The notes under the pieces: generated by a model
Told to the model about the DNA's origin: nothing
Seen by the model: only the letters and a program-made list of their open reading frames with translations
The model's database searches: none
In this document: positions 1-64,000 of the stretch, piece after piece
Numbering within the stretch: position 1 is the first letter of the stretch
Layout of the letters: each line of letters opens with the position of its first letter
Translations under genes and position numbers: made by a program
From: Neopestalotiopsis rosae
Taxonomy: Eukaryota; Ascomycota; Sordariomycetes; Amphisphaeriales; Sporocadaceae
Assembly (NCBI GenBank): GCA_023078685.1
Contig: JALGAS010000003.1
Coordinates: 1,674,001-1,738,000, forward strand
DNA: 64,000 bases
Reading direction: 5' to 3'

Positions 1-341
1 TTCAAGACATGCGACCATCTTATCATAAGCAATGACGGACTGGCAATAGCAGACACAACAGCAAGATTTCGAGTGACGCTGAATATGGTTGACTGAATGT
101 TCATCATCCATCTCTATCATCCAGTAGTCATAGTGATTTTTGATAGCGCTTGTAGCTTCACATACCAATGACAAGATGATAATAGAGAGAGGCCTTGACC
201 TAGTAGATAAAATGCCATGACGTCTGTCGTTGGATCAGCCCCATCTGCACCTACAGACACAGAAATCTGTATTCGACTCCACCGCCAGAATAATATCTAC
301 AACTTGACATCACTGCCAATTTCTATCCTTCGACGCCCAAT
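1..341. other. left-edge upstream region, no gene seen
   Basis: No open frame of note. The last ~80 bases are pyrimidine-rich and end at the first ATG of the downstream gene, so this is probably its promoter and leader. Confidence 0.5.
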
Positions 342-1282
342 ATGCCACCGCGAGTTATCCTAATACGCCACGGCCAAGCCCTGCACAGTAAGTAGTGGTA
401 CCAAAGAGCCGCTGCAACCCCAGCTCAAGACGGCGCAAATCTCTGACTGACACTCTGCTAGATATTGATGATAAGTCCCCAGTCCTTACTTGATGACTGC
501 GCACGTGCGTCATGAAGGGGGTTCATTTCTTGCTGACATGACTACACATGACTGGACCTATGCAGATCCTGCCCTGACTTCAAAGGGAGAGGCACAGTGC
601 AAGCAGCTCGCCCTCGATATCCAGAACAAGTATGCATTTCCCAAGGAGGAGACCTTGATCGTGGTGAGCCCGCTCCGGCGGACGCTGCAGTCATATCATC
701 ACGGCCTCTCATGGCTGGCCGAGGAGGGCATACGGGTCGAACTCCGTGCCGAGTGGCAGGTAGGTCATTTTTTGTCTTGCTTTCTTACCCAAACCTGGAG
801 GGATGCCGTGAACGGACAAACAAAGAAAGAGGAAAAAAGTGAGAAGAAAAAAAAGACTGACGCGGCGGGGGTTCAACCTTTGGCTACTATTACAGGAGAC
901 CACAGCCAACCCATGTGATGTAGGGTCCGAGATCTCGGTCATCTCCAAGGAGTGGCCGCAGCTCGACTTTTCGCAGCTGGACCCCGTGTACCCGGCCAAG
1001 ACGGGGCTGTACGACGCCTCGCAGGAGTCGCTGCTGCGCCGGGCTCGCGTCGCGCGGCAGTGGCTGTTCCACCGGCCGGAGAAGTTCATCATCGTCATGA
1101 CGCACTCGGGCTTCATCCGGAGGGTCGTCCCGGACTGCGCAAAGTACGCCAACGCCGAGTACCGGACCTACGACTTCGCCACCGACGAGGACGAGGCGGA
1201 CGACGAGGGCAGGCCGTTCCGTCTCATTGAGCTCGAGGCCGTGCACCAGTCGCTGTCGACGCAGCAGCCATCGATTAAGTAA
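342..1282 (+). CDS. Histidine phosphatase / phosphoglycerate-mutase family protein, spliced
   Basis: The first exon, 342-387, encodes MPPRVILIRHGQALH, which contains the RHG phospho-acceptor motif of the histidine phosphatase superfamily. A later exon ending at 759 has the matching VSPLRRTLQ block. Intron 760-895 (gtaggt...tacag, phase 0) leads into 896-1282, which has the THSGF block with the second catalytic His, then a DPVYP segment and a poly-acidic stretch near the C-terminus. Family members hydrolyse small phosphorylated substrates or phosphoproteins; the substrate here cannot be told. The exon 1-2 join is unresolved. The best acceptor by sequence (ending 461) gives the expected Asn after His but meets a stop after about ten codons. 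Acceptors at 517 or 565 keep the frame but give an unusual or shortened segment. The C-terminal two-thirds is secure; the 5' structure is not. Confidence 0.75.
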
Positions 1283-3566
1283 CGATGGCGATTGCGTTAC
1301 AGGCAGAAGCGACTTGTGGCGGCCCCGAGGCAATCATAGTATTGCTGTCACAGAGCGTCCCCGTATGTCTGCAGATTCGAGGACCAGGAGAGAGACGGCA
1401 CAGTTCCGGACTCTCCTTGGCAGTCACAGGAATCTATACACTCCACGGACTTGGTGGCCAAGGCTTGCCATGCAAAACGTACGTGGAAGCAGGTATCATC
1501 TTGGAGACAAAGGATTTACAGATATTGGTCACAACATGCAGCAGCAGCAAGAGACTATATGGGTGTTTTTGTTTGTGTATGTAGCCGGTTAAAACCATGG
1601 GACACCGATACTTGGAAAAATATCTTCGGATACCCTCAAACGTACGGCTTATAGATCTTGCACATAAAATATAAAAAGCTGTAGCGACGGAAGAGGACGA
1701 TTCTACCAGCAAAGTATCGATATCGAATGTGCGTACGAATGTGAAGAAGAAAGGGAGAAAATTTTAGACCGCCAAAATTTTGGTGCGATTAAAGTCTAGA
1801 CTGGAGCCCGCCCACGGGCATTGCTAGCGTCCCACGCTAGGATCGTTTCTCCCATAGAACCTTGATGGGCAAAAGTCCAACATCAACATGAAGCCCGGTT
1901 GGGGCCAAATGCCGGATGCCACTCACGGTAGTGATGTGGGACAGTGGACTTTGCATTCGGAAAGATGTTTTAGTATTTTGCTTAGGGAGTATAGAGTGAT
2001 CTGAACTATTGTGATGTCTACGAGGTAACATACACAAAGGCTCGATAGGTAGGAGCAGCCACAGGAATGTCGAGCCTGACATGCAGGGTACTTGCTATAA
2101 TATCTCCTCGTGACACTTTGCGAATCCTACATAAGCACGCAAAGGTTGGAGAGTTCAAGCTGGGATCACACATAGTCAATGTGACGTCAGTCTTTTGACA
2201 TGCTGAAAATGGGCAGGAGGGCTGGTAATCGTGATGCCTGGCCGGCTCTTGACTACTACAATGCAAAATCCATGGCTGCGCATCGGGCGGTTCATCAGAT
2301 TATGTATCTTGCTGTGATGACGGCGTCTGCCTGTTGGTTCACTTGGCTAGGAAATGCCGATGCGATGTATACCTGAACACTTGATGGTAGCACGTAGCCC
2401 TCCTTGGGGTTCGAGTCTCGAGATTGGACGCTTCTCATTATGAGCACAAGACATCATCTGTCGTGACAACACCTTTATATAGTTAATCTTGACCAGGTCC
2501 GTGAGGAGGAGGAGGAGCGCCGCGTGTCGTTAGATGATGTGCATCTCGCTACAAGGCGTAACGCAAGCTCGACTTGGTCTCGTGAGCATGTATCGTTTTC
2601 ACAGGCCAAATCCTCCTACACTGCTTTGACTGCCTATGCTGAGAGACTCGTTCGTCGCCTTAGCCACGCTGTAGCGCTGGTCGTGTCGTTTTGGCTACAC
2701 GTGTATTTGAGGTGCATTGTCATTCGCCAGCAGCGATTCGAAAGTTTCGTCCCAACTTGGCGCAAACTTGGGGTTCAGCTGCACCCAAGGCAACCCAAGC
2801 AGCATGCACGGCGGCACAGGATCAGTACCTGCAGGCAACCGTCTCACCGAAAAGGCCCAATCATTAGGGAACGTGACTCTTGCTGGCGGTGTCTGTAGCC
2901 TCTCTTCAATGTTGACGTGCGGGCCTACGGTAGAGCCCGCTGTGGATGACTCCGACTTATTCTTTTCTTTCATTAAGCAGAAAGTGCCCAGTGTCGCGTG
3001 CCTTTACTTTCTTTCTTGTCTGCTAATAAGCTCTGGGACGTGTCGTTGTTTTATTTCCTCCACAAATTGCCCGACTCTTCTTTTTGATCTTTTGGTTGGG
3101 AGACATCATTCCGTAATTGCCGGCCAGTGGACCAGTACAATTCACACACGGCACTCGTACCGAGGCGCTGGAGCCCCCGAGAGACCCCTGCCCTGCCTGC
3201 AGTCAGCGCTGACGTGACGCGATTGACTGCTGGCTGAAAAGAAAACCCTTGCTGCAAGGCCACGCCGCGCTGAAGATCGCAGGTTGGGTTGCTAGGTTGC
3301 GCTTGTACTAATTGTTGGTTTTCCATGACAAGAGGGAACACAAGAAAAATTCCAAGGCGCGCCAGAACAATTTCTACGTCACACTCAATATTTCCTCCGG
3401 CCATCATCCAGACTACTACTTCGACGCCCACTGCACAGTAGTACAGTCGCTTTTTTCTACGAAGCCCTCGAAGCCATACCGATTCGCCTGCACAATTGTT
3501 GAGGAGATTGGGCTAGAATTTCGTCCTTCCATGCGTGTGCGGTAGACTGGAGGCGCGCAGCAGAAA
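1283..3566. other. intergenic region, no supported gene
   Basis: It separates two same-strand genes. It holds a TATA-like tttatatag at 2473-2481, a short GAG repeat near 2502-2519 and pyrimidine-rich DNA before the endopolyphosphatase start. An open frame at 2717-3217 has no ATG at its start and no family resemblance, so it is not called. Confidence 0.5.
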
Positions 3567-6008
3567 ATGGAGCTCCGGGGTGTGCTAATTCTGGCAGCAG
3601 CTGTTCTGCCGGCTGTCGTCATCGCCGCTCCATTGGAGGCAGCACAGCATGTAATAGACTTGCACACCAGCAGCTCAGGAGGGTCTGAAGACGGATCTGT
3701 CACAGCATCGCCGCCGCCGCGAAAACTTCACGGTCGGTTCCTGCATATAACAGGTGCGTTACATTCCGTGTCCCAACACCCGCAATGATGCAGGCCGGAT
3801 AGACTAACCCCTCAATTCTCCCGTGGTCCAGATTTCCATCCAGACAGCCATTACAAAACCCACACATCTACTGAAGCTGGATACGCATGTCATCGCGGCA
3901 AAGGCCCAGCTGGATACTATGGCGCAGAGACTTCCGATTGCGACACGCCGCATTCGCTGGTCAATTCAACTTTCGATTGGATCGATGAGCACTTGAAGGA
4001 CAATATCGACTTCATAATATGGACGGGCGATTCCGCGCGCCACGACAGTGACGACAAGTATGACCGAAGCGAAAAGGATGTCATCAAGAGCAATCGCATG
4101 ATTGCCGACAAGTTTGTTAGCCACCTTTCGGATTCATCTGGTCTCACAATACCCATCATTCCCACCTTTGGCAACAATGACATTCTTCCACACAACATCA
4201 TGGTGGGGGGTCCCAGCAAATGGCTTAAGCGGTACACGGATATCTGGAAGTCATTCATCCCAGAGTCTCAACGTCACACTTTCGAATTGGGCGGTTGGTT
4301 CTACACTGAGGTTATTCCCAACAAGCTGGCAGTTTTCAGCTTAAACACCCTCTATTTCTTCAATCGCAATGCCGGAGTCGATGATTGCATTCATCCTTCC
4401 GAACCCGGATTCAAGCAGATGGAATGGTTGCGTATCCAGCTGCAGTTTTTGCGCAATCGGGGAATGAAGGCCATTTTGATGGGTCATGTCCCACCTGCAA
4501 GGACTGCCGGCAAGGAGAACTGGGACGAGACCTGTTGGCAGAAGTACACGCTATGGCTTCAACAATATCGCGACGTTGTTGTTGGCTCTTTGTATGGTCA
4601 CATGAACATTGATCACTTCTTCCTTCAGGATACCCGGGACATCAATCTCAACTATTTCCAGACCAGTAGCGCAGAATACAAAAACTACGTCAAGGAGAAG
4701 AAGCATCATAAAAAGGAGCCCAAAGTCCATACTGCGGGCAAAGTCAACCAAGAAGGCTTCTACATTCGATCGGGTGCCGATTACTTGGCCGACTTGCGCA
4801 AAGATTGGTCCAAGTTACCCAGGGCTGCCATCCACGCCTTGAGTGACGAGGATTTCGAGAATTTGAGTGAAGAGGATCTCGAGACTTTGAGTGAAGAGGA
4901 TCTCGAGGCTGAGGGCAAGAAGAACAAGAAGAAGAAGAACAAGGACAAAAAGAAGGGAAAGAAGCCGAAGAAGCATCCTCTGGGCAGTGAATGGGCGGAG
5001 CGTTACCAACTTTCCTTGGTCAGTCCCAGTATTGTGCCAAATTATTTCCCTACTCTGCGGGTGTTCGAATACAACATTACTGGCATGGAGGACTCGCCTA
5101 CCTGGAGAGACGTCATTCGCGACAGCAAGCCAGGGCATGGCGAAACAACGGCCATCGAGATGGAAGACGTGGATTTCGAGATTGAGAAGAAAAAGCACAA
5201 GAAAAAGAAGGGCAAAAAGGGCAAGGGGAAACCCGAAAAGGACCCGTACCTAATCGTACCGGAACCTCCATCGCCAGCGGCGCTTCCTGGACCAGCATAT
5301 TCTCCACAGCCCTTGACCTTGATGGGCTACACGCAATACTTTGCCAACTTGACCTATCTCAATAATGATGCTCACGATTTCATCAAGAATGACGCCCCAG
5401 CCGAGCTGGACAGCCAGTCGACTGGCGATGAGCTGCAGCTGGACCAAAACCTTGAGGGACCGGATTTCTCACCCGAGCGCTGGAATGAGGGCGTCCACAA
5501 GGGCAAGAAGCCTGGCCACAAGCCCAAGCCGAGACCATTTCAATTCGACGTTGAGTACAGTACATTTGACGACGAGATCTATAAGCTCAAGGACTTGACG
5601 GTTAGCAACATGTTGAAGCTGGCCTATCGGATTGGTCAATTTGGCAAAAAGAATCCTAAGGCTTTGATCAACGACTTTTCTGATGAGGCATTGGATGAGA
5701 TCGAGGCATCTAAGCTTGTTCAGCAGCATGAAGCCGACGAGGATGGGGAGCTGGACGAAAGCGAGGATGATGATGACGAGGATACAGACAATGATTCTGA
5801 TGATGATGAGACGGATGCCGACTCTGATGACGATAGTGAGCTTGAGTCCGAATCAAAGGACAAAAAGAAGAAGAAGGGAAAGGGCAAGAAGGGAAAGAAG
5901 GGTAAGAAAGGCAAGAAGAAGCCCAAGAGCAAGAACAAGGTCTGGTTGCACTTTCTGCGTCATGCCTTTGTATCGACAGCATCTGAAAAAGATCTGAAGA
6001 AGGTGTAG
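3567..6008 (+). CDS. ppn1: Vacuolar endopolyphosphatase (PPN1 family metallophosphatase)
   Basis: Exons 3567-3753 and 3832-6008 with a 78-nt intron give 787 residues. PPN1 enzymes cut long inorganic polyphosphate chains internally in the vacuole using two metal ions. The N-terminus (residues ~5-21) is hydrophobic and fits the signal anchor of the yeast type II membrane protein. The calcineurin-like core shows, in order, DFH at 63-65 (created by the splice), GDSARH at 128-133, GNND at 176-179, GH at 280-281 and GH at 318-319, which covers the usual metal-binding set. The rest is unusual. Three 8-residue LSxEDxE repeats (from residue 399) run into a lysine-rich stretch, a second Lys-rich stretch follows near 450-465, and residues ~699-764 are a long Asp/Glu/Ser run followed by a Lys/Gly run. 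The enzyme class is secure; the function of the charged tails is inference. Confidence 0.93.
4839..4910 (+). repeat. Three tandem 24-bp coding repeats in the endopolyphosphatase
   Basis: Units at 4839-4862, 4863-4886 and 4887-4910 each encode LS-D/E-ED-F/L-E-x. Units 2 and 3 differ only near their ends, which suggests a recent slip or duplication, while unit 1 has diverged further. The repeat lies between the catalytic core and a Lys-rich tract. Confidence 0.9.
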
Positions 6009-6703
6009 GGTATGCATTGCATCAGGCGTTCTGGAATTTTCATGATCATTGCAGCATATAAGGGAGTCATTGGGTATACGGACAAAGTCTCGGGGCAGTT
6101 TGGCTCGGGGGAGTAGCATTGCAAGGCGTTCAGGGGGCTGGCCGATTACTGGCCTGTTTGTTGCATTTTTCTCTGGCGTGGATTGTGTTTACTCGTTGGA
6201 TATAATGAGTCAAGCTCATTATTTTGTCACAAGAAGACTCACTTATATAATAGAATGGAATGAAACACTGCCACATTCTGGCATATCGAATCTAGCCCTT
6301 CTGTTGAGATTGAGACTGAGAATGGACTTGAATTATAATAATCTCGATTGACTTCAATTTGTATTTCGGTCTGTCTTTTAGAATATCTCAGATAAGCCCA
6401 ATGGTGAATGGATCTCAAATGTTTCACGGTAATAATAATAACATGATATGACATTGGAGTGGTTCGTATGGTTACGTGCTTTCTCTATCTAGCACAGGCC
6501 AAGGCTAGCTGGCAGACAGCTGTCAGCCTGTCTCTCGCCGTGCCCCTCCTCCCACTCCGAGTCGGGTCCCACTACCCACTGCAATCTGTGAGTCAAGCGC
6601 GGGTTGGGCAAGCTGTGACTCGACAAAATTCCTGCAGCAAAGCCAGACGCCAGCCAGTATAGCAGCAGAGCCCAGCCTGTATATTTGCTGCTTCGCCAGA
6701 TGA
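6009..6703. other. intergenic region between ppn1 and the ValRS gene
   Basis: Tandem 3'-to-5' spacer. AT-rich TATA-like stretches occur at ~6197 (gatataatg) and ~6243 (tatataatag). No gene is seen. Confidence 0.5.
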
Positions 6704-6823
6704 CCCGCACAGCTGTTTAGATTCTACCATCGCAACACCGCCAAGTTGTCTAGACCAATTCTCCGAGCACTCTGGGTGCGCAGGTCGCCATTCAGGACAA
6801 ATCTTCCCTTCACATACGCTGCA
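6704..6823 (+). other. Candidate near-cognate-initiated mitochondrial presequence of ValRS
   Basis: The ValRS frame stays open upstream of its ATG back to a TGA at 6701-6703. It contains no ATG, but has a CTG at 6713 and a TTG at 6746 with A at -3. From the TTG the 26 added residues include five Arg, hydrophobic residues, Ser and Thr, and no Asp or Glu, as in a matrix-targeting peptide. The whole 40-codon stretch is also free of acidic residues. Fungal ValRS and several other synthetases are known to supply both cytosol and mitochondria from one gene, sometimes from non-AUG starts. That it is translated here is inference. Confidence 0.55.
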
Positions 6824-9800
6824 ATGGCTACAAACAGTGGTCGTGGTAACCCAAGTACGTCTGTCCTGTCTCTACCATACATGTCGGGCCACCACCTTTA
6901 CCCCGCCATGATATTCTTGTGTCCTGTTCTTCTCAATGTGTTTACAACTGTTGCTGACCATTGTCTTCTTCAATTCACACAGTCGGTGCGACCGAGGGTC
7001 CAAGCAAGGTCGGCGAGGGTGCGCCCCCTCCGGTCTCCAAGGATGTCAAGGACGCCGTGACTGCTGGGCAGACGGACAGCACTGGTGTACATGCTGCTGG
7101 CCAGGACGCGACCACGGCCCCAGCTGAGACCAAGGTCAAGTCGGCAAAGGAGTGTATGTCCTGAATAGAAACCCAATTCAAGCGTCTAGATTGACATTGC
7201 CCAATACTGAACTTCATCGTAGTAGAGAGGGAGCGCAAGAAGGCCGAGAAGAACGCCAAATTTGCTGAGAAGCAAAAGGCCAAGGCCGAGGCACAGGCCC
7301 AGCAAGCTGCTAGCAAGCCGAAGAAGGAGAAGGCTCCGAAGCCCGTCGAGGAGCCGCTGCCCGAGTACGTCGAAGATACCCCGGTCGGCGAGAAGAAGCG
7401 ACTCAAGTCCCTCGACGATCCCCAATTCAAGGCCTACAACCCCGTCGCCGTCGAGAGCGCATGGTACGAGTGGTGGGAGAAGGAAGGCTTCTTCAAGCCT
7501 CAGTTCAAGGCCGATGGCACCGTCAAAGATGAAGGCCACTTCACAATCGTCATCCCCCCGCCCAACGTTACGGGTGCTCTGCACATGGGTCACGCCCTTG
7601 GCAACTCTCTCCAGGATACCATGATTCGATGGGCCCGTATGCACGGAAAGACCACTCTCTGGCTGCCCGGTTGTGATCACGCCGGTATTGCCACCCAATC
7701 CGTTGTCGAGAAGCGCCTGAAGAAGGTTGAGGGCAAGACTCGTCATGATCTCGGCAGAAAGGACTTCATTGACCTCGTTTGGAAGTGGAAGGATGAATAC
7801 CATGCTAAGATCAACAAGGCCCAGAGGAAAATGGGTGGCTCGACCGACTGGAGCAGAGAGGCCTTCACCATGGACGAGAACTTGTCAGCCGCCGTCGCCG
7901 AGACTTTCGTCAAGCTTCACGAGGAGGGTATCATCTACAGAGCCAATCGTCTGGTCAACTGGAGTACCGAGCTGACCACTGCTCTGTCTAACCTTGAGGT
8001 CATCAACAAGGAGCTGCCTGGCAGGACCTTGATTGAGGTTCCGGGCTACAAGAGCAAGATCGAGTTCGGTGTCATTGTCCACTTCAAGTATCCCATCGAA
8101 GGAACCGACGAGACTATCGAGGTTGCCACTACTCGTGTTGAGACCATGCTTGGAGATACTGGTATCGCAGTCCACCCCGACGATGAGAGATACAAGCACC
8201 TCGTTGGCAAGAACGCCGTCCACCCCTTCATTCCGGGCCGGCTCATGCCCATTGTTGCCGACACATATGTTGAGAAAGAGTTTGGTACCGGTGCTGTCAA
8301 GATTACGCCTGCTCACGACCCCAACGATTTCGCCCTTGGACAAAGACACAATCTCAAGTTCATCAACATTCTCACTGATAATGGTTTGATGAACGAGAAT
8401 GCTGGTCCTTACGAGGGCCAGAAGCGCTTCGATGTGAGATACTCCATCCAGGATGCTCTCAAGGAGAAGGGCTTGTATGTGGACAAGAAGGACAACGCCA
8501 TGACTGTGCCAATCTGTGAGCGATCAGGTGATGTTATTGAGCCTTTGCTCAAGCCGCAGTGGTGGATGAGGATGAAGGAGCTTGCCGAGCCCGCTATTGA
8601 GGTTGTGAGAAACGGCAGAATAAAGATCAAGCCCGAGACTGCCGAGAGAAGCTACTTCAGATGGATGGAGAACATCAACGATTGGTGTCTGTCCCGTCAG
8701 CTCTGGTGGGGCCACCAATGCCCTGTCTACTTTGCCCAGGTTGAGGGTGAGAAGAACGATGAGGCGAACGGCGAGATGTGGTTCAGTGGCCGAACAGAGG
8801 AGGAGGCACGTGCAAAGGCCGAGAAGAAGCTTGCAGGGAAGAAGTTCACATTGAAGAGGGATGAGGATGTGTTGGACACGTGGTTCAGCTCTGGTCTCTG
8901 GCCTTTCTCGACTCTCGGATGGCCCAACAAGACCCCGGACCTTACCAACTTGTATCCCACATCCGTGCTCGAGACTGGATGGGACATTCTGTTCTTCTGG
9001 ATTGCTAGAATGATCATGCTCGGCCTCAAGATGGTTGGTGACATTCCCTTCAAGGAGGTCTACTGCCACTCGCTTGTCCGTGACTCTGAGGGTCGCAAGA
9101 TGAGTAAATCTCTCGGAAACGTCATTGACCCTCTTGACGTTATTCGAGGTATCCCCTTGGACGGCCTCAACAAGAAGCTGTTGGAGGGTAACCTGAAGGA
9201 CAGTGAAGTCGAGAAGGCCACCAAATACCAGAAGACGGCCTTCCCTGACGGTATTCCTGACTGCGGTGCTGATGCTCTCCGCTTCTGCATGGTCAACTAT
9301 ACTACTGGTGGTGGTGATATCAACTTTGACATCAAGGTTATGCACGCATACCGCCGCTTCTGTAACAAGCTGTACCAGGCCACAAAGTACGTCCTGGGCA
9401 AGCTTAACGAGAACTACACGCCTCCAAGCTCGGGCAAGCTGACTGGCAAGGAATCGCTTGCTGAGCAGTGGATTCTCCACCAGATGAACCAGGCCGTTAA
9501 AGCTGTCAACCAGGCCGTGCCCGACCGAGAGTTCAACACTGCAACTACCACCATCTACACTTACTGGTACAACCATCTCTGTGATGTCTTCATTGAGAAC
9601 TCCAAGGCCATCATTCAGGACGGCGCAGAAGAGGAGAAACGTTCTGCTGTCAACACCTTGTACACGGCTCTGGACAATGGTCTCAAGCTGATGCACCCCT
9701 TCATGCCATTCCTTACTGAGGAACTATGGCAGCGACTTCCTCGACGACAGGGCGATGAGACTCGATCGATTATGATCGCCAAGTACCCCGTGTACGAGGC

Positions 9801-10368
9801 TGAATTGGACAACCCGGCCGCTGCTGCTGCTTACGAGCTTGTCCTCGGATCATCCAAGGGTATCCGTTCACTCATGGCTGAATACGCCCTCAAGGATGAG
9901 GCAAAGGGTAAGTTTGTTCTTCATTTGATGTGAGAGACTACAGCACTAACGAATCTTGCAGTCTTTGTTCAGACCTATGATGAGACCGCTCACAAGACCG
10001 CCGTTGAGCAGGTGCAGTCCATCAAGTCTCTCAGTGGAAAGGGCGTCACAAACATCGAGGTCCTATCTGGCTCTGAGGCCAGACCCGTCGGCTGTGTTGC
10101 TTATCCCGTCTCCAGCGCTGTCACTGTCTTCCTGCACGTGAAGGGTCGTGTCGATATTGATGGCGAGATTGACAAGGCCAACAAGAAGCTGCAAAAGACA
10201 AAGGCGGCGATCCAGAAGCAGGAGAAGCTTCTGAACGATACCGCCTATCAGCAAAAGGCGAGCGAGACCCTGCAAGAGCAGGACCGCAAGAAGCTCGCGG
10301 ATCTCCAGAGCGAGGCCAACGGCTTCGAGGGTACCATCAAGCAGTTTGAGGGTCTCAAGCTTGAGTAA
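6824..10368 (+). CDS. vas1: Valyl-tRNA synthetase (class I), cytosolic and probably mitochondrial
   Basis: Exons 6824-6854, 6983-7153, 7223-9907 and 9962-10368 join in frame to 1097 residues, close to yeast Vas1. The enzyme charges tRNA-Val with valine. The N-terminal ~120 residues are a low-complexity, Lys/Glu/Ala-rich extension typical of eukaryotic ValRS. The class I core has the HIGH-type motif HMGH at 188-191 after PPPNVTG, the editing domain in the middle, and KMSKS at 693-697. The anticodon-binding region follows, and a Lys/Glu/Gln-rich coiled coil (about residues 1025-1097) ends the protein, as in known ValRS. The ATG at 6824 is the first in frame and is followed by an intron after ten codons, which is common in fungal housekeeping genes. 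The open frame continues upstream without an ATG (see the separate entry). No second ValRS gene is visible in the window. Confidence 0.96.
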
Positions 10369-11160
10369 ATCAATCATGGTCATGATGTGTCTGATGTACC
10401 CGAGTCATCATTTGCAAGTCCTCATCGCCAAAGATCTGTAATAGAGCTTGTGTAGACCGGGACAAAAAGAAAAGGAAATGAAGGATAAATCAAGATGAAA
10501 TAAAGTAAATAATCCAAAACATGAAAGTGCACATCTATCTCCTTGGCTCATGCATGTGAACTACATTGTACCTATGCTTCAACAAGTTTGTGTCTCAAGT
10601 TTCAAGTGGTTAGCAAGTAATGCTGTGTTTTTGTTTTTGCACCAAGGCACTTTATGAAAACCCGGGCTCAAGCACCGAGCGCAGAGATACTCCGTATTAT
10701 TACCTTACATGAGACATAGGAGTCATGAGGGCAGAGAACATGTCACGAGGATATCATCAAGTCTTTCAGTTTGTTTTCCAGATTTTTTATTCGGCTGCGA
10801 ACTCGTGGTCTACATACAGAGACGATGAAAATAGAGAGGAAACCACGAGCCAACGAGTTTTGTTGACCGATACCGTGCACCTGTCGTGCACAATTAGGTG
10901 CTAGATATCTAGCCATGTCTTCCTCATGCATCAAGATTCGTTTGCCTATTCCCTAAATCGTCACTGGTTCATGCAGTAACGCCAGCAGAGAAATAGCAAG
11001 AAAAAACTCCCCCCACCAGTCTATCGTGATCCCCTCTCAAAGTGCTCCGCCAGGACAACGTTTGGAAATTGGCGCTGTATTCCCTATGCAACGAGCAAAC
11101 AAAGACAGACAACTTTTGTGTGAACAAGAAAGGCGTTATTGAAAGGTGTGTTTTTTTTTT
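10369..11160. other. convergent spacer between ValRS and eIF4A
   Basis: Both flanking genes end here, so it holds two 3' UTRs and terminators. A poly-T run lies next to the eIF4A stop codon (11147-11162). No gene is seen. Confidence 0.6.
10499..10504 (+). terminator. AATAAA polyadenylation-like signal for ValRS
   Basis: Canonical hexamer about 130 nt after the ValRS stop codon, on the sense strand, in AT-rich context. Fungal poly(A) signals are loose, so this is suggestive only. Confidence 0.4.
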
Positions 11161-11356
11161 TTAGATGAGGTCAGCGACGTTCATGGGCATCTCCTCAATC
11201 TGGGTGCTGTAGAATTGTTCGATCTCTCTCATCATGCGGACATCGTCAGCAGTGACGAAGTTGATGGAGACACCCTTTCGGCCGAAACGACCACCACGAC
11301 CGATACGGTGGATGTAGTTCTCGCGGTTGGCGGGAAGGTCGTAGTTGATGACCAGG

Positions 11357-11388
<32 letters not shown>

Positions 11389-12647
11389 CAGGTCAGTGGC
11401 AATCAGGACACGGGAAGAACCAGAGCGGAACTCCTTCATGATGAGATCACGCTGGGCCTGGTCCATGTCACCGTGCATGGCGGAGACAGTGAAGTCACGG
11501 GCAGTGAGCTTGTCGGTGAGCCAGTCGACCTTTCTGCGGGTGTTGCAGAAGATGACGGCCTGGGTAATGGTGACGGTCTCGTACAGATCGGACAGGGTGT
11601 CGAGCTTCCACTCTTCCTTCTCAACAGCAATGTAGAACTGCTTGATACCCTCCAGGGTAAGCTCGTCCTTCTTGACGAGAATGCGGACGGGGTCACGCAT
11701 GAACTTGGTGGTAACCTCCAAGACGTCCTGGGGCATGGTGGCGGACAGGAGGACAACCTGGGTGCTCTGGGGCAGGAGCTGGAAGATGTCGTAGATTTGC
11801 TCGGTGAAACCACGCTGAAAGGATTGTTAATACAAATTTGACAAAATCAAGGCGTTTTGTTTGGGTTACTAACCGAAAGCATCTCATCGGCCTCGTCGAG
11901 GACGAACATCTTCATGGAGTCGGTCTTGAGGAAGCGACGCTGGATCATGTCCTGGACACGACCGGGGGTACCGACAACGACCTGGGGGCCGTCCTGAAGA
12001 GCCTTCATGTCATCACGAACGCTGGTACCACCAATGCAGGCGTGGCACTCAATGTTCATGAAGTCACCGAGGGCGATGACGACCTTCTGGATCTGCTGAG
12101 CCAGCTCACGGGTAGGAGCGAGGATCAGAGCCTGGCAAGCCTTCAGGCTGGGGTCGATCTTCTGGAGAACGGAGATCGAGAAAGTGGCAGTCTTTCCAGT
12201 ACCGGACTGGGCCTGGGCAATAACATCATGGCCTGAACGATTAAGAATTAATTAGCAAACCTTGGTTACGGAAACCATGGAATTGCGAGCAAGACTCACC
12301 CTTGATAACGGGCATGATGGCACGCTGCTGGATAGCAGAGGGACGCTCGAAACCGTAGGCGTAAACACCACGGAGGAGCTCCGAACGGAGGTTCATCTCA
12401 TCGAAAGAGTCGACAGTCTCATCGTAGTTGGACTCGATCTGACCTGAATGGAGGGGTAAGGAGGTTAGCTTAGGTTCGTCCACGTAAAAAAAGTTCGAAA
12501 GTGGGTAGGCGACGGCAGGCCTGGTAAAACCAGGGAAGAGTGTCTTGTGTTGCGACGAGGCGCTGTGCGCGACGACAAGATGATTGTCGAACGATGTGAA
12601 GATGTGTGCTTACTCTGCTCGATGTCCTCCAAACCCTTGTCAGCCAT
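11161..12647 (-). CDS. tif1: ATP-dependent RNA helicase eIF4A
   Basis: Minus-strand exons 12614-12647, 12300-12443, 11874-12232 and 11161-11814 give 396 residues, the standard eIF4A length. eIF4A is the DEAD-box subunit of eIF4F that unwinds mRNA leaders for 40S binding. Motifs seen: the Q-motif region [12 protein letters not shown], motif I AQSGTGKT at 67-74, PTRELA, GG, TPGR, DEAD at 172-175, SAT at 203-205, then ARGID, and HRIGRGGR in the C-terminal RecA lobe. The very short first exon (11 codons) and an intron directly after DEADEMLS are read from clear gtaagc and gttagt donors. The stop lies beside a poly-T run, and ValRS converges from the other side. The long antisense frames over this gene are shadows. 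Confidence 0.97.
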
Positions 12648-13744
12648 GATTGCGGTTGTTGGGTAAGAATCGAGAAATCAAGCGCCCGGCCTGAAGTCTC
12701 GAAAAATATGGTGGATGGTGGGGTTGCGAAAAAAAGATGCGCAGACCGACCGCAAATGAAGCGAAGGTTCTGCAACAGCGACAGCTGTGAGTTACGAAGA
12801 TGAAGTATTAAACTAGATCAGAGGCTCTCGGATGGCGAGAGCGAATCTAGATCTAGGGGAGGGATACGGTTGGATTTTGTGGTGTAGCGTTGATGTGGTG
12901 AAGATTCCCAAGAACCTGTGGTGTTGGGGGGGAAGAGGTTCTAGATATTCACGCGAAAAATTTTGGGCAGGAGTCCGCAGCAGCGTCGAAAAATTCACAT
13001 GGTCTGTGCGCCGCGGGCGGGCAGCGGCCCAAAAGGCGAAACGGGGGCAATGTGCTAGGCCACTGGGTGGTTCTCAGGCTTTGATTGGCTGTGATTGGCT
13101 TAGGGACTTCGGCGCCTGCCAGAAGCCAGCAGAGGGCAAAAAAATAGGTTCGAAAAAAATCAAAAAAATCCAGTGAAAATTCAGTGCTGTTCTGGTAAAC
13201 CTAGCGAGCGGCGATAACCATTACCTTACTACTAGTATTGCTGCATCCCTACGATACCATCTAGAAATTAGCACAGCCAAACGAAATAATAATTTGTTCA
13301 CGAGCATTCAGCCGAAGCAAGCATTTCTTTCCGTCCTTTGCGAGCTGGATTTTTGCCTCTTCACTGACGACGCACATTGCCCTTCCTTCTGTGCATTACC
13401 TCCTGCATCGTGCCCCTGGCCCCCCAAGGCAGATGCTGCATTCATTTGATAGCCAGTGCCCGTCTCACATGCAGACCAACCCGCTACTCAGGTAGCCCGA
13501 AAAAATTCAGGCCAAGGCCAAAACTCTCCATACCTGGTAATCCTACTTTAGGCCACTCGCTTGTTTGGTGGCGGTGTGTTTTCATTACCTTGTTGCGATC
13601 TGGTACGCAGGCAGGGCTAGTAAGTATAGATAATAGTCACCCGATATCTCGGGTGGCTGTTAGTTACGAGTATTGCGTCTTTTGTGGGGGGAGATCAACC
13701 TTTGCGCAGTCTCTTCTGCAAAAATCAGCAGCACCACTTTAGAC
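12648..13744. other. divergent promoter region of eIF4A and the F-box/JmjC gene
   Basis: About 1.1 kb between the two starts. It contains two CCAAT boxes (own entry), A-rich runs near 13138-13170 and pyrimidine-rich sequence toward each gene. No coding sequence is recognised. Confidence 0.6.
13084..13098 (-). promoter_or_regulatory. Two tandem CCAAT boxes upstream of eIF4A
   Basis: ATTGG occurs at 13084-13088 and 13094-13098, which is CCAAT twice at 10-bp spacing read toward eIF4A, ~440 bp before its ATG. CCAAT boxes are bound by the Hap/CBC complex in fungi. Function here is inferred. Confidence 0.45.
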
Positions 13745-15527
13745 ATGTTGCTCTCACAAGATTCTGGTCTTTCCAATGGAGGCCATGTGAGCCGTCATCA
13801 TGCTCACCCACCTGTGAGCCATGACGAGGCAGTCGTTGAGTCATCGACAGAATCCATACCCGTGCATCCTCTGGGAGTCAAACCACTCGGTAACCAGTAT
13901 TTTGCATCCGGCCCCCTAGCGCGCCACGCCCTTGGATTTTTGGGCAGCCTTCCCGATGAAATGATACTGCAGCTCTTGGAGCATCTACAGCAAGATTCAC
14001 TCAAATCCCTGGGGTCCACATGTCGATTTCTATATGCATTCTGCCGCCTAGACGAGCTGTGGAAACCCTTATTTGTCGAGTAGGTCAATTTCATCACCGT
14101 TTATGAGCTGCGCCTCATTTGACTCTTTCTGTCGAGTCACAACCCTCTGATCTCGCATCAGTGGCCATGGCGTTGTGAAGCATAATGACTAACACGATGA
14201 CAGAGCCGTGGTAGGGCCAAACCTCCCAAAGTGGAAAGGTACATGGAGGAATACACTACTGCAAATCCCTCAGGAGGTTGCTACGAGGATAGACTGCAGT
14301 AACGTTTTCTCGGACGTGCTCCACCGTCCATTCGCATGTGCCAACATAGTTCTGAAGAACCATGTGTCTGGTATCCCAGAAGCCAACCAGATAGCCCGTC
14401 TGGACAAACTTTCTTACGAAGAGTTTGCAGACTCATGGAGCGACAAGCCTTTCATCCTCACTGACTGCGTTCCGTCGTGGCCAGTGTATAAGGAATGGAC
14501 CATCGAGAAGCTCAATAAGGCGTATGCAAAGGTCGAATTCAGAGCAGAGGCAGTCGACTGGCCTTTTGCGTCATACCACGAATACATGGTCAACAGTCGA
14601 GATGAGAGTCCTTTGTACTTGTTTGACCGCAAATTTGCGGAAAAGATGAACGTCAAAGTCGGTCGCGATGAAGGTTGTGCTTATTGGCCTCCGGAGTGTT
14701 TTGGTGAAGACGTGTTCAAGCTGCTTGGCCATGAAAGACCTGCACACCGATGGTTGAGTACGTCAAAAAAAATAAAAATTGGTGGCCATCTAGGTTTTAT
14801 TGTGACGCGGACATCATGCTGATTTTGATGCAGTCATTGGCCCCGAAAGAAGCGGTTCGACATTTCATAAAGACCCGAATGCGACAAGTGCTTGGAACGG
14901 AGTGATCCAAGGTTCCAAGTACTGGCTCATGTTCCCGCCCAGCGTACCTGAACCTCCTGGCGTTTTCGTGTCAGAGGACAGCAGCGAAGTCACGAGTCCG
15001 CTGAGTATCGCGGAATATCTTCTCACTTTCCATGAGGAAGCACGCAGGGAAGCAGGTTGCCTTGAAGGGATTTGCGGCGCTGGAGAGCTGTTGTTTGTGC
15101 CCAAGGGCTGGTGGTGAGTGGTCGCCTTAATATCACCCGTATCTGTCTCCTTACCCTCAGACTAACAATGCAATATTATAGGCACCTGGTTGTCAATCTC
15201 GAAGCGGGTATTGCACTGACACAAAACTTTGTTACCAACTCGAAGCAGCACCTGGCGCAAGTTCTCGCGTTCTTGAAAGATAAGCCAGATCAAGTTACTG
15301 GTTTCAGCCAGGATATCGAAAGTCCTTATGAATTGTTTGTCGAGCGGCTCCGTGAGAAAGAACCACGTCTACTGGAAGAAGCTCTGGAAGAGATGGAGCG
15401 CAAGAATTCCAGCAGAAAGCGCCGATGGGAAGAGGCAGTTGGTGCAAAGGAAGAGACGGAATCAGGGGGAGGTGGATTTAGCTTCGGCTTTGGGGGTGAC
15501 GATCTTGAAGAGGATGAAATACCATGA
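13745..15527 (+). CDS. F-box and JmjC-domain protein (JMJD6-like 2-oxoglutarate oxygenase)
   Basis: Exons 13745-14079, 14204-14757, 14834-15113 and 15182-15527 give 504 residues. An F-box-like segment (LPDEMILQLLEHL, about residues 65-112) follows a ~60-residue leader. The JmjC domain then supplies the Fe(II) ligands: HKD at 308-310 (His-x-Asp) and the distal His at 391 inside GWWHLVVNLE, where the intron splits the second Trp codon. IQGSKYWLMFPPS is the usual strand with the 2-oxoglutarate lysine, and the set looks catalytically complete. Family members hydroxylate or demethylate protein or RNA targets. The F-box suggests the protein could also dock on Skp1 and thus an SCF ubiquitin ligase. 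The C-terminus is Glu/Arg-rich, then GGGGFSFGFGG and an acidic end. Substrate unknown. Confidence 0.9.
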
Positions 15528-16897
15528 CGGACGACACAAGCGAGTGTTTCACAGCACAGACTTTCACTTCTGTCTGATCTGACAGACTCGACAATAGATG
15601 TCTCCAGCCCCGGTACATGTCGTCTGATATTTACTCGCGAGTATTCCGTCAAGCATGAAAAACCGCCAATGACTCGTAGCAGCGGAAGTATCGCGTGCGA
15701 CGGCGACAAGTCCTACGTCAATATTGAGCGAGATCTTATTATTGTCTAAGACTTTTCGGTAGGATCTGTAGGCAGACGGACCGAATCCAATAAGAATGCG
15801 GAATGCCTGATCAGGAGGAATGCGCCTCACACCTTCGGGTATCTAGGTATTCTCTCACTGATTTTGGGTGTGTACCTACAGAATGGTGACAATGTATGTT
15901 AATGAGGAAAGCCATGAACCCAACTTTTAGCCAACCATTTCAAGCCCCTCTGGGCACTGGGTTAAGCTTCCATGCCTGCATTACTGTACATAACCTAGAG
16001 AGCTGCGAGCACGGGGCGCGCAAATGCCCCTAACGACAGCTCAGCTTGTAAGGACGAACCCCCTTTAGTCGCCTTCCAATCCCCCCTCCTCCTCCCCTCG
16101 CTCCCCCCCAACCCACGCAAAAGCCCCCGAATTGGACCCAACGGCGGGAGGATTCACTGGTGGCCTGGGCTTGCCTGGTACCTCTGGTTGGTAGGACATC
16201 TTACCATAGGACATGGTCTTTCCCCCCCACCTGCTATCGTCGTCTTCCCTTACCCGGCCGAACTAAGCGTAGAGACCAAGGAACGCCAACCCACCAGTCA
16301 AGCAACACCCTGCGTCCAAAGGTCGGTCGTTACGTTCCCCATCACACTACTCCTACAACGGGGACCTGGAGCTCTCAGATAGTGAGGGCGAGTGAATGAC
16401 TGCAGCTGAACCTCAGAGAGGCTCTGTCACCTTCCATCGCGAATAACCCCCCCCAAAACTTGTCGTCACTCTGCTTGTGGCACGACATGATGCATTTGGT
16501 GTATGTCTTCTTCAGCTGATCCCGCTTGGAAGCAGAGAAGAAAGGTTACTTGTCCTTATTACTAAATCTTCTTCTGCTCATCTTACTTCCGAACAGGCGA
16601 CAAGCCTCCCACTCCGTTCTTTGCCCGCTACTCTACTTTGCTGCTTCCGCATCTCATCCCAAACCACACCCATTACGAGCTGCTCGGTCAGCCGCCGCCC
16701 AGTCCGCGAACCAGCCAGCCAGCCAGCCTTATGATTCGCCTTATTGAAGCAAGCTTTCTAATTATATCGCATCATCGCTTCAAACTCTCGTGACCGCGGC
16801 CTTCCGTTCAGCTCCCGCCCTTTCGCTCCTTTTCCGCCCTTCTCGCAGTGCTTGACCCTCGCTCGCTTCTTGTTAACCCCGACGACGCCGCGTCACC
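15528..16897. other. long upstream region and leader of the CCCH/Smr gene
   Basis: No gene seen. From ~16070 it is strongly C/T-rich, with runs of C near 16080-16115, 16221 and 16448, and a (CCAG)n run at 16711-16728. This is typical of a fungal promoter and 5' UTR. Confidence 0.55.
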
Positions 16898-19231
16898 ATG
16901 GTCTCCGACGAGACGTACGAACTATGCCTCCCGATATTGCAGGACTCGGGCTTGGAGGAGGAGGACAAGACCGATAGACTAGAAGACCTCCTAAAGAAAG
17001 AGACCAGACTCGAAGGGTCCAGCCTAGAGAATGCCGTGCTCGATGTCCTATGGAGACACCGCGATGGCGGCGGTGCTGCCGCATCCCCTCCTCCGATCCG
17101 GCAGACCATCCTACGCCGCCCGTCGCCAGCTTCGTGGAGGGGTTCGGCAACGCCCCTATCAGGCTCACCACGTCTGGGTGTGAGCCCCTTGGCTCCTCCG
17201 GGCTTCGTGCCGACCAATCTCAGCCGGACCAAGTCATCGACCGTCTCCCCGTTCTCCTCGCCGCGCCCCTCCCCACGCCTGGCCTTTGCCGCCCCGGTGA
17301 TCCCTAACAGTCCAAATCTCAACGCTTACGAGTTTGCCAACGACACCAGCCCCGCACCCGAGATCTATGGCGATCTGCAAATGGAAAATGTGGATTGGCT
17401 CGTGAGTGACGATGCGCTCAGTATAACCTCCTCCGTTGGCGTCTCGAGTGGCCTGAATGCCGCCGTTCCCGAGTTTGTCTCTACACAACAAACGGATATG
17501 ACACCATATGATATGCTCCGCTCTATTCTCGGCCAGTCCAAAACGGACGATGAGATTGAGGCAGCCCTGGCTGTACACGGTTACGACTTGAGTGCTACAA
17601 TTGCGGCCATTATGGATTCCCAGGCGCAGGACTCTGCCAATGTTGCGAATCTTACGCCTGAGGCCAAGAGCATACTGATTGGAAAGTCCATGACCCCTGA
17701 TAACCGACCCAATACGCCTTCAGGCCAGCAGAAGCCAGGCATCATCTGCAAGTTTTACCTGTCTACGGGACAGTGTCTCCGCTCAGATTGTCGCTTCAGC
17801 CATGATCTGAGTAATCATATATGCAAGTAAGTACCTATACGTAGCTTCTTGGTCCACAATTCCCATTGCAGTGCTAATGGCATCGTAGATATTGGGTAAT
17901 GGGGAATTGCTTAGCAGGCGAGACTTGTATCTTTTCGCATGATCCCGCTCACCTCATCAATCGTCTAACCGTGGATGAAACTGGTACTCCTCCGAGTAAG
18001 AATTTGTCGGTGACAGATTTTAATTCTGCTTTTCCCTCTTTGCGGCCGGCTACGCCAGAACTCAACCCATTTGCGCCAAGCTTCAGCTATTCTCCTGCTG
18101 GCATGACACCACCTCCAGGCTTGCGACCAATGAATAGCTACAATGGAAATGAAGGCTCTCGTTCTAGGTCCCGCCCAGGCAGCCGCCAGCAGGCCAAGGA
18201 TGGCATGGCCGCGCCCTCTATTGATGACAACGATGCATTTCCATCACTGGGGTCCGCCTCGGCAAAGACAAACAAGAAGCATCACGGCAAACGTGGAGGC
18301 CATGGCCATGGACACAAGGATAACTACACACCGAGCTCTCTCGCTGATATTGTCAAGATGTCACCGTCTCCATCACCAGTCCCAGGGCCAGCACGGCCGG
18401 ACAAGAAGATTGGGCGCAATGGCAGCGCGGCGAATATGAAGAATGGTGAAAACAGCGCCGCAGCCTTGGCAATCCCCACGCCGAAACATATTCCATGGCT
18501 GGAGACTGGAGACCGAGCAAACAAGGCTTATCTCAAAGCACGGCAGGAGGCTATCAAGCATGGTGGCCTACGCAATAAGTTCTTGCAAAGGTGTGTACTA
18601 CTATCACTGACCAATGAAGTTCCATTACTAAGATACAATAATTAGCGCTGCCCAAGCATGGAACCGAAATGATGCCCGTGCCGCCAAAGCCCTTAGCCTT
18701 CGTGGCCAGAGTGAGAATGAGCTAATGCGCAAGGCTCACCGAGAAGCTGCACGAGAGTTGTACGAAGATCGCAACAGGCAGACTTCGAACTCGCAGGCTA
18801 CAAGCTCTGAGATCTACGTCGACCTCCATGGCCTGCACCCAGAAGAGGCGGTCGAGTATCTGGAGCGCGTGCTTCTTGACAACAGTAAAGAAATCAGACC
18901 GGTGTATGCTATTACCGGCACCGGCCACCACAGTAAGAATGGCAAGGACAAGGTCGGCAAAGCAATCCGGAATTTCTTGAATGAGTGGAGATACGCATAT
19001 CGCGAATTCTCAGTGCCTGGTGACCGAAACAACATGGGCGGCATTCTTGGTGTTGATGCTAGGAGCTACGACAAGAGTCTTGTTAGAGAAGGGAGCAGCA
19101 GCTCCAAAGACCAGGACGAAGTCAAAGAAGAGGTTGACATCCTTAGCCAAGGAGTTGAGATTGGGGATGGCAAGGTCCGACTGCTAGTGAGAGACCCTCC
19201 AAAGGGACCCAGCGGCAACAGGAATAGATAG
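16898..19231 (+). CDS. CCCH zinc-finger, DUF1771 and Smr-domain protein
   Basis: Exons 16898-17826, 17889-18590 and 18646-19231 give 738 residues. Order: an acidic helical N-terminus (1-55); Ser/Pro-rich linkers; a UBA/HBS1-N-like helical segment (about 200-245); two CCCH fingers starting at C284 (C-x8-C-x4-C-x3-H) and just after it (C-x7-C-x5-C-x3-H, split by an intron after its first Cys and Lys); a low-complexity Pro/Ser/His region; a DUF1771-like Arg/Glu helix; and a C-terminal Smr domain with DLHGLH at 603-608 and TGTGHHS, the signature of Smr nucleases. CCCH fingers bind RNA. Smr proteins related to Cue2/NONU cleave mRNA at stalled or collided ribosomes, so a role in RNA quality control is plausible inference. 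Tandem CCCH plus Smr in one chain is a known fungal architecture. Confidence 0.92.
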
Positions 19232-20622
19232 TCACCCAGAGCGAAACAATTCATCAAAGAAATCACAATTCAAACACTATACTAGAGTAACACGCTGGCT
19301 GATACCTTTGTTGTGCCCAGTTGGCTGACTATGCAATTAATGTGAACACCGTCTAGATACGCAAGCCTTGATCTGTGGTGCCCTCACCTGAGCATGTATA
19401 ACCCAAACAATATTCTCTGACTTGATCGTTGACCTTGGCAATTTGAATTCTTGCAATATCCCAGTCCAAATGAGGTCCTAGTCATGTTTTGAACTGTGCC
19501 GTCGTTTCCACCACATTGACCAGAAGTCTCAAAAGTTGAGTATTCGTCGTCTGAGATCGAAGGTCATCTTTTCGGAATACCAACGTAAAGAAGAACGGGA
19601 CTTTCCTGTTCTTACCCAATTAGCTCCTGTCTGCTTCTGCATGGTCTTTCGTCGAGTAATATACCTAAATCTGTGAGGCACGATTTCTCGTTCTTTCCCT
19701 CCTTACTCATTTATGATCATGCAAGTGCTTTTTGTTGTTCAGGGACACATCCTTAAAGGAGTGTGGCTGTCAACATCTACTCTTATACCTGTACTCGGCC
19801 CTACTTCGACCTTGATAGTCATTCTTTCTAATACAAGTCTAGTCTCTACAATGTACTGCCTGTCATCGACTGAATGCCAGCAATTATCACAACATCAACA
19901 GATATTAACTACCGCTACCCTGGAAGAACTCTGTCCTCCGCGTCGGGAACTCGATTTCGTGATTGTAATCCGTCAATCGATTTGCCGGATACTCTCCCTT
20001 TGACCAGCTGCACGTGGATCAGAAAAGTGAGCATCGATGAGTTGCGGCCAAGCGATGTTGTCCCTATTTCGTGCGGAATTCCATATCGGAACTCCTGCCT
20101 CTTCACCATATACCGCCGAATAGATTCATCAAGCAACAGTTCTACTGAAGTCTGTGCCTCCTCTTGATCTCACCCTTTCAACCCTCTTCAAGTCACTACT
20201 CATGGTCAATCACTATTTCCTTCAATCTACTTTTGACCCACTGTTCTATTCCATACTTCCCAATATCACAAACGTCCTCGAAGTACAAGCTGGCTCTTTT
20301 CCCTCCAGTAGAGTGGTCATCCTCTCTCCTTGTTGCCGCTCCTTCCGGCTTCGGTTTCTTTCATTCGAAAACACTCCCTTTTCGTATCTATTCGAAATCA
20401 ACCACCAACGTCAACATCCGCCTGTCATGTCCTAATCGACATATCGCCTATTACCTACTCAATATCAACTCAAAGTATCTTCCCCAAATTGAATATTTGT
20501 TACTACACCATAATTTTACCCTGATAACACCATCATCTGCTGTCAATCTTCTCACTCAGTCCCCCCTTCTCAATCACTCGACCAAGCTGATTCGAATCTC
20601 CTTCCCATTCCAAGCCTTCAAG
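19232..20622. other. intergenic region containing dispersed repeat copy 1
   Basis: Holds the repeat at 19959-20061 and, from ~20160, a strongly pyrimidine-rich leader for the next gene. The reading frame stays open upstream of that gene's ATG to ~20164 but has no ATG and a composition unlike protein. Confidence 0.55.
19959..20061. repeat. Dispersed ~100-bp repeat, copy 1
   Basis: Matches 38439-38541 in the same orientation without gaps; the core 19964-20061 differs at about ten positions by eye. At eight of those ten this copy has A or T where copy 2 has G or C. The hairpin of copy 2 is imperfect here. Identity of the element is unknown. Confidence 0.85.
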
Positions 20623-21579
20623 ATGGCACTCGTTCCCGAGCAGACATACCAGGTACTTCATTGCAAGCACAATGAGACAACTATTGAGGACGAGCCAGAA
20701 GTCACTGCCTGGGTCAAGCGTACCAAAATCAACCCGACCCATCCCTTCGTCGTCTGGGCTAAAGGCGACACAAGTGAGCTTACTCAGCTCTATAAAGATC
20801 TGCCAGCTGATACTACCAATGGCTACCCTAGCAGTGGTATCGCGTTTGGACGGGCTGTGATCAGCCCGAGCGTCGACATCACCACGGCTGGCGGTCTGGA
20901 CCTGCCCAAATACCTGTGGCGGGCAACGCACGACAAGCAGCCATATGGCGGTCTCAAATCCAGAGGGCAAAACGGCGCTCCTCCGCCGTATTTTGCGGCC
21001 CAATTCATCCTACACTGTAATTGGAAGTCGCGCGACCCGAGTCCCTTCATGTCATGGACGAGTAATGAGGAAAGTGCTTGGTTTGTGGCCGCATCCTACA
21101 CGGCAAGAGGTTACCCAAATGTCAAGGTCACCCGTGTCGACACCCGAGCTGAGGAATGGGACCGAGAGCGCCAAAAGATTTGGAAGGTCTCTTCACTCGT
21201 GGACGCTCTCGACTACCCCGGCCTCGCCGGTCGTACCGTGCTGGTGCACGAATATCTCATTGAAAACTCGGTGCCGGAGGAGGCGACTGAGTCGTTCGAC
21301 TGGCTCGAATTAGTACAGACGCGCCTCGAAGCCCAAGAGTTGGCCGCCTTTGTTCTTGGTCGATGGAGAGCTCAGTGCAGAGCGTCCAACAGAAGAAAGG
21401 AAAAGAGACAGGAAGAGAGGAACGCCGTGATCGAGGCCTTTGCCAAAGACCACGATCTTTCTCTAGGAGATGCTGCTCGACAGCTCGAAGAAGATGATTG
21501 TGAGAACAAGCCAAAGCCTGAAAGAAATATGAGAAGACGATTCAAGGAACATAAGCGTCTGCTGCAGAGGAGAGCCTAG
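20623..21579 (+). CDS. Uncharacterised fungal protein with a DUF7587-like domain
   Basis: Single exon, 318 residues; the ATG at 20623 is the first in a frame that is open far upstream. The central block (about residues 85-175) runs: LWRATHD, a Gly-rich loop, FILHCNW, then DPSPFMSWTSNEESAW and KVTRVDTR. This resembles, from memory, the fungal DUF7587 domain, whose Arg...(S/T)PFxS...(E) layout recalls ADP-ribosyltransferase folds such as RES domains. The C-terminal ~75 residues are highly charged (Arg/Lys/Glu) and helical, with a basic end. It lacks a signal peptide and membrane segments, so it is probably intracellular. The gene call is firm because the frame is long and codon-like. The domain name is moderately sure, and any enzymatic role is speculative. 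Confidence 0.8.
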   Translation: MALVPEQTYQVLHCKHNETTIEDEPEVTAWVKRTKINPTHPFVVWAKGDTSELTQLYKDLPADTTNGYPSSGIAFGRAVISPSVDITTAGGLDLPKYLWRATHDKQPYGGLKSRGQNGAPPPYFAAQFILHCNWKSRDPSPFMSWTSNEESAWFVAASYTARGYPNVKVTRVDTRAEEWDRERQKIWKVSSLVDALDYPGLAGRTVLVHEYLIENSVPEEATESFDWLELVQTRLEAQELAAFVLGRWRAQCRASNRRKEKRQEERNAVIEAFAKDHDLSLGDAARQLEEDDCENKPKPERNMRRRFKEHKRLLQRRA

Positions 21580-23967
21580 GTCTCATGAGATCGAGACCAT
21601 CAACAGCTGGAAGTACCACTGCACCTTTCCATCGTTCCGTCAGGGCTAAGGATTTCGAAACGGAGTTACATAGGCGCGCAGGAATATGTCTTTTCAGAAG
21701 TTGGGTTGGGGTTCAATGCGCTCGGTTCAATCAACAGAGCAGCGGCATCGAACGATTTGAGGATGGTGGAAAGCTCATGTGTTATCAGGTCATGAAGTAA
21801 TGCCTTTCTTTTATTCTTCTCAAGCGATCACTTTATTTTCGAGAACATTCCTGGACTGCAACCCCTCATGAAAAATCATTATATATCAATGTATCAAATC
21901 TATGATAAATGATGATGCGTGCTGTTCGAATGATTAAACCATGGTTTTCATGTGACTCTAAGTCTCGGATGAGGCTCGCTTACCTGACCGGATTAATCCC
22001 TCTCATAGAGTCAGCATGCTTAAAGGTAGAATTCCATGGCTTAGTCTTGGTCACGAGCTTGCAATTACACGATGGTCAGATTTCATGACTTTACAGAATG
22101 ATACTATTTGACATAGTCCTTTGGAAGCCATCAATAGGGGAGCACAAAATTTTGATCATTCTTTTTGCGGCCATGGATTCAGGTCAAAGAGCACCAAGAG
22201 AAAATGACAAATTTCAAATATCGTGAAGGAATCATGTTGGTTTGGTGAACGTGAAATTTGGCATATGCGGCCTATACTGCGACCAGCCTGTCACTTGCAG
22301 CTAGCTAGCCACCCGATGTTACGCAAACACGATTGAACATTGTGATGGAAGCTTTGGAATACACGTTCGCTGGGATTCGACTGTGTGTGCAATCTCTCGT
22401 ATAGGAATGCTCGAAGTCGACACGGGTGCGCGGTCTCGATATCTGATCACGGTTCCATATGCATGTTGACTGAGGAATTCAGTGACCATACTGTAGACAT
22501 AATACTCTCATCTCGTGGACTGATAGCGATCTCATGGAAATGTCGAGTTCACGTAGTATCCAGGATTTACATCGTTATCTTATGAACGGAAAGAAAGAAC
22601 ACTTGCCTCATATTGTCCAGAAGTGCTCGGGTCCTAGGACGAAGTATGCGTAGATCATGGTAAATTCCGTGGTACAAGTTGTGTATGTTGAAAAAAGAGG
22701 TCTAATCGCTGGACACGTACATCGCGCCAAAAAATCAGACCCATCTATTTGAACGTTGCAACACAATCCTCATGCATAAAAGACCAAAGATCTTATGATA
22801 TTGCCGGGATATCTTCAGACAATAAGCTTATTATGTACACATCGGAACCGACATCCGAGATTGTCTTGGTGATGATAAATAGGCTGACAATCTACTTGCC
22901 CAACCAGCTTACGTATAGTCCAAGAAATCATGTGTAGCAACTCTTTTACACGGTTTCCACGTATAGGCCAGGGGCCTGGTAGTCATGGAGCCTATCAACC
23001 GAGGATCGTATAACCAAGACAAGAACTGTTCAGGAACGCCCACATTCCAGCCCCGTAAAGCTACCCGCGGTGGGCACCCCCGGGCCACCAGGGATCAAAT
23101 CCGATGGGCCCGGCCTCCCGGAAGGATGATGACGCAGCTGAAGGTCTTGACCGTTTTCATGCCGTGCTTCTGTAAGGTCCCCTGGCCTGGGTTCTGCGAA
23201 GTCTTCCCAACAGTATGGGTCATGCGTCTCAAAGTTTTACCAAATGGGAGGACTGCATCATCTTGTCTGTTTTGAACCATGTTATCGTGTCCATAAATCT
23301 TGGGAATCAATCTTTTATGATCTTCCCGATTACGAAGCTCGGTGAGGCAGAAAAGTACTACTGGGGACCTGGACAAGGAGATTAGGAGGAAAGCTTCCTG
23401 CGCACGAAGGATTCGCCCGAGTTCGAAGCTGTACATCATATGCTAGCCACACCCTTGCCCATCACCGTTAACCCATGCCACTCTAACACCCATGTAGCCG
23501 AGGTCGCGATAGAGAACCAAGAAGACTCGCAATGTAAAAATTTTCTCAGGTCGAGCAAACAACCCAAGGCTTTACCTTTACCGGTCGAGGCTGTCTTTTG
23601 AGACTGATTACACTAGAATGATGACAAGGGCTGGGCCTGCCGTTTGATAACGGCAAACCCGCGTGGCTGGCACGCCTGAATTTGGCTCAAGGGGCGCTTA
23701 TTTGGCTTACTATCAAGATATAAAGTTAAGACACTTGTAACGGTCTGACAGCCGCGGGTGGAAATCCCAAACATCTTTTTCATTGATTCTTTCTCAACTA
23801 ATTAATGCCAATCATTTCAGGTCGGCGGCCGGCAGAAGATATACGAAATGCCACGCGACTGGATGAGGCGGCACACATAAAGATATTCGACACCCAGCTT
23901 CTTGTAGATATTCTTCTATTATCTGCCAGACCTCATCAACAAAAGAGGGCATATATGATATACATGT
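21580..23967. other. 2.4-kb stretch without a supported gene
   Basis: Short scattered frames only, moderately AT-rich. A TATA-like gatataaag at 23718-23726 with a pyrimidine-rich stretch after it may serve the small Cys/His gene downstream. Confidence 0.5.
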
Positions 23968-24396
23968 ATGAGCGTACGAGGAAGAACCACCCGAGCTATC
24001 ATGTATGAAAAGGCAGCTACTCCCGAAATAGTCCCAAACAATCACAGCAGAACCATGATCGGCCGACGGTCGTGGTGTCAACTACACAATGTCTTCGCCG
24101 TAGCCTTGCCGCCCTTAGTGCCGGCTTTCAGCAGATACGACGATACCGAGACGACCAACAACACCAGGCTACAGGCATCAACGAGCACAAACAATGAGGA
24201 CTTGAAAGATCTTTTGCATACTTGGGATACGGTCATCCTCTCGAGCATGCTTGCGGCTGCCCGGTGCGCCCACTGGCACAGGCACAAGTGCGAAAAGACG
24301 GCCGAAGTTGGGACTCTGTGCGAGGAGTGCTCAAAGGGACGATGTGGGTTTGCAGAGCCGGACCACCATCTTCCACCCGTTTTCAGCGAGTTCTGA
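23968..24396 (+). CDS. Small Cys/His-rich protein, member 1 of a pair
   Basis: Open frame of 142 codons from an ATG; internal ATGs (for example 24247) could also be the start, and an unseen intron is possible. The C-terminal part carries a compact motif, C-x-H-x3-H-x-C-x9-C-x2-C-x4-C, ending in CSKGRCGF. The residues upstream look unlike a known domain and may not all be coding. A second frame 0.6 kb downstream (24943-25110) has nearly the same spacing, including LC-x2-C-x-KG-x-C, which argues that both are real and related. The Cys/His spacing would suit one or two bound zinc ions. Function unknown; not recognised as a named family. Confidence 0.5.
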   Translation: MSVRGRTTRAIMYEKAATPEIVPNNHSRTMIGRRSWCQLHNVFAVALPPLVPAFSRYDDTETTNNTRLQASTSTNNEDLKDLLHTWDTVILSSMLAAARCAHWHRHKCEKTAEVGTLCEECSKGRCGFAEPDHHLPPVFSEF

Positions 24397-24942
24397 TGAT
24401 GACTCGCCCCGGTTCGCATCCGCGATTGGCTCGTTAAAGTCCTTGTAGTTTGCCTTGGGGTTGGTCCAGAGGTGACCCGGCGGGCTGGGTCCAAGGCTGA
24501 GAACGTACGGGGACTTGGGGTCAGCCAAGGGCAGGAGACCGCAAAGATCTGCGACTATCAAAGAAGCGAACCGTTCGTCCTGCCCGGAAACATGTTCTTC
24601 GTCAGAGGAAACAGCACCGTTTTTGGCCTGGCCATCTCCTGATGACGACGAAAGCTGTTTCTGGATTCATTTTCCTCCCGGTTGCAGCTTCACCTCTATG
24701 GGAACGATTTACAGAATCCCAACTGCGAAAGATTCGTGGAACGCAATGGCAGAAAACAAAGAGCCCTCTTTCACTATATAATGACCTACTTTTCATCATG
24801 CTTCAAGAGGTTTTTGTCATCAACAGCAAGGACACGAATTCACACATCAATACCGTTAGACACTCTTGAAGCTCAAGACCCAAAGTCAAGCTACTACTTG
24901 AAAATCACCCGAAGAACAAAAAAAGAAAAGCAAACGAGGAAC
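24397..24942. other. spacer between the paired Cys/His genes
   Basis: Holds a TATA-like element at 24774-24782 and an A-rich leader (24896-24942) directly before the next ATG. No other gene is seen. Confidence 0.45.
24774..24782 (+). promoter_or_regulatory. TATA-like element before the second Cys/His gene
   Basis: ctatataat lies about 160 nt upstream of the ATG at 24943, followed by an A-rich leader. A plausible core promoter by position only. Confidence 0.35.
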
Positions 24943-25110
24943 ATGCACCGTACAGACTCCGGCCCTGATGGGCAGGCTCCCGTCAATCACGATGAAGCCC
25001 CGTGCCAGCACACATGGACACACAGGTGCGATGATCCGGCCAGAACCAATGGCCTCTGCTTCCACTGCAACAAAGGCAATTGCTGGAATGCGAGGTCGCG
25101 CCCGGTATAA
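24943..25110 (+). CDS. Small Cys/His-rich protein, member 2 of a pair
   Basis: 55 codons starting at an ATG in A-rich context. The motif is C-x-H-x3-H-x-C-x9-C-x2-C-x4-C, the same layout as in the frame ending at 24396, with the shared core LC-x2-C-x-KG-x-C. Its N-terminal 24 residues are hydrophilic (Asp, Gly, Pro) with no signal peptide. An upstream open frame in the same register reaches 24682 but begins without an ATG. Probably a zinc-binding microprotein; partner and role unknown. The shared spacing between neighbours is the main support for calling such a short gene. Confidence 0.5.
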   Translation: MHRTDSGPDGQAPVNHDEAPCQHTWTHRCDDPARTNGLCFHCNKGNCWNARSRPV

Positions 25111-26202
25111 TATCGAGACCTTTTCACCGGGTTAGTAGGCGCAGGAGGGCGCGATGGCGATTTTGTTTTCCAGGCGTTGAAGGGTTTCGCTAGGGGGGAG
25201 CGCAGAAAAGAGACTACAGGGAGCGCTTTTGCTGACCCGGATTTTTCTTGAATGAATTGGATGGAGGATTTTTGTGAGAGCTGCCTGTTTCTCTCTGGTG
25301 TTTGAGGGTGATGCGAAGGACAAGTTGGCGTTTTACAGTCATTTGGTGTTTTACTTTCCTATGTATGAGATGGGTAGTGAGAGTAGATCCGCTTCAAGGC
25401 TTTTCATGTCCTTGGGCAATGAGGGATTATGATCTTCGTCCAGATGCCAGAAGTCAAGGTGCTAGATTCAATTAGAAAGAGTTTGTTGCTCATGAAGACA
25501 ATGTATTGAGCATTGAGAGTACTTTGTTCTTTGTTGGATGGTAAGACTACTCATGAATAATTATATCAAAAGTTGAATCGCAAACAATTCAAACATACCG
25601 TCTCATATGTAAGTGATATACATAATTCTAGTCATTCATTCCACATTTCAAACACACAGACATTCATGAGAACATGCTAATTGTTTTGTTTGTGCGGATG
25701 CTTTATTTGAGTATATGATGGACTCTTGTCCAATGAAGTATACGACAAGAAACGTTTGACTCCACTGAAGGTCATTTTATCTACCAGTCCGTGGGCCATC
25801 CTTCTAAAGTATCTTTTAGACAATATATGAAAATGAGAATCGCTTCAGTAGTGGTCGTAAAAAATAGATTCCGACGATGCAACGTGAGTAGTCGTGTCCC
25901 AACGTACGGCGGTGGTATTGTCTCCAAACATCCGTCCCCTTGAAAGAATAATTATGGTATCGTGAAGAGAAATGAACCAAGTGGTTCGGGTATTGAGTTT
26001 TTCCATGGCCTTTTGTGAGCTCCGAGGACCAGGATGACCATTTGGTTGTGTTTGATGCCGAAGTACGATGATGAAATCTCAAATGTTCCTCCCATTTCTA
26101 ACATCCAGCAACGCCTAGACGCCCTTCAACTCTTACGCGCGCAATTGCAGAACACATGGCGCGCAATTACTCCCTCCCCAAGTCTCATGCGACAGCATCC
26201 GC
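25111..26202. other. intergenic, no gene seen
   Basis: AT-rich, with short frames only. The right part is 3' flank of the minus-strand GPI-type gene. Confidence 0.5.
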
Positions 26203-26721
26203 TTATGCCAGGAAAGCAACGACGGCACCCATGGCACCCACGAGGAGACCAGACTTGACGCCGGCCGAGACGGCGCCGTTGGTGGCGGCCTCAGAGGTCG
26301 AGCTGGAGGATGCGCTGGTGGCGGTGGTGGCCTTGACAGTGGTGACCGAGGTGGCGACAGTGGAGGAGTGAGCCTTGGTGGAAGAAGCAGTAGAGTTGGA
26401 GTATCCAGCAGTCGGGTAGTATGCGCTGGTGGTGTTGAAGGTAGGGTACGAGAAGGTGGACGACTCAGTGGTGGGGACGGCAGAAGACGAGGTCACTGGG
26501 GTCGAGCTCGAAGTGCTGGTTGCGCTGTACAGAGGGCAGGCAGCTGGAAAACATGTTAGCATCGATCAATTGTTGAGATATTCATATGACTACTCACTGT
26601 TGGTTGGGTTGCACTGAGTGATGGTGACGTAGGCAGTGATGCTCGTGGTCGAGGTGACATAGGACTGAGCCGAGGCGGACAGGACGCCGGCGGCGAGAAC
26701 GAGGAATGAAGGGGCGTGCAT
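26203..26721 (-). CDS. Ser/Thr-rich GPI-anchored cell-wall-type protein
   Basis: Exons 26598-26721 and 26203-26543 (54-nt intron) give 154 residues. The N-terminal ~18 residues are a signal peptide ending ...SASA before QSY. Then comes a Thr/Ser/Val segment with two cysteines (QC-x8-C spanning the intron), followed by ~85 residues very rich in Ser, Thr, Ala and Tyr that would be heavily O-glycosylated. The C-terminus is a short hydrophobic tail (LLVGAMGAVVAFLA) preceded by small residues, as expected for GPI attachment. Known proteins of this build are linked to the plasma membrane or wall glucan. A TATA-like stretch on the minus strand lies about 90 nt upstream (26811-26818). No catalytic domain is seen. 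Confidence 0.85.
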
Positions 26722-29700
26722 CTTGACTTGTGGGTTGTCTTGTGTAGTTGTAATGAATTATTCTTGCGATTGGCGAAATTGAACAGCGGATCGTCAGAGA
26801 CACAAAAGATGATATATGCGGCCTTTGAATTCCTTCTCTTTGATTTGAGTTGTTTCTCGGGTTGGTGTTTAGGATTATTCCTTTTTTAGAGTTTTGAAAT
26901 GTCTCGAAGATGGATCGAATCGACTTTTGCGTAATGCGACAGTTGGATTTGTATTAACGAAAGTGGTATGCAAAAATGCAAATGGTTCAAAAGAGTGACG
27001 AGACAGTACGCGGAGCGAGTGTGGAGGTGGAAAGAAGGGATCGTGTGTGCGCAGCCGGGGGATGGCAGCACTTTTCTATCGCGAAAAGCAAAGCGAGGTG
27101 AGCACACAGCGACAAGCGACAAGCGACCCAAACTTGCGCGCAAAAAAAGCAGGGAACTAAGGCCCGGCGTTCATGGGCACCATGCTAGGGGGGACAGGCT
27201 TAGCGTCGTAGTACGTCGTACCGGCGCCCGTGGTACCTACATTAGGCTTGGCCGGTTAGGTCAGGTCCATGTCCAGTTCATTGTCAGTTTGTATTGTCAT
27301 TCCGTAGATGTGGATCTACACTGCTCCTGGTACTACCTCAGGTAGGTAATGTCAGCCGGCGCATCAAAGATAGCGAGACCAGGATCTTGAGTCGGCCCAG
27401 CACGCAAGGCACGGTCAGCCCAAAGCCACGGCCAGCAAGGTATCCATTGCAATCTGTGTTGGCTCCTATGGTCTTTTCTGTCTTGTGCTCGTCGGTCGTA
27501 AGCTGCTCATAGCGGACTGAGCTGCCAGTGGTCGAGAACGAGGGATCACCTTGTCTTCTCCGGCACTGGCCAAGGATCTTCACTTTACTACGCCAAGCAT
27601 CTAAGTATCTGCGCCGTCACAAATCGCAACTATCGGATGTCACCATATTAGCATCGGCGATGAATCTTGCTGTTTGCGCTGGAGGATTCTCAGAATTCCG
27701 CCTCAATCCGTAGTAGTCTGATATATAAATAATCACGGTATCACGACGGCAACCATTCTCTCTTTGGTACGCCGGCGGTCTTGGCCCTGACGCACTGCCG
27801 GCTGTAGACTGCATAGTATTGTTGGAATCGCACATCATGATACGGGCTACTTGTTCGACGAGAAGCAAACATGTCGTTTCTGGTCGCACAACCTTCAATC
27901 GTGGTCGCGCAGTCAAGGAGGGGAACGGGCCGCATGCAGAGACACGCCTATCGAAAGGCTAATAGAATGGCTCACAAAGTTCACAACGTGTCTCAGCTCT
28001 CCATCATGTTCCACGTGTATTCTTACTGAATTGAATTCAACCATGCCGCTGTCAGACCAGACCAAGGGACAGCAGCAAACCCTTTTCTGTTCCGATGCGC
28101 TCTGTCAATGATGACACTGTTGACTGGCGCACCAGCAACCAAATGTTTGCCATTGTTTGGTCGCATCTTTTTCTCCTCTAATTTACCCGCCAGGGAAAAT
28201 AGCAAGAAATGGATACTTACCTTCCTTCCAGTTATCCGCCGCCGGGTCCCTGAAAATGATAGCGCAATGGGCTGCGGAGAGGGTGGGCGGCCCTCTGCCC
28301 CTATTGGCCTTCCATCTTTGTGTACCTGTCTATCACGCTTTGTTCCTGCAGAAAAAGTGGCGAAAGAGGAAAGCTAGAACGCGCCGAGTAGCTGATCAAC
28401 CTTGCAATAGCCGTTGGCTGCCACTGGAAAAACAATCCATCCATGCCATCCATTTTCCTTGCGCAAGGCATGGAGAAGCAAAATACTACCTAGTACCACG
28501 TAATTCAAATAAGAATAAAAAGTAGAATAAGAAATAAGATAAAAATCATGGTTGCACGCAAGCAGAAGCCACGCGAACGCTCATGCCGTCATCCGCCCAG
28601 TACTGACTGTAATACCCATATCGATGGCCCCCCTTCGTTTCACGACATGCTTCCATCTCACTGGGGCGTTGATAATGGAAGCACATTTCGTTCCCGTCCT
28701 GCCCGATTCCGATCATCAGCTCGCCAGACACGAGCGCAAACACGATCAGCCATCAATGGCGTTCAATACTCTACGGCCGAGATAGCCTAGAATTTCTCTC
28801 TTGGAGTAATGCAAACTACTCATGAGTGGAAAATTAAAGACTCAAAAGTATGGGAAATCAGATATGGGGACTATGGCGTGGCCCAGCTGCAGGCTAGGCT
28901 AACAAGGCTAATTGCTGGCGCTGCTACTGTGTTGCAAGTGGCACTAACACCCACCATATTAGCCCCTTGACACGGCGACTGGAGTTTGTATATAATCAAA
29001 TCTGGTTGACTACTACCAGATTTTCTTTGGCCGGTTCAGCAGAGAGTCCAAACTGATGACCCCTCATTCCAGAAAAGTCGAGATTTCTTGGTCGTTTTCG
29101 TTCGTGTTGCAGCTAGGTCTTTGCAGTACTCCGTGGTTTTCGCCTTGCAGTGCCCAGAGACGGCTTGAAATGGTTCATGTTCCCCCGCGCGGCTGGAAAT
29201 GCAAAGACGGGAAGGAGCCGCCGGTTAGCCACGCTTACGTGTGTTGAACACGACTTTTACATTGCCAATCAATTTGTCTGTCCCATCAGCCGCCGGGAAA
29301 TCTTTCCCATTTTTTCACTCTTCGCCTGACAGATTGTTCGAAATCAACATCAATGGCTACATTCATGCGTTGTAAATGGTCCGACTTTCAACACCAATTG
29401 AATAGCATTCAGAGCATCTCATCCTGAAGCATCTCCCAATTACACTCGAGTCCCACCCATATCCGGGTTTCGCACCTGGCCCCCTCCCGGATCGCTCCAC
29501 CATTTCAAGGACCGGAAATGAGGCAGACGCAATCAGATCCAAGCTTCGGCAGCACCATGATCAACTCTGCCTGGGGTCCCTCCGCATACCATAATACCAT
29601 AATGCCTTCTAACTTCTGTCATTCGCGTAGCGCAATCAAATTGACAAGCATGGCGAGAACCCTTCTTTCTCCTCTCTGTCCCCTCCCGGCAACTGGAGCC

Positions 29701-29807
29701 ACCAACTAGGTACAGAAGGCGTCTATCAAACTCCACCCCTTACTATGTGGTCGAATACTATGCACAACCCACAGATGACTACTCGCCTCTAGCAGGACCG
29801 CCTTCAA
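26722..29807. other. 3.1-kb region without a supported gene
   Basis: The left 0.3 kb is promoter of the GPI-type gene. A TATA-like tgtatataatc at 28988-28998 is not followed by a frame I can support. Elsewhere only short overlapping frames in all phases. Confidence 0.5.
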
Positions 29808-31031
29808 TCAATAGTCCCATGCGCGGTACGCCCGTCGACCTGAGCCGCGTAACGTCGTACGGCGTCGCCCCTTATGGCCGGGACCGGGCATGTAGTACTG
29901 GGGAATAGATTCCTCTTCCTCCACCGTCTCCTCTACCCAGGGCATATGCATATACTCGTACGCTGTAGGAAGATATTCCACGTACTGAACCGGCCGTCCC
30001 CGCCGTGAAGAGGACGCAACTGGCGCTGTCCAATACGGGCGGCGCTCGCGATCAAACATGCTGTCAGCCGAGGTAGATGTTGTGGTCGTTACCTCTCGCT
30101 CGGGGCTTTGCTGGCGTTGACGTAGGATACGTTGAGTGAGACGTTCGTATCGGTCCTCTGCCTCCCTGCGGACTCGGTCGTGCCTTTGACGGTCTTCCTC
30201 CTCGATGCGCCGCCGGCGCTGCAAGGCCTGTTCCAAGGCCTCGTCGTCAGCCTTGCGCTGAGCATCGAGCTGTTGTTGTTGCTCGAGTGCGGCCTTTCTT
30301 TCCGTCTTGAGCTCTTCTCGAAGCGCTCGAAGCTCGTTTACGTGACTCTCTGCTGCCTGACGCCTCGCCTCCTCTTCATCTTCGCGCTGTTGTTGGTATC
30401 GCCGTTTCAAGATTTCCTGCTTCTCAGCTTCCCACTCCTTCTTGACGGCTTGGAGTGTAGCGGCGGTTTTCTCCTCCCTTCGAATCTGAGCTGTGTCATT
30501 GATGGCCTGCCGCTCGGCTTCCCTCCCTTGGTCGTATTCGCGCACTAGCTCGCGTTGCCATTCTTGCATTTTCTTGCGCTCACTTCTCTGCTTAGAGGCG
30601 GAGTCGAGGTGATTGTATACTTTCTGGACCTCGGCGAGACATTCATTTTGCACTTGTGCATGGGCATCATGCGCCTTTGCCTGCTCATCCTGTGCCTTTC
30701 TCAAGTCGCCAACGGAACCATGTAGCTTGGCCATGCTCTCCTCTGTCTTTTTGATCTCAGCCAGAGTGCTATTCAGTGTATCTTGATGTTGCTGAAGTCG
30801 CTGTGCCGCTGTGTACTCAGCCTGGCTATGGACATAGCCCGGGTACTTGGTAGGATGCCAAGAGCCGTCTGGCATCATCGCGTACTGAGGCATATCGATA
30901 GGTCTGTCCGTGTCAGAAGTAAAAGAGTACTTGAACGTCAACTTGGACGGCTTGCGTGAAGGAGTCTGCTTTGACTTGGTGCTCTTCTTGGTCTTGCGCT
31001 TAGGAGGCTCACCAAAGCAAGAGACAATCAT
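29808..31031 (-). CDS. Long coiled-coil protein of unknown function
   Basis: Single open frame; starting at the ATG of MIVSCFGEPPKRK it has 407 residues. The frame continues upstream to ~31127 but the added residues look like translated leader, so the inner ATG is preferred. Residues ~8-25 are Lys/Ser/Thr-rich (nuclear-signal-like), 60-75 are Pro/Tyr/His-rich, and about 76-310 form an almost unbroken Glu/Arg/Gln/Ala helix with heptad spacing. The C-terminus has a Thr/Ser stretch, acidic VEETVEEEES and a basic Arg/Gly end. No enzyme motif, signal peptide or membrane span is visible. It resembles many lineage-specific fungal coiled-coil proteins; a scaffold or cytoskeletal role is a guess. The even codon-like composition over 400 codons supports a real gene. 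Confidence 0.75.
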   Translation of the reverse strand: MIVSCFGEPPKRKTKKSTKSKQTPSRKPSKLTFKYSFTSDTDRPIDMPQYAMMPDGSWHPTKYPGYVHSQAEYTAAQRLQQHQDTLNSTLAEIKKTEESMAKLHGSVGDLRKAQDEQAKAHDAHAQVQNECLAEVQKVYNHLDSASKQRSERKKMQEWQRELVREYDQGREAERQAINDTAQIRREEKTAATLQAVKKEWEAEKQEILKRRYQQQREDEEEARRQAAESHVNELRALREELKTERKAALEQQQQLDAQRKADDEALEQALQRRRRIEEEDRQRHDRVRREAEDRYERLTQRILRQRQQSPEREVTTTTSTSADSMFDRERRPYWTAPVASSSRRGRPVQYVEYLPTAYEYMHMPWVEETVEEEESIPQYYMPGPGHKGRRRTTLRGSGRRAYRAWDY

Positions 31032-32550
31032 GATGGGATGCCAGCAATATCTAGTGTCCAGGAATGGGAGAATGTGCAGATGGTTTGTCTCTATTAACCA
31101 TAGGAGTTTGTCGTGGGTGTTGGGCAAGACTGGGGATGACCAAGACGCTGGGTGCGATGGTCTTTTACCTTGCCCAGAAGTCCCATGGTCTTTTCATCGT
31201 AGAGATCATGATTGCATGTTCTCTACGGCGAGACCCGCAGGAGGACAGTCTCCTGGGTCCCGCACCGACCTTTGGACATCTGCAGGTTTTACACACCTGC
31301 AAGAGTAGTACCTCTGGAATTTTCGGCAGACAATCGTACTCTTAGTTCAGAATGAAGCCCTCACCGACTTCACCATCTAGATTCGCTCCATGCCAAAGGG
31401 AATAATCGACTTACTTTCATCTGTTTGCGTGTACCTGTGGTATATCTAAGGCGGTCTCACCCGTTAGCCGAGACATTCACAAACGCCCAGTGAGCCACAA
31501 GATTCCAAGAAGACCGGGTCTCAACCTGATAGCCGGGAAATCGAATTCTAGAAGATATTGCCTTGTTCTAGCATACTAGTAAAAACTCTTACTCTGCCGG
31601 AACGTTCCCGATGCTAAAAGGCGTTACTTCGCTTCACGCCAATTCATCTTTGTCATCTGCAGACCGCTTTATATGAGCCTGAGACAATATTCTAAGCAAC
31701 AGCAAAAACCACAGATAACTGACTAGATGAGCGTGTATTGTGTCTCGTCATCTTCTGCGGTTTGCAAAGTAAAAAGCCGAGGGAAATTCAGCTTGAGTGT
31801 CAGATGTGCAGATGTGCTCATTAAAGAGCAAACCGGATCGTATTTCCCGAGTGTCCTATGGAGCACGGCCGTGATTGCGCGGTACCACACGACGGAAAGT
31901 ATTCGGGCCACATCACTGACTTTAGACTGAGATATCTACATTGGTGGTAGTCAGTCAGTCCCGTCCGTGGATGGGATACCCACAGTTTGCAACGCCTCCC
32001 ATAATATCAGAACGGGGATATCTTGATGTATGGATAATTGTAACATGGTACTAGTGGTGGCATCGTGCCGTTACTAATGCTCCTATATTTGTGGATCAGG
32101 TATGACCAGCAAAGTCAGGGAAGAAGGTAACTTAATCTCTTGTCCACAGTTTTTTTTCTGGTTGACATTTACATTGAATAGAGTTACAATACGTCACCGC
32201 TTGTTATAATTTGAGCATCTAGCTTTTATCGGCAGGCTTTACAATGGAGTCACTATTTGCAGATGGAAGACAAGAGCTGAAAATTTTCCAAAAGTGGTTT
32301 ATGAATGGGTATTAATATTTGGAGATATATAAAGGTATCACCACCCTGAGACGGCCCCCATCGAAAGGCGGAACGTTGTACTTATTCCGGCGTCCCTATT
32401 TGAGTCTTTTGACTCATCATGAATAGTTTCCCATGACTATGCTTTGCAGTCTTGGGGCTCTGGTTTCGTTTCTTTCCCACAGATATTCCTTGAGCGCGTC
32501 CCCACATTGACTGATTTTCTGCAATTGGTCGTATAGCAAGTGGGACAGAT
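31032..32550. other. intergenic, no gene seen
   Basis: It lies between two minus-strand genes. Short frames only. The segment 31980-32340 is AT-rich. Confidence 0.5.
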
Positions 32551-33078
32551 TTAGTTGTCGGGCTGGACATCGTCGGTGAAGCTGACGGCGGTGCTGTCCT
32601 CGCCGGCGGCCTTCTCGTCGAGGGCGACGTTGGTGTCGAGCTTCTTCTGCTCCGTGTCGATCTTGTCCTGGTTGTCGTCGCCCTGGGCCTGCTCGATCTG
32701 CAGGGCCGTGGTCTCGAGGTAGAGCTTGAGGACCTTGTTCTTGATCTTGCCGTTCTGCAGGGCCGTGGCGGCGTCGCCGCTGGCCGCGTCGACGGCGTCG
32801 TTGAAGGCGTCCGTCTCGGCCGCCTCGGCCGTCTCGCGCGCCGCCTTGAGGATGGCCAGGTCGGCGTCGGACACGCCCGCCAGGTCCGACGTGTCGACGG
32901 GGAAGGCGGCCTGGGCCTCGGCCAGGGCGTTGCCGGCCGTGCCGCTCGAGATCTGGAAGTCGTTGTACGTCTGGAAGGTCAGGGCGCGCTTCTTGTTCTG
33001 GGAAGCCTCGGTGCCGGCTGTGGCGGCGAGGGCCGAGGTGGCCACGGAGAGGATGACGGCAATCTTGCTGAAGTACAT
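32551..33078 (-). CDS. Small secreted protein, candidate effector-like
   Basis: Single exon, 175 residues. The first ~18 residues (MYFSKIAVILSVATSALA) are a clear signal peptide. The mature protein is helical, rich in Ala, Asp, Glu and Thr, and has no cysteine. It carries a dibasic site KKR soon after the signal (residues 29-31) that could be cut by a Kex2-type protease, followed by TFQTYNDFQIS and GNALAEA. From memory this block recurs in small secreted proteins of sordariomycetes, with no known activity. Third codon positions are almost all G or C, much stronger than in neighbouring genes, which points to a highly expressed gene. Secretion is well supported; a host-directed role is only a possibility. 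Confidence 0.85.
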   Translation of the reverse strand: MYFSKIAVILSVATSALAATAGTEASQNKKRALTFQTYNDFQISSGTAGNALAEAQAAFPVDTSDLAGVSDADLAILKAARETAEAAETDAFNDAVDAASGDAATALQNGKIKNKVLKLYLETTALQIEQAQGDDNQDKIDTEQKKLDTNVALDEKAAGEDSTAVSFTDDVQPDN

Positions 33079-34105
33079 TTTGGCTGAAAGTTTGGTTTTT
33101 GGTTTTGTATTGATTTAGACAATAATAATTTGAGAGAGTGTGTGTTTGTTAATGTGAAACGAAGGATGACCAGCAACGAATGGGAATGTAAGACAGCACA
33201 GCTGTTTGTTTGGTTGAGAAAGAGGCGGAACCGTGGATTGATGAACGAAGGTGCAGAATGAAGATCAAAAAAGAGCATAAGAAACCGACGAGATGTGCGT
33301 AGATCTTATAGAAAGTTAATCTGGTTCCATCATCATTGCCAAGTCCCAGTTCCGGGAAACCATACAATAGTAACCTATTCACCCCCCTGTCATCCCAACG
33401 GGCGCAGCAACAACGCTGACCAGATGGACAGGACCGACTGTTACCAGACTCCTGTCACCTAAAACTTGACGCCCATACCCCAGCGTTGTTGAGCTTGACG
33501 TTGCGCGCAAGCATCGTCAGTTCAGCAGACTGCTGGCAGTTGCAACAAGCCAAGACTTTGGGAGACGAATTTGGTTGGTGGAAAAGAGCAAAATGTCGTC
33601 TGAAGGATGTATCAGAGTGTCCCTGACTGGCCGATCATAGCCAAGGCAAGGGCCAATGACACCCTGGTCAGTCGCTCAGTATAAGATCCGATGCACCTGC
33701 CAAGACCCCGGGTTCCTGGAAAGATCCGAACCAAACCAAACCCAAAGAAAATCCCCACGGCCGAGCCAATTATTTGGTGGGTAGGAGGGAGCAAGATACA
33801 TAGAAGAGAGAGTGAAATTTCCAGGAAGTAGCATCAAAGCGGCTAACGGGTGAGCCGCATCGCATGGCATCTCCTTGGTGTCTCGGGTTCCTGTGTCGGA
33901 GTTGAGCTTGTTGCCTCAGACCCCTGACAGCCCTGGATATAGTAGCTCCACTCTCCAGCGCTAAGCTTAATTCCAACTCATCACGGGCCCTCGGATGGTC
34001 CCTGCCCTTAGGTACGCTGCGGGTCAACGGTTTGATGTCCCTTGACGTCCCTTGTTGAGCCTCAATCGGGGGGGCCTGGGGGCCAGTTTGGGGGTCATCC
34101 CATTG

Positions 34106-34136
34106 CTACCTACCTACCTACCTCCTACCTCCTACT
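34106..34136. repeat. CTAC/CTCCTAC microsatellite
   Basis: Four CTAC units followed by two CTCCTAC-like units. Simple tandem repeat in non-coding DNA. Confidence 0.9.
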
Positions 34137-37100
34137 GCTACCATTTGGCACTCACCCGCCGGACCTTGAGACCTTGCACATGACTACGTTTTCAACTTCA
34201 GCTTCAACTAACTTGACCTGCCCATCCAATCTAAACCTATCTCAGGCCTCGATCGCGATACACACCCAAAAGCAGACATCTGACAGACTGATCTCTTTTC
34301 GGCTGATGGCCAGGGATTAAGCCGATCAAAGGCACCCCACCATCTTCTTCTGGACCCAATGCAGACCATCATCCAATCTCTTGCCCTCCTCGTACCCGGT
34401 TGATCCAACTTCTCAGGGAGACATGAGCGGGTCGGGTAACGGACGCCATGACTCTTGATCCCGCGTCGGCCCTGCAGGAGTTTGGTCTTGCCTTGCACCT
34501 CCACCGGTGTTTCCGTTAAGACCGAGGCAGCAAACGGGGCCAAGGTCGTGTGAGAGGATAGAGGGAGGGACAGATGAAGTCCATTCACGCAGAGTCGCCG
34601 AGATACAGCTCTGATCCGTTTCAAGATCCTACCATCGTGAGCTCGACTGGAGAATGACTCGTCCCAACATCAGCCGCCAACCAACAGACCTGACCGCGAG
34701 TGTGTCCATCCCTTCAGGACAATGCAGAAAACTTCTCATCTTTTCCATCTTGTGAGACGACACTCATGAAACTTGGAGACTTGACTCAAATGTCTCCACA
34801 GAGTCTCTCGTGGTGAAGCATCTTATTTCTTGGCATCTTAAGCATCTGCTTTTTCAACCATTTGCTCATTTTTGTATACCATACGTTGATAAAATCGCCA
34901 AACACCTGCTCTCAAGCCATGTTACCAGGGACAGCCACCCACCTAAATCGACGCCGTCGGACCGCGAGCCTAAAGTGTCAGGGTTGTTTCCGCGTCGATC
35001 GACTTTTCAATAATCGGAACATGCAATGCTTGCATGAAACCAGCTGTCCTTTCAAGCGCTTATGACCGGAGGATGCCCGAGACTGATTGTTCCATTTATG
35101 GTCCAGGCAGAGCCTTGGCCTTTCATCATGACCATATGAATGGGTATGTTGGCGGTCAAAATATGACCACCCACAGTTGGACAGACCTCCCAGAATCATG
35201 TCATGGACATGTTGTGATGACATTCTGACGACATGAAGTTCATCGGCGGATACAAGTCTCATGAGGCCGATGCCACGTATCCCAGCATACTCAAGACATG
35301 ATATCGAACTGATAGGCACTACATCGTGTGTCAGCGAGATGTCTTGCCAACTGGCCGGGGAGGCATCGAAGGATGAAAGGTCTCGGCCTCACGCCCGCAT
35401 CTGACTTCATGGCTGCCCAACTGAAGAAGAAACCACTCGCTTCTGTTCCGGTTGGGCAACTTGGTGAGCGTCATTTGTCCAACGAGATCAATCACAAGTC
35501 TCCGTGACGACGAAATACACATCCGTGACCATTTGCCGTCCAGACCGCTTCGGCCAAGATAGTAGGACGAGCCACAATTCTCGTGCTCACAATCACCCGT
35601 ATGATCACTCATGCTATCGGGTAGCTCAAAGGTGGTATTGCAAAGATATGTCAACCAAGGGCGTACCCCTGGCTCAATATTCATCCCTAGGTCCGAGAGA
35701 CAAACCGGCCGCTTATTGCTGATGCAGCATCGTATGGGGCGAGATGCTTCTCTAGTGTGGGTACCGTACATGTCAACTATCGTGAGTTGTCGTCTTGTGT
35801 GGTGGCGGGACAAAAAAAAGGTTGTTCGTTTCAAAGACCTTTTTCCGGATGCGCTTCGCTTCGATATATCGTTCAACCTCTGCTGCATGCAGCCCGCACT
35901 GCAGGACCGGTAGCCGCTTACTATTTCGTATCACATCATGAACCATGCAACGACCTCTGATCTCTTAAATCACAATCCTTCTCGCGACGCTGGGGAGATG
36001 ATTGCTGCTCTTCTTTGGTGATTGGACAGTTGGAGAAAGAACCATAGCGGGATTCCTTCCCGTAAAGGCAGGATAGGAAGGAAAAAAGAACTTTACTTTC
36101 TTTCACTATGGGAGCGAAAAGCCGGCAGTTATGTGTCTGCAGCAAGAGGGCCATCCCGTGTGCGGCCAACACTGTTTGAACTCCGCCCCCCTAGTTCTCT
36201 CCACGCGACTGATGAAGCAAAGGACCACACTTTTCACCGCTTGTGGCGGTGTGCCTCCGTCTTACATCTATCACTCTTCGTCACCTTTGTCACCTTTATC
36301 AAGCCTATACCTGCCCAGTACTAATTGGGCATTCCGACAGGGTTCTCTCGGAAGAGCGAAGCGGTAAGGCTGGTTTAAACTTCTGGCGGTGTGTGGGCCC
36401 CCCTCAAAGCCCCTTTGCTGTGATGGTTGAGATGTCTCGACACTTCATAAGCCACGCAGATCTTGGGTTACGGCACTATCACAAATAAAGTTCAGCCATC
36501 AAGACCGGCGACAACCCCTACTATGACGGCCCCATTGTTCCTATACTGTATATGTATACCATGTAGATCCTTGGTATATCTACATGCAGGCAACAGGAGG
36601 CAGGGGCAGGCAAACGATGGAAAAGGGCCGCGGCAAGGGCAGGCCAAGGACAGAGGGCATATTATGACATGCTGTCGGGGCGGGAGTGGGGGAATGGGGG
36701 AACGGCTGCGGCGTCAAGATCAAGCCAATCGATTCGCGTACCGAGAATGGCTCTCAATCATGCAGAGTCTATGCGGTCACTTCTTCTATAATCAGTCGAT
36801 ATTGCACGGTACTATGGCACTCCCGGCCAGGCAAAGAGGCAAGAGCCGTTCGACACCTAACTACCAACTGAGTGAGTAGACCGAGATAGGTGAGTCTCAT
36901 GCTCCTCAAAAACTTAAAAGTAGGGAGCCACGGCCGAGTTTATACATGATCGTCATGAAAAGTCTTCGTATATCATCTCCGCGCTAGGACTCGCATGCGA
37001 CACGAGAACCATGATGGATGCTCCGACTTCGAACAATGTCAGAATACGGAAAAGTCTAGGACTTTCGCATATTTGCTAATCTCCCTCTCTGTGCTACCCA

Positions 37101-38438
37101 CAATTTTGTTGCACTATTCAGTTTCGTGTACGCGTCTTTGGCGTCTAACATCAATGTTGCGAAGGCCAAAAGAAACTGAGCAACGCCGCCCTGTCCTCCA
37201 AGGACGTCCGTCTCAGCTGACAATATTCGGCCTCCCTTTGCTTTTCTTCCTTCCTGCGGCGGCACAGAAATATCCGCCTATGATTGGCGATGAAAAAAAA
37301 AAGATTATAAAAAGCAAGTAGGACAGAACAAGGAAGATACGAAAGGAAATGAACTAAAATGAGGAGGAGAAAAATATCCCTGCAGCTTGACACTAACCTA
37401 GTCGCTCAACAGCCATAGGACTATTCCGTACATGGGGGAAAACATTCCAAGACCAATCACATGCTGTTTTGGCAGAATTGTCCGTTTGTCACGGATCCGT
37501 CTCAGCCATGAGCACAGAGTTCTCCGTACACAACACACGCAATCACAAAAAGTACTGTGACTATGGTGACTATGGCCAAGCGACAGGAGCTGTCAAGTAC
37601 GACGTCAATGTGCCATGGTGCCGGGCTGCCAAATACCCATATCCACTTTCTTGACTGTCTGGCACATGTTTGTGAGGTATCACAACTTATCTGCAATAAC
37701 TTCTTCAACATGTCAGCTGAAAACTCGGGGCTAGTGTTCCAATGGAGAGTGCTGGACTATAGCCGACCAAACGACAAGCCCCCAAACCCCACTGGGGACG
37801 CCAGGCGTTGGCATATTCGAGTGGGGTCCAACTAAAATACTACAGTAGTCTCATGCACAACAGTATACTAACCCAAGGAGCAAAAATGCTGCTAGGGTAA
37901 ACAGGCAAACAAAGTCGTAGAAACGACGATGGATTGAAAAATGCATGTGTGTAGATTACAGTTATCAACTTTCTCTTGATATTTCCATAGATATTATTGA
38001 TAATACGAAATCAATCTAGATGGCTAATTGGTCGCGTGCCATTAGTACTTTTTCAATACAGTGCTGTCTTTTGTAAGATTTTTTTCTTCCCTGTTGTTTT
38101 CTTTTCCTTCTAATGAGGGGCTCATGCATGCGGCAAATGACCGATGGCATGTTGTTTGATCTCAATCCCGTCACAAGTTTTTTTTTTATTTTCTCTTGCC
38201 CTTTCTGCCCCCATCCACCTCAGGATCGAGTGAGTGATACGAAATCAATTTTTCTTTTCTACGTCGTTGAAGAAGTGATGCTAACGAGAAGACAAAAATC
38301 CCAACTGAAAAAGCAAAGGGTAGCGTTAAACCCCGGTTATTTTCTCTTCCCTCGAGAAATAACAGGAGTCCAAGAATAGCCAATCGCGATCAGTTTTATT
38401 CTCATACTTGCCAACAAATGCTACCACACCATAGCAGC

Positions 38439-38541
38439 GGTGCTGTAACCCGGCAATCGGTTTGCCGGATGCTCTCCCGTTGACCGGCTGCACGTGGATC
38501 AGAAAAGGGCGCATCGATGAGTTGTGGCCAAGGGATGTTGT
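38439..38541. repeat. Dispersed ~100-bp repeat, copy 2
   Basis: Same orientation as 19959-20061. Contains a perfect 7-bp hairpin, stem 38450-38456 with 38462-38468 and a 5-nt loop. Flanks of the two copies do not match, so the homologous unit ends near these coordinates. Confidence 0.85.
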
Positions 38542-39455
38542 TTTCCATCCTCCATTTAGTCTCCTCTTGCTTTTGTCTCGTTTCCATTTTTTTCTTAATC
38601 TGCTTTTCCTTCCCCCAACTGTCATGCGCATACATGTCTTGCATTATAGTAAACGGCTTCTGTTCTCATGGTTGGTCATGATCTTTTTTTCTCGTCAAAC
38701 TTGTGCGAATTGACTAGATACCAATATAGGTATGTACCTATATACCTAATGCATGTATGAAGTACGTGAGTGCAGGGGGGCAATGAACCATGCGCCCACC
38801 CTCCAGTACGAAGAGGTGCCGCTATGCGTTATCTGATGGAATCATTACCACCTCATTCATATCCTATACTAATGTAGCAAAACTAGCCTGCCATCAGTGC
38901 TGTCCTTTGCACGTTACATTGCAGGTACTTTCGAGAAGAATACAAATCTCCAGGAGCGCCATCCGCGGCTTCTTGGTACTTGTGGTTCGCCACGTGTGCT
39001 CTCTTGCCGATTTTGCTTCTTTCATGCGGATCATCAGGTTTGTATGGAGATTTTTTTCCGGCTTGTGTTAGGCTGAGGGGAAAATATCGTCGCCTGCTCT
39101 TCGACACAGATCATTGGCACAAGTTCAGAGTAAGATATTATTCTTTTATTGACACTTACTGGGTTTTGTTGGATCCCAACGACTCTCTAGCAATAGGTAA
39201 CACCGTCCGTCGGACGCCGACTAAGCCATGCTTGTCAAAAACACTTTTAATCGCCAGTAATATGCAGCCGGCCCTTGACGCCGTTTTACCATTTTAGCAC
39301 ACCCCAGTAATCCTTTCGTCATTCTAACACGGGCCCAGGACAAAGAAAGAAGAAAAAGGAAAAAAGAAAATCTGTAAAGAGCAAACCAACGCCAATGCAA
39401 ATGATACATGGATTGGCCCAAACTCTGTTTGTTCTCACCTCCTTTCTTCTTCACA

Positions 39456-40844
39456 TTAGTTTGTGTACTTTCGCAGCGGGAATGCATCGCCAGGCATGGG
39501 CTCGAGGTGCCAGGTCTTGGCCAGGTCCTTCTCGAAGGCATCATGCCAGTCCCTCTGGAGCTCAGTGGGAATGGTCCATCCCATCTCGGAGCTTCGAACC
39601 CGCATGCGCACGAGATGCCGCTTCTCCTGCTTGGCCTGGCCATTGGTGAAGCCCTCGCGGCGGTGAAGGACAGCCAGGTTGTTGATGAAGTGCATGTCAC
39701 CGGGCTGAGTCTTGATTTCGAGCTGAGTAGCCTTTGCGATGGCCTCGATGAGATCCAGAGCCTCCTTCTGGCGCTCATTGGTCTTGGGCAGATGCTCAGG
39801 TCGCGGGTGTGTAGCATTGCCGAGAAGAGGTGTTCGACCAAAATTCATGATGAGGCGAGAATCCTCCTGGAAGATGACAGGACGACACTGGAAATGCGGG
39901 CTGTGTATTATCTAGTTAGCCGTCTCTTCTTCAACATCATTATGAGTGATAATCCATAAGACTCACAATGCAAAGGGCCAGTCCGACTTGGCCAAAGTGC
40001 GGATGACATCGGGCCGATGGGCCGCGAGAACGTTGTAAATGTTGTAGGCGGAAGCAATGATACAGCGACCTCCACTTGCTGCAGTGCTCCTCGTCAACCA
40101 TGAAGCAATGTCACCTGCTTCCTCGGTGTGAAACGTCTACAGCCCACAAAGTCAGTACATTGTTTCCCTAGGATCGTTGGATGCAGTCGTGCATACAATT
40201 GCAGTGGTTGAATGGCGGTGATGGCCAATCTTGTCCTTTGAGCTGTTATCTGCAACAATGTGCACTAGAAACTTGATTAGTGATGCATGCCAAGAAAAAC
40301 GTTTGTCATCCCTTACCGAGCATGTTGCCCTTGTGATCTTGACAGCCGCGTTGATCAGCAACATGTGCCTGGACTCCGAGCCAAATCATTGTCAGGTCCT
40401 CAACAGTGAAATCACTGGGATTGATCCCACGAATGACGCCAAATCCTCGTCCATCGTAAATTTCTCGTCTGACATCCCTGAGCTTGCGTCCGAGAGCGGG
40501 CAGCGGGAAGTTCTCGCTGGTGATGGAATCACCATCGAGCTCAAGAGCTGTCATTCATATCAGCACAACTGCGAGAAGCCAAGAGGCCGCGAGATGACAA
40601 TACCCTTGAAGGTCACAAGAGCGGATCGAAGCTCAACAAGATCGCCCTCGCTCAATTGGCAAACGAAGTCCTCTGCGTGCTTGAAATCTGCACCCGTCCA
40701 GGCAAGCGGGTGATTCAAGACAGGTGCAAATCCGGTCGGAAGGCTGGAGAGAGAGTCGTTGGCTCCAGGTTGACAACATTGTCGCGAAGGGACCTGCAGG
40801 TCACCGACGGTAGAATGAGCAAGCGTGGGGCCAGTGTGATCCAT
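39456..40844 (-). CDS. TauD/TfdA-family Fe(II)/2-oxoglutarate dioxygenase
   Basis: Five exons (40604-40844, 40317-40547, 40197-40264, 39967-40136, 39456-39900) join in frame to 384 residues. The fold markers are clear: an N-terminal RRExxxGxGFGVIRG-type block, an HIVADN segment, and the metal site beginning at H183 (FHTEEAGDIASW). AASGG and YNVLAAHRPD follow, then RPVIF and MNFGR, the distal H316 in NLAVLHRREGF, and Arg residues near 335-339 for 2-oxoglutarate. Such enzymes hydroxylate small molecules, sometimes releasing sulfite or other groups; the substrate cannot be read here. The usual His-x-Asp is His-Thr-Glu, so the carboxylate ligand is Glu (or is provided by D189). No signal peptide. 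The leader upstream of 40844 is open but lacks an ATG. It is not in an obvious biosynthetic cluster, although a Zn2Cys6 gene lies 5 kb away. Confidence 0.9.
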
Positions 40845-43800
40845 TGTGAAAGATCTGGTCAAACTGGTCAGTTGGAGATTCAGTGTAATAGGAAGGACCA
40901 AGTTCTACTTGCTAGGTTGGATGTTGATCCAGTATTATATCCCGTGGACAAAAGAACGAACGACCTCGTGCAGGGGCGTTGTATCAGGCGGTCAACCAGG
41001 GATGGCCCAGATCAAAAGGTAGAAGCAAGTCTGACCCTTTATCTCGATGATGAGCAGTACGAATCTCGAGAGGTCTCTCGATGAGCAGGCTCGTACAGAG
41101 CTGTGATCTGGTTGACAGGGTAAGTGATTGATCAGTTGCAGAGAACGCAAGAAAATAGAGAGTTAGAATTGTAATGAAAATATTGAGAGAATGATGAGAA
41201 GTGGGAAGAGAAGACAAAGAGGGGACGCACCCAGAGATTTTATTTATGTTGCTGCTGTGAATACTCAGATTTCATGAGGAAAGCGCAGTCGTCGTTTGTT
41301 TGGCAACCGCTCTCTGATCAATAATTGCTAGTAAACTCCGTGGCAGGCGCAGGTTGGGGAAAACGGCGGTAACGGCTGGGACATGCCTGATACAATTCAC
41401 AGAATTTTTTTTGATTGCGACTGCGAAACGTGAGACAAAGAGCTGATCGAATGACGGGTAGTGGTAGATTTGAGGGAAGTCGCATATCATATATATTCGA
41501 CCGGTATGCTGGGTTCCAAGCACGGTTGATATGTTCTTGCAGGGCGAGGATTTATATCCAAGTCCTCTGATACGAGAATCTGCGGAAAGTACGAGCCCCA
41601 GCAGATTCTTACCGCCTGTCAGGTCCCGGGAAAGAACGGTGATGATGGTGGATGAATATGAAGAAGCGTTCCGTGATGCTTAGACAAAGGATGCATGCAT
41701 ACGGCTCAGAGTTCGGTGGGTATCACGACCTTAAGAAAGGCAAGGGCGGCGTAGGTCGGTCACTGAGATAGATGATCATTTGTGACCGATTTTCATGTAT
41801 GCGACCATACAGAGTGTCCAGTCGGTCCCAGGTGAGAAGGCAACGCGCAATGCTTGAAAACGGTACTATATATGTACCTGAGATTTTGTGTGAGTGTGTC
41901 AATGCCACTGGAAATTGGACGAGGTTTATTTGACTTTGGATTGACAGCCACACAAGGTGATTAGGCTCAGTTGAACATTTGAGGAAGAGTACCCCGTCGT
42001 CAGTCACGAGTCCTGCTAGTACAAATGGCAGAATAATAGAAAAGAAGAAAAAAAGCTTGAGAAAAAGAAAAAGAATCATTAAGAAGAACCTATCTCATCG
42101 CAAAAACCATGGAATTATCAATTTACTATAGGTATAGAGAGAGAAGGAGAGTACTAGGGGCGGAAGATAGGGTTGGCCAGACCCGGAATGGAGCATGTCC
42201 CATTATGACCCTAGGGAGGTATGCAGGTGGCCCGGGGGATCGCCATTGGCAGAGTAGAAGGACAGTAGTAGGTAGGTCAATAGTTGTTTTCGAAACTTTT
42301 CCCTTGTTACGAAACCAGGTACGTGCCCGGGATGCTAGGAAAGGCAATGTGCCTCCGAGGGGAAGCACTTACTGAGGGCAATTGTAACGAGTTCCATTTG
42401 ATTGCAGCACCCTATGCATAATGGCGCAGCATACCGCTGGAGCTAGTAACGCGCGGCAAAATCGATCAAAAACATAGCTCAAGGGAAGACTACCAACCTA
42501 CCTTGAGTGACCTATTGCACGCCTCTCTTTGGTGGCAAAAGGGGGTGCATTGGGAAATGGGAGACATGCAGATTTGAATTGAGTTCTGACTGCCTCAAAA
42601 AAAACCCACGATATGTAATGCAGGTAATGTGCTACCACAAGCCGTTGTCATGGGACGGCAAATGGCAGGAAACGTCGGCAAGGTGCGGGCTGCCCCACCA
42701 TTGAACGTTGACCAATTTGCTTAGGTTGTACGGAGTACCTCGATCGAACCACATCAACGCGCGAGATACTCGATTCGTAGGCAGAGAGGCAGCTAAGTCG
42801 GATGAATCAATTGGAAGGTGCCGAAGTACAAGGGTCTTTCCTGAGTGATTTGGCTTGTTGTATGCGTGGCGCTGGCTGTGCTTGCTTCAATTGAAATATC
42901 CTTGCTTTTAGAAGAAGAGGGAGAAGTTGACAGAGCAGGAAAGGACAGACAGACGTATGTCGGTCAATTTATGCCCAAAATAAACGTGATCGAACCACAC
43001 ATCAGGTCGATTGCAAGCAGAGACAGACGGTGAGAACGATGAGAGGGAAAGAGGCAAGTTGGGTCCGTGAGAAAGGAAAGAGCTGCATTTGAAGCGGGGG
43101 AAGGAGAAAAGTGGCGTATGTTGCCGACCTTTACACATACTGACCGGTTGGCGTGTTTCGACGACGCATTAATCCCTACATCAGTATAAACGGATGAAGC
43201 GGGTGCATACACCCCTCCATATACCCACGTCGAACTGTCCGATTTACTGCTAACGATTCTGTGACCATGTAAGTGCGGACTTGCTTGCTTGGACAGCCCG
43301 CCAAGGGGACGAAGATTGAACTTGGCAGAGGCAAGAAAACGTCGATTGATTGATGTACGCAGGCATTCAGGCCAAGATCAGTATGTGCATGTAGTCAGGT
43401 TGATACATAAAATATACTGCTGCTGGCATAGATGATGATATGTGTAGGCGCATTGACTCTGATGCAGCAACGTTAGCCAGATTGCTGATATTGACGACAG
43501 ACTTGAGCGGGCAAGACAGGTAGCCACGTACGGACAATGCAATGTGAAGCACAGCGCACCAGCAACGGAGCTGGAGGAGCTGCCGCCATTTGCCTGTATG
43601 ATCATTTTAAGGAATAGTGGCCCCGAGAGCGTTGTTGAATACTCGTAGTAGCTTGTAGACAGACAGGCATTCCATTCATTTTAGTGTCCTCCATAGGTAG
43701 ACCGGCGCATGCATCCGATCTGCGGTTAGGCCATCGCGCAGCAGGGATACCCAGAAACAGCGTTGCAACCCGACTCCCCGGCTGCGATCAAGAAGCACAG

Positions 43801-45609
43801 CATGAGGTACTATGCAGCAGAGGTGGATATATATATGCAGAGAAAGGGTTGAAGAAAAAAAAAACGGTAGATTTTGCAAGGGGTATACTATGTAGCTTGT
43901 AGTAAAATGTAGTTGTGCGCGTGGGTGGGTATGATTGATCAGGTCTGTCATGGGTTAGAAGAGTGGGCGACCGACCGGTCACTCCCCGTCTTGCAGTGCT
44001 GGCGAGCGGCCGCAGCGGTGGCGTACATCAATCATGACACAACTGCCTGGCTGTTGGGTAATCAATTGATGCGTAGACTCGCCGTTCCATCCACGAGCTG
44101 GATGAGTAAAGAGTATATCTACAGAGTACGCGGTAAATAAATATGTGTACTCAAGTTTGTCTCTGCCGTCTATTTGTAGCCGGATACATAGTAGAATTAG
44201 GTTGATCATCGTTCGTACATGTATGCTGATTAGGCGGCTGCTTGTACTCATCCAGACTGACATCCGGCGCTTCGCATTTCATTGGTAGGTCTAACTATCT
44301 CTGCTACGTATTTATTGGCCCATGCCACTCTCAACTCGGAAGAAGCCATCAGCCATCTCCCTTTCAGGCCCGGCCCAGAGATCTACATACTGCTGTGTTC
44401 CACATCTCGCCATGGTTCAAGCTCGAGGAAGGCCCGGGCCGCAGTGGAATGCGACGCCGCCAAGCCGCAAGGACAGCATAATCGTAGTCTAGGTAAGTAC
44501 TTAGTCGGGCAACAACTACATGAAAGTATATTTTGGAGGTTGAGCATGATAATCGCATTGCTCAGACCTGATACATTGGTAAACTAGCACAGACAACAAC
44601 TGTCAATGGACACCGGAGAGCCGGTATCTACTACCTAGGACATTTATTGGCATGGTTTAGGGGCCGCCAAACAGATTGATGCGAGTACCTAGTTCGGATG
44701 CTCAAGAGCACTCAAGGGTTGCAACAGTCACATGGTACAGGACGTTGGCTCGAGACTGAATTCCCTTTGATGCATTTAGTTCTCGAAAGACATCAACTAC
44801 CTAATAAAGGAAAAGAAATGCACGGGCGGGATGTATGCATGCGCTTGGCATTTTACGTATAATGTACCTTGACATGAGTATGATTTAGAAATTATCGAGC
44901 AACTGGTGAGAGTGGCGTTTGTTAATCCGTCCCCCCACCTCCTCGTCTTGTCGGATGAAACGGAGCGTCAGGGATTGGTGCTATAGACGTTGCATATTGA
45001 CACCAAGCTACTATTAGAATTGTACATTATCACATGTACTTTGTAATATGTCTATATGGTGTATGGTTGTAAAATTCGCATCACATCCCGGAAAACATTG
45101 TATGTACCGTCGTGGGATAACAATTAATATTGCCTCTTCCGGGTAGTCGTATATCGACTCTCGATACTGACCATTCCGCAGCCACTGCCACTTCTCCCTC
45201 AAAAAGATGATGGGCTTAATGGCCGTCGACTCTGGACCTCACGTTGTCACGGCAGTGAATTCTCATTTGGCTCTGTCCATCCCACGCTCTAGGTACCGTG
45301 TAGAGACACCCCTTTACTTCTCAGGAACATAAGTGCCGATCTACCGGTGTAACTTCATTTTCCGCTCTGCATTAGGTTCCGTTGGGCTACCGCAATGCGC
45401 CCGCGGTTCCACCCGCCAAAGAGGCCTCGAAGTAAAAGAATCCTCAGCGGATTCTCTGTATGTGGTGTATAGCATGTAATATGCCTTTATGCGCCCAACC
45501 AATAGGGACGGTGATCTTTCGTGGCGATTCAGACCAATCAGAAAAAGACTGAGTCGCACAACTGTACGGGCAGAACATCCCGAATTATATGCTTCGCGTG
45601 GAAGCGCTC
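40845..45609. other. 4.8-kb region without a supported gene
   Basis: The left part is promoter and leader of the dioxygenase. The rest holds short frames only and is AT-rich from about 43.4 kb. Confidence 0.5.
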
Positions 45610-48551
45610 TCAGACTAGAGGCGTGTCTGGTATCCATTTCTCCTCAAAAAGCTGGCTGATGAAGAACATGTCATTCTCATACTCATTGCCCTGGCGAATC
45701 TTCTGCCAATGTTCCTCTGGGTATCACGACCGGGTTAGCAAATTATTTCTCCTGTTTGGTATCCTCATGTCTGTTTAGATTGTTGCTCACTTGTTTTCTG
45801 CACAAATCCTCTAGTTTGATGAACGAATCTGATCTTGTCTGCATCCAACTTGGCGAGTGAGCTGAGCTCCGCCTCGGAACACTCTCCAGAGAATGGATAT
45901 ATGCCTATATGCAATTAGTCAAATCCAAAAATAACCTGATCCTCGTCGACCACTTTCTGGTCAATTTTACCTTTATTACAATAGTGCCAGTAAGCCAGCA
46001 AGATATTGGCACCTGCATATCAGAGTCAGTCATGGCTTTGAGCATTACGAGAGCGATCGAGTAAACTCGTGAGGGGGGTTTGTCTAACCTTGTTGATATT
46101 CCCTGACCATGTCGGTTCTGGCAAATCGCGCCTAGACATAGGATTAGCCTGAAATCCAGCCATCGAAAGCTACACCGAAATGACATGCATCATGTGGGTA
46201 TGACACTCCTGGAGTGAATCCGTGCCTCATTCACCCACAAATGTGTCCAAGATGAATAGGAGAGGGAGAGGGGCGGTGGTGCTACTGACCTGTTTTCCGC
46301 TGGAGTCCTTCATTCCATGCTTGAGAGCATATGCATGGTCGTGCTGATGGAGAAGCGAAACATTGTGAAGCAGAATGAATGTTGTGAGGTATATCGTCAA
46401 CCAAGTCGAGTGATTATTTTGCTGGGTCATTTGTTGCAATTGGTCCAGCATCTCTCTTCTCCATTTCGTCTGGAGCTGGCCAATCAGGATCAGTTCGATC
46501 TGCGCTCCCATCACCGGAGGCAGCGGAATTTTCCCTTTGATTGGGCTTGTCTCATCCATGATGTTGGCGTCCATGCCGAGGCGCTCGTCTCCAACGATCA
46601 GTGTTGATTTGGTCGTCATCCGTATGGCCATCCACAGCCGGAAAGCTTTGCTTAGCAGTTCCTTCTCTTTCGGGTCGGTTGACGAGTCAAGCATCAAGTT
46701 CAGGGCGAATCCATAAGTACCTCTGAGCAGTTGATGCTTATCGGTAAGCACATTGCGGCAGCACTCTTTCAGTTCGGCAGCGATATGGTCGGTATATATC
46801 GTCTTAGCTTCGTCAAGGTTCACAATGGCATAAGGCGGGATCCTGACGCTCCTCTTGGTCCCTTGATGCACCCAGCTTCTCTCAAGTTTGTCGCCATCTT
46901 GAGGAATGAACTCGCGAACTCGAAGCTTCACGGGCCTCCTACTATAGCCCTCTGTCACACATAGCATTCGAATTTCGGCTGATGCCCAATTTGAGATGTC
47001 GTCAGCGATACCCTCAGTCCAACGCCGCGTCCATTCGTGGCCCTTGACATTGCCTGGCTTGAAGAGCCGCACATCAGTGATCTTGTACCGCAGACATGGC
47101 AGTCGGTAAGTCTTTGTGCTGGTGACCCTTGAACAGGTCAAGCAGGTTCCTATCTTGTCTTCTGGATTGATTTCGCACTGCAGACAAGCGAAGAAAAGCA
47201 ATGTGAGCGAGAGCCATGGCGATGGCCTATATCGGTCATAAAGATGAAACTTACTCGAATTCTCTGCATTCTGCATCGTATGCAAGACCCAATTTTCCGT
47301 GTCTCGGCTGTCCTCTCCCGCTCAACGCTGTTTTTGAATGGGCCTCTCTTGGATGGCTGTGCCCGCTGGTGACTTGAGACAATGTCTAGGTTTGACTGAC
47401 GTCCCACTTGAGCCTCATCGCCGTCTGCCGAGGGGAAGCCTACACTGGACAATTGACCACGAGAATCGACCTCCGGACTTAAGTAGCTTGGCTGATCATA
47501 ACCACCACGATTTTGCGAATTCGTCACATGAGTTTCTAACCGTTGCACATTAGGACGTCCCGGATATTTGCGTTCTTGCCGGGACAAATTGTATGTCATC
47601 TCCTCATGTCTAGTACTAGGTTGCGTGCGTGTAGGTTGCAGCACGGGAAAGTCAGGTATGTACGGGGCATTTGGCGAGTCATCATAAACAAAGGCGCCCG
47701 CTGGCGGCTGTGGTGCACTCCATGACTGACTAGGAGCAGATGTCACGGTATCTTGGTAGAAGGCCGGTCTCGCCTCATAGACATATGGAGTACTCGGAAT
47801 ACCAGAGTAGGCTTTGTCTCCCAGTTAGTTGTGTTGGAACACATGCGAGGGTCTCTACAAACCTGGAGGTGGGTCACTGGTTGAGCAAGGCGGACATATC
47901 GCCGCGAAGCAAGACGAGATTCTAGAGCGCCTTATGCCGAAGGACATGGAGTTGTCATCGTCGCTGTCTCCAGCAGAGTGCTGATGGCGTTCCGCTTGGG
48001 AATAGCCACGCTGTGGCTTTTCTCGCTCAGACATGGGCGATATGTCTGTATCAACACGTAACCTTTTAGAAGGAGGCGAAGGTAAAGACTGCTGGCTCCG
48101 ATGTTGCTGCTGCTGATCTCGGCGATGATGGAATCGATGATGGGTATTAGAAGTAGAGGCAGTGATACTAGTATTATCATTGATGGTGGCGGCAGTGACA
48201 GAAGGATAGTAGTGATGTTGGTCAGTATGAGGATGAGTATACCTGTCCAAGGCAGTGATATCAGAAAGCTGCCGACCAACGATGGATGCGGCAGCATGGA
48301 GTATTTGTAACTGGTAGTCATCGTATTGACGACTCAGCGGCGAGTAGACGGCAGATGCATAGGAATGATCCTGGGTTACTACCACAGGGGCATCCTCGTA
48401 GCCGGAGAGCCGGCGACGCTTCTTGGGATTGTTGTGAGTATCCTGAGGCAAATCAATTCTACTGTACGTATATTGGAATATGCAATAAGCCGCGCTGGGG
48501 GCAGAGGCAGCAGGGACTCGACGGGGACAAGACGGGGGTAGATCTTACCAT
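45610..48551 (-). CDS. Zn2Cys6 transcription factor with mid-protein DNA-binding domain
   Basis: Inferred exons, 5' to 3': 48549-48551 (ATG only), 47863-48442, 47255-47811, 46290-47177, 46089-46131, 45971-46012, 45791-45904, 45610-45716. All joins keep frame and total 777 residues. The N-terminus has a basic PKKRRRL nuclear signal and His/Gln/Ser-rich low complexity. The zinc cluster is C371-x2-C374-x6-C381-x10-C392-x2-C395-x12-C408, and an intron falls exactly before C381. PCLRYKITD and EWTRRW follow, then a long helical regulatory region. The small 3' exons encode LLAYWHYCNKG and a final block ending DTPLV, which match the usual tail of this fungal family. It should bind DNA as a nuclear regulator; targets are unknown. 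The last five exons are less certain individually, but frame, splice sites and family-like peptides agree. Confidence 0.85.
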
Positions 48552-51500
48552 TATGTTTGCACAAAGTGAAGGGTGTGTTGGACAAGCATGTACGCAGGCA
48601 AGCGCCGCAATGTGCACAATACATGGACAAGTAGTGAGTAGAATGAATCAATGCCCGCCAGACCCAAACACCGGTCCCTCACCCGCCTCGCTCTGGGGGA
48701 GGGGGTGGGGTCAGAAGGAGTAGACCGTCCGCCTGGAAAACCCTCGAAGCCCGAGGTCTCACAGATCGATGGCCCTTGCGGGCATGCGGCGGTGGGGGAA
48801 CACGCACTGCTCTGTTCGAAGTGACGGTGCGAGGAGTGGGAGAGAAAGGGAGTCAAGGTAGATAGATACCTAGACAGACAGACTGGTAGGCAACGGATAG
48901 ACACGAGCAGATCCCACCCGACACCGAGGCGGCGGCGGCAGCAGCAAGCAAGCAGCAGAAGCAGCCGCAGGCAACCCAGCAAGCAAGCAAGCAAACAGCA
49001 GATCTGATTTTCCAGCTTCCCCAGCGAGATAGGGGCTGAAAAGCGAATTGCCCAGGGACAGGAAAGCTAACAAGGTCGCTAGCTTGCAAACACGCGGACC
49101 GGCCAAGAGAAGAGATCAAAAGAAACCAATTTCGTGCTGCTTCTGTCGCAGCAAAGGAGACGTGATTGGAGAGGGAGATCGAGGTCGAGGGTTCGGTGAG
49201 AAATTTCTGGGGAGGCCCGTGAAAGCGCGAGCTCACCGGTTAGAATAGGGCAGAGGACTACTCCGCCTTGTGCAACGTTGGGAGGAGCACCACCTTGATG
49301 AATGATGAATGGGAAAGAGGACGAAAGGGCATGCCGGCTCATGCCTACATGTATAATTGATGAATTAAAACACTAGGTCGTATTGTAGCAGTATTCCCTG
49401 GGTCGCGCTCGCTCTGTGACTCGCTTAAGGCCGTGCCAACCATGGAACCATGGGTATGTAGTGTTGGTTGTCTGTCATGTCAGCGACCGGATTAGCCAGG
49501 CAATCAACAGGCTTGGGGCCCCAGAAAGAGGCCTAGAAGGGACATGTCATGAAGGCCAGCATATGGTTCCTGGACCAAGTCGTGGCTCCTGGGCAAATCA
49601 GAAGGCGTGTGTGCCAGTCAACTGACCGCCTACGATGACGGGGTCGGGCGAAGGCCCATCTGTGCCGTCCCGTGCTGCTTCTAAAAGCTTCTTCGGGCGG
49701 ACGAGATGTCGAAAAGTGCGAGCAGAAGCCAGCAAGCTCTTTTTCGTTTCCGCCGTCATGGATTCAGCTAAACCAACCCTGGGCAGGCTGGCAGGCATTG
49801 GCAGGGCGTGCCGGGGGGATGGCCTTGGGTCCCTTCGCAAGTCATGCCTTTTCGTTCCAACATTCTGGTCATCCTCTTTGCTTTTTTCTCTCTCTCAGCT
49901 CTCTCTGCAGGTGCCCCAAAACGTGCACCCACGTGTGTGGCTTGTGCCACCCGGGACAGCTTACACAACTTTCACTCAGCACCGTGAGATCACGCAGGCT
50001 GACATTACACTCCATCATGCAATGATCTGACACGCCATTGAGGATGGGCGTCAATAGAGCATGGCAATCGCTCCTTGGCCCAAGTGCCCGGTCAGAGAGA
50101 CACGTTAGTTAGACCTCTTATTTCTGGTTTCCCTCTGCACAGTATCCATGTCAGAAGATGGGGATGAACAGGAGAAAAGAGCGGGTTTTTGTGCAGTCAG
50201 CAAAAAGGCAAAGCGTCGTGAGAGAAGCGAACAGAGTGGATCTCTGTCACTTTTCGTTCATCGCAAACCTGCAGGTTGATGTTACAAAACCTCTTGCGAC
50301 GCTGGGATTTCGCGCATCGTGGCATTTGTGACGAAAGACGGCGACAACAACTCGGGATAAGCTTGAATGCAGGGGTTGATGTGAGAGGGAGGGGAAAAGG
50401 GAAGGGAAAGAGTGGACTCGTCCCATCCTACCCAGCTACTGTACCCAGCCCAGCCCAGCCAGCACCCATGAGAGAGCCCTTGGAGCCCTTGCCCCGAAGC
50501 TGTGGAAACCCAACGCCTTAACCGAGCGGGCGGCTGGATGCTCCAGGGGTGGGCACTTTTGGAGATTCATGGTGGGTCGGCCTTTTTTCTTCGATTATTA
50601 CCCTGTTACCTATTTATTCTCAGGCAATATGAGAATCAATCAATAGGTGTTAATAGCATGAATGTAAGCGACCCCTGAAGGTAACTAACAGCAGCATTCC
50701 TTCCACCCCTACCTCTTTACCGATCTCACATACTTACAGAGTGAGATAGGTACCTACATCGATATCTCTCCAGCTGGGATTGGTGGCATGATTGATTGAA
50801 GGATTTGATGGGAAACATGCGGCACAGCACACATACATACAAGCAAGTATGCGTGTCATACGCTTACACAGCAGGCGGACAAGTCCAAAAACGAGTCATT
50901 GTCTGCGCTGATAAAACGCAACGACACGTACAGTCTCTTGCCACATCATGGGGGATGCCTTCATTGAGCACCACTGTGCGACCGAGGACTTGGTTGACTT
51001 ATATAGCAGGGCGGCAATGGCGTACGCTATCTCCCTCTTGCGTGGGCTTCAAATGGCCAATCGACCCTGAAGCGGGATTTCCACACCTCTTGCAGTGGGT
51101 GGGTGGTTTGAGTAAGTGACTGAGTGAGTGGGTTGCCTGTCACCTACACTACAGCTGCAATGGGCATGAATTGCGGTAACGTAAGCGATATATCGGGCTG
51201 CATTTTCGTTGCAACCATAATCGGTCAGGTGCGATATGGACGCAAGTTCTCTGCATGATCACCGCTGTGAAATCCGTATTTGGTCCCCCAATGTCAAATG
51301 CCAAGATTTCTCAGAGCAGAACTTATCGAGGTGCTCATTCGGCCATTGGCGAATAGGCTTTGCTATAAGATTGCAGACGCCAGAAAGTTGTGATTCCGCC
51401 CAATATCATGCCACTCTGCTATCTCCATGAACAGGGCGGGATTCGAATTCCTTCTGTTGATTCCTCCCTGTCGCGATGCGAGGTGTCGGGCCCGACGGGA

Positions 51501-54500
51501 GCCAATTCGGCGACCCGTCAGCGTGGAATGCTGGGATTGACTTAGGTAAGCAAACAGGGCAGATGAACAGGGGACAAAGTAGCAGATGCTGCCATTGGAA
51601 GAAAGCCAGATCTTTAAGCAGCGACCGTCTGCGCATGCGTCTGCATTCCAGCCATGTACCTAAACTGCTCTGAGACACGCAGTCTGTCATGACGGGCGCG
51701 GCTCGGGGTCTGGACAATCAAAGGCCAGGGCAATCTCAATATGCTACTCACTCTGTAAGACCGTAACGTGGGCTTCCTGCCCTGGTCGCCTGGGGACCCG
51801 AATTCGAATTTATGGAAGAGAGAGCTGGGCATGCAGGGCAAATGATCGCGGCCGCTCGATCGCCAGGGACTGGCTGCTTGACGCACGGCTTGCAATGCAG
51901 GCATGGCTACGGTGCGTGATGATCACATTCGATAGATTGTCCCATAAAGTCAATCGGTCCCAATAATCAGTTTCTCCGCACTAAAATTAAGCGAGTCTTA
52001 CGTATACGCGCAGATATATAGTATGACAAGAAGAGCGTTGCGGTTGTGTGCGGGTAGCACTACAGTAGTCCAAGACATTAAAGCCTCGGCTCCCCGATAT
52101 AGCCTCTAATCAGTCTCGCAATCAGGACAATGCGCTCCTTGTCCGTTATTGCGACTGCGTTTGCGGCGATTGGCTGTTATTCGAGAGCCGGCTTCCTTTC
52201 GATCTTCCTTCAGGGCTGGACGCAAAATCCCATGCGTGCCGAGACTAGGACTAGCCTTGTCCCTGGAACTCATGACAATTATTCCTCTCAATTGCTTCCA
52301 TTGCTGACGACGATCTGTCCCATGTAGCATTTAGAAAGAGGATTCAATGGATTTGCAGTGTCAGGTGGCCGATGGTTGAACCAACGACATCTAGGCTACA
52401 CAAATGGGCCGAATTGGAAAGACGACAGGGTCGGCTTGGCAGGCAAGTATCCTAGTCTGTGCGACTCTCGCCATGCTGAATACGTATCACTTTTTCCTGG
52501 GTGAGGCTCTATCAGGTCTAACGGCAGCCTGCTTCCAAATGCCATCGTATCCCACTACAGTATAGTTCCAAGAACCCTCGATCTGCACACGACAAGATGG
52601 TGTAATTGGACAATTGCCAATTATTGGTCACCGTACACACTTCCCTTGAGCCGGGTGCGAACATATGTCAGAAATGATTGCCCGTGTTTTGATGGTTCTC
52701 TAACAAACGCGCCGCCACTCAATATTGACTAAAGTAAACCATGATAGACTGAGTGGAGTGAGCCTCTACGGGACAACCGGTCCAAAGCCCCGAGGAGTCA
52801 GTCTATACTTTATTTTGATCAGAGATCTCGATTGAGCCCACACCGGCTGCAAAAGGGCTACCCGCTGCCGGTGCTAAAATGTACCTACTCATCAAAGCCT
52901 TGTTCGTGTACCTAGTTGATACTATTTGCGAGTCAGACAAATTCAGCAATTTTGACGACTTTGAAAGTCCTAGCCATCTTGGTATATGCACCCCTGGGAT
53001 CAGCCGTTCTGCATGTCTAGAAGAGGCCGGGCGCTGCTGCGAAGCGCCGTGAGTAACATGCATTCATGCCTTGACATGGCCGTGGTTACCTTAGATGGAC
53101 GACGCCTATTCGCCGGAGCAATTGCGATGGCCCACAGCCTACCGTTCCCGTGTAGATCAGTGGGGTATACAATTATAGTACGTAGATGTCATTATTTTAA
53201 GATGGCGCCAAACCTGGTTTATAGAATAGACTATTCATGCACCTAATGAGGTAGACGACTATCAGCTAGGAAGGATATCAGCTGATCTCTTGTGACAGCC
53301 CAGCCATTGAAACATAAAAATTGCAACGAATCAATACGTTTTCCCTCATGGTGCGGGTGTCATTGCAGATCCTTGGATAGGTCAAAGCACCTGGCCCCCA
53401 CGCCTTTGACCATGAGGTCGGCGAGGTTCCGGAGCACGGAACAGTAGTGCCGGATCGCCCGCGGCCTGGAGAAAGATGTCACTTGACGCCGCCTTCTCAA
53501 CATATTGTTGTATTCTATCGGGTGTGGAAAAGACGGCAACCACATGCATGCAATATCGTCTTTCGGGCCACCTGCAGAGCGGGAAGTGTTTGGGGCAAAT
53601 TACGGGAAAACATAACTGGTCATATATGACTTCGGCGTGATCCGAGTGGTTCCCGGGATATCCTTTTATTTTTTCATTTTTCAGTGAACACATCAGGGAA
53701 TTCCGACCTGTTCCGCTCACGCACAGACATGATAGCCTCATGTGAAGGCGGTCGTTCACTTCATACATGTACTCGAGACATGAGAATTACCACCACCAAA
53801 GGTGCTCCAGGGCGTGGTGATAATACAGCATGATGAAGCACCAGAGCTGAGTAAGGCCGCCATGTGCCTCCAGCATGCTTCAACATCTACCTCACAATGA
53901 CAGTAGAAGTTTACTGGACAGATCAGTTCGGGCGGGAGAACCACACAGCATGTTTCCTGCTCAGCTACTACTTTACCAAGACTTTCTCACTTGTGGTCTC
54001 CATATACTCCTGCACGAGCAATGACCGATAGTCCCTTGCTTGAACTTACGACGCCTGATGTTCAGTAACACTCCTCTACCATGGTGGTCAGCCGGTGGAC
54101 AGGATGAAGGGCTTTCCCTCAGATCAAGTATTTATCCATGAAAACCCTAGGACCTAACTTGCTCGAGATGCATTAATGCGTGCTGCTAGGAGACCGACTA
54201 TACACTACCTACCTGAACAGCTCACACCGGTTCGGGGGTGTGGCCCGAGAGTCAAGGCAAACGGCCAGGCTTTAGGCGCTGCCACCTCGGGCAGCGACTG
54301 CAATAATCCATTGTCTGTGGATGTTCGCAGCTTATCCCAGGCCACCCCAGTATGGACAGACAGGAAAAGATATGCTTGGCGTTGAAGCGAAGTTGCTCCT
54401 AAACGCCCAAGTCATACGGACTTCATGGGAGCTTGCTGCTCAGTGGGTCGGATTACCAGGCTTGGAAAGCCACAGGAGCCGTCATTCGGCCGTCCCAAGT

Positions 54501-55657
54501 TGCACGGACAATGACCAGACAAGGCTCATATTCCCACTTGCAACGATCCGTCTGCTGCATTGCGAGTGATCTGTGCCGCAAGGCTCAATGCGTCTCATCA
54601 GATCCGGGACCAAGTCGCAAACGCCAATAGTCGTATTCAAGACGTGCCTTCATTGATTGACTGCAAATCGACAAGAACATAACCGCAAGGGTATGCGCGA
54701 ATACGCGCTTCGGGGGGGTAGGAACACCAAGACGGAGGCAGCAGGCCTACGATCTCAAGGAGATGACCAGCCCGTAGTATCAGCGCTTCATATAAGGGAA
54801 TTATGAATCTTTGGAAGATGGAAAAAACAAAGACGGAAAGAAAATGTTCAAGAATTGACAAGCCAGCAGCCCCAAGACTGAGCTGATTGACCAATTATAT
54901 TACCTGCATCGAGGCCCCCAGTCGCGGATGACACACCAAATGCAGAACCTGCATATCGGTGAAAAGGGTCGGCCGCAATGCCTGCCACCGGGGTGGCCAA
55001 TTGTCGGATACCATGGACCACCTCCTCCGCGGATTCTACCTCATGATAGGACAAAATTCTTGCAGCTGCGCCAGGGTTCCGAGGGGGCATTGAGACCCCG
55101 GGGTGCACATGAATTTTTTTTCTTTTTTTGCTTTTTCACGATGTACTTTGCACAAATCCTCACCTAGTACCCTAGGTGCTCGATGGAAACTAGTCTGTGA
55201 GAAGAGCTGCCAGCTGTCAGCTGGTGCAATGTCCGTGGATCACGCTCATGTTTTCTCGTACGTCGAACATTGATTTCACATTTGAGGCTATTCAGACTTT
55301 CCGCTGAAAAGCTCAAATGCATTTGGCAGTCTCGGTACATGGTCTCACTGCTACGTATGGCTTCATCGTGCCTTCCCAACAAGTGCCGGGCATCTTGATG
55401 CTCATGTAGGTAGGGTTGCTGCTTCCCCTCCAAAAGCAAAAAAAAGCCAAAAGTAGGGTGGATGAGCGACGCATGCGAGAAGGAGCGCTGGTCATTTTTG
55501 GGTCTTTCCAGCGGCTACGTACAGCCATGACGAACGTACTACCATCAACAAAGTTTGCGCGTCGTCTTCTTGACTTGGAGGGATACGGCCATTCATCTGG
55601 AGGTGTCTTGTCGCATTCACTTGCCTCATCAACCATTCGACTGTCATTGTTGGGATC
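48552..55657. other. 7.1-kb region without a supported gene
   Basis: The left ~0.7 kb is probably leader and promoter of the Zn2Cys6 gene and includes a GCA/AGCA low-complexity block. The remainder has only short, uninformative frames; the longest ATG frame (49635-50030) is Ser/Arg-rich and unlike a known protein. Confidence 0.5.
48929..49000. repeat. GGC/GCA/AGCA low-complexity repeat
   Basis: Imperfect GGC, GCA and AGCA units upstream of the Zn2Cys6 gene. Simple repeat, possibly within its 5' leader. Confidence 0.8.
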
Positions 55658-57394
55658 ATGGAACTATGCGAGAAGGCAATTCAGGCCGTCGTCCATCCCA
55701 CGGCTGCCTTCCAGGCTGACGACGACACCGACGTGCAACCCGCAACGGCTTCTCCAACGGCCTCGTGGGACAGTTCCCTCCTAAACCCAAAGAACAGGAT
55801 TGATAGTCTGGAGCTGCCGGAAAATCCATTGTGGCGAATTGATGGGTGCACTGCCCTAGGCATGCAATATTACGCCGTTCCTCTCTTCTTCAGCGATGTA
55901 CCGCCCTTGCGTGTGGATGTTTTCATCTACGAATCACAGCCGTCAAACCTGCGACAGCAGCTGGAGCTCAATGTCGCCTTTCACACCAAGGATGCTAGTC
56001 GCCTGTCCCATCTGGCTATCACGAAGTACATTGTTCGTGTTCTGGAAACATGGACCAGAACAAGATTCCCCAGTCTGGACGCCTGCGAGGACTACTACAA
56101 GAATGCACCATTTGGTACTCGTCTTGTGATTGAAAACCTGTCGACCAGTATCCACAATATCGAGGTTGAAGTAGCTCGGAACCATGACCTCGAGCGCAGA
56201 CTGCTTTCATTGCTCAATCTGGAGACATTCTGGGGCTCCGACTTTGACTTTCCACCCGTTGTGGACTTTCACGAGCTGAAGGTCATCCGTGTGCTCCATG
56301 ACAGCGTGTGTCTGGTGCAGTATCAGGGTCAGAGATTCATCTTCAAGGCTCTCATAGGCGGTAACAAATATCTCTACCACGAGCTGAAGACCCTTTGTCA
56401 ACTGAAACCACATCCACATGTTATCGCCAAGCCTTTGCATCTTATCAAGAAGGCTTGCAATTTTGGAGGAAAGAAGGCCATCATTGGTTTCACAACCTTT
56501 TACCACTGCAACGGTAGTCTACGAGACCTGTTGCCGCAGCTTCGAATACACGGCGAGCTTGATCGGCCGCAGCAGTTCAAGTGGTCCATTCAGCTGACAG
56601 AGGCACTCGAGCATTTGCGTGTTACGACGGGGACGTACTACCCTGACCTCCGACTTGACAATATTGTTCTCTCTGCAGCCATGGATCTCGTCATGGTAGA
56701 CTTCGAGCAGCGTGGAGTGTGGTGCGAGTTCGCAGCCCCGGAGGTCAACTCCCTCGAATATCTTCGGATCATTGCAATGGACAATCATGTTGATATGCGA
56801 TTTCCTACACCCGACCAGGAACACTACCATGAGAAGTATCAAGAGATTCTGCGCCGACTGGTACCCGATTTCGAGAGGCTGGAATCCGCCAGATACGACA
56901 ACCCGCCAGACGGCTACAATATTGCCTGGATTGCTCTGAACGCAACCGAGCAGGAAGCCGCAGAGGTTTACATGCTTGGCCGAGTCCTGTGGTGCATTTT
57001 TGAGGGAGTCAGCGGTCCGCAAAAAGCTGCAGTCTGGCAGTCGTACCCCTATGAATCAGACCTTGAGTTCCCCGAATACGACAGAACACCGCTGAAGCTG
57101 AGAAACCTGATCGACCGATGCACAGCCGGCAGGAGGCAAACGTTAGGCAGTTCCATCGCACGTCAGGGGGGTCAGCTCATTCTGAGGGGAGTACCAGTGA
57201 GTCAACAAGGACCAAAGGACGTGCAGGACTTTGCTCGTCGTTTCTGGAAGAGCGAGCTCAAAGTGGCCGAGGACTACTTGGCCATGAGAGATGAACTCAT
57301 GGGCAAAGGCACGTGGTCCGGCAACTACTACAACCGCCCGACGCTAAAACAGGTGCTGGATGAACTCAAACACTATCAAGAGATTTTTTTGTGA
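55658..57394 (+). CDS. Atypical fungal protein-kinase-like protein
   Basis: Single exon, 578 residues from the ATG at 55658. The first ~200 residues have no recognised domain. The kinase-like part begins near 205: the ATP-lysine position is FIFKAL (K230), a helix-C Glu is in YHELKTL, the catalytic loop is YPDLRLDN (D330, N335) in place of HRDLKxxN, and the metal site is DFE (D348) in place of DFG. The core residues K, D, N and D are therefore kept while the canonical His, Arg and Gly are not. An APE-like segment, AAPEV, comes soon after, then a helical C-lobe with YMLGRVLWCIFEG. It could be an active divergent kinase or a pseudokinase. Families of this type are common in filamentous fungi and lack known substrates. 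No signal peptide or membrane segment. Confidence 0.85.
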   Translation: MELCEKAIQAVVHPTAAFQADDDTDVQPATASPTASWDSSLLNPKNRIDSLELPENPLWRIDGCTALGMQYYAVPLFFSDVPPLRVDVFIYESQPSNLRQQLELNVAFHTKDASRLSHLAITKYIVRVLETWTRTRFPSLDACEDYYKNAPFGTRLVIENLSTSIHNIEVEVARNHDLERRLLSLLNLETFWGSDFDFPPVVDFHELKVIRVLHDSVCLVQYQGQRFIFKALIGGNKYLYHELKTLCQLKPHPHVIAKPLHLIKKACNFGGKKAIIGFTTFYHCNGSLRDLLPQLRIHGELDRPQQFKWSIQLTEALEHLRVTTGTYYPDLRLDNIVLSAAMDLVMVDFEQRGVWCEFAAPEVNSLEYLRIIAMDNHVDMRFPTPDQEHYHEKYQEILRRLVPDFERLESARYDNPPDGYNIAWIALNATEQEAAEVYMLGRVLWCIFEGVSGPQKAAVWQSYPYESDLEFPEYDRTPLKLRNLIDRCTAGRRQTLGSSIARQGGQLILRGVPVSQQGPKDVQDFARRFWKSELKVAEDYLAMRDELMGKGTWSGNYYNRPTLKQVLDELKHYQEIFL

Positions 57395-58695
57395 GTAAGT
57401 GAGACCCAGTACAGCTTTATTGCTGAGGGCTGGGCTCGTATGTGCGTTTTAGAGCGATCGGGAACAAGTATTTTCAGGGAGAAAAGTCAACAGTCACTAA
57501 TGGATCAAACGGTAATGGTTGACAGCGTGTCGAAGCGGATTATTATGATCGTGTAAAGGACTAGCAGAATGACGATTGCGTCAGGTAAGGAGGATGGTCC
57601 TTTTTAGAGCAAATAGACAATTGATATTACTTTCACAGTCAGGAATGAGGCTGAACGAGTCTTGCCACGAACTTGTCACTTATCACAAAAGGGAAAGCCG
57701 AAGACCAGGCAGTTGAGAATGAACAAGGCGCTTGACACGTAAGAATTGCAGGGTTCTCCAAATGATGGATCCGTTCAATTCATCCAGTCTGGTACAATGC
57801 ATTGTGTCAACCGCCATTAGTCTCGAATCTATTCGTACAGGTGGGCGTATCTCGATACGTAACATAAGCTCTCCGCACAGAATTATATCGGAGCACACTG
57901 GGATTGTTCAGCGCTCATTTTGGGTAATATGGGTGGTAATTAGAATCTTGAGGCTGGGTTGCATGTGGCGTTGGATTCAAGAAAGTTGAACCGAAAGATG
58001 CAGGTTGGTACGAATCAAGGTAGCACAATGCGCGTAGTACATAGTTTTGTTGAATATGCGCCCAATCATGAGCTGTACCTACCTCGAGTTTCAGGGAATG
58101 AACTGGCTTACCTCACCGAAGCTGTGTCCACTAACGCTAGCCTACAGAGAGCTGGCGCCTTCAAGGAACCTAAAGCTAGGTAATAGTGTGCCTAACCTAG
58201 GTATGTAGCTACATCCTCTCTACATCGTACCTGATTTTCATATGACCGGCATTGTTGAGGGTGTGCAACAAGGCCGACATATTCTTGAACTTCTATTTAT
58301 CCATTCACGGAGGAAGCAAGAAGGTTCTTGAGAATCAACCATTGAAACCATTAACCTCTACTACGTACTTTGAAAGCATCCATAGCTTTCAAGGCTGCAA
58401 GGATAAAAACGCATTCGTGCGGCTCAGAGCGGACCACTGACTTCCTTCCTTCCCCACACGGAGAGCAGCAGCTTTATCGATAAAGCCCCATCTCAACGTC
58501 GTCTCAGCAGCTACCGTATTATGATTGCGAACGAAACTCCTGGCTGAAAAACGTCGTTCTCATCTACCTACCTTACTTAACATTCAGGGCCCCTTCACCA
58601 TTCTTACACTTTGACGCGCGATTCTACCAACGAGTCAATAGTCCCGGGTCTCGGCTCTTGGTAGCCTCCAAGCAGAAACTGGCAGCACAGATGTC
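57395..58695. other. intergenic, no gene seen
   Basis: Short frames only; the right 250 bases are pyrimidine-rich and probably promoter of the CRT10-like gene. Confidence 0.5.
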
Positions 58696-61138
58696 ATGGC
58701 AGGCCAAGACAAGTTGGGAGGGGTGCCCGCTCTGCAGATTAGCAGATGTCACCTCGAGACTGGGCGCAAACGGGTGAGTACCTCTAACTACTGATGATGC
58801 TTGTCCGTGCGAGTCACCGAGCTGCAGGAATAAGCTGACAGGCTTGCTTCTCTGCTTCAAGTACCGACTGCTAAGGCATGAACGCATTCGTTATGAGGAA
58901 CTACCCAATGCCGCTCAAGGCGAGGACCCTCAGGACGATGATGCTCAGAACGATGATTCTTTCAACTGGGAATGGTTTGATGACATGATGGAAGTGGAAG
59001 GCGGCGCTTTCGACGAGCAATCCGAGGATCAATCAGAGCAATCAGATCATGTAGCATGGCACCACCATCCGGCTGAAGACCCACCCTCCAGCCTGCCAGA
59101 TGACATGGCATCATCCACTGAACACAACGTTGACATCGATCCGCAAACTACATTTCTGTTTCTTTCAGACGATGAGTCCAATGATGATGACGATTCACAA
59201 GAGCTCATGAGCGACGACGACGACTTTGATATGAATTTTGGCGCAAGCGACCCGCTGCCTCAAAATGTCCCACAGTTTGCTGAATGGAGACTGAATCTTA
59301 CGGCTCTATCGTGGAAGTATAACCTCTACTTTGCGGCATATTGTGACGAAATACACGTGTCGCGACCACGCAGCTGCACAACACATGATCTGCCCTCAAA
59401 GCCAGATCTCGTACTCAAGCCACCCCGCAGTTCAGCGGCTCGTGGTGTCATGGGAACTATCAATCCACTTAGGTCGCACCAGGTGAACCATCTCATTGTT
59501 GGAGACTTTGGCACACAGGAGATATTGCTCATGGCATACGACAATGGCGATGTAATTGCTTATTATACCAGAGAGATCGAGGTCGAGATTGTGTCTATCG
59601 AAGCATATCGAATGATTCCAGGATACGTGGTAAGGACGAAACCGTTCTTCCAAGAAAACGTCGGCAAGTCGGCATGGGGCCTTGCGATTCATACAAAATC
59701 TCGCCTCATTGCTGTGGGGTCAAATCTACACGAAGCCATTGTGTTCGCCCCGGCCTTTTCCAGCGAATCTTCTGAACCTCATGTCTTGCCTGGCTCATTT
59801 TGGCAATCGATCCGAAGAAGTGTTGATAGTAAAGGTCTACAGATACCGGAAGCCTTGCAGAGCTTCTCCTCGATCTCTGCTTCCCAAGTACTGAAACAAA
59901 GGACTTACAACTGGAAGATCACGCTCAATACGGCACCCGCTGGTGACAATATTCCCAACTTGACATTTAGCAACGACAAGAATGGGTTCGCGGAAAAGGT
60001 CATAGCCGTTGATATACAGGGCAATCTCTGGCTCATGAACATATGGAGCCTCGACGTATCGTTCCAGAAAATACCTTCGCTTTATCGCCGCCATCCCCGA
60101 AATGAACCGTAAGTTGTGGATCCCTGCCAACAACCTCCTATGCAATGAAACTGGCTACGGTGAATTACCGTTACGCGTGAATACTCTCCTTCATTGGACT
60201 TCTCATAATTGCCATAATTTCTTTTGCGTATGACTGGTCAGTCAGCTAATTGTCAGTTGAGTAGACCACGAGGCTGGGGGGTGCTAGTGCTACCAGCAAG
60301 CAGTTTCCTGCCCTCCAATGGCTTTGATAGCACTTTCGGTCTTGATGATAAAGACACCCGTGAATATGAGCATCCATCCATTGGAAGATGGTGGGACGTT
60401 AGCAAAGCCATCGTATCTATACCGCAAAACGCACTTTACTACCCCAGAAGTGGTGGTGTTAGGCGACGTACGCCTGCCGAGATCAGGGCATGCAATAAGA
60501 ATCTTGAGCGGGACAAGGAAGAATTGAAACGACTAATCGACAGCGACTCGTGGTTTCGACCCTATGGTCCCGATCAAAAACTAGACAGCAAGACAGTGGC
60601 CAACACACAAACACTTGCGGATGGATCGAATATACTTCGACTGTACGAGACAGGTATCGAGCTGAGACCGCACACGAAGATCCAAAGGGGCATCATGATG
60701 CAGTATGCCATGAACCAGATGCATCCCACTGCAGCGAACTCGGTCAACTTCACATTCGACCAACATAATCGGCTGGCCCATTACCACTTCATCCCAGAAC
60801 TGTCGTTGGTGGTGGCAGGGTCAATGTCTGGCCGCGTTGCCCTGATTACTTTGACAGCTTGGACCGGCAGGGACGATTCGACAGGCAAAATTTGGGAGCA
60901 ACGGGGTTTCAAGGTTGAACGCATCCTACCCTTGAAGAAGGATGAAGAAGATCGATTGCGTCCGATTTGCCCCTTGTTTGGTGTTGCCGTCGGGCCGCTG
61001 CCTGTCGGTGGTTATTCCCAATCAGACACACCATCAATGTCGCGGCAATATCGCATCATGATACAGTATTATGACCATAGCATTCTCAGCTATGAAATCA
61101 GTCGCGGGATGGAGTCTGAGGTCTTGACCGTCACGTAA
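58696..61138 (+). CDS. crt10: CRT10-like protein (regulator of ribonucleotide reductase genes)
   Basis: Exons 58696-58773, 58862-60108 and about 60265-61138 give ~732 residues; the third exon could also begin at 60262, adding one residue. The first exon encodes 26 residues and ends exactly at a gtgagt donor, phase 0. Residues ~40-140 are very acidic (Asp/Glu/Ser), and the rest is beta-rich and WD-like: AEWRLNLTALSWKYNLYFAAYCDEIHV, NHLIVGDFG, EILLMAYDNGDVIAY, WGLAIHTKSRLIAVGSN. In the last exon the stretches YHFIPELSLVVAGSMSGRVALI and YRIMIQYYDHSILSYEI are typical of the CRT10 family. Yeast Crt10 affects RNR2/RNR3 expression; the role in filamentous fungi is inferred. The stop at 61136 overlaps a gtaagc that could be a donor to an unseen short exon. 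Confidence 0.85.
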
Positions 61139-64000
61139 GCCAAGACCTGAACCTCGAGTACCGCCCTCTATTTTCCTTCATTCCTTGTTCTTCTTGATAC
61201 CCTGGGCGACTATGTTATCCCTATGCAAAAGGCGTTTTGGCATTTCCGAAGCATTGGGGGAGGGAACAAATATGTTGTGGTGCATTCACAGCACTCATCT
61301 GTCTACAATACGATACAGAAGCCGATGACAATGTGGCTTGATTTGTTTGCACGCTGGAACAAGCATGAGTGTTATTTACGGTGCATCCATTTGCAATCTG
61401 TAAAGGAAGCGAGACAGAGACAGAGTGTATGATACGTTATCGTTCATGGACACCAGTTGGAGTTGCGTTTCGAAATAGGTGCTTGGCCGCGAGTTGCTTC
61501 TTCAAACGTAACCTATGTGTTTTTGACAGATATCTACCGAGCGAGTGCATGACATGCTATTGATACGTGTACCATGGTACGTACAATATACGACAGGCTG
61601 ATGACGCGTAGAATGCTTCGAGAAGGCCACCAGACTGGGAGCAGGGATGGTCCGATCCTAAAGGTGGTGGTGGTATAGCAGCAATTGATTGATGCAAGGC
61701 ACAGGCAAGTTACAAGCGCACGACGTGACCTCACTCAGACACACACATACGTGCAGTGCCATATCTAGTGTGCAGTATATTTGGGGGGCTTTGGGGTTTT
61801 CATCTATTACTTAGCATGCTAAGGTTGCTGGAAGTCTGAGAGCCGCCTGCCGCCAGCCCGCCCAGCCCAGCCTTGAGAGGGGGCCACTCTTAGGTCCCAG
61901 ACCATCAACGGTTCTCTCGTAACAGATATTACGTACAAGGGATTCTGTCAACGTCTCCAGTCTAAACCTTACGGCTTGGCAGATGAGCTTATTCTGACAT
62001 TCATTGAAAACAAATAAGAAGAGATATAAAAGAGTACGCTCGCTGGTTGGAGATGTGGTTTCGAAAAAATGATGCCTCTCAGAGCGACCTAGGATCCAAC
62101 ATCGTCCCGGGGAGAGAGACATCAATTGGGCTTTATGACGTCTCCGATTGCCTCAGAGAATGAGAAATCGGTCGATATCTGATTGGTTCGAGATAGCAAG
62201 AAAAAACATAACCCTCCTTAGCGTCTTGTTCTCTTATCTCTTGGCGTCCAAGAGACCTTTGAGAAGTCTCCACCTATACTACTAGAGGGAACGAGGCATT
62301 GAAAAGCGGAAACCTTGAATGTGGAGTTTTACTTTGGCAACGATCACTCTCTCTCCGGACCAAAGGGCGCGCGTGTTTGGGGCAAGCCAGGGGTCTCAGA
62401 AAGAGCTGCTTCCATTGCAGTGGCTTGCAGGGCTTGTTGCTCCAAAGTGGTCGCCTCCTTGGCCCTGCTTGGCTTACCCGTACACAAAATACAATGGGCT
62501 CGAATGGGGGTGGTGTTTTCGAATGGATACGCTGCCTCGGGCAAAACCGTGCAGTCTGTTGTGGGTTACACGAAAACAGAGAGACTCCATTTGCTCCATG
62601 TTCGCGCGAGACAGAGACCTCCGCCCTGTCGCGTGCGGCCGTACCGAAATAGGTTATTTTAAAGTCGGTAACTCTGATGAGACCAGCCAGTACGATAATC
62701 TAAAGTTTTTTCTGTAGATCTGTCGTGCTTGAGACAGCTGGAGATCGCGGTGCCAATGGCTTGGACTCGGCGTTTCTTTTTCCTCTCTTACTGCAGCTTG
62801 GGCGCACATGGCGTAGTGTAGATAAAAGGCTGATGACACAGCTGAGATCAAAGACCTCGGGATGCTAAATATGGAAGACCTGTTACGGTGGACATTTCAC
62901 TGCGAAGGATTTAGACGGTTGTTTTGTAATTCTCATTGCGCAATCTGCTCCTGTCTATACCTGAAGCCAGAGACGCCCGAGTTGGGTTCAAGGCTGGGGA
63001 AGCCTGCACAGAGTACTGCCGCAGAGTTGCGCCGAATACAACAGCCTCATCTCATAGCATTTCGGCGATCCGTAGTGCGGTCTTGGTACCGCAGGTTCCA
63101 ACTTCCGGCTGGTCCCTGGTTTATACTACAGTCAGGTAGCAATGCTGCGCTACGGCAGATGGAGCATGAAAGACAATAGAGAGCCAGAGGCCCTTGTCCT
63201 GGACGACAAATGCACCTGGTAATAAGATACATAGTAAAGGCTGATGATAACAACCGAAAGTCTCTCCCGAGGTTTCATCATGATAGTCGTACACGTCCAT
63301 CTATTTCTGCTTCCCACGTTGCCTACCGTAAGCTAGTGATCTGACATGCATCCCAATCACAGCAAGCAATCGACATTCAATTCATTTCCCTGCTTTCTCT
63401 CCTTGTTTCAAACTCTTGATTCAGCCAAGCGGCGGCCTCTCGGTACTCAAAAAGTAGTAGTACAGCGTACTATGTAGAACATTTTTGCTGGGCGCGCCGA
63501 CCGATAGGAAACGCGTTGCCGCATACATAGTACATGGTCTTGAAAATATGTAAATAATTGACGGCATACTTTGACATCATGCTTGGGCTGCGCATCGGAC
63601 AATCGCGAGACCTGCCAAAAGTTTCGATCCCCACAGGCTCGGAGATTGTCTGGAGCATAACACGTACCATGCTGTAGGAACCGACCGCCTCTACTGCAAG
63701 TTGCTCAACGTTGCTTGCAAGTAAGCGACGACTTGCACGTATATGTCATGGCAGTACGTATAGCAGTATACTGGAATATCTGTCTCTTCAAGGCCAAATG
63801 ACTGCTGGTGATATTGCCTGTCCAGTACCCAGATCATCTCCAACCCACATCGTGCACTCGATCCATTTAGGCGACGTATGCAGAATGAAAATCATCATGC
63901 GCAGGTCATCACAGAACTACTACACTAACAAGGTCCCTGAAGATCGTGTTCCATACGCAAGACAGACTTGCTACGTACATACATAGTACCACAAACTGCT
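61139..64000. other. right-end region without a supported gene
   Basis: 2.9 kb. Three overlapping frames at 62299-62717 exclude one another and none has a recognisable domain. Nothing else is seen up to the edge. Confidence 0.5.

What the first reader, a model, noticed from the sequence alone, without database searches (positions are those of the whole stretch)
6704..6826. Hidden mitochondrial presequence of ValRS read from a non-AUG start
The ValRS frame is open for 40 codons upstream of its ATG with no ATG and no acidic residue, and with many Arg. A TTG at 6746 has A at -3 and would add 26 residues with an amphipathic, Arg-rich character, exactly what a matrix-targeting signal looks like. 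One nuclear ValRS gene serving two compartments is established in fungi, and near-cognate starts are known for some yeast synthetases (for example a TTG start for glycyl-tRNA synthetase). Its use here is inference.
Basis: partly seen in the sequence, partly recalled or inferred. Interest (0 to 1): 0.75.

Follow-up and report, generated by a model that had tools for sequence, protein, structure and literature searches.

The report
Hidden mitochondrial tag on fungal ValRS
The fungal gene that makes the enzyme loading valine onto tRNA appears to carry, just before its normal start, a mitochondrial address tag with no standard start codon, so one gene probably serves both the cell body and the mitochondria; this is a known trick in fungi, but here it still needs experimental proof.

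Summary
The ValRS frame is open for 40 codons (6704-6823) with no ATG, no Asp/Glu and 7 Arg + 1 Lys; 0.23% of dinucleotide shuffles do as well. In that frame, and not in the other two, it resembles the annotated N-terminal extension of ValRS in two Magnaporthales (SRPILRALWVRRSPF versus SRLLSRALLVRPSPF; 26 and 15 of 20,000 shuffles score as high). So it probably encodes a translated mitochondrial presequence. GlyRS, HisRS and CysRS of the same genome each have an in-frame AUG before an Arg-containing stretch; ValRS has none. The mtDNA carries tRNA-Val. TTG 6746 is plausible (A at -3) but unproven: CTG 6713 falls at the register of the Gaeumannomyces model's AUG, though in a poorly similar part, and gives the more amphipathic form. 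A second intact ValRS gene exists (C13:725195-722246) but has no presequence-like N-terminus. No fungal DNA from relatives turned up in the two collections scanned, so conservation of the start codon is untested. Near-cognate-started mitochondrial synthetases are known in fungi: new member of a known kind.

The parts
6704..6823 (+). Open, ATG-free in-frame extension upstream of the ValRS ATG (40 codons), candidate mitochondrial presequence
6749..6793 (+). Block SRPILRALWVRRSPF shared with the N-terminal extensions of Gaeumannomyces (P0040) and Pyricularia (P0047) ValRS
6713..6715 (+). In-frame CTG (gcacagCTGT, C at -3), candidate start, 37-residue extension; at the same distance from the shared block as the AUG of the Gaeumannomyces model, in a part with little similarity; Pyricularia has Ser there
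6743..6748 (+).
6701..6703 (+). In-frame TGA that bounds the open frame
6700..6720 (+). AUG-started 6-codon uORF MTRTAV in another frame (cgccagATGA, C at -3)
6680..6686 (+). TATATTT, TATA-like by eye; by inference transcription might start a few tens of bases downstream, in or just before the extension
   Evidence: sequence; no transcript data
6824..6854 (+). ValRS exon 1, cytosolic start [10 protein letters not shown] (gctgcaATGG, G at -3 and +4)
6983..7153 (+). ValRS exon 2
7223..9907 (+). ValRS exon 3 (catalytic region and anticodon-binding domain)
9962..10368 (+). ValRS exon 4, C-terminal part and stop
6468..6587 (+). Hypothetical upstream AUG exon (donor GTGAGT at 6588, acceptor ending 6712 or 6745); not favoured

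Best explanation
The window's ValRS gene makes two proteins. By inference most ribosomes start at AUG 6824, which has G at -3 and +4, and make the cytosolic enzyme. A minority start at an in-frame near-cognate codon upstream, either the AAG-TTG pair at 6743-6748 or CTG 6713, and add a 26-37 residue basic, acid-free presequence that takes the enzyme into mitochondria, where it charges the mitochondrial tRNA-Val. Shown here: the open frame, its composition, its frame-specific similarity to extensions in two other fungi, the absence of an in-frame AUG in the contiguous frame, the mitochondrial tRNA-Val, and a second ValRS without a presequence-like N-terminus. Inferred: that the stretch is transcribed and translated, which codon starts it, and that the product is imported.
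For: Open, acid-free, basic frame expected in 0.23% of shuffles. Local similarity to the Gaeumannomyces (score 42, 26 of 20,000 shuffles) and Pyricularia (41, 15 of 20,000) extensions; the window's two other frames score 13-21 against these two, stops counted as X. Gaeumannomyces is in Magnaporthales, and the closest named relative of the window's ValRS, Neoarthrinium, in Amphisphaeriales, so the frame has stayed readable across orders. Contig C7, which carries COX1, has tRNA-Val(tac). GlyRS, HisRS and CysRS in the same genome show AUG, a basic stretch, then a second in-frame AUG, so dual use of one gene looks usual among the three examined. The second ValRS has no presequence-like N-terminus. 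Fungal synthetases are reported to have swapped weak AUGs and near-cognates repeatedly (PMC7049704 section 20, read).
Against: No transcript, ribosome-profiling or proteomic data. No fungal DNA of relatives was found, so conservation of the codon itself is untested. The two similar extensions come from kin and count as one independent comparison; their starts are gene-model predictions, and a third annotated extension, in P0131, is not similar (1095 of 20,000 shuffles). The 26-residue TTG form is not unusually amphipathic, and the measure does not separate well: the cytosolic N-terminus of this ValRS scores 0.276, within the 0.250-0.294 of the AUG-started presequence candidates. A uORF AUG lies just upstream at 6700 if transcription starts before it. 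A second ValRS gene exists.
Confidence: 0.7

Rival explanations
1. The presequence is real but starts at an ordinary AUG in an upstream exon (for example ATG 6468, intron 6588-6712 or 6588-6745).
For: Four spliced models join an upstream AUG to the ValRS frame without a stop; two of them, from ATG 6468, have a donor (GTGAGT, score 4.0) as good as two of the gene's own three. The Pyricularia model has a long AUG-started stretch unlike the window before the shared block, which might be such an exon.
Against: No branch-point motif YTRAY within 60 nt of the acceptor in any of the four models, unlike the three known introns of the gene. 87 of 400 shuffled upstream regions give at least one model with a donor score of 4 or more.
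Confidence: 0.15
2. The C13 ValRS, not the window gene, serves the mitochondria, and the extension is a leftover or chance.
For: A second intact ValRS of 964 aa, 909 bits against a cut-off of 612.1, exists; its sequence has HVGH and KMSKS (these signature motifs are recalled).
Against: Its first 40 residues hold 12 basic and 6 acidic residues; the 21 open codons before its ATG have no R or K and one Asp. It ends where the C-terminal arm of its relatives begins. Chance does not easily explain the frame-specific similarity of the window's extension.
Confidence: 0.1
3. The extension is untranslated leader whose open frame and resemblance are accidental.
For: Open, M-free stretches of 40 codons are common here (16.8% of shuffles); only one independent outside lineage carries the block.
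Against: Composition met by 0.23% of shuffles and, separately, similarity reached by 26 and 15 of 20,000 shuffles that keep the composition, with the other frames negative.
Confidence: 0.05

Closest known systems
S. cerevisiae VAS1 (also HTS1, CRS1)
   Same: One nuclear ValRS gene gives a presequence form and a cytosolic form (stated in PMC9604717, passages seen, by alternative transcript starts).
   Different: That the upstream start there is an AUG is recalled; here no in-frame AUG exists in the contiguous frame.
S. cerevisiae ALA1 and GRS1, non-AUG mitochondrial starts
   Same: Presequence form read from non-AUG codons ahead of an in-frame AUG (PMC4263661, passages seen; that the GRS1 codon is TTG is recalled).
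   Different: Different enzymes and lineage; experimentally shown there, inferred here.
Cryptococcus ArgRS (AUU) and LeuRS (adjacent ACG, AUU) dual-localised forms
   Same: Near-cognate, for LeuRS tandem, start of a predicted presequence in a synthetase (PMC7049704 section 20).
   Different: Cryptococcus ValRS uses a weak AUG, not a near-cognate.
Neurospora crassa cyt-20/un-3 ValRS (recalled; no paper on it seen)
   Same: Sordariomycete ValRS said to serve cytosol and mitochondria.
   Different: Recalled as using an upstream AUG; not checked here.
Neurospora cpc-1 and Ustilago PGD non-AUG extensions
   Same: Conserved in-frame extension of a fungal protein started at near-cognates (PMC5487733, passages; PMC7214817, abstract and outline).
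   Different: Different proteins; PGD gains a peroxisomal signal, and no mitochondrial role appeared in the cpc-1 passages.

Membership tests
Dual-targeted aminoacyl-tRNA synthetase with alternative starts | In-frame extension upstream of the cytosolic start without stop | tested here: met
Dual-targeted aminoacyl-tRNA synthetase with alternative starts | Extension has matrix-targeting character (basic, acid-free, amphipathic) | tested here: inconclusive
   Basic and acid-free: met. Amphipathic: raised for the form from CTG 6713 (144 of 5000 shuffles), not for the TTG form (2443 of 5000); the control, the cytosolic N-terminus, scores 0.276, like the AUG-started presequence candidates. No dedicated predictor was available.
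Dual-targeted aminoacyl-tRNA synthetase with alternative starts | No separate mitochondrial enzyme for the same amino acid | tested here: inconclusive
   A second ValRS gene exists but has no presequence-like N-terminus. Only 4 of 14 first-look candidates were scored; of the six Anticodon_1 loci, two (C10:3560635, C16:803986) were not identified, and neither shows in the valS rows.
Dual-targeted aminoacyl-tRNA synthetase with alternative starts | Extension conserved as protein among relatives | tested here: inconclusive
   Similar to the extensions of P0040 and P0047, not to that of P0131; these are the three extensions of 17 or more residues that one search's pattern found before a MATN-like start in 134 homologues (its matches in P0057 and P0105 are inside the protein). 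DNA of close relatives not found.
Near-cognate (non-AUG) start of the mitochondrial form | No in-frame AUG available for the long form | tested here: inconclusive
   None in the contiguous frame; four spliced AUG models possible but weak.
Near-cognate (non-AUG) start of the mitochondrial form | Near-cognate codon in good context, conserved in position | tested here: inconclusive
   TTG 6746 has A at -3; CTG 6713 has C at -3 but lies at the register of the Gaeumannomyces AUG. Codon conservation could not be tested.
Near-cognate (non-AUG) start of the mitochondrial form | Ribosomes or peptides at the extension and import into mitochondria | not testable with these tools
   No expression data held.

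The most novel reading that the evidence does not exclude
Across much of the Sordariomycetes the mitochondrial ValRS is read from a near-cognate codon ahead of the cytosolic AUG, so the presequence is missing from most annotated ValRS proteins; in Gaeumannomyces an AUG replaced the near-cognate (or the reverse) at the position of CTG 6713, a natural swap that can be tested directly.
Probability: 0.4. Interest if true: 0.5.

Novelty: new member of a known kind. Interest (0 to 1): 0.4.

Why it matters
It adds ValRS of a filamentous fungus to the synthetases that probably make their mitochondrial form from a non-AUG start, and suggests how an essential presequence can be absent from annotations: of 134 listed homologues, 107 begin at residue 1 with a MATN-like start, and only two carry an Arg-rich extension before such a start (a pattern count on the best 120 hits of each of two searches). 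Proteome and localisation studies built on such models would miss the mitochondrial enzyme.

Tried and rejected
A protein search restricted to residues 1-52 of the extended ValRS scored no hit at E <= 10 from 1 candidate. It is uninformative: it did not return P0002, which shares the [12 protein letters not shown] part of the region. Scans for ValRS DNA of relatives: viral contigs gave nothing; genome contigs gave 46 loci, all titled as bacteria, at 32-44% identity, so no fungal leader. RNA folding downstream of TTG 6746 and CTG 6713 shows no structure beyond shuffles (z 0.93 and 0.47), so no hairpin aid to a near-cognate start is proposed. Reading C13 as the mitochondrial enzyme was considered and set aside. 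AlaRS could not be compared because its genome search did not complete. A search for a Neurospora ValRS/un-3 paper found none; the Neurospora start-codon stringency paper is not held; passages of PMC10576190 on clock-controlled Neurospora synthetases say nothing on start codons.

Full report
What is there. The window lies in a 53.8 Mb fungal genome of 17 contigs. Its ValRS is closest to an unnamed protein P0002 (94-95%), Neoarthrinium moseri (88-89%) and Xylariales sp. PMI_506 (87-88%), so the organism probably lies near Amphisphaeriales. The gene has four exons and encodes 1097 aa from ATG 6824. Upstream the same frame is open for 40 codons back to TGA 6701, without ATG or acidic residue and with 7 Arg and 1 Lys.

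Is it more than chance. Of 20,000 dinucleotide shuffles of 6461-6823, 26.5% leave the last 40 codons open, 16.8% also lack M, 3.2% also lack D/E and 0.23% also have at least 8 R+K; 0.25% of 18,252 positions in the window meet the same test. The openness alone is ordinary; the composition is not. The threshold of 8 was set after seeing the value.

Is it protein. each list the best 120 of 7996 scored proteins, together 134 distinct homologues. By a text pattern, 107 of 134 begin at residue 1 with a start like MATN; many of the others are truncated or odd models. Two have an Arg-rich extension before such a start: Gaeumannomyces tritici P0040 (MNRLPTTTTVTTSRLLFRALLVRPPPKSCSRPFLLRRAT) and Pyricularia P0047 (...VTTSRLLSRALLVRPSPFIFRVAT). 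The window's extension aligns without gaps to 25 residues of the first and 15 of the second, SRPILRALWVRRSPF against SRLLSRALLVRPSPF. Of 20,000 shuffles of the window peptide, 26 and 15 score as high, and the other two reading frames score 13-21 against 42 and 41 (stops in those frames were read as X). A third annotated extension, of 17 residues in P0131, shows no similarity (1095 of 20,000). P0040 and P0047 are sisters in the tree, so this is one independent comparison, across subclasses of Sordariomycetes. The absence of the extension from most records says little by itself, since gene finders usually require ATG.

Where would it start. In-frame near-cognates are CTG 6713, AAG 6743, TTG 6746, ATT 6758, GTG 6776, AGG 6782 and AGG 6794; only TTG has A at -3. 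For TTG: its context, its tandem with AAG, and that the shared block begins right after it. Tandem near-cognates are reported for Cryptococcus LeuRS (PMC7049704) and Ustilago PGD (PMC7214817 abstract). For CTG 6713: counted back from the shared block, the M of the Gaeumannomyces model falls on it, 12 residues before the block. But the local alignment stops 8 residues short of it, only one residue (Arg at -10) agrees in that outer part, and Pyricularia has Ser at that place. The 37-residue form has a high helical moment (0.454; 144 of 5000 shuffles), the 26-residue form does not (0.251; 2443 of 5000). This measure is weak evidence: the AUG-started stretches of GlyRS, HisRS and CysRS score 0.250-0.294, the Gaeumannomyces extension 0.274, and the cytosolic N-terminus of the window's ValRS, a negative control, 0.276. 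Against CTG: C at -3 and an overlapping uORF at 6700-6720. I judge TTG and CTG about equally likely.

An AUG after all? Four spliced models join an upstream AUG to the frame; the two with a good donor run from ATG 6468 through GTGAGT at 6588 to acceptors ending at 6712 or 6745. None of the four has a YTRAY branch-point motif near its acceptor, and 87 of 400 shuffled leaders give such a model. This stays possible at about 0.15.

Is a mitochondrial ValRS needed from this gene. Contig C7 (50,891 bases) carries COX1 with in-frame TGA and, in the 20 kb scanned, 13 tRNA genes including tRNA-Val(tac) at C7:22014-22086. A family search for valS, which scored 4 of 14 candidates, finds two loci over its cut-off of 612.1 bits: the window gene (1019.6) and C13:722141-724786 (909). 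The C13 gene is intact, two exons, 964 aa, 59% identical to the window's ValRS. It ends at residue 1025 of P0002 in the alignment, just before the weak match of P0002 to the ValRS tRNA-binding arm at 1030-1084 (23.3 bits, under the cut-off of 25.9), and itself shows no arm at E <= 0.001. In a FastTree of 48 sequences (46 of the 134 homologues picked by hand, plus the two genes) it joins the Lineolata protein on a long branch (support 0.999), which may mean foreign origin or long-branch attraction. Its first 40 residues hold 12 basic and 6 acidic residues, and the open stretch before its ATG has no R or K. It does not look mitochondrial. So the genome has two ValRS genes, but only the window gene shows a presequence-like stretch. 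GlyRS and CysRS each have one locus over the cut-off; HisRS, split by introns, has one main locus whose pieces stay under the cut-off. All three read AUG, a basic stretch, then a second in-frame AUG. The stretch is acid-free throughout in CysRS (27 residues), up to the last residue in GlyRS (62) and over its first 77 of 90 residues in HisRS, which then has 7 acids. No splice models or predictors were applied to these. AlaRS could not be examined.

Known or new. Dual use of one synthetase gene and near-cognate starts for the mitochondrial form are established in fungi (PMC7049704 sections 20 and 21 read, other passages; PMC9604717 and PMC4263661 passages). The listings of paper searches show no title or abstract start describing a near-cognate ValRS presequence in a filamentous fungus; some searches listed 20 of 21, 15 of 95 and 8 of 24 papers, and the library is partial. 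Figure 7B and Table S5 of PMC7049704, which classify the Neurospora synthetases, were not visible to me. Verdict: a presequence supported by composition and by one cross-order comparison, with a probable near-cognate start; new member of a known kind.

Noticed in passing
L013 (G000:C13:719500-728500), gene C13:725195-722246 minus strand: A second, intact, divergent ValRS (964 aa, 59% identical, ends before the C-terminal arm, no presequence-like N-terminus) that groups with Lineolata (a Dothideomycete, recalled) on a long branch; possible horizontal gain, or a spare or resistance copy.
   Followed up: partly
Proteins P0125-P0130, P0132, P0133, P0135: A ValRS clade mixes Corynascus, Cladorrhinum, Parathielavia and Naviculisporaceae with Neonectria, Paramyrothecium, Truncatella angustata, Trichoderma harzianum and T. 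chlorosporum, while another Trichoderma ValRS (P0041) sits elsewhere in the tree; suggests duplicated or transferred ValRS genes.
   Followed up: no
window 6468-6662: An AUG ORF of 64 codons without acidic residues in the leader upstream of ValRS.
   Followed up: partly
G000 contigs C7 and C8: Two contigs carry COX1 matches of equal score with in-frame TGA codons, apparently two copies of the mitochondrial genome in the assembly.
   Followed up: no
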